Below the pieces are notes generated by a model. The model worked only from the letters and a program-made list of their open reading frames with translations. It was not told where the DNA came from and ran no database searches. 64,000 nucleotides of DNA from Bacteroidetes bacterium MED-G20 (lineage in GTDB: Bacteria > Bacteroidota > Bacteroidia > Flavobacteriales_D > Parvicellaceae), in contig CAJJCR010000008.1 of NCBI GenBank assembly GCA_905182745.1, positions 124,001 to 188,000 on the forward strand, read 5' to 3'. The position numbers and the translations under genes were made by a program. Below are positions 1 through 64,000 of the stretch, piece by piece (within the stretch, counting starts at the first letter, position 1; every line of letters starts with the position of its first letter).

Positions 1-2054
1 TTTTTTCTAGAACTACAAAAACCTTGTTGATTTTGTCTTTCTTTTTGTCTTTGAATTCTTTCCATTCCCAGAGTCAAAACCCATATATTCATTCAAGCAG
101 ATTTAAATTTTAAAAACGAAGCATATTTTGACGCTATTGATTTGTACAAAAAAGGGGAGGTAAAAGAAAAAAACATTGAGGAAAAAGGTAGAATTAATTT
201 TCAAATAGCAGAATGCTATAGATTGGATGTAGAACCTGCTCAGGCGGAAACATATTACAGAAGAGCTTTTAAATTAAAGTACCAAAAAAACCATCCTAAA
301 TTATATATATTACTTAGCAGATGTTTTGGTAGAAGAAGGAGAGTATGAATCTGCAGCTGAAAATATAAGAAAATATTTAGAGATTTTTCCTGATGATAAC
401 CATGCAAATACTCTGCTTTCGTCCTGCGAACATTATGCAGAGTGGGTAAGAAATAAGACCAAACACATCATTCAAAATGAAGACAAATTAATTCAGAACA
501 TTATGATTATTCACCTGCTTGGGGAGATATAAATCACAATACTATTATTTTTGTTTCTGCTAGAGATGGTTCCAACGGTGACGGGATTGATTCTAGAACT
601 GGAGATAGCTTTATGGATTTATGGTCTACTACTCGAGACAATAATGGTAAATGGAGCGAGCCTCAACTCCTTCCAAATTCCATCAATTCTAAGGACAACG
701 AAGGCCCTTCGGTTTTGTCCCCCTCTGGAGACGAAATTTATTTTACAAGATGTCCAAGAATGAAAAAAGTGGATTTAGGGTGTGCCATATTTTACTCAAA
801 AAGAAAAGGGGATTCTTGGACACAAGCTAAAAAAGTAAGATTAAAGCCTGAAGATGCAGATACATTATCTTGTGGTCATCCTGCTATGGATTCCGAAATG
901 AAGATAATGATTTTTGCTGCTGATTTTCCTGGAGGATATGGAATGCACGATTTGTGGATTTCTGAGTATGACTCAAGAGAAGAGAGCTGGATGACACCAG
1001 TAAATTTAGGTCCTGATATTAATAGTATAGGTGATGAAATGTTTCCATATCTTTCAGATAATGGAGATTTGTATTTTTCCTCTGACAGTTACGAAGGGTT
1101 TGGTGGTTTAGATATGTTTAAAGCTAAAAAAGCTTGGGGAGAATAAGTGGGATGATTTAGAAAACTTAAGATATCCATTAAATTCAAATGAGCATGATTT
1201 TGGAATTATTTTTGAAAGAAATACAGATAGAAGAGGATTGTTTACATCCTCAAGAGAGGGAACCAAAGGACACGATGATATTTTCAATTTAATATTCCAC
1301 CTGTATTATTAAAATATTATGTGGAAGTAACCAATTCAGAAACTGGCGATCCTGTTCCTGGTGCTACTGTAAAAGTTACTGCAATTGATACTTCTGGCGG
1401 TATTAGAGATGAGTTTGTTCAAACAACAGATATTGATGGAACTATTCTTTTTAACGAAATTTCTAAAGGCAAAAGATATATCGAACACGATTTAATTTAC
1501 GAAGTTGAATGCCAAAAGGATAGCTTTTTAGTAAGAAAGTCAAAATTTTCTACTTTTAATTTAGAAGACAATAAAACTTTTTACGATCCTTTTGAAGTTC
1601 AGCCAACTATAACTGCAACTGGTGAAATAAAAATTAAAGAACAAATACTTTTTGTATTTAATAAAGCTGAATTGTTAGTAGACACTTTAGAAACTACTTT
1701 AAATAAAGTTAATTCAAAGGACTCGTTGGAAGTTTTGTACAATATATTAATTGATAATCCAAAAATTAGTATTGAATTGCAATGCCCATTCAGATTGTAG
1801 AGGTGGGGATGACTACAACCTCAAAACTTTCTCAAAGAAGAGCACAAGCTTGTGTGGATTATCTAATTTCAAAAGGAATTTCTATTGAGCGAATGAAAGC
1901 TGTAGGATATGGTGAGAATAAACCTTTGGAAGGATTAGAGTGTGATGCAATTGCGGATTTATCTACTCAGGAGGAGCAAGAAGCAGCACATCAGAAAAAC
2001 AGGAGATGCTCATTTACACCAGTTCGAAATGACAAGCCTCTTAAAGATAATTAG
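1..2054 (+). CDS. PorE-like outer-membrane/periplasmic protein: signal peptide, TPR, PD40/WD40-like beta-propeller, carboxypeptidase-regulatory-like domain, OmpA C-terminal domain; broken into several frames, 5' end truncated by the window
   Basis: ORFs 142-348, 326-532, 613-1146, 1321-1800, 1782-2054 are collinear. Motifs: TPR-like repeats, 'DNEGPSVLSPSGDEIYFTR' (PD40), 'VEVTNSETGDPVPGATVKV' (CRD), 'LSQRRAQACVDYLISKGISIERMKAVGYGENKPL' (OmpA). Confidence 0.75.
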
Positions 2055-2091
2055 TAAACAATTTTATTTGCCCTTCAGGGATCCACTTTTC

Positions 2092-3264
2092 ATGAAAGAT
2101 GATTCTAGATATGCCCAACGAGGTGTTAGTTCAGGAAAAGAAGAAGTTCACAAAGCAATTAAAAACATTGACAAAGGGCTATTCCCCAAAGCTTTTTGTA
2201 AAATAGTACCAGATTATTTATCTAATAGCGATGACCATTGCATTGTAATGCACGCCGATGGTGCTGGCACGAAGTCTTCTTTGGCCTATGCCTATTGGAA
2301 AGAGACTGGAGATCTTTCAGTTTGGAAAGGAATTGCTCAAGATGCGCTTATAATGAATATTGACGATTTACTTTGTGTTGGAGCAGTCGAAAATATTTTA
2401 GTTTCTTCAACAATTGGAAGGAATAAAAATAAAATTCCAGGTGAAGTCATCGCAGCCATTATTCAAGGATCAGAAGAAATATTAGAAGAACTTAGATCGT
2501 TTGGCTTAAGCATTCATTCTACTGGAGGAGAAACTGCCGATGTAGGAGATTTAGTTAGAACAATTATTGTGGACTCTACAGTAGTTGCTAGAATGAAAAA
2601 ATCGGATGTCATATCCAATAAAAATATCCAACCTGGTGATGCTATTATAGGGTTATCTTCTTTTGGTAAAACTTCCTATGAAAAACAATACAATGGCGGA
2701 ATGGGAAGTAATGGGTTAACTTCTGCTCGACACGATGTTTTTGGAAAAAATATTGCTGAAAAATATCCCGAAACTTACGACCATAGTATTAACTCTTCTT
2801 TGGTCTATTCAGGTTCAAAAGAATTGACAAGCACTGTTAAAGATTCAACTATAAATGCTGGTAAATTAGTGCTTTCGCCTACTAGAACATATGCTCCAGT
2901 AATTTGTAAAATTTTAGAAAAACATAGATCCGATATTAATGGTATGGTTCATTGTAGCGGTGGTGCACAAACAAAAATTCTTCATTTTATTGACAAAAAT
3001 CATATAATCAAAGACAATCTTTTTCCTGTACCTCCTTTATTTAATTTAATTCAGGAAGAATCAAGAACTCCTTGGGAAGAAATGTATAAGGTTTTTAATA
3101 TGGGACATAGGATGGAGATATACACAAATCCAAGAAATATACAATCTATCATTAATATATGTAATGAGTTTAATTTGGAGGCTAAACAAATCGGAAGAGT
3201 TGAAGAATTGAATATTAAAAAGTTAACTATTGTTTCAGAAAAGGGGGAGTTTAATTACAAATGA
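2092..3264 (+). CDS. AIR synthase-related protein (phosphoribosylformylglycinamidine cyclo-ligase family)
   Basis: 'RYAQRGVSSGKEEVHKAIKNI...HADGAGTKSSLAYAYWKETGD' and a GGETADVGDLV motif; ATG at 2092 preferred over the long ORF start at 1942, which overlaps the upstream OmpA domain. Confidence 0.85.
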   Translation: MKDDSRYAQRGVSSGKEEVHKAIKNIDKGLFPKAFCKIVPDYLSNSDDHCIVMHADGAGTKSSLAYAYWKETGDLSVWKGIAQDALIMNIDDLLCVGAVENILVSSTIGRNKNKIPGEVIAAIIQGSEEILEELRSFGLSIHSTGGETADVGDLVRTIIVDSTVVARMKKSDVISNKNIQPGDAIIGLSSFGKTSYEKQYNGGMGSNGLTSARHDVFGKNIAEKYPETYDHSINSSLVYSGSKELTSTVKDSTINAGKLVLSPTRTYAPVICKILEKHRSDINGMVHCSGGAQTKILHFIDKNHIIKDNLFPVPPLFNLIQEESRTPWEEMYKVFNMGHRMEIYTNPRNIQSIINICNEFNLEAKQIGRVEELNIKKLTIVSEKGEFNYK

Positions 3265-4349
3265 GTGATAATGGATTACTTAACAAATTAGAGCAAATCT
3301 CCATAAAATATGAAGAGATATCTAAACAGATGGTAGATCCAGATGTTATTAAAGACATGAAGAGATATGTGAGTTTAAATAAAGAATATAAAGAACTTAC
3401 ACAAGTTGTAAATACTTACAACTCTTACAAAGATGTACTTGACAACATAGAAAATGCAAAGTCAATTTTACAGACTGAAACAGACGCTGAATTTAAAGAT
3501 ATGGCTCGAGAAGAGCTAGATGAATTTCAGCGAATAAAGACAGAATTAGATGAAAAAATAAAATGGTTATTAATTCCTAAAGACCCAAATGATAATAAAA
3601 ATGTCATAATGGAAATCAGGTCTGGAACTGGAGGTGATGAAGCATGTATTTTTGTAGAGGATATTTTCAGAATGTTTACTATGTTTTTCAAAGAAAAATC
3701 ATGGAGTTTTGAAGTTCTTAACTCTAACGAAGGAGGCACAAAAGGATTTAGAGAAATATCGCTTAGTATTTCTGGAGAAGAAGTTTATGGGAAGTTAAAA
3801 TTTGAGTCTGGAGTCCATAGGGTTCAGAGAGTTCCCGAAACAGAGTCTCAAGGGAGGGTTCATACTTCTGCGATTACTGTAGCTGTTCTTCCTGAAGCAG
3901 AAGAAGTAGATTTTGAACTTAATTTAACAGATGTAAAAAAAGATACCTACAGAGCTTCTGGTGCAGGGGGGCAACATGTAAATAAAACGGAATCTGCAGT
4001 TAGGGTTACGCACTTGCCAACTGGCACAGTAGTAGAATGTCAAGATGGTCGTTCACAACACAAGAACTATGAAAAAGCACTAAAGGTTTTAAGGTCTAGA
4101 CTGTATCAAGCAGAAGAAGAAAGATTGGATAAGGAAAGGGCAGATGAGAGAAAATCATTAATCTCCACAGGTGATAGATCTGCAAAAATAAGAACATACA
4201 ATTATCCTCAGGGTAGAATTACTGACCACAGAATAAACAAGACCATCTATAATCTTTCTAACTTTATGAATGGGGATATTCAGGAAATGATAGACGCATT
4301 AATAATGGCTGAAAATGCTGAGAAGTTAAATGAAAGTAAATTAGACTAA
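3261..4349 (+). CDS. prfA: peptide chain release factor 1
   Basis: Full-length RF1 with GGQ motif 'RASGAGGQHVNKTESAVRVTHLPTG'. Confidence 0.97.
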   Translation: MSDNGLLNKLEQISIKYEEISKQMVDPDVIKDMKRYVSLNKEYKELTQVVNTYNSYKDVLDNIENAKSILQTETDAEFKDMAREELDEFQRIKTELDEKIKWLLIPKDPNDNKNVIMEIRSGTGGDEACIFVEDIFRMFTMFFKEKSWSFEVLNSNEGGTKGFREISLSISGEEVYGKLKFESGVHRVQRVPETESQGRVHTSAITVAVLPEAEEVDFELNLTDVKKDTYRASGAGGQHVNKTESAVRVTHLPTGTVVECQDGRSQHKNYEKALKVLRSRLYQAEEERLDKERADERKSLISTGDRSAKIRTYNYPQGRITDHRINKTIYNLSNFMNGDIQEMIDALIMAENAEKLNESKLD

Positions 4350-4352
4350 GTT

Positions 4353-5156
4353 ATGACTAGAAATAAAATCATAGAGCAAATACATTATAAAAAATCCTTT
4401 TTATGTGTAGGCTTAGATACTGATATTTCTAAAATACCAAAATATTTATTGGACTTTGAAGATCCTATTTTTGAATTTAATAAACGTATTATTGATGCTA
4501 CAAAAGATCTTTGTGTAGCTTATAAACCCAACATTGCATTTTATGAATCAATAGGGATTGATGGCTGGAAAAGTCTACAGAAAACAGTAGAGTACATTCC
4601 TAAAGATATTTTCACTATTGCAGATGCCAAGAGAGGAGATATTGGAAATACGTCTAAAAAGTATGCTGAAACTTTTTTTTCAACTTTTAATTTTGATTCT
4701 ATAACAGTCACTCCATATATGGGAGAGGATTCAATTACGCCATTCCTTGAATATCCAAATAAATGGACTATTGTTCTTGGTCTAACTAGTAATAATGGTT
4801 CTAAATCGTTTCAAAATTTAGCTCTAGAAAAAGGAAATTTTCTATTCCAAGAAGTTTTGGAATCTTCTAGTAAATGGGGAACTGCTTCAAATATGATGTA
4901 TGTTGTTGGTGCTACTAAGGCAAAAGATTTACTAGAAATAAGAAAGATTATACCAGAACATTTTTTGTTAATACCAGGAATAGGAGCACAGGGAGGAGAT
5001 TTAGATGAAGTAATTGAAAATGGAATTAATGATGATGTAGGTTTGTTGATAAATTCTTCAAGAGGAATAATTTATGCTGGTACTGATAAGGATTTTGATT
5101 CAAAATCTAGAGAAGAAGCTATGAAAATAAAAAATAGAATGTCTAAATACCTATAA
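4353..5156 (+). CDS. pyrF: orotidine-5'-phosphate decarboxylase
   Basis: 'FLCVGLDTDISKIP', 'IADAKRGDIGNTSKKYAETFF' type-2 OMP decarboxylase motifs. Confidence 0.95.
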   Translation: MTRNKIIEQIHYKKSFLCVGLDTDISKIPKYLLDFEDPIFEFNKRIIDATKDLCVAYKPNIAFYESIGIDGWKSLQKTVEYIPKDIFTIADAKRGDIGNTSKKYAETFFSTFNFDSITVTPYMGEDSITPFLEYPNKWTIVLGLTSNNGSKSFQNLALEKGNFLFQEVLESSSKWGTASNMMYVVGATKAKDLLEIRKIIPEHFLLIPGIGAQGGDLDEVIENGINDDVGLLINSSRGIIYAGTDKDFDSKSREEAMKIKNRMSKYL

Positions 5157-5165
5157 GTTTGATTT

Positions 5166-5414
5166 ATGAAAATTTACTACACCTTATTAGATAAAATTTT
5201 AAGTTTTTTTGAGAAGAGAGCATTTGGAGTAAGTGAGTGGTTAGGAACAAAATTTGGTGTCAATCCAGCATTAGTTAGGAAGTTTTTTATTTATTTAAGC
5301 TTTGTAACTTTAGGAAGTCCACTTTTAATTTACTTTCCAATGGCTTATTTTTTAGAAAATAAGGATAAACTATATTGGAGAAAAAAAAGAAAAACCGTTT
5401 GGGATTTTAAGTAA
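5166..5414 (+). CDS. PspC-like small membrane protein
   Basis: 82 aa; 'FGVSEWLGTKFGVNPALVRKFFIYLSFVTLGSPLLIYFPMAYFL' resembles the PspC domain. Confidence 0.7.
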   Translation: MKIYYTLLDKILSFFEKRAFGVSEWLGTKFGVNPALVRKFFIYLSFVTLGSPLLIYFPMAYFLENKDKLYWRKKRKTVWDFK

Positions 5415-5428
5415 TTTAAAAGTTTAAA

Positions 5429-6346
5429 ATGGTCAAAAAGAAAATTTTAGTTACTGGTGCTAATGGCTTGCTTGGTCAAAAAATCATCTACAATTTAAAA
5501 AAGAGAACAGATGTTACTTTATTAGCATGTTCCAGAGGAGTTAATAGATTGTTAGAAACCAACGGTTATAGGTATATAGAACTAGACATTACCAATAAAA
5601 ATGAAGTTCAAAGAGTTATCTCGTTAGAAAGACCAGATGCTGTAATTAATTGTGCAGCAATGACCAATGTGGACAAATGCGAGAACAATCAACAAGAATG
5701 TTGGGATATTAATGTCAATGCCGTTGAGAATATTGCTATTTCTTGTGAGTTGATTAAGACCCATGTATTGCATTTGAGTACAGATTTTGTTTTTGACGGA
5801 ACAGCAGGACCTTACAATGAAAATGACAGACCTAACCCATTACATTTTTATGCCGAATCTAAACTTAAATCGGAAGAGGTTATTCAAAAAATTTTAACCA
5901 ATTGGAGTATTGCTAGAACCATCATAATCTATGGAATTACAGATAACATGAGTCGTTCTAATATTGTTTTGTGGGCTAAAAGTGAAATTGGCAAAGGGAA
6001 TACCATTAACGTGGTAAAGGATCAATATAGGTCTCCAACATTAGCAGAAGATTTAGCAAAAGGTTGCATTTCTATTATTGATAAGTCAGCATTTGGGTTA
6101 TACCATCTTTCTGGACCAAAGACTTACAGTATTTTAGATTTAGTTTATCAAGTCGCAGATTTTTATAATTTAGATAAATCATTAATAAATCCTGTTACTT
6201 CTGAATCTTTAAAGCAGCCTGCTAAAAGACCATTAATTACGGGGTTTGATATTGGTAAAGCACAGAGGGATTTAGAATACAACCCTGTAGATTTTACAGA
6301 AGGAATAAAAATAATGAACCAACAAATAAAAAAATATGAAGTTTAA
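5429..6346 (+). CDS. SDR-family sugar nucleotide-binding protein (RmlD-like)
   Basis: N-terminal 'ILVTGANGLLGQKI', 'HLSTDFVFDGTAGPYNENDRPNPLHFYAESKLKSEE'. Confidence 0.88.
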   Translation: MVKKKILVTGANGLLGQKIIYNLKKRTDVTLLACSRGVNRLLETNGYRYIELDITNKNEVQRVISLERPDAVINCAAMTNVDKCENNQQECWDINVNAVENIAISCELIKTHVLHLSTDFVFDGTAGPYNENDRPNPLHFYAESKLKSEEVIQKILTNWSIARTIIIYGITDNMSRSNIVLWAKSEIGKGNTINVVKDQYRSPTLAEDLAKGCISIIDKSAFGLYHLSGPKTYSILDLVYQVADFYNLDKSLINPVTSESLKQPAKRPLITGFDIGKAQRDLEYNPVDFTEGIKIMNQQIKKYEV

Positions 6347-7944
6347 AATATCTACCATCTTGTTAATGATATTGCCTAATTTTATTTTGGCACAATCCCA
6401 ACAAGTTACTGAAATGGGGTTGGATCAAAAAATTGATAAAGCATTTAAGCCTTTTTCTGACTTTGTTTCAAATGTTGTATTTTTTGAGGTCTTTAATGGA
6501 GCACCATTTGTAATAGTATTATTGGTTTTTAGTGCATTGTTCTTCACACTATATTTCGGTTTCCCAAACATTAAATATTTTGGAAAAGCTATTGGTGTAG
6601 TAAGAGGTAAATACGATCATGTAGATAAACCTAGTTCTGTAAATTCAGATTTGGCAGTAGATGGTGATATTAAAGACACTATTTCTGACGAAAGTAAACA
6701 AGGAGAGGTTACCCATTTCCAGGCACTAGCTACGGCTGTTTCAGGCACTGTTGGAAATGGAAATATTGCTGGTGTTGCTCTTGCAATAGCTCTTGGTGGA
6801 CCGGGAGCAACTTTCTGGATGATTGTATGTGGATTATTGGGGATGTCTACAAAATTTGTGGAATGCACATTAGGCGTTCAGTATAGAGACATTGGGGAAG
6901 ATGGTACTGTTTATGGAGGTCCAATGTATTATTTAAGCAAAGGATTAAAAGAAAAAGGTTTTAAAACCCTTGGGAAAATAACTGCAGTATTATTTGCGAT
7001 TTTTTGTATTGGAGGTTCATTTGGTGGTGGCAATGCAGCACAATCCAATCAAGCTACAATAGTTATTAAAGATTTATTGGGTTTAGACAGTACAAGTGCT
7101 GGGGCAGTAATTGGAATTGTTTTGGCATTACTTGTTGGTATTATAATTATTGGAGGTATAAAAAGGATAGCATCAGTTACAGAAAAAATTGTCCCTTTTA
7201 TGGCAGTACTATACTTACTGGCTTGTATGTATATAATTGTCCTCAATTTCAATTTGGTGGACGATGCTTTTAGTTTAATAATTACCCAAGCATTTAACCC
7301 AAAGGCAATTGGTGTTGGTGGAGTTATTGGTGTTTTGCTAGTTGGATTTAAAAGAGCTGCTTTTTCAAATGAAGCCGGTGCTGGTTCTGCATCTATTGCC
7401 CATTCTGCGGTGAAAACAAAATATTCTGCCTCCGAAGGGACTTGTTGCTTTATTAGAGCCATTTATTGATACTGTGGTTATTTGCACAATGACAGCTTTG
7501 GTTATTATTATTTTCAATTTTGGTGGTGCTTTTGAGTATGGAGGCACTAACGGAACTGTCTTAATTGATGGTGTAGCTTATGAAGGAGCTGGTATTACAT
7601 CTATGGCATTTGCAGAGTATATTCCTTATTCAAATGTTTTTCTCACAATTGCAGTTGTGTTATTTGCTGTTTCTACCATGATTTCTTGGTCTTATTATGG
7701 TCTTCAGTCTTGGAAATATTTATTTGGTAGAGGAAGAGTAGCAGATTTAACTTATAAAGTTCTTTTCTTGGTTTTTGTTGTTATTGGTGCTGCAGCAAGC
7801 ATGAATTCTATTTGGGCATTTTCAGATGCAATGATATTTGCTATGGTTTTCCCAAACATGGTTGGACTTTATTTTTTATTTCCAGTGGTCAAAAAGCAAC
7901 TTGCTAGATATTTAGGCGCTATTAATAGTGAAAAAGAATCTTGA
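6336..7944 (+). CDS. alanine/glycine:cation symporter (AGCS family), frame broken near 7445
   Basis: ORFs 6336-7469 and 7474-7944 are collinear; 'TVSGTVGNGNIAGVALAIALGGPGATFWMI', 'FSNEAGAGSASIAHSAVKT', 'MISWSYYGLQSWKYLFG'. Confidence 0.9.
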
Positions 7945-7959
7945 TGTTTAAAAAGGTCA

Positions 7960-9021
7960 ATGAAGTTTAATTTACTTTACTCGCCTTCTCAGCGTAGAGG
8001 AATTTTCTTTCTACTTATAATTTTTATTTCTTATTTTATTTTTCTTTATTTCGAAAGAAACTCTAGAGAAAACATCTCTCCAATTGTTGTTATTGACAGT
8101 GAGTCGATAAATGCTTTAGATGATGAAAAACCCATTATTATTCCCGAAAATAGAAATCCTAATTTTTGGAAAAGAAAAGACTGGATTAAGTTAGGCTTCT
8201 CTAATTCTCAAATTAAGATAATTGAAAACTACAAGAAAAAGTTAAATGTTTTTACTAAAAAAAAACAACTATTGAAATGTTATGCATTTAATGAAATGGA
8301 AAGAAAAATGTTAGATTCGATGGTCGTAATTAAAAAAAAAACAACTAAATCAGAGTTTAAAAAGTCCTTTGTTTTTCTTTTAAGTTCAGAAACCCCTAAT
8401 TATGAACTGATAAACTATTTTGACACAATTTATTATAATAAAAACTCAAAAGGGATTTTTAATTATTATGTTTCAAATTCTAAAACAAATAACTTTTTAG
8501 CAATCAAGAATTGTTTAGATGGTCAAAATCCTATGGCTTATAGTTTGAATCCTAGAAACTTAAGAATGATTTTAAGCAAACCCTCAAAAATTTATAAATC
8601 CAAACCCTTAAAAAAATCAAAATTTATTATAAATGTTAATTTGGCGGACAGCTTACAATGGAGAAAACTTCGTGGAGTTGGTGCTAAAAGATCCGTACAT
8701 ATTTTAAATTATAGAAATTCTCTTGGTGGATTTGTTAGTGTCTATCAGGTAAATGAAGTATTCAGTATTAATGATAGTCTTTTTAAAAGTTTCGAGCGAT
8801 TTCTTAGTATCAAAGATTCTAGTTTGGTAAAAATTGATATAAATACTTGTTCAGTAAAACAATTAAAAAACCATCCTTATATTAATTGGAATCTTGCAAA
8901 TTCAATAGTTAATTTTAGGGAACAACATGGGGTTTTCAAATTATTAGAGGATTTAAAAAAAATCCATATTCTAGATAATAAATTATATTATAAAATCGTA
9001 CCTTACTTGACCATAAATTAA
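7960..9021 (+). CDS. membrane-anchored helix-hairpin-helix (ComEA-like) protein
   Basis: N-terminal TM segment; two HhH-like segments 'VNLADSLQWRKLRGVGAKRSVHILNYRNSLGGFVSVYQV' and 'IDINTCSVKQLKNHPYINWNLANSIVNFREQHG'. Confidence 0.8.
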   Translation: MKFNLLYSPSQRRGIFFLLIIFISYFIFLYFERNSRENISPIVVIDSESINALDDEKPIIIPENRNPNFWKRKDWIKLGFSNSQIKIIENYKKKLNVFTKKKQLLKCYAFNEMERKMLDSMVVIKKKTTKSEFKKSFVFLLSSETPNYELINYFDTIYYNKNSKGIFNYYVSNSKTNNFLAIKNCLDGQNPMAYSLNPRNLRMILSKPSKIYKSKPLKKSKFIINVNLADSLQWRKLRGVGAKRSVHILNYRNSLGGFVSVYQVNEVFSINDSLFKSFERFLSIKDSSLVKIDINTCSVKQLKNHPYINWNLANSIVNFREQHGVFKLLEDLKKIHILDNKLYYKIVPYLTIN

Positions 9022-9031
9022 TGCTGTAGAA

Positions 9032-9559
9032 TTGAATTTAAAACAGGAAATTAAAAGTCATATAAGGGATGTAAAAGATTTCCCTAAAAAAGGTATTATT
9101 TTTAAAGATATTACCCCAGTTCTTAAAAACCCTCTGCTCTGCTCCAATATAGTTAAACAACTCTCTAGTTACTTAACGCCTAAAACAACCCACGTAGTTG
9201 GCGTTGAAAGTAGAGGATTTTTATTTGGCCTACCTTTAACAATTGAAAATAATCTTTCTTTTGTTTTGATAAGAAAAAAAGGCAAACTTCCTTATAAAAC
9301 CATATCAACTAATTATGATTTAGAGTACGGTAAAGCAACCATTGAAATGAATATTGATGATGTTGGTCCAGGAGACAGAGTTTTAATTCACGATGATTTG
9401 CTAGCTACCGGTGGGACTGCAGTTGCTGCAGCAAAATTGGTAATCCAACAAGGTGCAATAGTAGATGGATTTTCGTTTGTCGTTGAGCTTGATTTTTTAA
9501 ATGGAAGAGAAAGACTAGATGAATTTTCAAAAAACATAAACAGTATTGTTAAATATTAA
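9032..9559 (+). CDS. apt: adenine phosphoribosyltransferase
   Basis: 'IRDVKDFPKKGIIFKDITPVL', 'VLIHDDLLATGGTAVAAAKLV'; TTG start. Confidence 0.95.
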   Translation: MNLKQEIKSHIRDVKDFPKKGIIFKDITPVLKNPLLCSNIVKQLSSYLTPKTTHVVGVESRGFLFGLPLTIENNLSFVLIRKKGKLPYKTISTNYDLEYGKATIEMNIDDVGPGDRVLIHDDLLATGGTAVAAAKLVIQQGAIVDGFSFVVELDFLNGRERLDEFSKNINSIVKY

Positions 9560-9571
9560 AACTTATTAGAA

Positions 9572-10717
9572 ATGAATTTTGACTATTCAGAAGATCAGCT
9601 GATGATTCAGCAAATGACTCAAGACTTTGCAAAAAAAGAAATTTTGCCAAACATTAATGTCTGGGACGAAAAACAGTATTTTCCAACAGAGTTATTCAAA
9701 AAAGCTGGCAAACAAGGATTAATGGGCGTTCTAGTCCCAGAAAAGTTTGGAGGTTCTGGATTAGGTTATGAAGAATATATTTTGGTTATTAAAGAAATTT
9801 CTAAAATTTGTGGTGCTATTGGCTTATCCTTAGCAGCTCATAATTCCCTTTGTGTTAACCATTTATTGAAGTTTGGAAATAATAATCAAAAAAATAAATG
9901 GCTTCCAAAGTTGTCTTCTGGTCAATGGATTGGAGCATGGGGGCTTACAGAACCCAACACAGGTTCAGATGCTATGAGAATGAAATGTGTTGCTCAACAA
10001 GATGGAGATTATTGGGTGATTAATGGTTCTAAAAACTTTATTACTCATGGAATTTCAGGAGATATTATTGTAGTGATAGTGAGAACTGGAGATTTGCTAG
10101 ACTCTCATGGAATGACTGCTTTTGCTGTGGAACGAGGGACAAAGGGCTTTCTTTCAGGAAAGAAAGAAAATAAGTTAGGTATGAGAGCCTCGGAAACAGC
10201 TGAAGTTATTTTCGATAATTGTAGAGTTCATAATGATAATATTATTGGCAATGTTGGTGAGGGATTTATTCAGTCAATGAAAATTTTAGATGGTGGAAGA
10301 ATTTCTATTGGAGCTATGGCTCTAGGTATGGCAGAGGGGGCGTTGGAAGCATCAATAGCCTATTCAAAAGAAAGAGAACAGTTTGGAAAGCCAATAAGTA
10401 AATTTCAAGGTATATCATTTAAATTGGCAGAAATGGCAACTGAGATTGAAGCATCCAAAATGTTGCTTTACAAAGCAGCATCCAAAATGCTATCTAATTC
10501 CAAAGATACTAATTACCATTCCGCAATTGCCAAATTTAAAGCTTCTGAAGTGGCTGTTTCTGTTGCTAACGATGCAGTTCAGATTTTTGGTGGTTACGGA
10601 TATTCAAAAGAATATCCAGTTGAGAAATTTTATAGAGATTCTAAATTAAGTACCATTGGAGAAGGTACATCCGAAATTCAAAAGCTAGTAATTTCAAGAG
10701 CTTTACTAAATAATTAA
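9572..10717 (+). CDS. acyl-CoA dehydrogenase
   Basis: '[17 protein letters not shown]', '[18 protein letters not shown]', '[20 protein letters not shown]'. Confidence 0.95.
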
Positions 10718-10774
10718 ATTTCTTTTTGGAGATTTATTTTAATTGTATACATTTGTCAACTATAAAAATTAAAC

Positions 10775-10963
10775 ATGTTACAGATTCCAGTAAAAGAAGG
10801 AGAGTCAATTGAAAGAGCTCTTAAAAAGTATAAAAAGAAATTTGAAAGAACAGGTGTTCTTAAAGAGTTAAGGGTTAGAAAAGAGTATACTAAAAAATCT
10901 ATTGTACGAAGACAGCAAGTGATTAAAGCTGAGTACGTGGAAAAGCTTAAAGCTGCAGAATAA
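10775..10963 (+). CDS. rpsU: 30S ribosomal protein S21
   Basis: 62 aa; 'MLQIPVKEGESIERALKKYKKKFERTGVLKELRVRKEYTKKS'. Confidence 0.95.
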   Translation: MLQIPVKEGESIERALKKYKKKFERTGVLKELRVRKEYTKKSIVRRQQVIKAEYVEKLKAAE

Positions 10964-10983
10964 AATCTTTAAAATCTTATTTT

Positions 10984-11010
10984 AAGAGGGCCTAGTGCCC
11001 TCTTTTTTTT
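10984..11010 (+). terminator. intrinsic terminator downstream of rpsU
   Basis: aagagggc-ctagt-gccctctt followed by a T run. Confidence 0.9.
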
Positions 11011-11037
11011 TATATTACACTAACTAAATTTGTTTTA

Positions 11038-11922
11038 TTGGGTAATGTAACTCTCATCAAAAATTTTCTAGATTATTTAATAATAGAAAAAAGATATTCT
11101 GTTCATACAACGGTGTCTTATAGAAATGATTTAAATCAATTCAATTTATATCTTTCTGAATCTTACTCTGGAATAGAATTTCGTAAAGTTGAAATGATTC
11201 ATGTTAGGAGTTACATGGTTCATTTGTTGGAGACTAAATTAGCGAAATCTACTGTTGCTAGAAAAGTGAGCACCATAAAATCACTTTATAAGTTTTTGAA
11301 AAAAGAACAACTTATTTCTTCTTCTCCAGTTCAATTATTAGAAACCCCAAAACTAAATAGTCGTTTGCCTGTTTTCTTAAAAGAAGAGGAGGTGATAAAT
11401 TTATTTGAAGAATTTAAGTTTGAAGATTCTTTTAGTGGCAAGAGGGATAAAATGATTTTGTATCTATTTTATCAAACGGGAATAAGACTTTCAGAATTGA
11501 TAGGCTTAAAAGATGTGGACGTGAGAAATGGAGAGTTAAAAGTTTTAGGAAAAAGAAACAAAGAGAGAATTATTCCTTTGTCTAATAATATTCAACCTTT
11601 AATAGATCAATATCTAAATTTGAAAGACGAATTGGGTTTCAAAAAAAAGTACTTTTTTGTTACTGACAAGGGCAATAAACTTTATGAAAAGTTTGTTTAC
11701 AGAAAAGTAAATCATTATCTTTCTATGGTGTCAAGCAAACAAAAAAAGAGTCCTCACATACTAAGACATACTTTTGCAACCCATATGTTAAACAATGGGG
11801 CTGATTTAAATTCAATCAAAGAAATTTTAGGACATGAAAATCTTTCAGCTACACAAGTTTATACCCATAATACTTTTCAAAAATTAAAATCTATTCACAA
11901 ACAGTCACATCCTCGTGGCTAA
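11038..11922 (+). CDS. xerC: tyrosine recombinase, XerC-like
   Basis: 'YQTGIRLSELIGL', 'SPHILRHTFATHMLNNGADLNSIKEILGHENLSATQVYTH'; core synteny with rpsU/hpf; TTG start. Confidence 0.88.
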   Translation: MGNVTLIKNFLDYLIIEKRYSVHTTVSYRNDLNQFNLYLSESYSGIEFRKVEMIHVRSYMVHLLETKLAKSTVARKVSTIKSLYKFLKKEQLISSSPVQLLETPKLNSRLPVFLKEEEVINLFEEFKFEDSFSGKRDKMILYLFYQTGIRLSELIGLKDVDVRNGELKVLGKRNKERIIPLSNNIQPLIDQYLNLKDELGFKKKYFFVTDKGNKLYEKFVYRKVNHYLSMVSSKQKKSPHILRHTFATHMLNNGADLNSIKEILGHENLSATQVYTHNTFQKLKSIHKQSHPRG

Positions 11923-11933
11923 AAATTTAAATT

Positions 11934-12236
11934 ATGCAAGTAAAAGTTCAATCTATCCAATTTTCAGCCGATCAAAAATTATTAAATTTTGTAAGTCAAA
12001 AAGTTAACAAACTCAATTTATTTTTTGGTAATATTCTAGTTTCTGAGGTTTTTTTAAAAATAATTAGGGCTAATTCAAATAATAATAAGCTTGTTGAAAT
12101 TAAAATTAATATTCCTGGCAAAGAACTTTTTGCAAGAAAAAAATCTAAATCCTTCGAGGAGGCTACAGATGAAGCTGTAGATGCACTTAGAAGGCAAATC
12201 AATAAACATAAAGGAAAAAATAGCATAAAAAACTAA
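11934..12236 (+). CDS. hpf: ribosome hibernation-promoting factor / sigma-54 modulation family
   Basis: 100 aa; 'VQSIQFSADQKLLNFVSQKVNKL', 'FARKKSKSFEEATDEAVDALRRQINKHKGK'. Confidence 0.88.
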   Translation: MQVKVQSIQFSADQKLLNFVSQKVNKLNLFFGNILVSEVFLKIIRANSNNNKLVEIKINIPGKELFARKKSKSFEEATDEAVDALRRQINKHKGKNSIKN

Positions 12237-12249
12237 TTTTTTTCTTCAC

Positions 12250-12283
12250 TTTGTAAGATATACTGTTTCTTTTTATAAATTTG
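12250..12283 (+). promoter_or_regulatory. Bacteroidota-type promoter (-33 TTTG / -7 TAnnTTTG) upstream of the tRNA-tuf cluster
   Basis: TTTG at 12250-12253 and TAAATTTG at 12276-12283, 22-nt spacer, about 30 nt upstream of the first tRNA. Confidence 0.7.
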
Positions 12284-12313
12284 CACACCTTTTCTGCGAA
12301 GCAAGGGTAATTT

Positions 12314-12387
12314 GCCGATGTAGCTCAGCTGGCTAGAGCAGCTGATTTGTAATCAGCAGGTCGTGGGTTCGAGTCCCTCCATCGGCT
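12314..12387 (+). tRNA. tRNA-Thr(TGT)
   Basis: Cloverleaf gccgatg...catcggc, anticodon loop tttgtaa, T-loop ggttcgagtcc. Confidence 0.95.
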
Positions 12388-12414
12388 TTAAGTTCTTTAC
12401 ATAAAAGTATTTCA

Positions 12415-12496
12415 GGGGAGATACTCAAGCGGTCAACGAGGTCAGACTGTAAATCTGATGGCTTCGCCTTCGCAGGTTCGAATCCTGCTCTCCCCA
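12415..12496 (+). tRNA. tRNA-Tyr(GTA)
   Basis: ggggaga...tctcccc, long variable arm, anticodon GTA in cagactgtaaatctg. Confidence 0.95.
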
Positions 12497-12578
12497 CCCA
12501 AGCCAATACCAATGTGGCATAATATCAATTTTTATATGTGTAGATATGTTATTATGTATTACATTTGTGGTCCATTTT

Positions 12579-12651
12579 GCGGGAGTAGCTCAGTTGGTAG
12601 AGCATCAGCCTTCCAAGCTGAGGGTCGCGAGTTCGAATCTCGTCTCCCGCT
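12579..12651 (+). tRNA. tRNA-Gly(TCC)
   Basis: gcgggag...ctcccgct, anticodon loop cttccaa. Confidence 0.95.
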
Positions 12652-12667
12652 CTTTTTTAATGGAACT

Positions 12668-12739
12668 GCCGATGTAGCTCAGGGGTAGAGCGCTTCCTTG
12701 GTAAGGAAGAGGTCACGGGTTCAACTCCCGTCATTGGCT
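12668..12739 (+). tRNA. tRNA-Thr(GGT)
   Basis: gccgatg...cattggct, anticodon loop ttggtaa. Confidence 0.95.
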
Positions 12740-12814
12740 CATTTGCTTAACGGCATTTAAATTAAATAAATAAAAAAATAAAAAAAATAAATTAGTAACT
12801 AAACAACAAAAGAA

Positions 12815-13996
12815 ATGGCAAAAGAAAATTTCGAAAGAACCAAACCGCACGTAAACGTAGGTACTATAGGTCATGTAGATCATGGTAAAACCACACTTAC
12901 TGCAGCAATTTCTAAAGTGCTTTCTGATGCAGGACTGGCTAGCAAGCAAGATTTCGATCAGATTGATAATGCACCTGAAGAAAAAGAAAGAGGTATTACA
13001 ATTAATACTGCTCACATTGAATATGAAACTGAAAATCGTCACTATGCGCACGTCGACTGTCCAGGTCACGCAGATTATGTTAAAAACATGGTTACTGGTG
13101 CGGCTCAAATGGATGGTGGGATTCTAGTATGTGCAGCTACTGATGGTCCAATGCCACAAACTAGAGAACATATTCTTTTAGCTAAGCAGGTGAATGTTCC
13201 TAGACTTGTTGTTTTCATGAATAAAACTGATTTAGTAGATGATGAAGAATTAATTGAATTAGTAGAAATGGAATTAGGTGACTTATTGGAATCTTATGAT
13301 TTTAATGATACACCAATCATTAAAGGTTCTGCTTTAGGAGCTCTTAATGGTGAGCAATCTGGTGTAGATTCTGTTATGGAGTTAATGAATACTGTAGATA
13401 CTTGGATTGAAACTCCGGTAAGAGACGAAGCTAAAGCTTTTTTAATGTCTGTTGAAGATGTGTTCTCTATTACTGGTAGAGGTACTGTTGCAACGGGTGC
13501 TATTGAAACAGGAATCATTAGAACTGGAGATCCTGTAGATATCGTTGGTTTGAGTGAAGAGAAAATGTCTTCTACTGTTACTGGAGTTGAAATGTTTAGA
13601 AAAATTCTTGATGAAGGTAGAGCTGGTGAAAACTGTGGTTTGCTTTTAAGAGGAATTGAAAAAGAGCAAATTAAAAGAGGAATGGTTATAGCTAAGCCAG
13701 GTTCTATTACTCCACATGCTAAATTCAAAGCTGAAGTATACATATTGAAAAAAGAAGAGGGTGGTAGACACACTCCATTTCACAATAATTATAGACCGCA
13801 GTTTTATTTCAGAACATTAGATGTTACTGGAACAATTCAACTAGAATCTGGTAGAGAAATGGTAATGCCTGGTGATAATGTTACTATTGATGTAGAACTA
13901 ATTACTGGTGTTGCTATGGATATAGGTCTAAGATTTGCAATTAGAGAGGGTGGAAGAACTGTTGGTGCAGGTCAGGTAACTGAGATTTTAGATTAG
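12815..13996 (+). CDS. tuf: translation elongation factor Tu
   Basis: '[17 protein letters not shown]', full-length EF-Tu. Confidence 0.98.
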
Positions 13997-14060
13997 TATA
14001 AATTAAAAAGTTTGTGTTGTTAAAGGTGCTTTAGAAATAGAGCGCCTTTAAACGCATAAT

Positions 14061-14133
14061 ACGGATGTAGCTCAGCTGGTAGAGCACTGGTCTCCAAAAC
14101 CAGGTGTCGGGAGTTCGAGTCTCTCCATCCGTG
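14061..14133 (+). tRNA. tRNA-Trp(CCA)
   Basis: acggatg...catccgt, anticodon loop ctccaaa. Confidence 0.95.
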
Positions 14134-14157
14134 CAAACGAGTTAAAAGATTATAATA

Positions 14158-14397
14158 GTGGCTGGAATAAAAAATTATATAGAGGAAATTGTTCATGAAC
14201 TTTCAAATAAGGTTTCTTGGCCTACTTGGCAAGACCTACAAACTAGCTCAATTATTGTTTTAGTAACTAGTGTTATTTTAGCCTTCATTATCTGGCTAAT
14301 GGATTATGTTTTTGGAATTTGGCCTGTAGCAGATAGTGCTCAGTCTTTTAGCTGGAGAGGTGTTTTAGGTTTTATTTATCACTTTATCAATAACTAG
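14158..14397 (+). CDS. secE: preprotein translocase subunit SecE
   Basis: Short single-TM protein 'YIEEIVHELSNKVSWPTWQDLQTSSIIVL' between tRNA-Trp and nusG; GTG start. Confidence 0.93.
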   Translation: MAGIKNYIEEIVHELSNKVSWPTWQDLQTSSIIVLVTSVILAFIIWLMDYVFGIWPVADSAQSFSWRGVLGFIYHFINN

Positions 14398-14400
14398 ATT

Positions 14401-14953
14401 ATGACAGAAATTTCCAAAAAGTGGTATGTTATTAGGGCTATTAGTGGCAAAGAGAAGAAGGTTAAAGAATTGCTCGAGCTAGAAATCGATCGTCATAATT
14501 TAAACGATTATGTTGAACAAGTTTTGATCCCTACAGAAAAAATATACCAAATAAGAAAAGGAAAAAAAATATCTAAGGAAAAAAATTACTTTCCGGGATA
14601 TGTTTTATTACAAGCTGCCTTAATTGGAGAGGTAGAGCATGTAATTAAAATCAATGACTAATGTTCTTGGTTTTCTTGGTGCAACAAAAGGAGGAGATCC
14701 TCTTCCTATGCGTCAAGCTGAGGTTAATAGAATTTTAGGAAAAGTTGATGAATTAGCTGTTAGCGATGAGGAAATGAATATACCTTATGTGGTTGGCGAA
14801 TCGGTTAAGGTAGTAGACGGACCGTTTAATAATTTTAACGGTGTCATAGAAAATATTAATGAGGAAAAGAAAAAACTTACAGTTATGGTGAAAATCTTTG
14901 GTCGTAAAACACCTTTAGAATTGAACTATATGCAAGTAGAGAAAGACGGATAA
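14401..14953 (+). CDS. nusG: transcription termination/antitermination factor NusG, frame broken near 14650
   Basis: ORFs 14401-14661 and 14654-14953; removing one A from 'attaaaatca' restores HVIKSMTNVLGFLGATKGGDPLP. Confidence 0.93.
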
Positions 14954-15021
14954 TAAAGAAATTGTAAAGCAAAACTGTTAGCTTCCCTGTGGCGTTTTAC
15001 ATGTTTAATAAATAAATAAAG

Positions 15022-15465
15022 ATGGCTAAAGAAATAAGTGGATTAATAAAACTTCAAATTAGGGGTGGTTCTGCAAATCCTTCTCCTCCTGTTGGACCTG
15101 CGTTAGGTGCAAAAGGTGTGAATATTATGGAATTTTGCAAGCAATTTAATGCACGTACTCAAGAAAAGGCAGGAAAGGTATTACCATGTGTAATTACTGT
15201 TTACTCAGATAAGTCATTTGATTTTGTTGTGAAAACACCCCCAGCGGCTGTCCAGTTATTGGAATCTGCTAAGATTAAAAAGGGTTCTCCAGAATCTAAT
15301 AAAATCAAGATTGGGTCAATCACATGGGATCAAATAAAAACTATCTCAGAAGATAAAATGCCAGATCTAAATTGCTTTACTGTTGAATCTGCTATGCGGA
15401 TGATGGCTGGTACGGCAAGAAGTATGGGTTTAAATGTAAAAGGAAAAGCTCCTTGGAGTAATTAA
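15022..15465 (+). CDS. rplK: 50S ribosomal protein L11
   Basis: '[35 protein letters not shown]'. Confidence 0.98.
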
Positions 15466-15483
15466 TCATAAAATTTAACAATA

Positions 15484-16176
15484 ATGACACTCTCAAAATA
15501 TAGAAAGGAAGCCTTATCGAAGTATGACGTAGAGAAATCTTACTCGTTAGAGGATGCTTCAAAAATTGTTAAGGATATTACAAAACAAAAATTTGATTCA
15601 ACTGTAGACCTCGCGGTAAAGTTAGGAGTAGATCCTAGAAAAGCTAACCAAATGGTTAGAGGAACAGTATCTCTTCCTCACGGTACAGGAAAAGATGTTA
15701 AGGTTTTAGTTTTGTGTAGCCCTGACAAAGAAAAAGAAGCAACCGATGCGGGTGCTGATTTTGTAGGTCTTGACGAATATATCGACAAGATTAAACAAGG
15801 TTGGACGGATGTAGATGTAATTATTACCATGCCTTCAGTTATGGGTAAAGTTGGTGCTCTTGGAAGAATTTTAGGACCAAGAGGATTAATGCCAAACCCA
15901 AAAACTGGAACTGTAACCATGAATGTTGGACAAGCTGTAACAGATGTTAAAGCTGGTAAAATTGATTTCAAGGTTGATAAATATGGTATTATTCATTCTC
16001 CAATCGGAAAGGCATCATTTGAGTCAAATCAAATTATTGATAACGCAAAAGAATTTTTAGCTGCATTAATCAAGTTAAAACCTTCATCATCCAAAGGGAC
16101 TTACTTTAGAAGTGTTACAATTTCTAGTACAATGAGTCCTGGGGTTAAAATTGAACCTAAAAGTGTTGAAGCTTAA
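15484..16176 (+). CDS. rplA: 50S ribosomal protein L1
   Basis: '[22 protein letters not shown]'. Confidence 0.98.
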
Positions 16177-16194
16177 TCATCAAAACATTATAGA

Positions 16195-16720
16195 ATGAAA
16201 AAAGAACAAAAACAAGTAATGATTGATGACCTAAGCAAAAGGTTAGATGAAAACAATATTATTTATATTGCTGACATCTCCAATCTTGATGCGGTAGCTA
16301 CTAGCTCTCTTAGGAGACAGTGTTTTGCAAAAAACATAAAAGCTTAGCGTTGTTAAAAATACATTGCTTAAGAAAGCAATGGAAAATGTACAGGGAAAAG
16401 ACTTCACAGAATTATATGATATTCTGCCTGGCCCAACAGCAATTATGTTGTCGGATACGGGAAATTTACCTGCAAAACTGATTAAAGATTTTCGCAAGAA
16501 AAGCAATAAGCCAGTTTTAAAAGGTGCATTTGTTGAAGAATCTATATATATAGGTGATGATCAATTGAATTTACTAGCTGATATTAAGTCCAAAGACGAA
16601 CTCATCGGAGAAGTCATTGGATTATTACAATCACCAGCTAAAAATGTAATTTCAGCTCTAACATCAAGCAAAGGAAAAATTGCTGGACTAGTTAAAACCC
16701 TATCGGAAAAAGAAGCATAA
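16195..16720 (+). CDS. rplJ: 50S ribosomal protein L10, frame broken near 16344
   Basis: ATG at 16195 '[33 protein letters not shown]'; continues in ORF 16364-16720; removing one base in 'aaaagctt' gives [16 protein letters not shown]. Confidence 0.92.
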
Positions 16721-16757
16721 AAAATTAAATAAAAAACAAATTTTAAAAACAAACAAA

Positions 16758-17138
16758 ATGGCAGATATAAAAGCAATGGCAGAAGAGTTGGTTAACTTAA
16801 CTGTTAAAGAAGTAAATGAATTAGCAGCAGTCTTAAAAGAAGAGCATGGTATTGAGCCTGCAGCAGCTGCTGCAGTAGCAGTAGCAGCACCAGGTGGTGG
16901 TGGAGATGCTGGCGGTGCAGAAGAAAAATCAGAATTTGATGTTATTCTTACTGCGGCCGGCGGGTCTAAACTTCAGGTAGTTAAAGCTGTAAAAGAACTT
17001 ACAGGATTAGGACTTAAAGAAGCTAAAGAATTAGTGGATGGAGCTCCTAAAGCTATCAAAGAAGGTGTTGGAAAAGACGAGGCTGAAGGCATCAAAAAAG
17101 CTTTAGAAGAAGCTGGTGCTGAGGTTGAATTGAAGTAA
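16758..17138 (+). CDS. rplL: 50S ribosomal protein L7/L12
   Basis: '[46 protein letters not shown]'. Confidence 0.98.
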
Positions 17139-17156
17139 TTCAATTATTTATAGAAC

Positions 17157-17194
17157 TATAGGTCTAAGAATTCTTAGACCTATACCCTTTTTTT
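17157..17194 (+). terminator. rplL-rpoB intergenic hairpin (attenuator/partial terminator)
   Basis: Perfect 28-nt palindrome TATAGGTCTAAGAATTCTTAGACCTATA followed by CCC and a T run. Confidence 0.8.
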
Positions 17195-17222
17195 AATACA
17201 TAATAACTAAATTTACAAGACA

Positions 17223-21035
<3,813 letters not shown>

Positions 21036-21060
21036 TATTCACAATAGATAAATTAAAAAA

Positions 21061-24000
21061 ATGGCTTTTAGAAAAGATAAAAAATTCAATAGTGATTTTA
21101 GTAAAATAACAATCAGCTTAGCTTCCCCAGAATCTATATTAGAAAGATCTCATGGAGAGGTTTTAAAGCCTGAAACCATTAATTATAGAACTTATAAGCC
21201 GGAAAGAGATGGCTTATTTTGTGAAAGAATTTTTGGACCAGTTAAAGATTACGAATGCCATTGTGGAAAATACAAGAGAATTAGATACAAGGGTATAGTT
21301 TGTGACAGATGTGGTGTTGAGGTAACCGAGAAAAAAGTAAGAAGAGAAAGAATGGGGCATATTGCTCTAGTTGTTCCAGTTGCTCATATTTGGTATTTTA
21401 GATCTCTCCCAAATAAAATCGGATATTTGCTGGGTCTTCCTACTAAAAAGTTAGATCAAATTATTTATTACGAAAGATATGTAGTTATCCAAGCTGGGGA
21501 TACTAAAAATGCAGAAGGTGAACCACTCAAGAAATTAGACTTCCTTACTGAAGAAGAATACTTAGATATTTTGGATGTTTTGCCAAAGGAAAACCAATAT
21601 TTAGAAGATACTGATCCTAATAAATTTATTGCAAAAATGGGGGCAGAGGGTCTTCATGACTTGTTGGGTAGAGAAGATTTAGATTCTAAATCTTACGAGT
21701 TAAGACATCAAGCAAATAACGAAACATCTCAGCAAAGAAAAAATGAGGCTCTTAAAAGACTACAGGTAATAGAATCTTTTAGAGATGCTAACAGTAGAAT
21801 CGAAAACAATCCTCAGTGGATGATTGTTAAGGTTGTTCCAGTTATTCCACCAGATTTAAGACCATTAGTTCCCTTAGACGGTGGAAGGTTTGCTACTTCT
21901 GATTTAAATGATTTATATAGAAGGGTTATTATTAGAAATAACCGTTTAAAAAGATTAATAGAGATTAAAGCACCAGAAGTTATTCTAAGAAATGAAAAAA
22001 GGATGCTACAAGAATCTGTAGATTCACTTTTTGACAATTCAAGAAAATCTAGCGCTGTTAAAACAGATAAGAATAGACCTTTAAAATCTCTTTCTGATAG
22101 TTTAAAAGGAAAGCAAGGTAGGTTTAGACAAAATCTTCTTGGTAAAAGAGTTGATTATTCTGCAAGATCTGTAATTGTTGTTGGCCCAACTTTAAAACTG
22201 CATGAATGTGGCCTTCCAAAAGGCATGGCTGCAGAGTTATTCAAACCGTTCATCATTAGAAAAATGATTGAAAGAGGAATTGTGAAAACTGTAAAATCGG
22301 CTAAAAAAATAGTGGATAAAAAAGAGCCAGTAGTTTGGGATATTTTAGAAAATGTATTGAAAGGTCATCCAGTTCTATTGAATAGAGCTCCCACTTTACA
22401 CAGATTGGGTATTCAGGCATTTCAACCTAAATTAATTGAGGGAAAGGCTATTCAGCTTCATCCTTTGGTTTGTACTGCCTTTAATGCAGATTTTGATGGA
22501 GATCAAATGGCCGTTCATGTTCCTTTGGGAAATGCAGCTATTTTGGAAGCACAGTTATTAATTTTGGCTTCTCATAATATTTTAAATCCAGCAAATGGAG
22601 CACCTATAACTGTTCCGTCTCAGGATATGGTTTTAGGATTATATTACATTACTAAAATTAGAACTTCCACTGCAGACCATATTGTCAAAGGGGAGAACAT
22701 GACTTTTTATTCTCCAGAAGAAGTTAAAATTGCTTACAATGAGAAAAAGTTAGATCTACATGCGCCAATTAAGGTTAAGATAAATAACTATAAAAATGGT
22801 GAAGATGTTATTGAAATGATTGAAACCACCACTGGTAGAATCTTATTTAATGAATTAGTTCCAAGAGAAGCAGGTTTTATCAATGAACTTTTAACTAAAA
22901 AGGCACTTAGAGATATTCTAACTAGAATTATCAAGATTGCAGGAGTTCCTAATACTGCCAAATTTTTAGATGATATTAAAGATTTGGGATATCAAATGTC
23001 ATTTAAAGGTGGTTTATCTTTTATTCTTTCTGATGTTGTTGTTCCTAAAGAGAAGGACATCTTAATTGAAAAAGCTAGAAAAGAAGTAGACGAGGTGAAG
23101 TTGAACTACAACATGGGTCTTATTACTAATAATGAAAGATATAATCAAATCATTGATATATGGACACATACTAATTCAAGATTAACTCACACATTAATGG
23201 AGAAGTTAAAATCTGATCAACAAGGATTTAACTCTATTTTTATGATGATGGATTCTGGAGCTAGGGGTTCTAAAGAACAAATCCGTCAGTTGTCTGGTAT
23301 GAGAGGATTGATGGCAAAACCTCAAAAATCTGGTGCCACAGGTGGACAAGACATTATCGAAAATCCTATTTTATCTAACTTTAAAGAAGGATTGTCAATT
23401 TTAGAATATTTTATTTCTACTCACGGTGCCAGAAAAGGACTAGCAGATACTGCTCTTAAAACCGCAGATGCAGGTTATTTAACTAGAAGACTGGTAGATG
23501 TTGCTCAAGATGTCGTTATCAACCATCCCGATTGTGGTACTCTTAGAGGACTTACTGTAGGCGCACTTAAAAAGAGTGATGAAATAGTAGAAAATCTTTA
23601 TGATAGAATTTTAGGTAGAGTTGCTTTGTTTGATATTGAACATCCGGCTTCTGGTGAGATTATTGTTCTGGAAGGTGAAGAAATTAATGAAGATTCAGCA
23701 GTTGCTATTGAAGAAGCAGGTATCGATGAAGTACAAATAAGATCTGTATTAACTTGTGAGTTAACAAGAGGTGTTTGTGTAAAATGTTATGGTAGAAATT
23801 TAGCTACTGGTAAGATAGTTCAAAAAGGAGAAGCTGTAGGAGTTATTGCAGCACAATCTATTGGAGAACCTGGAACGCAACTTACTCTTAGAACATTCCA
23901 CGTTGGAGGAACTGCATCAAACATTGCTGACCAAGCTGAGATTTCTGCAAAAACAGATGGTGTTATTGAAATGGAAGAGTTAAGAACCATTGAAAAAACT

Positions 24001-25371
24001 ACAAGTGAAGGAGAAACTGAATTAATAGTTATAGGAAGAGCTGGAGAATTAAAGATTACAGATAAATCTAAAAATGTCTCAATGACTGCTAATATCCCTT
24101 ACGGTTCTAAATTATTTGTTTCTCACAAAGACAAGCTTAAAAAAGGCGATCTTATTTGTAAGTGGGATCCATATAATGCAGTAATTATCTCTGAATTTGA
24201 AGGTGTTTTAAAGTTTAATAATTTAATTGAAGGATTGACCTATAGAGAAGAAGTGGATGAGCAAACTGGATTTACAGAAATTGTAATTAAAGAAAACAGA
24301 GATAAAAAGATGATTCCAACTATTTCTGTTGAGGATAAAACTGGGAATGAACTTAAATCTTATAATCTACCTGTAGATGCCCATATTATAGTTAAAGATG
24401 GAGATAAAATCAGTTCTGGTGACGTTATGGTTAAGATACCAAGAATGTCTGGTAAATCAGGTGATATTACTGGTGGTCTTCCTAGAGTAACTGAAATGTT
24501 TGAGGCAAGAAACCCTTCTAATCCTGCTGTTGTTTCTGAAATTGATGGTGTTGCATCTTATGGAAGAATCAAACGTGGTAACAGAGAAGTTGTTATTGAA
24601 GCTAGGACTGGAGAAGTTAAAAAATACTTAATTCCATTATCCAGACATATTTTAGTTCAGGAAAATGATTTTGTGAAGGCAGGTCAAACTCTTTCTGATG
24701 GAGCCATTACACCGAAAGATATTCTTTCAATTAAAGGACCTACTGCTGTTCAAGAATATATTGTTAATGAAATCCAAGAAGTCTATAGATTACAAGGTGT
24801 GAAAATTAATGACAAGCATTTTGAAGTAATTGTTAGACAAATGATGAGAAAGGTTCAGATTAACGAAGCTGGTGACACTAAATTCCTTGAAAATAATGCG
24901 GTTAATAAATGGGAATTCATGGTTGAAAACGATAAAATTTTCGGCAAAAAAGTAGTTACTGATCCAGGAGGATCTACTGAGCTCAAAGCAGGTCAAATTG
25001 TTTCTGTTAGAAAATTAAGAGATGAGAATTCAGCCCTTAAGAGAAACGATGCTAAACCTGTGGAGTCTAGAGATGCTCTAACAGCTACTGCAGAACCATT
25101 GTTGCAAGGAATAACTAAAGCTTCACTTCATACGGACAGCTTTATTTCTGCAGCATCTTTCCAAGAAACTACAAAAGTACTTAACCAAGCTGCTGTTAGC
25201 GGCAAGGTCGATCACATGTTGGGTCTTAAGGAAAACGTTATTGTTGGTCATAAAATTCCTGCTGGTACTGGAATGAAAAAATTCAGAGATTTATTAGTTG
25301 GTTCTGTTGATGATTTAAATAGAATGACTAATAAGGAGGAGGAAACTGTAGAAGAAAAAACTGAAGGTTAA
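21061..25371 (+). CDS. rpoC: RNA polymerase beta' subunit
   Basis: 1436 aa intact; '[15 protein letters not shown]' catalytic motif. Confidence 0.99.
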
Positions 25372-25375
25372 CACC

Positions 25376-25690
25376 ATGTCTGAAGAAAAAAAACAACAAG
25401 GTATTAATATTGAGCTTTCTGAAGAAGTTGCCGAAGGGATTTATTCCAATTTAGCAATTATCACTCACTCTTCCTCAGAGTTTATCTTAGATTATATAAG
25501 AATAATGCCTGGAGTACCTAAAGGTAAGGTTAAGTCTAGAATTGTTATGACACCTGAACATGCTAAGAAATTACATCGTGCTTTATCTGATAATTTGTCA
25601 AAGTATGAGAATAACCACGGAAAAATAAAAGAAACTGATCAAGCCTCTCCAATTCCATTAAACTTTGGGGGTCCTGCTACGCAAGCTTAA
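25376..25690 (+). CDS. DUF3467-family protein
   Basis: 'YSNLAIITHSSSEFILDYIRIMPGVPKGKVKSRIVMTPEHAKKLHRAL' immediately downstream of rpoC. Confidence 0.88.
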   Translation: MSEEKKQQGINIELSEEVAEGIYSNLAIITHSSSEFILDYIRIMPGVPKGKVKSRIVMTPEHAKKLHRALSDNLSKYENNHGKIKETDQASPIPLNFGGPATQA

Positions 25691-25712
25691 TTTATTTTCA
25701 CAATTTTTTAAT

Positions 25713-25747
25713 AAAGGCCATTTCTAAATAGTTATGGCCTTTTTTTA
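25713..25747 (+). terminator. intrinsic terminator of the rpoBC operon
   Basis: aaaggccat...atggccttt followed by a T run. Confidence 0.85.
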
Positions 25748-25762
25748 TATTTTCACTAAACA

Positions 25763-27508
25763 ATGAGAACCTGTATTACTTTACTTTTTATTTCATTTTT
25801 TAGTACATTTTATAGCTTTAGCGACACTATTAAACCACCCATATCTTGGAGACAGATGTCCTTATTCCCAGATTCTAACTTATATAATTTATTTCTAGGT
25901 GGACCAGGGAGTGTTCAAAGGTCGTTAAAATTTAGCCAAGATAATTTGTCTATTTATGACAAACATTACATGTTTTTTTCAGAGCAAAAGGACATCTATT
26001 TTGTCAATAGTAATATTCCTGTTGTTGATGCACAATATATTCTGGGGAATGAATCAGAACAGAATCTTTCTTTATACCATAGTCAATCTGTTTCCAACAG
26101 ATCTGGGTATGCAGTTTCATTTTTAAAAAGAAGTCATGATGGCTATTACACCAATCAGTCAACGAATAATAATTATTTTCAGTTTTCTTTTAATAATAGA
26201 TCTATGGATTCGACCTACAATATGAAGTTTGGGTTAAAATACCACAGACTTTATAACCAGCTAAACGGTGGTTTAACTAACGACTCAAATTTCACTAATT
26301 CCAATGATTTTGAAAGCAATAGAAAGATTTTGAATGTAAATATGCAAAACTCCTATGCAACTAACAGACTGTTGAAGTTATACCTAAATCAAAATTGGAT
26401 TCTTAGCTCTTCAAAAAGTGATTCTGCCATGTTAAATATTAAAAAGATTAGTTTTAATAATTCCTTACAAAGAAGCTCTAGAGTTTATTTTGACAGTCTT
26501 AACCCAGATTTATTTCTTAATAATTTTCATAGTAGTGAAAGCACACATGATTCTTTATTGTTAGATGTTTTTAATAGTTCTATTAGGTACAATATAATTT
26601 CAGATAAAGACTCTGTGGCACATAACTTTAAAATTGGCTGGGATTCAGAAATTTTGTCTTATAAAAACAAACTAATAGATACTGTTTTAACCAACCAGTC
26701 TCTGAGTTTAGATTTTGTTAAGAGTAAAACAAATAATTCTTTTAGATTGGGTGGTAACTTTTATCCTCTAGGTTATAAAAAGAACAATTATGAAATCAAT
26801 TTTTTTTACGAAGGTTTTATTTTAAAAGATAAAAAATTTAAAATTTCAGGAGATTTAAGTGAATTTAGACCAGTTTTTGAAATTAACAATTACCAAAGTA
26901 ATCACCACTTTTGGAACAATAAACAGTTCAATAATATTTTATTTTGGAACGCTTCTGCAGAAATATCAGGTGGCTTATTTTCCTTGAAGTCACAAATCAA
27001 CCAGACTTATAGACCAATATATTTTACTGACTTTTCAGTGCCTTCACAATTTGATTCGTCAGCACAGGTTATCCAATCTTCTTTAAATTATAATTTAATT
27101 AAGAAAAAATATAACTTATTCACTGAAATTGTATATCAATTTCAAGGAGGAGCTCAAATTTTTCAATTACCTGACTGGGTAGGACAAGTAAAATTCAATT
27201 ATATTTTTGGAAATGAAAAAAGTAATTTAAAACTAGCTCTAGGAATCAATGCTAAGGTTTTTAGTAGTTATGCTTTACCAGTTTACTCCTCTGAAATAAA
27301 TCAGTTTACAATTAGTAATGGGCGCAAACAACCCTCCTATTTCATGGTTGATTTCTTAGCGAAAACTCAAATTAAAAGTGTTACAGTATTTCTTATGGTT
27401 ACTCATTTGAATTCCGGATTAACAGGATTTGATTATTTTTCTGCTTTTCATTTTCCGATTGCTGATCGTTGTTTGAAGTTTGGATTGAGGTGGGTCTTTT
27501 TGGATTAA
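25763..27508 (+). CDS. putative beta-barrel porin
   Basis: Signal peptide, many alternating beta strands, C-terminal aromatic 'LKFGLRWVFLD'. Confidence 0.7.
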   Translation: MRTCITLLFISFFSTFYSFSDTIKPPISWRQMSLFPDSNLYNLFLGGPGSVQRSLKFSQDNLSIYDKHYMFFSEQKDIYFVNSNIPVVDAQYILGNESEQNLSLYHSQSVSNRSGYAVSFLKRSHDGYYTNQSTNNNYFQFSFNNRSMDSTYNMKFGLKYHRLYNQLNGGLTNDSNFTNSNDFESNRKILNVNMQNSYATNRLLKLYLNQNWILSSSKSDSAMLNIKKISFNNSLQRSSRVYFDSLNPDLFLNNFHSSESTHDSLLLDVFNSSIRYNIISDKDSVAHNFKIGWDSEILSYKNKLIDTVLTNQSLSLDFVKSKTNNSFRLGGNFYPLGYKKNNYEINFFYEGFILKDKKFKISGDLSEFRPVFEINNYQSNHHFWNNKQFNNILFWNASAEISGGLFSLKSQINQTYRPIYFTDFSVPSQFDSSAQVIQSSLNYNLIKKKYNLFTEIVYQFQGGAQIFQLPDWVGQVKFNYIFGNEKSNLKLALGINAKVFSSYALPVYSSEINQFTISNGRKQPSYFMVDFLAKTQIKSVTVFLMVTHLNSGLTGFDYFSAFHFPIADRCLKFGLRWVFLD

Positions 27509-27546
27509 GATATCCTATATTTTTATTATTTTAATAAAAATTTTGA

Positions 27547-29439
27547 ATGAAGAAAATAGAGAGTTTAAGCGAATATTATCAAGATTATCAAGAAAGCATA
27601 GATAATCCTGAAAGTTTTTGGGAGGATAAAGCTTCTTCTTTCCAATGGATGTCCAAATGGAGCAAAGTTCTTAATTGGGAATTTGACACTCCTAAAGTTG
27701 AATGGTTTGTTGGTGGAAAGTTAAATATAACTGAGAATTGTTTAGATAGACATTTAGAAACACGACCAAATCAAGTTGCAATTCTATGGGAACCTAATGA
27801 TCCAGAAGAGAAAGTAATAAAGATTACATACAAAGAACTTCATCATAGGGTAAGTGTTTTTGCAAATGTTTTAAAAACTCATGGAGCTAAAAAAGGCGAT
27901 AGGATTTGTTTATACATGCCAATGGTTCCCGAGCTAGCAATCGCTACTTTAGCTTGCGCAAGAATTGGGGCAATACATTCGGTAGTTTTTGCAGGATTTT
28001 CAGCTAAAGCTTTAGCAGATAGAATAAATGATGCTAGTTGTAATATTCTCTTAACAAGTGATGGGTCATATAGAGGATCCAAACAATTATGTCTAAAAGA
28101 AATTGCAGATAAAGCTTTGGAATCGTGTTCAAGTATTACAAGTTGTATTGTACTAAAGAGAACAGGTGAAAATATTTCAATGAAGCCCAAAAGAGATTTT
28201 TGGTGGAAGGAAGAAACATCCAAAGTTAGCAGCTTGTGTAAAGCTCAGCAGATGGACTCTGAGGACCCATTATTCATTTTATATACTTCTGGTTCAACAG
28301 GAAAACCAAAAGGAGTACAACACCACTGTGGAGGTTATATGGTTTATGCAGAGTATAGCTTTAGAAATGTATTTCAGTACAACCAAAATGATATTTATTG
28401 GTGTACTGCTGATATTGGATGGATTACAGGTCATACGTATATAGTTTATGGTCCGTTATTGGCTGGAGCTACAACACTTATGTTCGAAGGGGTTCCTACT
28501 TTTCCGGATGCTGGTAGATTTTGGGAAATCTGTGATAAGCACCAAGTAAATATTTTTTATACTGCACCTACTGCTATTAGGGCTCTACAAGCATGCGGTA
28601 ATGAATTCCCAGAAAAGTATGATTTAAGTTCTTTAAAAACTTTAGGAAGTGTTGGTGAGCCAATTAATGAAGAAGCTTGGGATTGGTATAATAAGTATAT
28701 TGGAAAAGAAAAATGTTCCATTGTCGATACATGGTGGCAAACCGAAACAGGAGGAATTCTAATATCTCCACTTTCAAATATTACCAAGACCAAACCTACT
28801 TATGCTACTCTTCCATTACCGGGAATCCAACCCTGTTTAGTAGATTTAAATGGAGACGAATTATTGGGGAATAATGTTCAAGGTAATTTATGTATTAAGT
28901 TCCCATGGCCAAGTATGATTAGAACTATTTATGGCGATCATGAAAGATGTAAAAACGTATATTTTTCTAATTATCCCGGAAAATATTTTACTGGGGATGG
29001 TTGCAAAAGAGATCATGATGGTTTTTACCGCATCACAGGTAGAGTAGATGACGTAATTAATGTTTCCGGACATAGGCTAGGAACTGCAGAAGTTGAAAAT
29101 GGTATTAATGAGCACCCTTTGGTAGTTGAAAGTGCTGTTGTTGGTTTTCCTCATGAAATTAAGGGGCAAGGTATTTATGCATACATTATCTTAGATAAGA
29201 ATTCTATTTTGGAACTTGAAATTAAAGGTCAGATTTTAGAAACGGTTGTTAATGAGATAGGTCCTATAGCTAAGCCAGATAAAATTCAATTTGTTAAAGG
29301 GTTGCCCAAAACCAGATCAGGAAAAATTATGCGAAGAATTTTAAGAAAAGTTGCTGAAGGGGATACAACTAATTTGGGCGACATTTCTACTTTATTAGAC
29401 CCTTCAGTAGTGGATCAAATCATTAAAAATTCTATATAA
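27547..29439 (+). CDS. acs: acetate--CoA ligase
   Basis: 'LFILYTSGSTGKPKGVQHHCGGY', 'PKTRSGKIMRRILRKVAEGD'. Confidence 0.97.
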   Translation: MKKIESLSEYYQDYQESIDNPESFWEDKASSFQWMSKWSKVLNWEFDTPKVEWFVGGKLNITENCLDRHLETRPNQVAILWEPNDPEEKVIKITYKELHHRVSVFANVLKTHGAKKGDRICLYMPMVPELAIATLACARIGAIHSVVFAGFSAKALADRINDASCNILLTSDGSYRGSKQLCLKEIADKALESCSSITSCIVLKRTGENISMKPKRDFWWKEETSKVSSLCKAQQMDSEDPLFILYTSGSTGKPKGVQHHCGGYMVYAEYSFRNVFQYNQNDIYWCTADIGWITGHTYIVYGPLLAGATTLMFEGVPTFPDAGRFWEICDKHQVNIFYTAPTAIRALQACGNEFPEKYDLSSLKTLGSVGEPINEEAWDWYNKYIGKEKCSIVDTWWQTETGGILISPLSNITKTKPTYATLPLPGIQPCLVDLNGDELLGNNVQGNLCIKFPWPSMIRTIYGDHERCKNVYFSNYPGKYFTGDGCKRDHDGFYRITGRVDDVINVSGHRLGTAEVENGINEHPLVVESAVVGFPHEIKGQGIYAYIILDKNSILELEIKGQILETVVNEIGPIAKPDKIQFVKGLPKTRSGKIMRRILRKVAEGDTTNLGDISTLLDPSVVDQIIKNSI

Positions 29440-29475
29440 AAAAAGCCCCATATTTAATAATGGGGCTTTTTTTAT
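29439..29475. terminator. bidirectional intrinsic terminator between convergent acs and groL
   Basis: aaaaaaagccccat-atttaata-atggggcttttttt. Confidence 0.92.
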
Positions 29476-29488
29476 AATTAAATGATTT

Positions 29489-31129
29489 TTACATCATACC
29501 TGGCATTCCACCTGGCATTCCACCACCCATAGGCGGCATTGGAGAATCCTCTTCTGGTTCATCAGAAATAACACATTCGGTAGTTAACATCATAGAAGCA
29601 ATTGAAGCAGCATTTTCTAATGCACTTCTTGAAACTTTTGTTGGATCAATAACTCCGGACTTCATTAAAGACTCATATTTGTCAGTTCTAGCATTGTAAC
29701 CAAAGTCACCTTTGCCTTCTTTAACTTTCTGAACAACAACAGCGCCTTCTCCTCCAGCATTTTCCACAATTGTTCTTAAAGGGTCTTCAATAGCTCTTTT
29801 AACTATTTTAATACCTGTACATTCATCTTCATTTTCACCACTGTCTTCGTCTAAAGCAGCGGCAGCTCTTATATAAGCTACTCCTCCTCCAGGAATAATA
29901 CCTTCTTCTACAGCAGCTCTTGTTGCGGCTAAAGCATCGTCTACTCTGTCTTTTTTCTCTTTCATTTCAACTTCAGTTGCAGCACCAACATAAAGAACAG
30001 CAACACCACCAGCTAGTTTAGCTAACCTTTCTTGAAGTTTTTCTTTGTCGTAATCTGACGTAGTAGTTTCTATTTGCGCTTTAATCTGGTTAGTTCTAGC
30101 TAAAATATCCTCTTTTTTCCCAGCACCATTAACTAAAGTAGTATTGTCTTTGTCAATTTCTACTTTTTCACAAGTTCCAAGCATTTCTAAAGTGGTATTT
30201 TCCATTTTAAATCCTCTCTCTTCTGAAATCACAGTGCCACCAGTTAAAATAGCAATATCTTCAAGCATTGCTTTTCTTCTGTCTCCAAATCCAGGAGCTT
30301 TAACCGCAGCAATTTTTAAAGAACCTCTTATTTTGTTGACAACCAATGTAGCAAGTGCTTCACCATCCACATCTTCGGCAATGATTAATAAAGGTTTTCC
30401 AGTCTGAGCAACTGGTTCCAAAACTGGAAGAAGGTCTTTCATATTAGAAATTTTCTTATCATATATTAATATGTAAGGACTTTCTAAGTCTGCAATCATT
30501 TTCTCAGCATTGGTAACAAAATACGGAGATAAATAGCCTCTGTCAAACTGCATTCCTTCAACAGTTTTTACGTCAGTTTCAGTACCTTTTGCTTCTTCAA
30601 CCGTAATAACACCATCTTTTCCTACAACTTCCATTGCTTTTGCAATTAAAGAACCAATAGTCTCGTCATTATTAGCAGAAATTGAAGCTACTTGTTTTAT
30701 TCTGTCATTGTCAGAACCTACATCTTGGGAAAGTTTTCTTAATTCTTCAACAACGGTTTTAACTGCTTTGTCAATTCCTCTTTTCAAGTCCATTGGGTTA
30801 GCTCCAGCAGCTACGTTTTTCAAACCTGCGCTAATTATTCCCTGAGCTAAAACAGTAGCAGTTGTGGTTCCATCACCGGCAGTATCGTTGGTTTTAGAGG
30901 CTACTTCTTTTACCATTTGAGCTCCCATGTTTTCAACAGGATCTTTTAGTTCAATTTCTTTAGCTACAGTTACTCCATCTTTAGTTACCTGTGGGGCACC
31001 AAATTTTTTATCAATAACAACGTTCCTTCCCTTAGGACCTAATGTTGCTTTTACCGCATTAGCAAGTGCATCAACTCCTTTTTTAAGTCTGTCTCTTGCC
31101 TCTACTTCAAATATTATTTCTTTAGCCAT
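29489..31129 (-). CDS. groL: chaperonin GroEL
   Basis: '[31 protein letters not shown]', C-terminal [14 protein letters not shown]. Confidence 0.99.
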
Positions 31130-31143
31130 TTTATTTTATTTAA

Positions 31144-31422
31144 TTATTTAACAATTGCAAAAATGTCGCTTTCTCTCATAATAAGATAATCACTTCCATC
31201 AATTTTTATTTCTGTTCCGCTGTATTGTCCATACAGTACAGTTTCACCTACTTTAACAGTTACAGGTTCATCTTTTTTACCGCTTCCTGCAGCAACAACT
31301 TTTCCCTTTTTAGGTTTTTCTTTTGCTGTATCAGGTATTATTATTCCACCTGATGTAGTTTCTTCGGCAGCAGATGGTTCAATAATTACTCTATCCGCTA
31401 GTGGTTTTACATTTATAGACAT
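31144..31422 (-). CDS. groS: co-chaperonin GroES
   Basis: '[42 protein letters not shown]'. Confidence 0.98.
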
Positions 31423-31541
31423 TGTTTATTATTTAATATTTATAGGTTAGGTACTGCACATTTTGTGCCATTAAATTATAGTGATTAGAATGTTGACAAT
31501 TTGACCTTGCTGAGGTCAAAAAATGACATCCTGACATTAAA

Positions 31542-31862
31542 CTAATTAGGTAAATCAGTTGGGAGATTGACTGGGTCACCTGAAGAAGGTAAACTAATAC
31601 CTTCGTTTTTATCTATGTCAGTTGAAATTTCGTTATTGCCGCCGCCAAAGTTAAATGCAGCTAAAAGGCTTAAAAAGCCCATAATAGCTGCTAGAGTCCA
31701 TGTAGCTTTTTCAATAGTTTCTGTGGACTGAGCAACTCCACCTAATTGGTTAACATTTCCAAATGAAGAGTCTAGCCCTCCACCCTTTGAGTTCTGAAGT
31801 AAAACTATTACAATAAGCAAAATTGCTGTAATAGTTGATAATATCATTAATAAAGTTCCCAT
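31542..31862 (-). CDS. secG: preprotein translocase subunit SecG
   Basis: 'LLIVIVLLQNSKGGGLDSSFGN'. Confidence 0.93.
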   Translation of the reverse strand: MGTLLMILSTITAILLIVIVLLQNSKGGGLDSSFGNVNQLGGVAQSTETIEKATWTLAAIMGFLSLLAAFNFGGGNNEISTDIDKNEGISLPSSGDPVNLPTDLPN

Positions 31863-31863
31863 C

Positions 31864-32604
31864 TTATGGTTGTGTTTTTAATTTAATGTAATTAATTCGG
31901 CTTGCAAAGAAAAGTTTTTTTTCTGGATTAGACAACATCAATTGCTCATAGATTTCAATTGCCTTAGGGTAATTACCTTGCTTTACATATATTTCAGCCA
32001 ATGTTTCAGTATTCATCTCATGGCTATCTTTTAAGCTTTTTTTAGCTGCGTTAGTAGCAGAAAAGAAATTCTTTTTCTCAGTAGAAATTTTTCTATTGTT
32101 TAAATTCTTAATTATATTATCAATTTCCTTTTCTATAGAATTAGATTTTTGACTGGGCTTATTAAGCAACCACTCATTGATAGGCATAATTTCTTTAATA
32201 GGACTATCAACTTCATGCTCCCTTTGAAAAATATCTTGTTGATTTTCTAATTCATTAATTAGTTGGTTTTGAATTAAGCTGCCATAAATATTTTTTTCTA
32301 AAACATTTAAATCGTTGTTTTTTTCCTCCTTAAAATCATTCTTTTTATCCTCTTTTATTTTTTTCCTTTCGTGAATTCTGTCGTATAGCAAGCCTCTATC
32401 ACCAATTCTAAGTGCTGTACTATTAAGTGATTGTTCGAAACCAATTCTTTTTTGATGGTTAAGAATTTTAGATAAAAACAAAAAGCAAATCCCTGAAAAT
32501 GGATATTTCAAAGTGAGTTCGAAAAAAAATTCAAGGTCTTTTTCAGACACTTTTTCTGGATCCTCTATTATTTGCTTGATATTTTTCAATTGATATTCTA
32601 CCAT
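31864..32604 (-). CDS. TPR-containing hypothetical protein
   Basis: C-terminal TPR 'ETLAEIYVKQGNYPKAIEIYEQLMLSNPEKKLFFASRI'. Confidence 0.7.
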   Translation of the reverse strand: MVEYQLKNIKQIIEDPEKVSEKDLEFFFELTLKYPFSGICFLFLSKILNHQKRIGFEQSLNSTALRIGDRGLLYDRIHERKKIKEDKKNDFKEEKNNDLNVLEKNIYGSLIQNQLINELENQQDIFQREHEVDSPIKEIMPINEWLLNKPSQKSNSIEKEIDNIIKNLNNRKISTEKKNFFSATNAAKKSLKDSHEMNTETLAEIYVKQGNYPKAIEIYEQLMLSNPEKKLFFASRINYIKLKTQP

Positions 32605-33116
32605 TCTCCAGCAAATATTTTGTCAAAAACATCTTGAGTAATTTGATAATTTAAGTTTTCAACTAATTCTTCTTCAATTGAACTAAAATCTGTTGAAGCA
32701 TCGTAATCTACAAAAGCACTAAATGCACTGTTGTTAAGCCCAATTGAGTCATTTTGATTATAGTATGTGTTTACGTTTACAGACATTTTGAGTCTGTTTT
32801 GGGCTGCACTTTCACTTCCTGCTTGAATGTTTATAGGGCTAATTGTATAGTTTTTTATAACTCCACTAATTTGTAAGTCTCCATTTTCAGCTACTAAATT
32901 AAGCTTGGTTTGAGACTGCATAATATCTCGTAAACTTTCTGTGAAGGATGCTCCAAGAAACGAACCACCGATTGCACTTTTATTATCAAAATAATCTACC
33001 TGTACTGTTTTGGCATTAATTTCTTTGGTTTCAGAACCACCAGATTTAAAACTAAATTGGGGGAGTGCACATCTAGTTAATATTATACTTATAAATATTA
33101 TTTTTAATTTAGTCAC
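32598..33116 (-). CDS. lptE: LptE-family LPS-assembly lipoprotein
   Basis: Short exported protein between a sigma-54 activator and a secG-linked TPR gene; 'QFSFKSGG...TVQVDYFDNKSAIGGSFLGASFTESLRDIMQSQTKLNLV'. Confidence 0.75.
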   Translation of the reverse strand: MTKLKIIFISIILTRCALPQFSFKSGGSETKEINAKTVQVDYFDNKSAIGGSFLGASFTESLRDIMQSQTKLNLVAENGDLQISGVIKNYTISPINIQAGSESAAQNRLKMSVNVNTYYNQNDSIGLNNSAFSAFVDYDASTDFSSIEEELVENLNYQITQDVFDKIFAGEW

Positions 33117-34373
33117 TTATTTTAAAATTTCAAATTCTTTTATTTTTCTGTAAAGAGTTCTCTCAGAAATACCAAGTTCTTTTGCTGCATTTTTTCTTCT
33201 GCCGTTGTGCTTTTTAAGTGCTTTTTGAATAAGTTCTTTTTCCCTTTCTTCTAAGGACAAAGATTCTTCAATTTCAACACTTTCTTGAAAGGAAATATTA
33301 TAGGATGGTGGTTCTTCTCTAATGTTTTCTTCTTGCAGTGAAACTGTATTGTTGGATTGCTCGTCAAATTTAATTTCCCCATCCAATTTTGAAGAATCAC
33401 TCAGTTTTGTAATCAATGCAGTTTTTTCGTTGCTAGATAAATTGTTATTATTCAAAAGATCTACAATAACTCTTTTCATTTCTGTAACATCTTGCTTCAT
33501 CTCAAAAAGTACTTTATATAAAATATCTCTTTCTGAAAAGTTATCACTTTCTTTTTTGCCATCAATTACCATTGGAAGATTTCTGCTAGAATCAATGTCT
33601 GGAAGATATTTAGTTAAAATAAGTTCATCAACTTCTCTAGAGTTTTCAATAACTGAAATTTGTTCTGCTACATTTTTAAGTTGTCTTATGTTCCCTGGCC
33701 ATAAATATTTCTCTAGTATATCTACTGCTTTTGGATTTAGTCTAATTCCAGGCATTCTATATTTTTCAGCAAAATCTGCAGAGAACTTTCTAAATAATAA
33801 ATGGATGTCATTTTTTCTTTCTCTCAAAGGTTCTAAAGAAATAGGAACAGTACTTAATCTATAAAAAAGATCTTCTCTAAATTTGCCTTTTTGAATAGCT
33901 TTTTGAACGTTTTCGTTGGTTGCAGCTATAATTCTTACATCTGTTTTTTTAACTTTTGAAGCCCCAACCTTAATAAACTCTCCAGTCTCTAGAACTCTAA
34001 GAAGTCTAACTTGTGTAGGAAGAGGAAGTTCAGCAACTTCGTCTAAGAATATAGTTCCTCCGTCTGCAACTTCAAAGTATCCTTTTCTACTGTCTGTAGC
34101 TCCAGTAAATGCCCCTTTTTCATGCCCAAACAGTTCTGAATCTATGGTTCCTTCTGGTATTGCTCCACAGTTTACAGCTATATATTCATGGTGTTTTCTA
34201 GAACTATAGTGATGGATAATTTTTGGCATATTTTCTTTTCCAGTACCACTTTCACCTGTTATTAAAACAGTAATATCTGTTGGTGCAACCTGAATAGCTA
34301 CATCCAATGCTCTATTTAATGGCTCAGAGTTTCCAATAATTCCAAATCTATTTTTGACAGTCTGTAAATTCAT
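33117..34373 (-). CDS. sigma-54-dependent transcriptional activator (AAA+ with Fis-type HTH)
   Basis: 'ITGESGTGKENMPKIIHHYS', 'GAFTGATDSRKGYFEVADGGTIFLDEVAELP', C-terminal HTH. Confidence 0.95.
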   Translation of the reverse strand: MNLQTVKNRFGIIGNSEPLNRALDVAIQVAPTDITVLITGESGTGKENMPKIIHHYSSRKHHEYIAVNCGAIPEGTIDSELFGHEKGAFTGATDSRKGYFEVADGGTIFLDEVAELPLPTQVRLLRVLETGEFIKVGASKVKKTDVRIIAATNENVQKAIQKGKFREDLFYRLSTVPISLEPLRERKNDIHLLFRKFSADFAEKYRMPGIRLNPKAVDILEKYLWPGNIRQLKNVAEQISVIENSREVDELILTKYLPDIDSSRNLPMVIDGKKESDNFSERDILYKVLFEMKQDVTEMKRVIVDLLNNNNLSSNEKTALITKLSDSSKLDGEIKFDEQSNNTVSLQEENIREEPPSYNISFQESVEIEESLSLEEREKELIQKALKKHNGRRKNAAKELGISERTLYRKIKEFEILK

Positions 34374-34375
34374 TT

Positions 34376-35788
34376 TTAAATAATTTTACCAATTAATGTT
34401 GCCGAAGTGAATCTTTCAATGAGTACATTTACATAATCTCCTTCCTTAGAATGTTCCTTAGGAAAAACAACTTTGTAATTTTCATCATTTCTTCCACAGT
34501 ATTCAAGTGCTGATTTCTTGGAAGGACCCTCTACTAAAACTTCCATTATTTTCCCAACAGAAGATTCATTATTTTTTAATGAGTGTTCTTTTTGAAGATC
34601 AATTACTTTTTGAAGTCTTGACTTTTTAATTTCTAATGGAACATTGTCTTTGTACTTTCTTTCTGCTAGAGTTTTAGGTCTCTCAGAATAAAAAAACATG
34701 TAAGAAAAATTAAACTCAACTTTTTTCATAAGGTCTAAAGTCTCCTGAAAATCTTCATCAGATTCTTCACAAAACCCTGTAATTACATCTGTAGAAATAG
34801 CACAATCTGGAATTATTTCTCTAATTGATTTTATTCTTTTTAAATACCACTCTTTGGAATAACCTCGATTCATCTTCTGAAGAATTTTGGAGCTTCCAGA
34901 CTGTACTGGTAAGTGTATGTAATTACAAATATTTTGGTATTTTTTCATCACGTGAACTACATCATCTGTCATGTCTTTGGGATGTGAAGTAGAAAACCTA
35001 ACTCGTAAGTCCTTAGCTACAAGAGCTACTTTTTCCAAAAGTTCAGAAAAGTTGGTGGTAGGAATGTTTTGGTCAATCACCTCTTCTTTTTTATTTATGT
35101 TCCATCTGTAGCTATCAACATTCTGCCCCAAAAGAATAACTTCTTTGTACCCTTTTTGGTGTAAGTCCTTAGCCTCGGCAACAATAGTAAGTGGACTTCT
35201 ACTTCTCTCTCTTCCTCTTGTAAAAGGAACTACGCAAAATGAACACATGTTGTCACAACCTCGCATTATGGATATAAATCCAGATATTCCCTTGCTGTCT
35301 AATCTTACAGGACTAATGTCTGCGTAGGTTTCTTCTCTTGACAATAAAACATTAACACTTTTTTGCCCTCCCTCCACTTCTTCTAAAAGGGTTGGTAAAT
35401 CTCTGTATGCATCCGGACCTACTACTAAGTCCACCAATTTCTCTTCTTCTAGTAAAGATTCTTTCATCCTTTCTGCCATACAGCCTAGGACACCAACGAT
35501 TAGTTTTGGATTTTGTTTTTTAAGCTTTTTGAAAGACTTAAGTCTATTTCTTACGGTAAATTCTGCTTTTTCACGTATTGAACAAGTATTAAGTAGTATC
35601 AAGTCAGATTCTTCGAGATTTCTTGTTGTGTTGTACCCATTTTTATCCAGAATAGAGGCAACAATTTCACTATCAGAAAAATTCATTTGACATCCATAAC
35701 TTTCTATATATAGCTTCTTAGAGTTGTTATTTAAACTGACTTTAAAAGTTGGATTTCCTTGTTTTTCCTCTAAAATAATCTTTTCCAT
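34376..35788 (-). CDS. miaB: tRNA-2-methylthio-N6-dimethylallyladenosine synthase
   Basis: 'YIESYGCQMNFSDSEIVASIL', radical-SAM 'MRGCDNMCSFCVVPFTRGRERSR'. Confidence 0.96.
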   Translation of the reverse strand: MEKIILEEKQGNPTFKVSLNNNSKKLYIESYGCQMNFSDSEIVASILDKNGYNTTRNLEESDLILLNTCSIREKAEFTVRNRLKSFKKLKKQNPKLIVGVLGCMAERMKESLLEEEKLVDLVVGPDAYRDLPTLLEEVEGGQKSVNVLLSREETYADISPVRLDSKGISGFISIMRGCDNMCSFCVVPFTRGRERSRSPLTIVAEAKDLHQKGYKEVILLGQNVDSYRWNINKKEEVIDQNIPTTNFSELLEKVALVAKDLRVRFSTSHPKDMTDDVVHVMKKYQNICNYIHLPVQSGSSKILQKMNRGYSKEWYLKRIKSIREIIPDCAISTDVITGFCEESDEDFQETLDLMKKVEFNFSYMFFYSERPKTLAERKYKDNVPLEIKKSRLQKVIDLQKEHSLKNNESSVGKIMEVLVEGPSKKSALEYCGRNDENYKVVFPKEHSKEGDYVNVLIERFTSATLIGKII

Positions 35789-35969
35789 TTAAGCAAATAT
35801 TGTACAAAGATAATTCAAATCTGTTAACTGCCATTATGACAGTGTTAATTATTGATAAATAAATGTACTTATACCTAAAAAAAGTTAATCATTTCTTATT
35901 GCGAATTGTTCAATCAACTATATTTTTATTTCTTTGCATTCTTTTGTTAGTGTAATAAAAAGTATTTAA

Positions 35970-38399
35970 ATGAATAATTTAGTAATAGTAGAGTCCCCAG
36001 CAAAAGCCAAAACCATCGAAGGTTTTTTAGGAAGTGAATTTATTGTAAAATCATGTTACGGACATATCCGGGAATTACCTAGAAAAGGAGACCCAATTGA
36101 TATTGAAAATAATTTCAATCCTACATATGTGGTCCCGCAAGAAAAGAAAAAAGTAGTCAATGAACTTTTAAGTATTGCAAAGAAATGTAAAACTGTGTGG
36201 TTAGCAACGGATGAGGACCGTGAGGGAGAGGCAATTTCATGGCATTTATTACATGCATTAAAATTAAATACTAATAATACTAAAAGAATAACTTTTAATG
36301 AAATTACTAAAAAGGCAGTTTTAAAAGCTGTAGACTCCCCAAGGTTAATAAATGAAGACTTAGTAAATTCTCAGCAAGCTAGAAGAATTCTCGATAGAAT
36401 TGTAGGTTTTGAATTATCTCCAGTTTTATGGAGAAAAATTAGACCAAGCCTTTCTGCTGGTAGAGTGCAGTCTGTTACTGTGAAATTAATCGTAGAAAGA
36501 GAAAACAAAATATTAAATCACAAGCCAATTGAAACATTCAAAGTGGTTGCTGAGTTTGAATCTAAGGGTGTTGTATTTAAAGCTGAATTGGCATCAAACT
36601 TTTCTTCTTTCAAAGAGGCTGAAATTTTTCTAGAGGTTGCTAAAGGTAAAGAATTCAAAGTAAAAAAAATTACTCAAAAACCCGGTAAAAGAACACCATC
36701 TGCACCATTTATCACTTCTACTTTGCAGCAAGAAGCCAGTAGAGTATTAGGCTTCAATGTTTCAAGAACGATGTCTGTTGCTCAAAGGCTTTATGAATCT
36801 GGAAGAATCACCTATATGAGAACAGACTCTGTGAGTCTTTCTAATGATGCAATGACCGCAATTCAAAAACAAATTGAAAAAGATTTTGGATCTAATTTTT
36901 CAAATCCTAGAAAATTCCAGAACAAGAATAAATCTGCCCAAGAGGCCCATGAAGCGATAAGGCCTTCTAATTTTTCAATTAGTTCCATTGGAGATGGATC
37001 ACCTGAAGATAAGTTGTACACCTTAATTTGGAAAAAAACCATGGCTTCACAAATGAGTGATGCGGAAATTGAAAGAACTACAATTGAAATTGGTCATAAC
37101 GAACAAGAACAGAACTTCAATACTATTGGAGAAGTAATAAAGTTTGAAGGTTTTTTAAAGCTATATAAGTCTGCTAATTCAGATAGTAAAAGTGAGGAGT
37201 TGCCAGATGTTTCTCAGGGAGAAATATTGAATTGTAACGAAATTTCTGCAACTCAAAAATTCTCAAGACCACCTGCAAGATTTACCGAAGCATCTTTGGT
37301 TAAAAAACTGGAGGAATTAGGAATAGGAAGACCATCCACTTACGCTCCAACTATTAAAACTATTCAGGACAGAGGATATGTGGAAAATAAAGATATTGAA
37401 GGCAACTCTAGGGCTATAAAGCAACTTGTATTAAAAGAAGACATTATTAATAAAATTGATTTAAGTGAAAATTTTGGTGCAGATAGAAAAAAACTCTTTC
37501 CCACTACAACTGGTGAAGTGGTAAATGAATTTCTTGTGGAGCATTTCAAAAACATTATGGATTACAATTTTACTGCTGATATTGAAAAAGAATTGGATTC
37601 AATTGCAAAAGGTGAATTGTTATGGACTGATATGTTGTCCAGTTTTTACTCTCCATTTCATAAAACTATAGAACATACCAAAGAGAATGCAGAAAGAGCC
37701 AATGGTGAAAGACTGCTTGGCAAAGACCCAGCAAGTGGAGAGCCATTATATGTTAAGCTAGGGAAGTATGGGCCTATTGCACAAATTGGAGAGACATCTG
37801 ATGAGACTAAAAAACCTAAGTTTGCAAGCTTAAAAGAGGGTCAACATATTAAAACTATTTCTTTAGAAGAAGCTTTAAAATTGTTTGATTATCCAAAACC
37901 TTTAGGGGAGCACGAAAATTCAGAGGTTACCATTAAGGTTGGAAGATTTGGTCCATATATACAATTTGGCACTGAGAATGTTTCAATTCCAAAAGGTACT
38001 GAGCCAGACGAGGTTTTATTAGAAAATGCTATTGCTTTAATTAATGAAAAAAGAGCAGCAAATGCACCAATTGCAGAATATGAAAACCTTCCAGTATCTA
38101 AAGGAAAAGGCAGATTTGGACCGTTTATTAAATGGAACGATTTATTTATTAATGTAAATAAGAAATACGATTTTGACAATCTTTCTAACGAAGATATAAT
38201 AGAATTAATCGAAGCAAAGAAGAAAAAAGAAATAGAAAAAGTCGTCCAAAACTGGGAGCAAGAGGGCATTTCGATTGAAAAAGGAAGATGGGGCAAATTC
38301 TTTGTTATTTCTGGCAAGAAGAAAAAACAATTAGCTCCTGCAAAAGATCCTGCTAAAATAACTTTAGAAGAAGCCAAATCTTTTTTAAAAGTAAAATAA
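35970..38399 (+). CDS. topA: DNA topoisomerase I
   Basis: 'NLVIVESPAKAKTIEGFLG', 'SAGRVQSVTVKLIVERE', 'GRITYMRTDSVSLS'. Confidence 0.98.
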   Translation: MNNLVIVESPAKAKTIEGFLGSEFIVKSCYGHIRELPRKGDPIDIENNFNPTYVVPQEKKKVVNELLSIAKKCKTVWLATDEDREGEAISWHLLHALKLNTNNTKRITFNEITKKAVLKAVDSPRLINEDLVNSQQARRILDRIVGFELSPVLWRKIRPSLSAGRVQSVTVKLIVERENKILNHKPIETFKVVAEFESKGVVFKAELASNFSSFKEAEIFLEVAKGKEFKVKKITQKPGKRTPSAPFITSTLQQEASRVLGFNVSRTMSVAQRLYESGRITYMRTDSVSLSNDAMTAIQKQIEKDFGSNFSNPRKFQNKNKSAQEAHEAIRPSNFSISSIGDGSPEDKLYTLIWKKTMASQMSDAEIERTTIEIGHNEQEQNFNTIGEVIKFEGFLKLYKSANSDSKSEELPDVSQGEILNCNEISATQKFSRPPARFTEASLVKKLEELGIGRPSTYAPTIKTIQDRGYVENKDIEGNSRAIKQLVLKEDIINKIDLSENFGADRKKLFPTTTGEVVNEFLVEHFKNIMDYNFTADIEKELDSIAKGELLWTDMLSSFYSPFHKTIEHTKENAERANGERLLGKDPASGEPLYVKLGKYGPIAQIGETSDETKKPKFASLKEGQHIKTISLEEALKLFDYPKPLGEHENSEVTIKVGRFGPYIQFGTENVSIPKGTEPDEVLLENAIALINEKRAANAPIAEYENLPVSKGKGRFGPFIKWNDLFINVNKKYDFDNLSNEDIIELIEAKKKKEIEKVVQNWEQEGISIEKGRWGKFFVISGKKKKQLAPAKDPAKITLEEAKSFLKVK

Positions 38400-39548
38400 A
38401 TGAGTCTTGAAATTTATTTCAAACCGATTCATTCAATTGAGTTTTCTAAAAACTCAGTTGGAAGCATTGTTGATTCTCATGTAGATAGCTTTCCTGATTG
38501 GGAATTGTCTGATATTGTTTTTTTAACAATCAATGAAAATAGAGGAAGCTCTAGCCAAAAAAATAATGAAATAGACCATTACTCAATAAGAAATAAACTT
38601 TATAATTTTAAGTGGGAAAGCTCCTTAGCTATTTCAGACCTTGGTGTTTTAGACGCTGGTTCTTCTCTTAAGGATACCTATGCTGCTTTAAAGGAAATCA
38701 CTTTTGAAATTCAAAAAAAAAGTAAGCTTTTGGTTTTATTAGGGGGTTCTCAAGATTTAACTTTTGCCAATTATTTAGGTTATGAGCAACTAGAGCAACC
38801 TGTTAATTTAACGTGCATTGACCATAGTTTTGATGTGGTTGTTGACCAAGGTCAAGAAATTTCTGATAAAAACTATATTAACCACTTACTGCTACATAGT
38901 CCCAATAATTTATTTAATTTTTCAATTCTTGGCTGTCAGCAATATTATGTTGGATCTGATGACCTAAGGTTTTTTGACGAACTTTTTTTTGATTATGTTC
39001 GACTTGGAGACCTTCAAAATAACATTTCCAAATCGGAACCCATTTTAAGAAATACCGATCTCCTGAGTGTCGATTTATCCTCGTTGAGGAATTCTGAATT
39101 TAAAAACAGCGCCTCCAATCATCCAAATGGGTTTTTTGGCAATGAAATGTGTCAAATGATTAAATATGCTGGGCTAAGTGATAAGGTTTCAAGTGTTGGT
39201 TTTTACAATTTAAAGCCCGGGGATATTAGCGAGGTAGATGCTGAGTTAGTAGCTCAGTTAATATTCTTTTTAATAATGGGATTTTCTCAAAGAAAAAACG
39301 ATTTTCCTGTAGGAAGTAAAAAGGATTTAATTAAGTATTCTGTTTATCACGAAGATTCTAAACACAACCTTATTTTTCATAAAAGTAAAAAGACTGAAAG
39401 ATGGTGGTTGGAAGTGCCTTATCCACCTACAAAAGATTTCAAATTTGAGCGCCATCACTTAATTCCTTGTAACTACGAAGATTATAAAATCGCACAAAAT
39501 GGAGTTATTCCGGATTTGTGGTGGAAGACCTACAGGAAGTTAAATTAG
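38400..39548 (+). CDS. arginase/formimidoylglutamase-family protein
   Basis: 'LLVLLGGSQDLTFANYLGYE', 'LLSVDLSSLRNSEF', 'GFFGNEMCQMIKYAGLSDKVSSVGFYNLKP'; ureohydrolase-like, position between topA and the gld locus. Confidence 0.75.
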   Translation: MSLEIYFKPIHSIEFSKNSVGSIVDSHVDSFPDWELSDIVFLTINENRGSSSQKNNEIDHYSIRNKLYNFKWESSLAISDLGVLDAGSSLKDTYAALKEITFEIQKKSKLLVLLGGSQDLTFANYLGYEQLEQPVNLTCIDHSFDVVVDQGQEISDKNYINHLLLHSPNNLFNFSILGCQQYYVGSDDLRFFDELFFDYVRLGDLQNNISKSEPILRNTDLLSVDLSSLRNSEFKNSASNHPNGFFGNEMCQMIKYAGLSDKVSSVGFYNLKPGDISEVDAELVAQLIFFLIMGFSQRKNDFPVGSKKDLIKYSVYHEDSKHNLIFHKSKKTERWWLEVPYPPTKDFKFERHHLIPCNYEDYKIAQNGVIPDLWWKTYRKLN

Positions 39549-39655
39549 TTGATAAAATATTATATTTACAAGTTAAATTTTGTATTTTCGGGAATTATTA
39601 AAATTTGTTAATTAGCAACATTATTGAGGTAAAATATTGATATTCAGATGAATAA

Positions 39656-40603
39656 ATGAAAAAAACTATTACTTACATACTACTTATCATCCTTTCGGGG
39701 AATGTTGTTGCACAACAAGATTATCAAATTACACACTACATGTTCGATAATTTGTCTTTCAATCCAGGTTATGCTGGAATGAGTAAAAATATTAATGCAA
39801 CAATGATTGCAAGGCAACAATGGTCCGGATTTTCAGGTAGTCCAACAACTGCTATGGTCAACGTTCATGCACCTGTTGGGTTAGTTAGAGGAGGTTTAGG
39901 ACTAACTTATGTTTCCGATCAATTGGGTTTCGAGAAAAATAGTATTGTAAGGTTAAATTATTCTTATCATTTACCTATTGGTGCAGGACAATTAGGAATT
40001 GGAGCTAGTATTGGGGTAATTCAAAAAAGTCTTGATGCAGAATGGAGAACTCCCTCAGGAACTAGTTGGGAATTAGACAATTCAATTCCTGGAGTTGCAG
40101 GGACTCAAGGAGGAAGTGTTTCGCAATCAACACCTGATGTAAATATTGGACTTTTTTATTCCACTAAAGAATTATATTTCGGATTTTCAACTACCCATTT
40201 AGGTGGTTTTAATATGGATGATCTAAACATTCAAAACGTTCACCATTATTGGGTAACTGCAGGATTTAATTACGATTTAAATCCAGACATTCAACTTAGG
40301 CCAAGTATTTTAATTAAATCTGATGCCTCATCTTCAATAATGGATGTAAATATTAATGCACTCTATAAAAATATGCTTTGGGCTGGTTTGACTTACAGGT
40401 TTGGAGATGAGATTTCCCCAATGGTTGGTTACAAATATCCATTTTCGGACGGAAGTGTATTAAGAATTGGTTATGCCTATGGAATTACAACAAGCGTTAT
40501 TGGTAACTATAGTAATGGCTCCCACGATATTATGCTAAATTACAATTTTAAAATATCTAAGCCTGCACCAATTGAAAAATCCAAAAATCCTCGTTTTTTA
40601 TAA
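39656..40603 (+). CDS. porP: type IX secretion system membrane protein PorP/SprF family
   Basis: 'QQDYQITHYMFDNLSFNPGYAGMSKNINATMIARQQWSGFSGSPTTAMVNVHAPV'. Confidence 0.93.
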   Translation: MKKTITYILLIILSGNVVAQQDYQITHYMFDNLSFNPGYAGMSKNINATMIARQQWSGFSGSPTTAMVNVHAPVGLVRGGLGLTYVSDQLGFEKNSIVRLNYSYHLPIGAGQLGIGASIGVIQKSLDAEWRTPSGTSWELDNSIPGVAGTQGGSVSQSTPDVNIGLFYSTKELYFGFSTTHLGGFNMDDLNIQNVHHYWVTAGFNYDLNPDIQLRPSILIKSDASSSIMDVNINALYKNMLWAGLTYRFGDEISPMVGYKYPFSDGSVLRIGYAYGITTSVIGNYSNGSHDIMLNYNFKISKPAPIEKSKNPRFL

Positions 40604-40687
40604 AAAATGAAACTATTTAAATCAAATATCGTTATAGGAGTTCCATCAAGCCATTTTTGCTCTGGATTAAAGATAAAAAGCTTTAAA

Positions 40688-42181
40688 ATGAAGAAATTAT
40701 TATATTTTATTTTAGTTGTCTTAACTATTACTAGTTGCACAACACAGTCAAGTAACGGTCATTTAGTAGGAGCCCCAGGAAGACCACTCGGGTTTCAAGC
40801 TGATCCTTATGGTATGTTGTATATACAGTCAGGTGCCTTTAATATGGGCCAAAGTGATGAAGATGTTCCTAATACACATAATAACAAAACAAAAACTGTT
40901 TCTGTTGCTGCATTTTATATGGATCAAACAGAAATTACTAATAATGAATATCGTCAATTTGTAAATTATGTAAAAGATTCTATTGCCAGAAGAATTTTAG
41001 GTGCTGAATTTCAAGATAGATTCCTTATTCCTACCTATGATGATGAGTTACAAGAAAAAGGAGAAGACGAATGGCGATTAAATTGGGACGAAAGATTTGA
41101 TTATATATCTTTTAATCCTGCCAAAGAACAAAATATTGATTACGCTCCATTATTAGCATCAATGTTTTTAAATGAAAGTGACAGATTTTATTCAAGAAAA
41201 GAAATTGACACAAGAAAGTTAATGTTTGAATACTACTGGGTTGATTTGCAAGAAGCTGCTAGAAAAGGTAGACCTTTAGTTAAAAGAATATCAAATTCAG
41301 CTGCAGAAGTAGATCCTGACCATAGAGTTAAAATGAAAAATCCAGATATGGCTTTTCCTGTTGATCCAGGGCAAATTAGTGGTAGAGATTTAAATTTAGG
41401 AGTTAGAAACAGCAAAGGTCAAAACAACGCTATAAGAGGACATGAAGATCGTTCTAGATTTATTATCAAAGAAGTTATAAATGTTTACCCTGATACGTTA
41501 TGTTGGATTCATGATTTCACCTATTCAAATAACGAATATATGACTAACATGTATTTCTGGCACCCAGCATATGACGAATATCCAGTGGTTGGAGTTACTT
41601 GGCAACAGTGTAATGCTTTTAATGTTTGGAGAACTCAATTACTAAATTCGTGGAGAAAAGCACATTTTGAGACTTATGTACAGGACTTTAGACTTCCTAG
41701 TGAAACAGAGTGGGAGTACGCTGCAAGAGGCGGTTTAGATAATAATCCATACCCATGGGGAGGTCCTTATGCTAGAAATTCAAGAGGATGTTTCTTAGGG
41801 AACTTTAAACCTATAAGAGGTCGTTACATGGAAGATGGAGGTTTTCATACTGTAAAAGCTAGTTCGTACCATCCTAATGATTTTGGATTGTACTGTATGG
41901 CTGGTAATGTTGCTGAGTGGTGTAGAACAGCTTACGATGAATCAATGTATGAGTATGGACACGATATGAATACTGAATATGTTTACAATGCATTGGATCA
42001 CGATCCACCTTCAATGAAAAGAAAAGTAATTAGAGGAGGATCTTGGAAAGACATAGGCTTTTATCTTCAAACAGGGACAAGAACTTATGAATACCAAGAT
42101 ACTGCAAAAAGCTATATTGGCTTTCGTAGCGTAATGAACTACCTAGGTAGAGGCGGTCCTAACAGAGAAGGAGATTTTTAA
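40688..42181 (+). CDS. gldK: gliding motility/T9SS lipoprotein GldK
   Basis: Lipoprotein signal 'MKKLLYFILVVLTITSCTTQSS', FGE-sulfatase-like fold 'RLPSETEWEYAARGGLDNNPYPWGG', followed by gldL. Confidence 0.95.
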   Translation: MKKLLYFILVVLTITSCTTQSSNGHLVGAPGRPLGFQADPYGMLYIQSGAFNMGQSDEDVPNTHNNKTKTVSVAAFYMDQTEITNNEYRQFVNYVKDSIARRILGAEFQDRFLIPTYDDELQEKGEDEWRLNWDERFDYISFNPAKEQNIDYAPLLASMFLNESDRFYSRKEIDTRKLMFEYYWVDLQEAARKGRPLVKRISNSAAEVDPDHRVKMKNPDMAFPVDPGQISGRDLNLGVRNSKGQNNAIRGHEDRSRFIIKEVINVYPDTLCWIHDFTYSNNEYMTNMYFWHPAYDEYPVVGVTWQQCNAFNVWRTQLLNSWRKAHFETYVQDFRLPSETEWEYAARGGLDNNPYPWGGPYARNSRGCFLGNFKPIRGRYMEDGGFHTVKASSYHPNDFGLYCMAGNVAEWCRTAYDESMYEYGHDMNTEYVYNALDHDPPSMKRKVIRGGSWKDIGFYLQTGTRTYEYQDTAKSYIGFRSVMNYLGRGGPNREGDF

Positions 42182-42230
42182 AATAAATTAGAATAATTAA
42201 ATAAATACAAAATAATAAAAAAATAAAATT

Positions 42231-43046
42231 ATGAGTTCAGGAGATAGTTTTTTTGAAAGTAAGAAGTTTAAAACAATAATGAAATATGTGTACGGTTACG
42301 GAGGGGCAATTGTTATCATTGGTGCGATGTTTAAAATTCAACACTGGCCAGGTGCAACAATTATGTTAATTGGTGGTCTTGGTATTGAAGCTGTTATTTT
42401 TATGTTATCTGCTCACGAACCGTTACATGAGGAATTAGATTGGACCATCGCTTATCCTGAATTAGCTCTAGGTCACTCAGATGACGACCATACTCCAAAC
42501 GAATTACCAAGTTCTAGTGACGAATCTGTAGTTGAGCAATTAGACAACATGTTAGCTAAGGCTAAGATTGAACCTGAATTAATCGAAAGCCTAGGTGCAG
42601 GAATGAAAAGTTTAAGTGATAATGCTGGTAAACTTGGTGATATAAGTTCGGCTTCTGATGCGACAAACGAATATGTTGATAATTTAAAAGGAGCTTCTAG
42701 TAAAGTTGGAGAACTTTCTAACGCTTACGACCAAGCAGCAAATTCAATTAAAGAAATCACCTCTGTTTCATCTGGTAATTCAAACTTTGGCGACCAATTA
42801 GATAAAGTATCTGGGAATCTAACTCAGCTTAACAATTTATATGAGATGCAGCTAGAAGGTGTTTCTGCACTTTCAAAGGCTAGTGATGAAATGTCTTCTG
42901 GAATTACCAATATTGTATCTAATCTTCAGTCTTCTGTAGATGATACTAAGAAGTACAAAGAAACTATGTCTGATTTAACATCTAACCTTGCTGCTTTAAA
43001 TTCAGTTTATGGAAATATGTTGTCTGCAATGAATGTCAATAAGTAA
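42231..43046 (+). CDS. gldL: T9SS inner-membrane protein GldL
   Basis: 'SKKFKTIMKYVYGYGGAIVIIGAMFKIQHWPGATIMLIGGLG'. Confidence 0.97.
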   Translation: MSSGDSFFESKKFKTIMKYVYGYGGAIVIIGAMFKIQHWPGATIMLIGGLGIEAVIFMLSAHEPLHEELDWTIAYPELALGHSDDDHTPNELPSSSDESVVEQLDNMLAKAKIEPELIESLGAGMKSLSDNAGKLGDISSASDATNEYVDNLKGASSKVGELSNAYDQAANSIKEITSVSSGNSNFGDQLDKVSGNLTQLNNLYEMQLEGVSALSKASDEMSSGITNIVSNLQSSVDDTKKYKETMSDLTSNLAALNSVYGNMLSAMNVNK

Positions 43047-43078
43047 TTAATAACTAATAGTAAATTAAAAATTAGATT

Positions 43079-45088
43079 ATGGGTGGAGGTAAGGAAACGC
43101 CAAGACAAAAAATGGTTGGTTTAATGTACTTAGTACTTATGGCGCTTTTAGCTATGAATGTATCTAAGGAAATTATTAATGCTTTTGTTACATTAAACAA
43201 TAAATTAGAAAGTAGCATAGAACAAGTAGAGTCTTTTAATACCAATCTTTCTGGTGAATTCGCCACTAAACTTGCTACACTTAAAGCAACTGGTGCCCCA
43301 CCTGATGAGTTGGCAAGGGTTGAGTTTCACAAAAACACCAATGATGAAATTGTTGAATTAACAAGACACATGTGTAATGATATTGTGAAGAGAAACTTAT
43401 TTCTATTAATTGCTGCTGCAGATGCAGGTGTTCAATTTTCGGAATTTGACGATATCGAAATGGCTATTATTGATGATGACGCGGATGCTAAAGTAAGACT
43501 TAAGGCATTGGTTAATAAAGTAAACGATTTAGGTGTAATAGCCGTAGATGAACATCATGAATTGCACGGAGCTGAAACAGACCACGATGAATACCACAAC
43601 CCATTGTTTCATATTGATGATGAGGGTTATATTCATATAAGAGATTTATCTTCTTATACTAAGAAAGACGATTACGATACACCTACTAGAATTCTTGCTG
43701 GTGAGAGTTTTGATTTGATAGCTCCAGAAGGTCTTCACCTTATGGAAAATCTACACCATTTTAGAAACGGTCTTATTGCATTAATTGCTAACCATCCTAG
43801 TGATACATTAGAAAATGGAATTGTTTATCAATATAAATTTGACACTACCTTAATTAAGGATCCTGATTTTCTAATAACAGAGGGGAATAGAAAAGACTTT
43901 GAAAAAATAGTAGACTCAATAATTAAATTTGAAATTGAAGAAAATAAGCTAGATCCTAAAGATGCCGAAGCTGTTCGAAATATTTATGTTAGAATGACTA
44001 TACCAAAAAAGGTTATGAATCATGGTGAAGAATATCCTTGGATTTTTGGGCAGTTTGACCATGCTCCTATAGTCGCTGCCTCTGCAGTGATGACATCTGT
44101 TAGATCAGATGTTTTACAAGTACAAACTTTAGCTTCTCAATTGGTAAGTTCTAGAGTAAAAGTACAATCCTTTAATTTTAATAAAATTGATCCGTTGGCC
44201 TTCTCTGCAACTAGTTACATTAATCAGGGAGATTCACTTGGATTAAGAGTAATGATTGCTGCTTACGATTCGTCTGAAGCAATGGAATTAAAGTATTGGG
44301 TAGATGACTCTTCTCAGTTAAAGAAAAATGAGTCTGAACAAGACTTAGCCAATATGAAAACTTTTAAAGGTCGTGCTGGACAGAGTGTTGGTATAACAGG
44401 ATCCGTTGGAGATCACATTCTTTCTGGATTTATAGCCGTTAAAGAAAAAGGAATTAAAAAATGGAAGCCTTGGAAATTTAATTATTCAGTTGGTGCTCCT
44501 AATGCAGCTGTATCTGCAGCTGATTTGCAAGTTCTTTATATAGGTTGGAAGAATAAAATTAAGGTATCTGCATCCGGTTACAAACCCGAATCAATCAAAT
44601 TGTCTGGTAGAGGATGTTCTGTTAAAGGTCCAGATAGCAAAGGTTTTTATATTGCTACAGTTACTAATCCTAAGCTTAAACAGGCTAATTTAATTGTTTC
44701 TGGTATAGATGACAAAGGTAAAACCAATGAGTTGACAAACGAAGTATTTAGAGTTTTCCCCCTTCCAAAGCCTACTGCATATTTTGCTGGTAAAGCAGGT
44801 GGAAATCTAAAAAAAGCAAATGCCGTCAGTTACAAAACATTGAAGGCATCACTTGGTGATAGTCCTTTGGATGTGCCTTATGATGTGGTTAGTTTCACTA
44901 TGTTTACCACCAAGGGAGGTGCTCCTATTGAACTCAATTCTAAATCAAACAGATTAACTCCAAATATGTTAGCTGCAATGAAAAAAATTCCTAAAAATGG
45001 AAGTTTAACATTCACTAGGGTAAAAGTAAAAGGTCCTGGAGGTAGAGTTTCTCAGTTAGAGTCTGGAATCGTACTTAAATTAATTTAA
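43079..45088 (+). CDS. gldM: T9SS inner-membrane/periplasmic protein GldM
   Basis: 'GGGKETPRQKMVGLMYLVLMALLAMNVSKEIINAFV'. Confidence 0.97.
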   Translation: MGGGKETPRQKMVGLMYLVLMALLAMNVSKEIINAFVTLNNKLESSIEQVESFNTNLSGEFATKLATLKATGAPPDELARVEFHKNTNDEIVELTRHMCNDIVKRNLFLLIAAADAGVQFSEFDDIEMAIIDDDADAKVRLKALVNKVNDLGVIAVDEHHELHGAETDHDEYHNPLFHIDDEGYIHIRDLSSYTKKDDYDTPTRILAGESFDLIAPEGLHLMENLHHFRNGLIALIANHPSDTLENGIVYQYKFDTTLIKDPDFLITEGNRKDFEKIVDSIIKFEIEENKLDPKDAEAVRNIYVRMTIPKKVMNHGEEYPWIFGQFDHAPIVAASAVMTSVRSDVLQVQTLASQLVSSRVKVQSFNFNKIDPLAFSATSYINQGDSLGLRVMIAAYDSSEAMELKYWVDDSSQLKKNESEQDLANMKTFKGRAGQSVGITGSVGDHILSGFIAVKEKGIKKWKPWKFNYSVGAPNAAVSAADLQVLYIGWKNKIKVSASGYKPESIKLSGRGCSVKGPDSKGFYIATVTNPKLKQANLIVSGIDDKGKTNELTNEVFRVFPLPKPTAYFAGKAGGNLKKANAVSYKTLKASLGDSPLDVPYDVVSFTMFTTKGGAPIELNSKSNRLTPNMLAAMKKIPKNGSLTFTRVKVKGPGGRVSQLESGIVLKLI

Positions 45089-45089
45089 T

Positions 45090-46013
45090 ATGAAATTTTT
45101 ATTTAACATATCGTTTATACTTTTATTATCTAATTCACTTTTAGCTCAACTGCCTGGTTCAGGTATAAGCTTAGAGTCCAATGTTTTAGATGGTGTCTAT
45201 ATTCAAGAACATATTCCTACTAAAAGAGTTGTTTCTTATATTCATCTAAGAGAAGCAGACGTCATGTGGAGTAAAAGAATTTGGAGAGTTTTAGACTTGA
45301 AGGAAAAAAAGAATCACAAGCTTTATTATCCTTTAGAACCACAAAACGATAGAATTTCCTTATTTGAAGTCATGAAATATGGAGCCATGGAAGAGGGATC
45401 TATCACCGTATATGACCCTGGTACTGATTTAGATGATAAATTTAGATATCCTGTTAGGCCTGCTAATGGTAACACCAATAGTCCAGTATTTAAAAAACGT
45501 CTCGAAGCTATGTTCGGCTATGCTAATTCCAGGGATTCAGTGGACGAGAATGACGACCCAGTTACAGATATGAATGGAGACAAAATAATTGTGGAATTCA
45601 CTTCTTTATACACCTCAAGTGAAATTGTTAGATATGTTTTGAAAGAAGACTGGTTCTTTGATAAGCAAAGATCTATGTTGGATGTAAGAATTATTGGTAT
45701 TTCGCCTGTAGTTTTAGGTATTAATCCTGAGACACAAGAAGTAGTAGGTCTTAAAAAACTTTTTTGGTTGTACTTTCCAGAGTGTAGGTATATTTTTCAG
45801 AACTTTTTTGTTTACAACCCTGATAACGACGCTCAACGAATGAGCTTCGATGATTTATTTTGGAAAAGGGATTTTTCCTCCTTCGTTCAAAAAGAAAGTA
45901 ATGTCTTTGATAGAAAGATTTCTCCAAACTGGGACGGTTTGGATGCACTTTTAGAATCAGAAAGGGTAAGAAATGAAATTTTCACATTTGAGCACGACTT
46001 GTGGCATTTCTAA
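45090..46013 (+). CDS. gldN: T9SS protein GldN
   Basis: 'WSKRIWRVLDLKEKKNHKLYYPLEP...SLFEVMKYGAMEEGSITVYDP'. Confidence 0.96.
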   Translation: MKFLFNISFILLLSNSLLAQLPGSGISLESNVLDGVYIQEHIPTKRVVSYIHLREADVMWSKRIWRVLDLKEKKNHKLYYPLEPQNDRISLFEVMKYGAMEEGSITVYDPGTDLDDKFRYPVRPANGNTNSPVFKKRLEAMFGYANSRDSVDENDDPVTDMNGDKIIVEFTSLYTSSEIVRYVLKEDWFFDKQRSMLDVRIIGISPVVLGINPETQEVVGLKKLFWLYFPECRYIFQNFFVYNPDNDAQRMSFDDLFWKRDFSSFVQKESNVFDRKISPNWDGLDALLESERVRNEIFTFEHDLWHF

Positions 46014-46037
46014 AAACTAAATAATTTTTTAATTTTG

Positions 46038-46061
46038 AGCCCTTTAGTTAGGGCTTTTTTT
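46038..46061 (+). terminator. intrinsic terminator after gldN
   Basis: agccct-ttagtt-agggct followed by a T run. Confidence 0.85.
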
Positions 46062-46063
46062 AT

Positions 46064-47920
46064 ATGCTTAATTTAACAAATATCACGGTTAGTTTTGGAG
46101 GAAGAGATTTGTATAAAAATATTTCTTTTCAAATAAATCCTAAAGATAAGATTGGAATTGTTGGTAAAAATGGTGCAGGTAAATCTACCATGCTTAAATT
46201 AATTACCGGGGAGCAAAAGCCAAATTCAGGAACTATTAATACCACCAATTCTTTAAGCATTGGATACCTCCCTCAGGAAATAAACGTTTCTTCTAATGAG
46301 GAAATTCTAAACGAGGTGCTAAATGCCAATAAACAACTGCTGACAATAAATCATAGGTTAGATGAGATTAATCTAGAGCTAACAACTAGAACAGATTACG
46401 AGTCAGACGCATATATGCAGCTTTTAAGTGAGCTTTCCGATCTCAACGAACAATTGTTATTGTTAGATGGAGATAATCAATTAAAAGACGCAGAATTGAT
46501 TTTAAAAGGCTTGGGTTTTGAGCAAAATGAATTGAATCTTCCATATTCTAGTTTTTCTGGAGGTTGGAAAATGCGGGTTGAACTGGCCAAGCTTCTTATA
46601 CAAAAACCAAGTGTTATTTTATTAGATGAACCAACCAATCATTTAGATATAGAATCCATTCAATGGTTAGAAATGTATTTGAAAAATTATATTGGTATTA
46701 TCCTTTTAATTTCTCACGATAAAACTTTTCTTGACAATATTACAAATAGAACTATTGAATTAGCCAATAGTAAGCTTTATGATTATAAATGCAATTATAC
46801 CAAATATTTAGAGCTTAGAGAAGAGGAGATTTTTACTCAGATTGCGGCCAAGAAAAACCAAGAAAAAATGGTCAAGCACACCCAGGAGCTGATCAATAAG
46901 TTTAGAGCTAAGAAAAATAAAGCTTCTTTTGCCCAATCACTGATTAAGAAGCTGGACAAACTAGAAGACATAGAGATAGACCAACTAGAAAAGGATGGTA
47001 TACAGTTTAAATTTCCAGAACCTTCTCACTCAGGAAAAGAGACGCTTAAAATAGCTGGTTTAGAAAAAAAATATGGCGACAAAGAAATTTTTTCAAATGT
47101 TGATTTATCGATATCTAGAGGCGAGAAAATAGCATTAATTGGTAAAAATGGAATGGGTAAATCTACTTTTATCAAAAGTATTGTAAAAGACATTTCTTAC
47201 AAAGGGAATATTCAATTGGGTCATCAAGTTATGATGGGTTATTTTGCCCAAGATGAAGCCCATAAATTAGATCCTAAAAAAACAGTTTTTGAAACGATTG
47301 ACGATGTTGCTGTTGGGGAAGTAAGAAAAAATATTCGTCAGATCCTAGGTTCTTTTTTATTTTCGGGAGACGATACTGAAAAAAAAGTACAGGTGCTTTC
47401 TGGAGGAGAAAAGACCAGACTCTCTTTATGTAAATTACTACTTCAGCCGAATAATTTTTTAATTCTAGATGAACCTACTAACCATCTTGATATGATTTCT
47501 AAAGAAATATTAAAAGAGGCTCTTGCAGGATATGCCGGAACTTTGCTTTTGGTTTCTCACGACAGAGGGTTTTTAGATGGACTTACAGATAGAGTTTATT
47601 TTATAAAAGATAAAACAGTTAAAGTATACCACGAGCCTGTTACTCAATTTATAAATAGTTACTACAACGATATTAATACTAATGCAAAAGCATCTAAAAA
47701 ACCTGAGAAAAAGAATTCCCAAAAAAATAAAAAGAATCAAAATCAACAAAAATCCTTAGAAAGAAAGATTACCCAGTTAGAAGAAAAGCAAACTAGTTTA
47801 GAATTTGAACTTTATGAAACCACTGATGCTGAAAAGTTAAAGGAAATTCAAGAACAATTAACTAAGCTGAAAAAAGAAATTGAAGTTAATTTTGAGTCAC
47901 TAATGTCCATTGGAAACTAG
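46064..47920 (+). CDS. ABC-F family ATP-binding protein
   Basis: Two ATPase domains 'GIVGKNGAGKSTMLKLI' and 'ALIGKNGMGKSTFIKSI', ABC-F linker, C-terminal coiled coil. Confidence 0.95.
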   Translation: MLNLTNITVSFGGRDLYKNISFQINPKDKIGIVGKNGAGKSTMLKLITGEQKPNSGTINTTNSLSIGYLPQEINVSSNEEILNEVLNANKQLLTINHRLDEINLELTTRTDYESDAYMQLLSELSDLNEQLLLLDGDNQLKDAELILKGLGFEQNELNLPYSSFSGGWKMRVELAKLLIQKPSVILLDEPTNHLDIESIQWLEMYLKNYIGIILLISHDKTFLDNITNRTIELANSKLYDYKCNYTKYLELREEEIFTQIAAKKNQEKMVKHTQELINKFRAKKNKASFAQSLIKKLDKLEDIEIDQLEKDGIQFKFPEPSHSGKETLKIAGLEKKYGDKEIFSNVDLSISRGEKIALIGKNGMGKSTFIKSIVKDISYKGNIQLGHQVMMGYFAQDEAHKLDPKKTVFETIDDVAVGEVRKNIRQILGSFLFSGDDTEKKVQVLSGGEKTRLSLCKLLLQPNNFLILDEPTNHLDMISKEILKEALAGYAGTLLLVSHDRGFLDGLTDRVYFIKDKTVKVYHEPVTQFINSYYNDINTNAKASKKPEKKNSQKNKKNQNQQKSLERKITQLEEKQTSLEFELYETTDAEKLKEIQEQLTKLKKEIEVNFESLMSIGN

Positions 47921-48313
47921 AGTTCCTTTTTTATACTGGTGTGTAACACTGTCTTCTCCTTGTAAATTATAGAAAATAGCTTTTCCATCTATAAAATTCA
48001 ACTTAAATTCTACCAAGGATTTTCTTATTCCATTTTTACGAAATCTAAGCATGTTTCCATGCATTTTCCCATCTATAAAATTCTTTTCTAGGCTAATTTC
48101 ACCAGATTCATAATATTCCAAACATTTCCCAGTATATGGAATAGTTCTCTCTTCAATAAAGAAATAATTGTAGAGATCGTCATAAATTAAATCATTGCAA
48201 TGACAAGAATTTTCTGGTGTTTTAGAGGATTCTCTTTTTTGTTGGCATTGGTTGAAAAATGACAAAATTGATACTAGAATAATATAGCTTATAAGGTTAG
48301 ATTTTTTGGTCAT
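47900..48313 (-). CDS. small lipoprotein with MORN_2-like repeats
   Basis: 'YIILVSILSFFNQCQQK' lipobox-like; 'YYESGEISLEKNFIDGKMHGNMLRFRKNGIRKSLVEF'. Confidence 0.65.
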   Translation of the reverse strand: MTKKSNLISYIILVSILSFFNQCQQKRESSKTPENSCHCNDLIYDDLYNYFFIEERTIPYTGKCLEYYESGEISLEKNFIDGKMHGNMLRFRKNGIRKSLVEFKLNFIDGKAIFYNLQGEDSVTHQYKKGTLVSNGH

Positions 48314-49734
48314 TATATCTTGGCAATAGTTTTGAAATATTTGAAAATATTTTTATTAAATGGTGGATATACCAGTTTGAGCATGTTCCCAAATTTCTTT
48401 TTTACTACTCCTTTTTCGTTAGAGAAATCTACAAAACTATGTTTGCCACCTGATTTGCCAATTCCACTATTATTTACCCCACCAAAAGGAAGATTTGGAT
48501 TGACTACTGTCATCATCAGTTCATTGACAGATACTCCACCAGAAACAGTATTTTCCATAAAGAATTTTATGTTCTTTTTGTTGGAACTCATTATGTATAT
48601 AGCAAGAGGAGAAGGCATTTTTTGAAATAGTTCTATTACCTCACTATTTTTTTCGTAAGTTAATACTGGTAGAATAGGCCCAAATATTTCTTCTTGCATT
48701 ACCATCATTTCTAAATTTATGTTGGTAAGTAAAGTTGGGGCCATAAACTTTTCTTTCTCATTCAATTCACCTCCGTATTCTACTTTTGCCCCTTTTTTTA
48801 TAGCATCTTTTAAATGGGATTCTACTCTTTTAAAATTATTTTCATCTACTATTCTTCCATAGTCTTTGGAATGCTCAATTCCTTCTTTTTTAGTATTGTA
48901 AAATTTATCTACAGAATTTTTAAAGTGTTTGGTAAAATCTGATAGCTGGTTTTGTTGAATAAGGACAAAATCTGGAGCAATACAAGTTTGGCCACAGTTA
49001 AGTGTTTTTCCCCAAGCTATTTTTTCTGCAATTTTTTTAATGTCTCCCGTACCATCTACTATTACTGGTGATTTACCACCCAATTCTAGAGTTACTGCCG
49101 ATAAGTTTTTGGATGCTGCTTCCATTACAATTTTCCCTACTTTAGGACTTCCAGTAAAATGAATGTGATTAAAAGGTAGTTTTAAAAGTTCGGTAGATTC
49201 TAGTACAGAGCCTTCAATAACGGCAACTTCATGCTCTTCATAGAGCGCCTGTATCATATTAGCTATCACTTTGGAAGTGTGTGACGAAATCTCAGAGGGT
49301 TTAATAATGACTGCATTTCCAGCTGCAATTGCATAAATTAATGGGTATAGAGAAAGGAAAATAGGATAATTCCATGGGGAAATCATAAGAATATTCCCTT
49401 TAGACTCGTATTTGACATAGGAAGACATACCTACCATAGTAATGGGAGTGGGCATATACTTGTCTTTCATCCACTGTTTTAAATTTCTTAATACTTGCTT
49501 TATGTTTAATAGAGTTGGGGTTATTTCGGTAGTAATTACTTCTTCGTTGGATTTTCTTAAGTCTTTGTAAAGAGCATCCGCTATGGTTTTGTGGTTGCTC
49601 TCATTGCAAATAAAATTTTCAATGCGCTTAATTTTTTCAATTCTTTCTTTTAAGGAAGAATTCCTTAACCTTAGAATATTACTTGGTTCTGACTGAAGTT
49701 TAAATATTCTTTTTATTTCTTTTACGTTATCCAT
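48313..49734 (-). CDS. aldehyde dehydrogenase family protein
   Basis: 'VTLELGGKSPVIVDGTGDIKKIAEKIAWGKTLNCGQTCIAPDFVLI'. Confidence 0.95.
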   Translation of the reverse strand: MDNVKEIKRIFKLQSEPSNILRLRNSSLKERIEKIKRIENFICNESNHKTIADALYKDLRKSNEEVITTEITPTLLNIKQVLRNLKQWMKDKYMPTPITMVGMSSYVKYESKGNILMISPWNYPIFLSLYPLIYAIAAGNAVIIKPSEISSHTSKVIANMIQALYEEHEVAVIEGSVLESTELLKLPFNHIHFTGSPKVGKIVMEAASKNLSAVTLELGGKSPVIVDGTGDIKKIAEKIAWGKTLNCGQTCIAPDFVLIQQNQLSDFTKHFKNSVDKFYNTKKEGIEHSKDYGRIVDENNFKRVESHLKDAIKKGAKVEYGGELNEKEKFMAPTLLTNINLEMMVMQEEIFGPILPVLTYEKNSEVIELFQKMPSPLAIYIMSSNKKNIKFFMENTVSGGVSVNELMMTVVNPNLPFGGVNNSGIGKSGGKHSFVDFSNEKGVVKKKFGNMLKLVYPPFNKNIFKYFKTIAKI

Positions 49735-49736
49735 TT

Positions 49737-51051
49737 CTAATCTTTGTATTCCATTTTAGTCCATGGCTCATAAATAGCACCTCTTATTCTATTGTCTTTA
49801 CTGTAGCCATATGCTCCGTCATATACCCAAAATATTTGAGTGATAATGGTTCCTACAAATCCTCTTTTGGTGTCAATCCAAAAATGGGTGCCTTCGTAAC
49901 CGCCACCTATCCATAGTCCTTCGTCACCAATTCCTCTATCTAAGTAAGTTTTTCCACTCACCCATAGATTATATCCATTGTAACCATAGGAATTATTTAA
50001 TTGGGTCTGGGGAGAAGTAAGATCATCAATTGTAGTTTCTTCTAAAAATCTATAGCCGTTGAGCGTTCCTTTATTAAGAAGCATTCTTAAAAAATCTGAA
50101 TAGCCGTTGGCAGTTGCAATCATTCCCTCTCCACCAAGATAAAGTTGATGTTCTGGACGATAATCAGGTACATCTTGACCAAAAATATCTAGTTCTCCTA
50201 GCTCAGCAGTCCTTAATATGGAGTCTTTTCCGGAAAACCTAGGAAGCATGGTAGCTCCTTCTGGAAGATCGTAAGCCAATCCTTCTATTTTCATAGGATC
50301 TGTAATACGTTCTTTAACTAGTTCTGCCAATGTTTTTCCGGTAGCTCTTTCACAAACTAGTCCCAAAACGGTAGTATTCATTCCATAGTAATAGTAAGAG
50401 CCTGGATGTTGACAAATCGGTAAAACTGCCAATTTATTGATGAGATCTTGACTGTTCTCGGCCGTAGCTACATTTTTTTCTGCTATGGCCGAATCTAAAC
50501 AACCTAGGTTGGTGGTAGAATAGTAAAATCCAGCTTGATGGTTTAGAAGATGAACAATGGTCATTACCGAATCGTTTTCTACATATTTTATTGGACATGG
50601 TTCTTTTCTTGAAGAGTCATCTTCGTACCAGTTTATAGAGGCTATTTCCAAACTGTCTTGGGTTACAGCAACTTTTAAATCACTAAATTCTGGTATGTAT
50701 TTAATTACCGAATCGTTAAGGGAGATAATTCCATCTTCCATTAGGTCTAATGCCAGACAAATGGTTACAATTTTACTCATAGACCAAATTCTAATCCAAG
50801 AATCTCCATCTATATTTTCATTGGCTAGTAAACGCTGGTTTTTTTCTAAATTTTCATAGGCTACAACGCCATTAGAATCTTCTAGTCTTGTATATATAAA
50901 GGGTATATTTCTCTATCTACAAATGTTTGGGTAATGCTATCTATTTGTTGTTATTGGTTATCTCTAGATAAGACTTTGGCTCTGTTTTTTTTTCTGAGCA
51001 GCCAATAATCATAAGAAAACATAAGAAAATTAGGAAGAGAGATTTTTTCAT
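49737..51051 (-). CDS. serine hydrolase (beta-lactamase/esterase family) lipoprotein, frame broken near 50.8-50.9 kb
   Basis: ORF 49737-50780 'MSKIVTICLALDLMEDGIISLNDSVIKYIPEF'; upstream lipoprotein signal read from ATG at 51051 (MKKSLFLIFLCFLMIIGCSEKK). Confidence 0.85.
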
Positions 51052-52759
51052 TTTTTTAATTTTAATGGTGGAGATGAATACTCTAACTTAAAAACATCGA
51101 ATGCTGCAAAGTTAATACTTTTAGTACCATTGCTAGTTGCGTATAATCCTAGATGGGCTCCTGTATACCCTTCGGAAAGTAATATGTCGCTATTGGTAGT
51201 TTCAAATAATTCCCAAAGATCGTTGGATTGGTATCTAAAATAGTACTGGTAAGTATTGTCTTTTGCTATTACTTTAAGCTCTATATAGTTTTTGAATTTT
51301 TTGCCCATTACCAAGTCTTTTTTAATAATGGGATTTTTCTTTTTGTCGTTGATTACTAGTTGAAGTACGTTTTCTTTGTCCTCCCTTTTCACGTCAAAAA
51401 GTAGGTAGTTGTCGTCTTTTTGAATAAGACAAAGACCCGCTTCTTCCCCATCTAAAGTAGGTTTGAATCTCATGGTGGTAGATACCTCAAAATTGGTTTC
51501 TTTTTGTTTTATCCCCATAAAATTATAGCCTGTTCTCTCTTTTATGGTGGGCTCTTTACAGTACATGGTAAGATAGCCGGAGTTGGTAGTTAGGTCATAG
51601 CTGTTCTCTAAAGGAACTCTTCTATGGGTCCAATCTTTGGATAAGTAGTTTTCTTGAAACTCGTATTCCCTTGGTGTTGGAACATAGATAGAATCTTTAA
51701 TGGGAAGAAAGTAAGAATAATTTTTTTCTATTTTCCCAGTGGAGGGATTGCAAACAGGCCAATTGTATTTTATTTCTTTCCACCAGTAGGGTTCTCTTTC
51801 CCATTTTACAGGAAGTATTAAGGTTTCTCTTCCCATGTTAGAAGCTCTATTTACTTCGTTTCTAATTCCTAGGCAAACCATTCTCCACTCACCATTAGGA
51901 AGCTCAACCATATCGGCATGGCCAGTGCTGTTGATCCAATAATCGTAGGAAAGATGTCTGGTGGATAGAATTGGATTTCTGTCATTGGCATCGTAAGGCC
52001 CAGTTATATTGTTGCTAGCTGCTATCATCACAGCGTGGTTAAAACTTGTTCCTCCTTCGGCAATTAGTAAATAATACCAGCCGTCTTTTTTATAAATATG
52101 CGGTCCTTCTGCCCAAGTTCCTTGACAGGCGCCTCTCCACAAAAAATGTCTTTCTCCTACAAGCTGAAAACTTGTGGAGTCTAGTTCTTGAATCCATATT
52201 TCTCCTTCTCCTTGGAAGTTTGGATTTTCGGGAGCGTGGTTCCATGTAGTAGATCTTACCATCGTCGTCAAAGAAAATGTGGGGATCTATTCCTGGAGCT
52301 CCTTCCACAACTATGGGGTCGGACCAAGGTCCCTCTGGCTTAGAAGCTGTGATAATGAAGTTAATCATTTGGGCTGGTTCGTCTTTTTTAGGCTGGTATA
52401 CGTTGGTAGTAATAATGTAAAACTTTCCATTGTGGTAGCGAATGGTAGGGGCGTGAATTCCTCCGTTAGACTGTACATCTACCAAGATTCATTCTTCCTG
52501 TACATTGTTCTTTTCGGTGCAGTCCATGGCCTATTAAAGTCCAGTTGGCCAAGTCTTTACTATGGTGAATGGGAAGCCCTGGAAAATACTCAAGTGAGGA
52601 GTTGACTATATAGTAATCTTCTCCCACTCTACAGATAGAAGGATCTGGATATCCGCCTTTTATAATAGGGTTGGAAAACATAGGTATTTGCGCCAAAGCT
52701 TGGAAGTTTACTAAGCCCAATAGCAGTCCTAGAAATAGTATTTTAACTTTGGTTTTCAT
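51048..52759 (-). CDS. secreted glycoside hydrolase family 43-like protein with C-terminal beta-sandwich domain, split by indels
   Basis: ORFs 52466-52759 (signal peptide, 'GGYPDPSICRVGEDYYIVNSSLEYFPGLPIHHSKDLANW'), 52090-52485, 51048-52271 ('GTWAEGPHIYKKDGWYYLLIAEGGT') are collinear. Confidence 0.9.
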
Positions 52760-52796
52760 TTAAAGTATTAAATTTAATAATTCTAATGGGTTTATA

Positions 52797-54158
52797 ATGC
52801 GATGTAGAATTCAATATTATTTAATAGCTATTTTTTCTTTAGCCTTCGTTTTTTCTTGTGATAAAAAGGAGGATCCTATAGATCATGAAACAGATGGTTA
52901 CCAGCAGTACGGAACGCCAGTTGCCAATATTCCAGACAATGAAGAATTGGTGATGTACGAAGTTAATTTAAGAGCTTTTAGTAGTAATGGCGATTTACAA
53001 GGCGTTCAAAATAGACTAGATAATATTGCAGAATTGGGCGTAAATATTATTTGGCTCATGCCCATTCAGACCAATGGTGGTCCCATTAATTCTCCTTATG
53101 CTATTTCCGATTATTATATGGTGGATGAGGAGTATGGAACTTTAGAAAATTTAAGAACTTTTATAGCTGAGGCGCATAACAGAGGAATGTTAGTCATTCT
53201 AGATTGGGTGGCCAATCATACAGATTGGGATAATACTTGGATGGCAGATAGCAGTTGGTATTCGCAAGATGCAAATGGAACTATTATTCACCCACCAGGT
53301 ACCAACTGGACAGATGTAGCGGATCTTAATTTTGATAATGAAAATATGGCTAATCAGATGATAGATGCCATGAAATATTGGGTGCTAGAAGCCAATGCCG
53401 ATGGGTATAGATGTGATGCGGCTGATTATGTGCCATTTGAATTTTGGAAAAGGGCTATTGATAGTTTAAGATCCATTCCCAATAGAGAATTGGTACTATT
53501 TGCAGAAGGAGCTAGAAACGATCATTTTGAGGCTGGTTTTGATTTGAATTTTGATTGGAGTTTTTATAATAGAACGGTAGATATATTTGCAAATGGCACC
53601 AATGCCAGTTATTTGGGAAATCAGCATAATATAACTTATGGCGCTGTTCCTGAAGGAAAAGAAAAAGTACGATTTACTACCAATCACGACCAGTGTGCTT
53701 GGGATGGAACGGCTATAGATATATATGGTGGTTTGGATGCTTCTTTGGCTGCTTTTGCAGCTACACTTTTTTATCCTGGTGTGCCACTTATATATACAAG
53801 TCAAGAGATTGGGTGGAATATTCAGATTCCATTTTTTACTAATTCAGTTTTAAATTGGAACTATGGTACTAGCACTTTAGAAAAGTATAAAAAATTAATG
53901 AATGCCTATACTAATAATCATGAATTTAAATCTGGTGCGTTAAATGACTATTCGAGTAGTGATGTTATTTGTATTAACAGAGAAATTGTTGGTAATAGTG
54001 CGTGGTGTTTGATAAACTCTAAAAATACTATTTCTAGCTTTTCTTTACCACTTGAGCTTCAAAACTTTAGTGGAACTAATTTATTAGATGGTAGTAGTTT
54101 TGTGGTAAATGGAAATACTATTTCTTTGGCTCCTTTTGAAACTTTAGTTTTTAAATAA
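52797..54158 (+). CDS. alpha-amylase family (GH13-like) lipoprotein
   Basis: 'FSLAFVFSCDKKED' lipobox; 'LGVNIIWLMPIQTNGG', 'GMLVILDWVANHTDWDN', 'ADGYRCDAADYVP', 'FTTNHDQCAWD'. Confidence 0.92.
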   Translation: MRCRIQYYLIAIFSLAFVFSCDKKEDPIDHETDGYQQYGTPVANIPDNEELVMYEVNLRAFSSNGDLQGVQNRLDNIAELGVNIIWLMPIQTNGGPINSPYAISDYYMVDEEYGTLENLRTFIAEAHNRGMLVILDWVANHTDWDNTWMADSSWYSQDANGTIIHPPGTNWTDVADLNFDNENMANQMIDAMKYWVLEANADGYRCDAADYVPFEFWKRAIDSLRSIPNRELVLFAEGARNDHFEAGFDLNFDWSFYNRTVDIFANGTNASYLGNQHNITYGAVPEGKEKVRFTTNHDQCAWDGTAIDIYGGLDASLAAFAATLFYPGVPLIYTSQEIGWNIQIPFFTNSVLNWNYGTSTLEKYKKLMNAYTNNHEFKSGALNDYSSSDVICINREIVGNSAWCLINSKNTISSFSLPLELQNFSGTNLLDGSSFVVNGNTISLAPFETLVFK

Positions 54159-54316
54159 CTTTCAATTTGCCATCCTAAATTTCATGCATTTTATCATTAA
54201 AAATGCTGTTTTGGTCAGTATTTAGGTAAATAACACCTAAAAATGGTAACAAATTTTATCTGTTATAGTATATTTATAGACTTGATGAAAATCTTAGAAA
54301 TTCAGAGAAACCGATT

Positions 54317-57300
54317 TTGAGCAAATTTCCCCACTACATATTATGTTTTGTTTTAGTTCTTTTTGGACTAAATAATTATGCTCAAACATATATATTGAAT
54401 GAAGACTTTTCATCTGCAAGTGGAACTACTCCTCCTAGTGGTTGGAGTAATAATACAGTTACTGGAACTCCAACTGATTTATGGCATTTTGACAATCCTG
54501 GAAGCAGATCTATTGGTTATCCAATTATAGGGACGTATGCTATTTTTGATAGTGATAGTGTTTCTACTGGTGGAGGATCTGAACAAGTAGAATTGATATC
54601 CACCACACTAGATTGTTCAGGAGCTAATGACGTACTACTTTATTTCGATCATTATTTTGCTGGATCTAGCGGAGCTACTGGAAAAGTAGAAGTTTTTGAT
54701 GGGTCTAATTGGAATCTTGCAAAAACTATTACCGATAGTACTAATGGTGTTGTAAATCAATTAATTAATATTTCATCCTTTGCTGGTGCTGTTAGTAATG
54801 CTAGGGTTAAGTTTGTATGGAGTGGTAATGCAGATAACTTTTGGGCGGTAGATAATATTCAAGTATATGCGCCACTTGCATTAGACGCTTCTATTTCTGC
54901 TATTTCTAGTCCTATTATTCCTTTTTCTGCTGGTACACACAATATCGAAGCTAGTTTGTCTAATACTGGTGGTTCGGTATTAACTAGTGCCACTATAAAA
55001 TGGAGTTTAGATGGGGTTTTGCAATCTAGCTATTCTTGGAGCGGCAGTTTAGCAGTGGGTGGTACAGAAAGTAATATTGTAATAGATAATCATAATTTTT
55101 CTGCAGGATTATTACAAACATTAAGGGTATGGGTAGAAAATCCCAAAGATTGCAATGCATACAATGACACTACACTACTAGAAAATTTGGTAACGCCGCT
55201 TAACGGCGTGTATACGTTGGGAGGTGTTAATCCTGATTTTGCGAGTTTTAGTGAGTTAGCTACGGTACTAAATAATGCTGGTCAGACAGGTCCTGTGACG
55301 GTGAATGTTCGAGACGGAGTTTATACGGAGCAGTTCATGGTTTCAAATATTCAGGGGAATAGTTTTACAAATACCTTGACGATACAAGGGGAGAGCGGAG
55401 ATAGTAGTTTAGTGACCTTAGAGTATTCAGATGTAACCAATGTGATTTTTGAGTTTAATCGAGTTAAGGGGCTGTTTTTAGCTGATTTGTGTTTTAAATC
55501 TCTGAATACTCCATGGACAGGTGGTGAAGCTTATAAGATAGTAAGTTGTGATACAGTACGTATAAGTAATTGTTTATTTAAATCATCTGCGTCCCAGAGT
55601 TACTATATGGGTCAGTTTTATATAAATGGAAGTAGAGGAGTTTTAGTGGAGAATAATAATTTTAATGATAATGCTCCGATTTATATTTATTCATCTGCGA
55701 CTGGATATAGCGATGTACGAATATTGAATAACAGTAATATTAAAGGTTATTGGCCCCTGAATATTGTGAGTTATAGTTATCATCTTGGAATGAAGGCTGT
55801 ATTGAAGGGCAATAGTTTTTCAAGAAATGGCTATGATAAATATAATGCTGTAATGAATGGTAGTTTAGATACATTAATTTTTGAGGGCAATTCTCTTTTG
55901 CCATCTTCAGATGGAGATTATAATTTCAGTATGGCGGATGGGGGACTAGGAATCTTAAAAAATAATACGTTTGAAGGTAGAAGATTAAAGGTAGAAAATA
56001 TTGATAGCATTATATCCAATAGATTTCTTGGAGTTGAGAATGAAAATGCTCTTTATATAAATTCTGGTTCTTCATTTATAGCTAATAATTATATTTCGTT
56101 GAGTGGAGCCTTAACAAGTACAGGTTTGTATGTGAGAGATATTAGTGGAGTTAAAATAGTAAATAATAGCATTGAGAATATAGGAACTTCAGCTTCATCT
56201 TATGGGCTAAGGTTAGAAGCAGGAGCGACGAATATAACAGTTAAGAATAATATATTTTCTACAAAGAATGGTGGAGTTCCTGTGCAAGTTCCATCAGCTT
56301 TAACTAATCCAGACTGGGATTACAATTGTTATTATACAAGTGGAAATATAATTGGAAGCTACAATGGGACGAACTATAGTAGTGTATCGGCATTGGGAGC
56401 GGCAATGGGCAGTGATGCAAACTCGTTGAATGTGAATCCATTTTTCATGTCGGATACCAATCTTACAACCAACCAAGGGCAGTTAAAAGCAGGAATTTCG
56501 ATAGCTGGAGTTACTACAGATATAGATGGAACGGCAAGAGGAAATCCATCTACTATTGGAGCCAAAGAATATGCGGGATGTAATAACGATGCTGGAATAA
56601 ACAGGGTAATACATCCTACATCGCCACTAAGTAGTACTACCAACAATATAGAAGTAGAGCTGAGCAACCAAGGCACCGGTGGTTTATTCTTTGCAAGAAT
56701 TGGCTGGAGCGTGAATGATGTGTTACAGACGCCGTATAATTGGAGTGGTAATTTGTCTAGTCAGAATACTACGAATGTGACTATAGCCAATAACCATACT
56801 TTTAGTGGAGCTAGTATTTACAATTTAAAAGCTTGGATAGAGACTGTAAACGGATCGGCAGATTGCAATGCATACAATGACACTACACTACTAGAAAATT
56901 TGGTAACGCCGCTTAGCGGCGTGTATACGTTGGGAGGAGTTAATCCTGATTTTGCGAGTTTTACGTGAGCTTTGCTACGGTACTAAATAATGCTGGTCAG
57001 ACGGGGCCTGTGACGGTGAATGTGCGAGACGGAGTTTATACGGAGCAGTTCATGGTTTCAAATATTCAGGGGAATAGTTTTACAAATACCTTGACGATAC
57101 AAGGGGAGAGCGGAGATAGTAGTTTAGTGACCTTAGAGTATTCAGATGTAACCAATGTGATTTTTGAGTTTAATCGAGTTAAGGGGCTGTTTTTAGCTGA
57201 TTTGTGTTTTAAATCTCTGAATACTCCATGGACAGGTGGTGAAGCTTATAAGATAGTAAGTTGTGATACAGTACGTATAAGTAATTGTTTATTTAAATCA

Positions 57301-60300
57301 TCTGCGTCCCAGAGTTACTATATGGGTCAGTTTTATATAAATGGAAGTAGAGGAGTTTTAGTGGAGAATAATAATTTTAATGATAATGCTCCGATTTATA
57401 TTTATTCATCTGCGACTGGATATAGCGATGTACGAATATTGAATAACAGTAATATTAAAGGTTATTGGCCCCTGAATATTGTGAGTTATAGTTATCATCT
57501 TGGAATGAAGGCTGTATTGAAGGGCAATAGTTTTTCAAGAAATGGCTATGATAAATATAATGCTGTAATGAATGGTAGTTTAGATACATTAATTTTTGAG
57601 GGCAATTCTCTTTTGCCATCTTCAGATGGAGATTATAATTTCAGTATGGCGGATGGGGGACTAGGAATCTTAAAAAATAATACGTTTGAAGGTAGAAGAT
57701 TAAAGGTAGAAAATATTGATAGCATTATATCCAATAGATTTCTTGGAGTTGAGAATGAAAATGCTCTTTATATAAATTCTGGTTCTTCATTTATAGCTAA
57801 TAATTATATTTCGTTGAGTGGAGCCTTAACAAGTACAGGTTTGTATGTGAGAGATATTAGTGGAGTTAAAATAGTAAATAATAGCATTGAGAATATAGGA
57901 ACTTCAGCTTCATCTTATGGGCTAAGGTTAGAAGCAGGAGCGACGAATATAACAGTTAAGAATAATATATTTTCTACAAAGAATGGTGGAGTTCCTGTGC
58001 AAGTTCCATCAGCTTTAACTAATCCAGACTGGGATTACAATTGTTATTATACAAGTGGAAATATAATTGGAAGCTACAATGGGACGAACTATAGTAGTGT
58101 ATCGGCATTGGGAGCGGCAATGGGCAGTGATGCAAACTCGTTGAATGTGAATCCATTTTTCATGTCGGATACCAATCTTACAACCAACCAAGGGCAGTTA
58201 AAAGCAGGAATTTCGATAGCTGGAGTTACTACAGATATAGATGGAACGGCAAGAGGAAATCCATCTACTATTGGAGCCAAAGAATATGCGGGATGTAATA
58301 ACGATGCTGGAATAAATAGGGTAATACATCCTACATCGCCACTAAGTAGTACTACCAATAATATAGAAGTAGAGCTGAGCAACCAAGGCACCGGTGGTTT
58401 ATTTTTTGCAAGAATTGGCTGGAGCGTGAATGATGTGTTACAGACGCCGTATAATTGGAGTGGTAATTTGTCTAGTCAGAATACTACGAATGTGACTATA
58501 GCCAATAACCATACTTTTAGTGGAGCTAGTATTTACAATTTAAAAGCTTGGATAGAGACTGTAAACGGATCGGCAGATTGCAATGCATACAATGACACTA
58601 CACTACTAGAAAATTTGGTAACGCCGCTTAACGGCGTGTATACGTTGGGAGGTGTTAATCCTGATTTTGCGAGTTTTAGTGAGTTAGCTACGGTACTAAA
58701 TAATGCTGGTCAGACAGGTCCTGTGACGGTGAATGTTCGAGACGGAGTTTATACGGAGCAGTTCATGGTTTCAAATATTCAGGGGAATAGTTTTACAAAT
58801 ACCTTGACGATACAAGGGGAGAGCGGAGATAGTAGTTTAGTGACCTTAGAGTATTCAGATGTAACCAATGTGATTTTTGAGTTTAATCGAGTTAAGGGGC
58901 TGTTTTTAGCTGATTTGTGTTTTAAATCTCTGAATACTCCATGGACAGGTGGTGAAGCTTATAAGATAGTAAGTTGTGATACAGTACGTATAAGTAATTG
59001 TTTATTTAAATCATCTGCGTCCCAGAGTTACTATATGGGTCAGTTTTATATAAATGGAAGTAGAGGAGTTTTAGTGGAGAATAATAATTTTAATGATAAT
59101 GCTCCGATTTATATTTATTCATCTGCGACTGGATATAGCGATGTACGAATATTGAATAACAGTAATATTAAAGGTTATTGGCCCCTGAATATTGTGAGTT
59201 ATAGTTATCATCTTGGAATGAAGGCTGTATTGAAGGGCAATAGTTTTTCAAGAAATGGCTATGATAAATATAATGCTGTAATGAATGGTAGTTTAGATAC
59301 ATTAATTTTTGAGGGCAATTCTCTTTTGCCATCTTCAGATGGAGATTATAATTTCAGTATGGCGGATGGGGGACTAGGAATCTTAAAAAATAATACGTTT
59401 GAAGGTAGAAGATTAAAGGTAGAAAATATTGATAGCATTATATCCAATAGATTTCTTGGAGTTGAGAATGAAAATGCTCTTTATATAAATTCTGGTTCTT
59501 CATTTATAGCTAATAATTATATTTCGTTGAGTGGAGCCTTAACAAGTACAGGTTTGTATGTGAGAGATATTAGTGGAGTTAAAATAGTAAATAATAGCAT
59601 TGAGAATATAGGAACTTCAGCTTCATCTTATGGGCTAAGGTTAGAAGCAGGAGCGACGAATATAACAGTTAAGAATAATATATTTTCTACAAAGAATGGT
59701 GGAGTTCCTGTGCAAGTTCCATCAGCTTTAACTAATCCAGACTGGGATTACAATTGTTATTATACAAGTGGAAATATAATTGGAAGCTACAATGGGACGA
59801 ACTATAGTAGTGTATCGGCATTGGGAGCGGCAATGGGCAGTGATGCGAATTCGTTGAATGTGAATCCATACTTTGTTTCGGATACTAATTTAATGGTAAG
59901 CCAGCGACAGCTAAATGGCGCTGGAATATACGTGCCTGGAGTAAATGTAGATATAGACAACGAAGTAAGAAATGCTTCGGCTCCTGACATAGGGGCTCAA
60001 GAATTTGATATTGACTTTGGTTTATTAGAACTTTTACAGCCTACTTTAAGTTGTCTTCACACCAGCTCAGAAGCTATAGAAGTAAGAATTAAACAATATG
60101 GAGATGCTGCTGTTGTAGATATGCAAATTGCCTACCAAGTAAATGGAGGAGCTATCACTACAGAAACCATTAATGGGACTACTTTTAGCGATATAGATTA
60201 CACTTTTACCGCTACTGAAGATTTAGCTGCCATTGGTAATTATGTATTTAAAATGTGGCTGGTTAATTCTTCGGACGATAACCTAAATAACGATACTCTT

Positions 60301-63300
60301 ACAACCACCATATTTAGAAGTAATGTCCCTACTTCCAGTTTTTCTTACGTTCCTTCTTGTGCCAACGAACTTGCTTCTTTTACTGGAACTGCAACTGTAG
60401 CTAGCGGTAGTATTTCTAGTTATGAATGGATTCTGGGAGACGGAAATACCTCTACCATTCAAAATCCTAACCACTGTTTACGATACTTCTGGAACTTATA
60501 GCGTAGAATTTAGAGCATACAGCGGAGTGGGTTGTTTTGGTAGTGAAACCCAAAATGTGGTAGTGGAAACTACACCTGTAGCCAGCTTTACAGTTAACAA
60601 TCCTTGTTCTGGCGATACGACGGTATTTACCAATGCAACTACCATTTCTAGTGGTACTGTAGATTATGAGTGGTCACTAGGTGATGGTACTACCGCCACC
60701 ACACAAAATATAAATTACGATTATCCAGCTATTGGAAATTTTTCGGTTCGTTTAATTGCCACTACCAGTGGTAGCACCTGTAAAGATACCAGCATACAAT
60801 CGGTAGATATTTATCTAGCTTATTTTGACACTACCAGTTTAAGCGGTGATCCTAGTGTGACTTATAACGGAACTATTTACACTGCTTCTACTCAAGTAGT
60901 AGAAAATTTAACTACTATCAATGGTTGTGATTCTGTGAGGGTGACTAATATTTCCGTAAGTGCTCCTACTACTTGGACAGGTGCTGTAGATACAGACTGG
61001 AACAATGTCTCAAACTGGTCTGCTGGAATTCCAGATAATACAGATGATATTGTAATTTCTGGTGGAGGTAATAATCCAGTAATTAATACTGCCGGTGCAG
61101 CATGTAAAAATTTAACTATTTCAAGCGGCGGTTCTGTTACCATTTCTGATGCTTCTTATAGCATAAACTTAGATACTTTAAAAATTGAAAATGGGGCTCA
61201 AGTAACCATATCCAATGGGGCTGTTTATTTAAATAATGTAATTAACTCTGGTACTTTAAATATAAGTGGTGGTACTTTAGATATTGATGACAACTATACC
61301 GCTAGTGGCAATATTACTACCAATATAAGTGGAGGAACTATAAAAGTAGAAGGCAATTGGACATCATCTGGAAATGGATTTGACTCCAACTGGTGGAACA
61401 GTGGAGTTTAGTGGAAGTGTAGCTCAAACTATTAGTTTGGCAGCTGGAAATAATTTTTATGATTTAACCATTAATAATTCTAATGCGACTGAAAAAGTGT
61501 CTGCCCAAGGAAGTGCTTTAGTAGTGAGCAATCATTTGAATATAACAGATGGAATTTTTGAATCTGCTTCTGACTATCATGATGTACCATTAGCATCTGG
61601 ATCATCATTACAATTAACTGGCGACATTACCGTAAGTGGTAATTGGACCAACAATGGAACTTTTACTCACAATAATCATACAGTAACTTTTGACGGTTCT
61701 ACTGCTCAATCGATTGCTGGGGCGAATAATTCTTTTTATAATTTAACCATAAATAATTCTTCTTCTGGAATAAATTTAAGTTCTGGTGTTGCCATTACTG
61801 GAACACTGAATTTAACACAAGGGCAGATAGATATTAATTCAATATCTGTAGATTTTAGACCTGGTTCTGATGTTAGTAATGCATCCAATTCTTCCCATAC
61901 ATTTGATGGACCTTTGGTAAGATGGTTTAACTCAACTAATCCATTTACCTTTCCATGTGGAGATGGTACTAATTACAGACCAGTTACTTTAACATCCAGT
62001 AATAGTAACAGCAATAATATGTTTGCATCCTATTTATTTGCTAATCAAAATCAAAGCTCATTAAATTCTTCGCTATCGTCCATAGAAACTTATGGTTGGG
62101 ACATTCAAAGAAGCACTGGTACAGATGGTTTTAATATAACCATTCCATTTGATGCTAGTTATAATATTTCAGATTTTAACAATCTAACTATTGCTATGTG
62201 GGATGGAACCGAGTGGACAGAACTCCCTTCTACAGTTACAGGCACTGCATCCAGCGGAAGTATTACCACCAATAGCCCAGTAAGTGATTTTTCTAATCGA
62301 TTATTTTGCTTTGGGGTATAAGTCAATCCCCAAAACCTACGTTCCAGACGATAATTTTGAGGCTTATTTAGAGACGCACGATGCTAGTGGAAATGTAGTA
62401 AGTGTGGGCGATGCCAATTCTATGGGTGATGGTATTGCAATAATGATTCTGTAACTACTGCCAATATTAGCGGGGTGACTACTTTAAGATGTAATAATCA
62501 AAATATTGCAGATTTAACTGGAATTGAAGATTTCAATTCATTAACAAGACTAGAGTGTCACAACAATTCATTAACAAGTTTAGATGTAAGTCAAAATACT
62601 GCTCTAACTTTCTTTTATTGTTATAACAATTCAATAAGTAGTTTAGATTTATCTCAAAACACTAATGCTTACTACATTGAGGCTAATAACAATCTAGTTA
62701 AGTACTATTAATATTTCTCAATGTAGTTCTTTGTCTTGATTTACGAGTTAATCAATAATTCATTAACCAGTTTAGATGTAAGTCAAAATACAGCTTTACA
62801 TAACATTCAATGTTATACTAATCTTATAACCTCATTTAGATTTAAGTCAAAACACTCTTAGTTCAGATAATTTGTCACAACAACCAACTAACCACTTTAG
62901 ATATTAGCTCAAATACTATTTTGACAGATTTAGGATGCTATGGAAACCAACTAACCAGTTTAGATGTTAGAAATGGAAATAACACCAATTTTACAAATTT
63001 TAATGTCACTGGCAATGCTAATCTTAATTGTATTTCTGTAGATGATATTAGTCATGCTAATACCAATTGGACAGCCATAGATTCGCATACTATTTTCTTA
63101 GACGACTGTGCTTCATATGTTTCTCCAAACGCCGACTTTTCAGCAGATGCCACTCACGGTTTGTCAAGGATTTGCTGTTAATTTTACAGATGCTTCTACA
63201 GGTTCTGCAGGAATTACTTCTTGGAGCTGGGACTTTGGCGATGGAACTACATCTACTTTACAAAACCCAACCCATACTTACAACACCGCTGGAACTTACG

Positions 63301-64000
63301 ATGTTAGCTCTTACTGTAAATGGAAGTGGATACTGAAACTAAGACGGGTTATATTACAGTTACTCAAATTGGAAGCATCTATGCAGATAATTTCGAATCT
63401 CAAGGCAGTTGGATCGGAGATTTTGGAAATACCAATGGATTATGGAATATTTCCTCAGGCCCTACTTCTTCTGTATCTACAGGACCTTCTGGAGCATACA
63501 GTGGCAATAAATATTTTTATTTTGAAACTAGTGCTGGTGGGTTAAATCGATGGTAGTATTGTTTCTGCTGCTATAGATTTATCTTCTCTGAGTGCTTCTA
63601 CATTACTTACCTTTTGGATGCATGCCTGGGGAGATGGCAATAGGCACATTAAACGTAGGGATTGGTAGTTCTCCAAGTGGAACATTTACCAATGTATATA
63701 CTGTTTCTGGACAACAAACTGCCAGTGAAACCGATCCTTTCCAACAAGTATCTATAGATGTTAGTGCCTTACAATGGACAAACGGTTTATCATACAGCTA
63801 AACTATGTAAGGTCTTCCACAGGAACTTCGTTGGAATGGCGATTTGGCCATTGATTTATTAGAAATAAAATCTTGTGTTAGTTGTATTGCCCCTACCAAT
63901 ATTGCGGTAGCTAATATTACAGCTAGCAGCGCTGATCTTTCTTGGATAGCTGGTGGAACAGAAACTGCTTGGAATTTGGAATACGGACCTAAGGGATTTT
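54317..64000 (+). CDS. very large secreted multidomain adhesin-like protein (MAM/cleaved-adhesin-like, CARDB-like, repeated parallel beta-helix, PKD, LRR, FN3-like); many frame breaks; continues past the window end
   Basis: Collinear ORFs 54317-56968, 56965-60501, 60422-61411, 61374-62321, 62475-62711, 62921-63181, 63108-63545, 63320-63556, 63592-63801; signal 'PHYILCFVLVLFGLNNYAQ'. TTG start uncertain. Confidence 0.75.
55148..56860 (+). repeat. tandem repeat copy 1 (1713 bp, 571 codons)
   Basis: Starts gattgcaatgcatacaatgacactacac; nearly identical to copy 2. Confidence 0.97.
56861..58575 (+). repeat. tandem repeat copy 2 (1715 bp, +2 nt relative to copy 1)
   Basis: Same start string; +2 nt near 56962-56977 breaks the frame. 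Confidence 0.97.
58576..59869 (+). repeat. tandem repeat copy 3 (partial, about 1294 bp)
   Basis: Identical start string; diverges after 'ggcagtgatgc' at about 59846-59869. Confidence 0.95.

Follow-up and report, generated by a model that had tools for sequence, protein, structure and literature searches.

Identical beta-helix cores within a genome and their divergence between species in a tandem module array of a candidate T9SS adhesin

The tandem array at positions 55147-59846 of the Bacteroidetes bacterium MED-G20 sequence contains copies of a module whose beta-helix core is more homogenized between copies than are the linkers, yet is the fastest-diverging part of the protein between species, a feature that an earlier note on this DNA had missed. 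We consider it probable that recombination or gene conversion homogenizes this fast-diverging helix module in what would be a T9SS adhesin, perhaps once a new version had been imported. The window, the 64,000-nucleotide stretch that was analyzed, is C8:124001-188000 of a 1.25-Mb assembly that is 69% complete. The principal comparisons are with a same-genus species, G001 (CAJJBV01, FRAM18_bin223; locus L024), and with a distant Bacteroidales MAG, L028.

The repeat copies begin at 55147/55148, 56861, and 58576 and form two full units and one partial unit. A genome-wide search with a 1713-base query gave three matches, all inside the array, confirming the copies and start points reported in the earlier note. 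The constant in-frame period of 1713 bp claimed there is not upheld: copy-to-copy spacing is 1713 bp and then 1715 bp, as that note's own coordinates already gave, and single-base insertions in copy 2, at 56964 and about 56970, break the frame and split the array into two ORFs as assembled. The first ORF (54317-56968, 883 amino acids) is stopped by these insertions, and the second (56965-60501, 1178 amino acids) carries on in the new frame. Copy 3 departs from the repeat after 59846. The features of the locus and of the associated secretion genes are as follows.

39656-40603, plus strand: PorP/SprF family T9SS outer-membrane protein (TIGR03519, 2e-66)
40607-46013, plus strand: T9SS core genes, gldK-like (40607), gldL (42231), gldM (43079), and gldN (45090)
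54317-54385, plus strand: probable signal peptide LSKFPHYILCFVLVLFGLNNYAQ at the start of ORF 1 (translation read by eye)
54386-54898, plus strand: N-terminal MAM-like jelly-roll domain (Foldseek; aligns to five relatives, 74% identical in G001)
54899-55146, plus strand: first CARDB-like linker, outside the repeat, containing a 123-bp segment (54962-55085) that is 99% identical in another species
55147-56860, plus strand: repeat unit 1, predicted beta-helix (core ends at about 56418) and CARDB linker
56861-58575, plus strand: repeat unit 2, 1715 bp as assembled
56964-56970, plus strand: two frame-breaking single-base insertions in unit 2, a probable assembly or sequencing error
58576-59846, plus strand: repeat unit 3, matching unit 1 over 1272 bp (58575-59846)
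59847-60300, plus strand: non-repeated end of module 3, a terminal-type tail that aligns as the ortholog of the tails in the last modules of relatives (77% amino acid identity with G001)
60301-62318, plus strand: PKD and G8-like stalk in broken frames

ORF 1 encodes, in order, an apparent signal peptide (by inspection, a hydrophobic start ending in AQ), a MAM-like domain, a CARDB-like domain, and a beta-helix with its CARDB linker. Pfam detected Beta_helix in ORF 2 (9.9e-14) and PKD past the array, and from there to the contig end broken-frame pieces encode LRR, PKD, fn3, MAM, LamG-like, and cupredoxin domains. The AlphaFold models form a ladder of short strands, with helix and CARDB domain predicted at a pLDDT of 70-78. 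A Foldseek search with the whole 883-residue model listed the MAM domains 8a28 and 2c9a and returned mostly multi-domain beta-galactosidase noise; a single module was folded instead. The best fold matches to the helix and linker of this module were the PL6 beta-helix chondroitinase B (7o78, TM 0.40-0.46) and CARDB (3idu, TM 0.70 over the domain), at only 11-17% identity and with partial TM scores. Searching solved structures by sequence produced a single weak, irrelevant match. Pfam was weak on single modules, and the CARDB call combines Foldseek with a sub-threshold Pfam match. These models predict that each unit is a right-handed beta-helix followed by a CARDB Ig-like linker within a large secreted protein, in agreement with the beta-helix modules read earlier from the sequence. 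PL6-like lyase activity was considered; the fold alone matches, and we make no claim of enzyme function.

Frame changes in the same giant gene run from 60400 to 64000 and on to the contig end, where strain mixture, sequencing error, or decay are possible causes. The orthologous giant gene of G001 (L024, 10600-16300) is also frame-broken several times, at a position not near a contig end. Upstream of the array, on the minus strand, a GH43-family gene (51048-52760) is apparently frame-interrupted and is adjoined by an alpha-amylase-family gene at 52797-54158.

Copies 1 and 2 are exactly identical over 1292 bp (55310-56601 and 57025-58316), copies 1 and 3 over 1272 bp (55147-56418 and 58575-59846), and 1109 bp are exact in all three, an identity that exceeds chance by far. 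The compared helix codons contain neither synonymous nor nonsynonymous differences (dS = 0), in keeping with the very recent duplication or ongoing conversion proposed in the earlier note. The units are 571 amino acids long; their helices are 100% identical in amino acid sequence, and copy 3 overall is 83% identical. The description of the copies as base-for-base identical is correct for the helix core and fails outside it, where copy 2 differs from copy 1 by nine substitutions and the two insertions, all near the ends of copy 2 (0/1292 in the helix versus 11/423 in the junction). The substitutions, which sit in the first 165 bases of copy 2 and around 58317-58404, look like real variants because they are clustered and, with the insertions set aside, almost all synonymous. 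The two 1-bp insertions look like error and probably arose in assembly or sequencing; ORF coverage drops sharply toward the contig end, which agrees with local indel errors there. A codon-usage Viterbi frameshift scan was unreliable, giving zero calls at one setting and false reverse-strand calls at the other, and its calls were kept only if both the ORF lists and direct alignment bore them out.

If the frames were truly broken in the cell, the array would be the pseudogene remnant of a decaying gene. Although frames are broken here and, separately, in the G001 ortholog, we regard decay as very unlikely, given that the copy 2 substitutions are synonymous, the helices keep their open frames of 883 and 1178 residues, dN is far below dS in the N-terminal domain and the tail, and the broken frames run through the contig end generally.

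Amino acid identity with G001 is 44% in the helix, 74% in the N-terminal domain, 77% in the terminal tail, and 82% in two housekeeping proteins. Of the parts compared, the helix differs most between these two same-genus species: identity is lowest, at 25-40%, in module residues 81-360, and reaches 80% in the N-cap.

Homologous multi-module genes are found in several Bacteroidota MAGs, with one to four modules each (one genome per species). Self-comparison revealed tandem units in G001 (period 1737, 96% identity over 1955 bp) and L028 (period 1560, 96% over 1141 bp), and weaker tandem units in L079 (91% over 663 bp); in L025, L027, L055, and others the modules have diverged. The homogenization is again concentrated in the helix: G001 has one difference in the first 1200 bases (helix) and 77 in the next 753, with linkers differing by about 10-17% per 100 bp, and in L028, 1005 bp match exactly while 51 differences crowd into about 200 bp at the 5' edge of this tract. 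In the last module, both here and in L028, an identical helix is followed by the terminal-type tail that alignment finds in common among the last modules of relatives. In a protein tree, the modules of this genome, of G001, and of L028 cluster, with full support, according to the genome that carries them, and those of L025/L027 cluster by position. The same within-genome homogenization in two other genomes points to a recurrent recombination process, not one accident. Other tandem-repeat surface genes immediately precede the array gene in G001 (L024, 4644-5553 and 7299-8498), with periods of about 154 and 147 bp and 73-83% identity. A further genome, G415 (L082, 3-12001), has at least three neighboring beta-helix-module genes in a row, suggesting whole-gene duplication besides module duplication. 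A phage tailspike origin was also considered and is unsupported, with no relatives found in IMG/VR or phage records.

The array could have arisen through length variation only, with recent unequal crossing-over copying the whole unit and selection acting on length and not on helix sequence. Long, highly identical tandem folded surface domains of this kind are described in PMC8201768, and module number in the relatives does range from 1 to 4. We nevertheless judge this account unlikely. Plain duplication would copy the linker too, but the G001 linkers differ by the 10-17% given above against 1/1200 in the helix. Here, copies 1 and 3 have the helix alone in common, and the copies are few, with each module far larger than typical Periscope domains. 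The unlike flanks on either side of the single identical 1272-bp tract in copies 1 and 3 have the shape expected of conversion.

How many modules are present depends on the assembly. The assembled sequence guarantees at least two, because an array that contains the N-side linker, one internal junction, and the terminal tail must contain at least two helices; three are not guaranteed, since the internal junctions are 2.6% apart and each may belong to a separate strain, with assembly having fused the two. Expansion of one or two modules, or two haplotypes laid end to end, with short-read correction or consensus making the cores identical, is an artifact that we find quite improbable. It would account for the indels that disrupt the reading frame in copy 2 and farther downstream as far as the contig end, and the G001 genome (FRAM18_bin223) derives from PCR-amplified HiFi reads that were short-read-corrected and assembled with metaFlye (PMC8254474). 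Against it, beyond the requirement for two helices, the copy 2 differences are clustered and almost all synonymous, unlike random error; the pattern recurs in L028, which by its contig name was built with a different assembler; and the codon-usage boundary described below coincides with the repeat boundary. All three homogenized arrays come from MAGs, in which assembly or consensus building could have accentuated the identity of the cores. In genes of this type, the number of modules read from a MAG is unsafe.

Homogenization by recombination or conversion may have followed the arrival of a new helix. G occupies 53/239 fourfold sites in unit 1, compared with 282/3990 in 21 other genes of the window (range 4-12%; p = 9e-13), 8/120 in the N-terminus of the same gene, and 11/97 in its tail, and the shift in codon usage starts at the left repeat boundary. 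The G001 helix has no such fourfold-G shift. The synonymous codon usage of the unit is foreign-like, which another cause could also explain. A search of 38 other genomes of the family detected nothing related to the helix DNA, and therefore no donor is named. In addition, within the first CARDB linker, the 123-bp segment at 54962-55085 differs from G001 (L024, 10647-10770) at a single base, in surroundings that are about 74% identical, and among 100 relatives it is present only in these two genomes. This segment would fit between-species exchange through the linker, or a shared artifact if both genomes passed through the same pipeline. The helix version now present seems to have entered recently from a relative and to have spread across the array. 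Cassette replacement, in which a hypervariable beta-helix is imported via conserved CARDB and N-cap arms and then converted into every module, is a possibility that we hold only tentatively.

The likely secretion route comes from orthologs and gene neighbors. The orthologs L025, L027, and L028 are intact and end in type B (TIGR04131/CHU_C) and type A T9SS sorting domains, and the L025 and L028 genes are directly followed by PorE-like and PorP/SprF genes. The window holds a PorE fragment besides its PorP/SprF and gldKLMN genes. In the species studied, proteins of this type are anchored by PorE-PorP-type B CTD complexes (PMC9143113). The array protein resembles SprB-like type B CTD adhesins with SprF/PorP and PorE (PMC9143113) in the sorting domain and gene neighbors of its orthologs, and differs in its beta-helix array. 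Because a sorting domain was not found downstream on this contig, which ends in broken frames about 10 kb past the window, we infer T9SS export from the orthologs. They also suggest surface anchoring, and the protein may have a surface binding role. The sorting domains and neighbors agree with the secreted surface protein envisaged in the earlier note, here of the T9SS kind.

In Periscope proteins, recombination alters the number of long tandem domains that are highly identical (PMC8201768, PMC9704523). Adjacent domains of multidomain proteins are usually less than 50% identical, a difference believed to curb misfolding (as cited in PMC8201768). The array falls within the bounds of the Periscope search, tandem repeats of more than 50 residues with at least 80% identity (PMC8201768), given its 571-residue units, fully identical helices, and 83% identity for copy 3 overall. 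It is similar to Rib, SasG, and SHIRT/Sgo_0707 (PMC8201768, PMC9704523) in having long tandem domains, here predicted to fold, with very high DNA identity and thought to be recombinable, and its MAM-like N-terminal domain is a candidate counterpart of the distal functional domain of Periscope proteins. It differs in consisting of three beta-helix and CARDB units of about 571 residues, with the identity located in the helix core rather than the linkers, and in its putative export by the T9SS instead of sortase or autotransporter routes. The PATR/beta-helix repeats of the ShdA autotransporter (in PMC9704523) are also beta-helical surface repeats, varying in number from 4 to 6, but they are short, lie inside one helix, and use another secretion route, whereas here whole helices are repeated. 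Among the papers searched, none dealt with this architecture; the earlier wording of an undescribed variable surface system is nevertheless too strong, since the Periscope class has been described (PMC8201768, PMC9704523). Less ordinary than in that class, the repeated part is a fast-diverging helix that is homogenized more than its linkers.

In the mechanism that we favor, a long T9SS-exported surface protein would carry a MAM-like head, three beta-helix and CARDB modules, and a PKD-rich stalk. Homologous recombination between modules, by gene conversion or by unequal crossing-over and then conversion, would overwrite the helix cores with one version, leaving them identical inside a genome and very different across species, with the conserved linkers and helix N-caps forming the ends of the exchanged tract. 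We infer conversion from the identity pattern, the divergence, and their recurrence in three genomes. The same homology would allow changes in module number and possibly length variation, and copy-number switching is plausible by comparison with Periscope proteins.

Whole beta-helices of 400 residues stay identical in a protein in which they change fast between species. If cassette replacement is true, the whole protein would swap its binding face at once. Two questions become testable: whether natural T9SS adhesins come in different lengths, and whether gene conversion renews all of the binding modules of an adhesin together.
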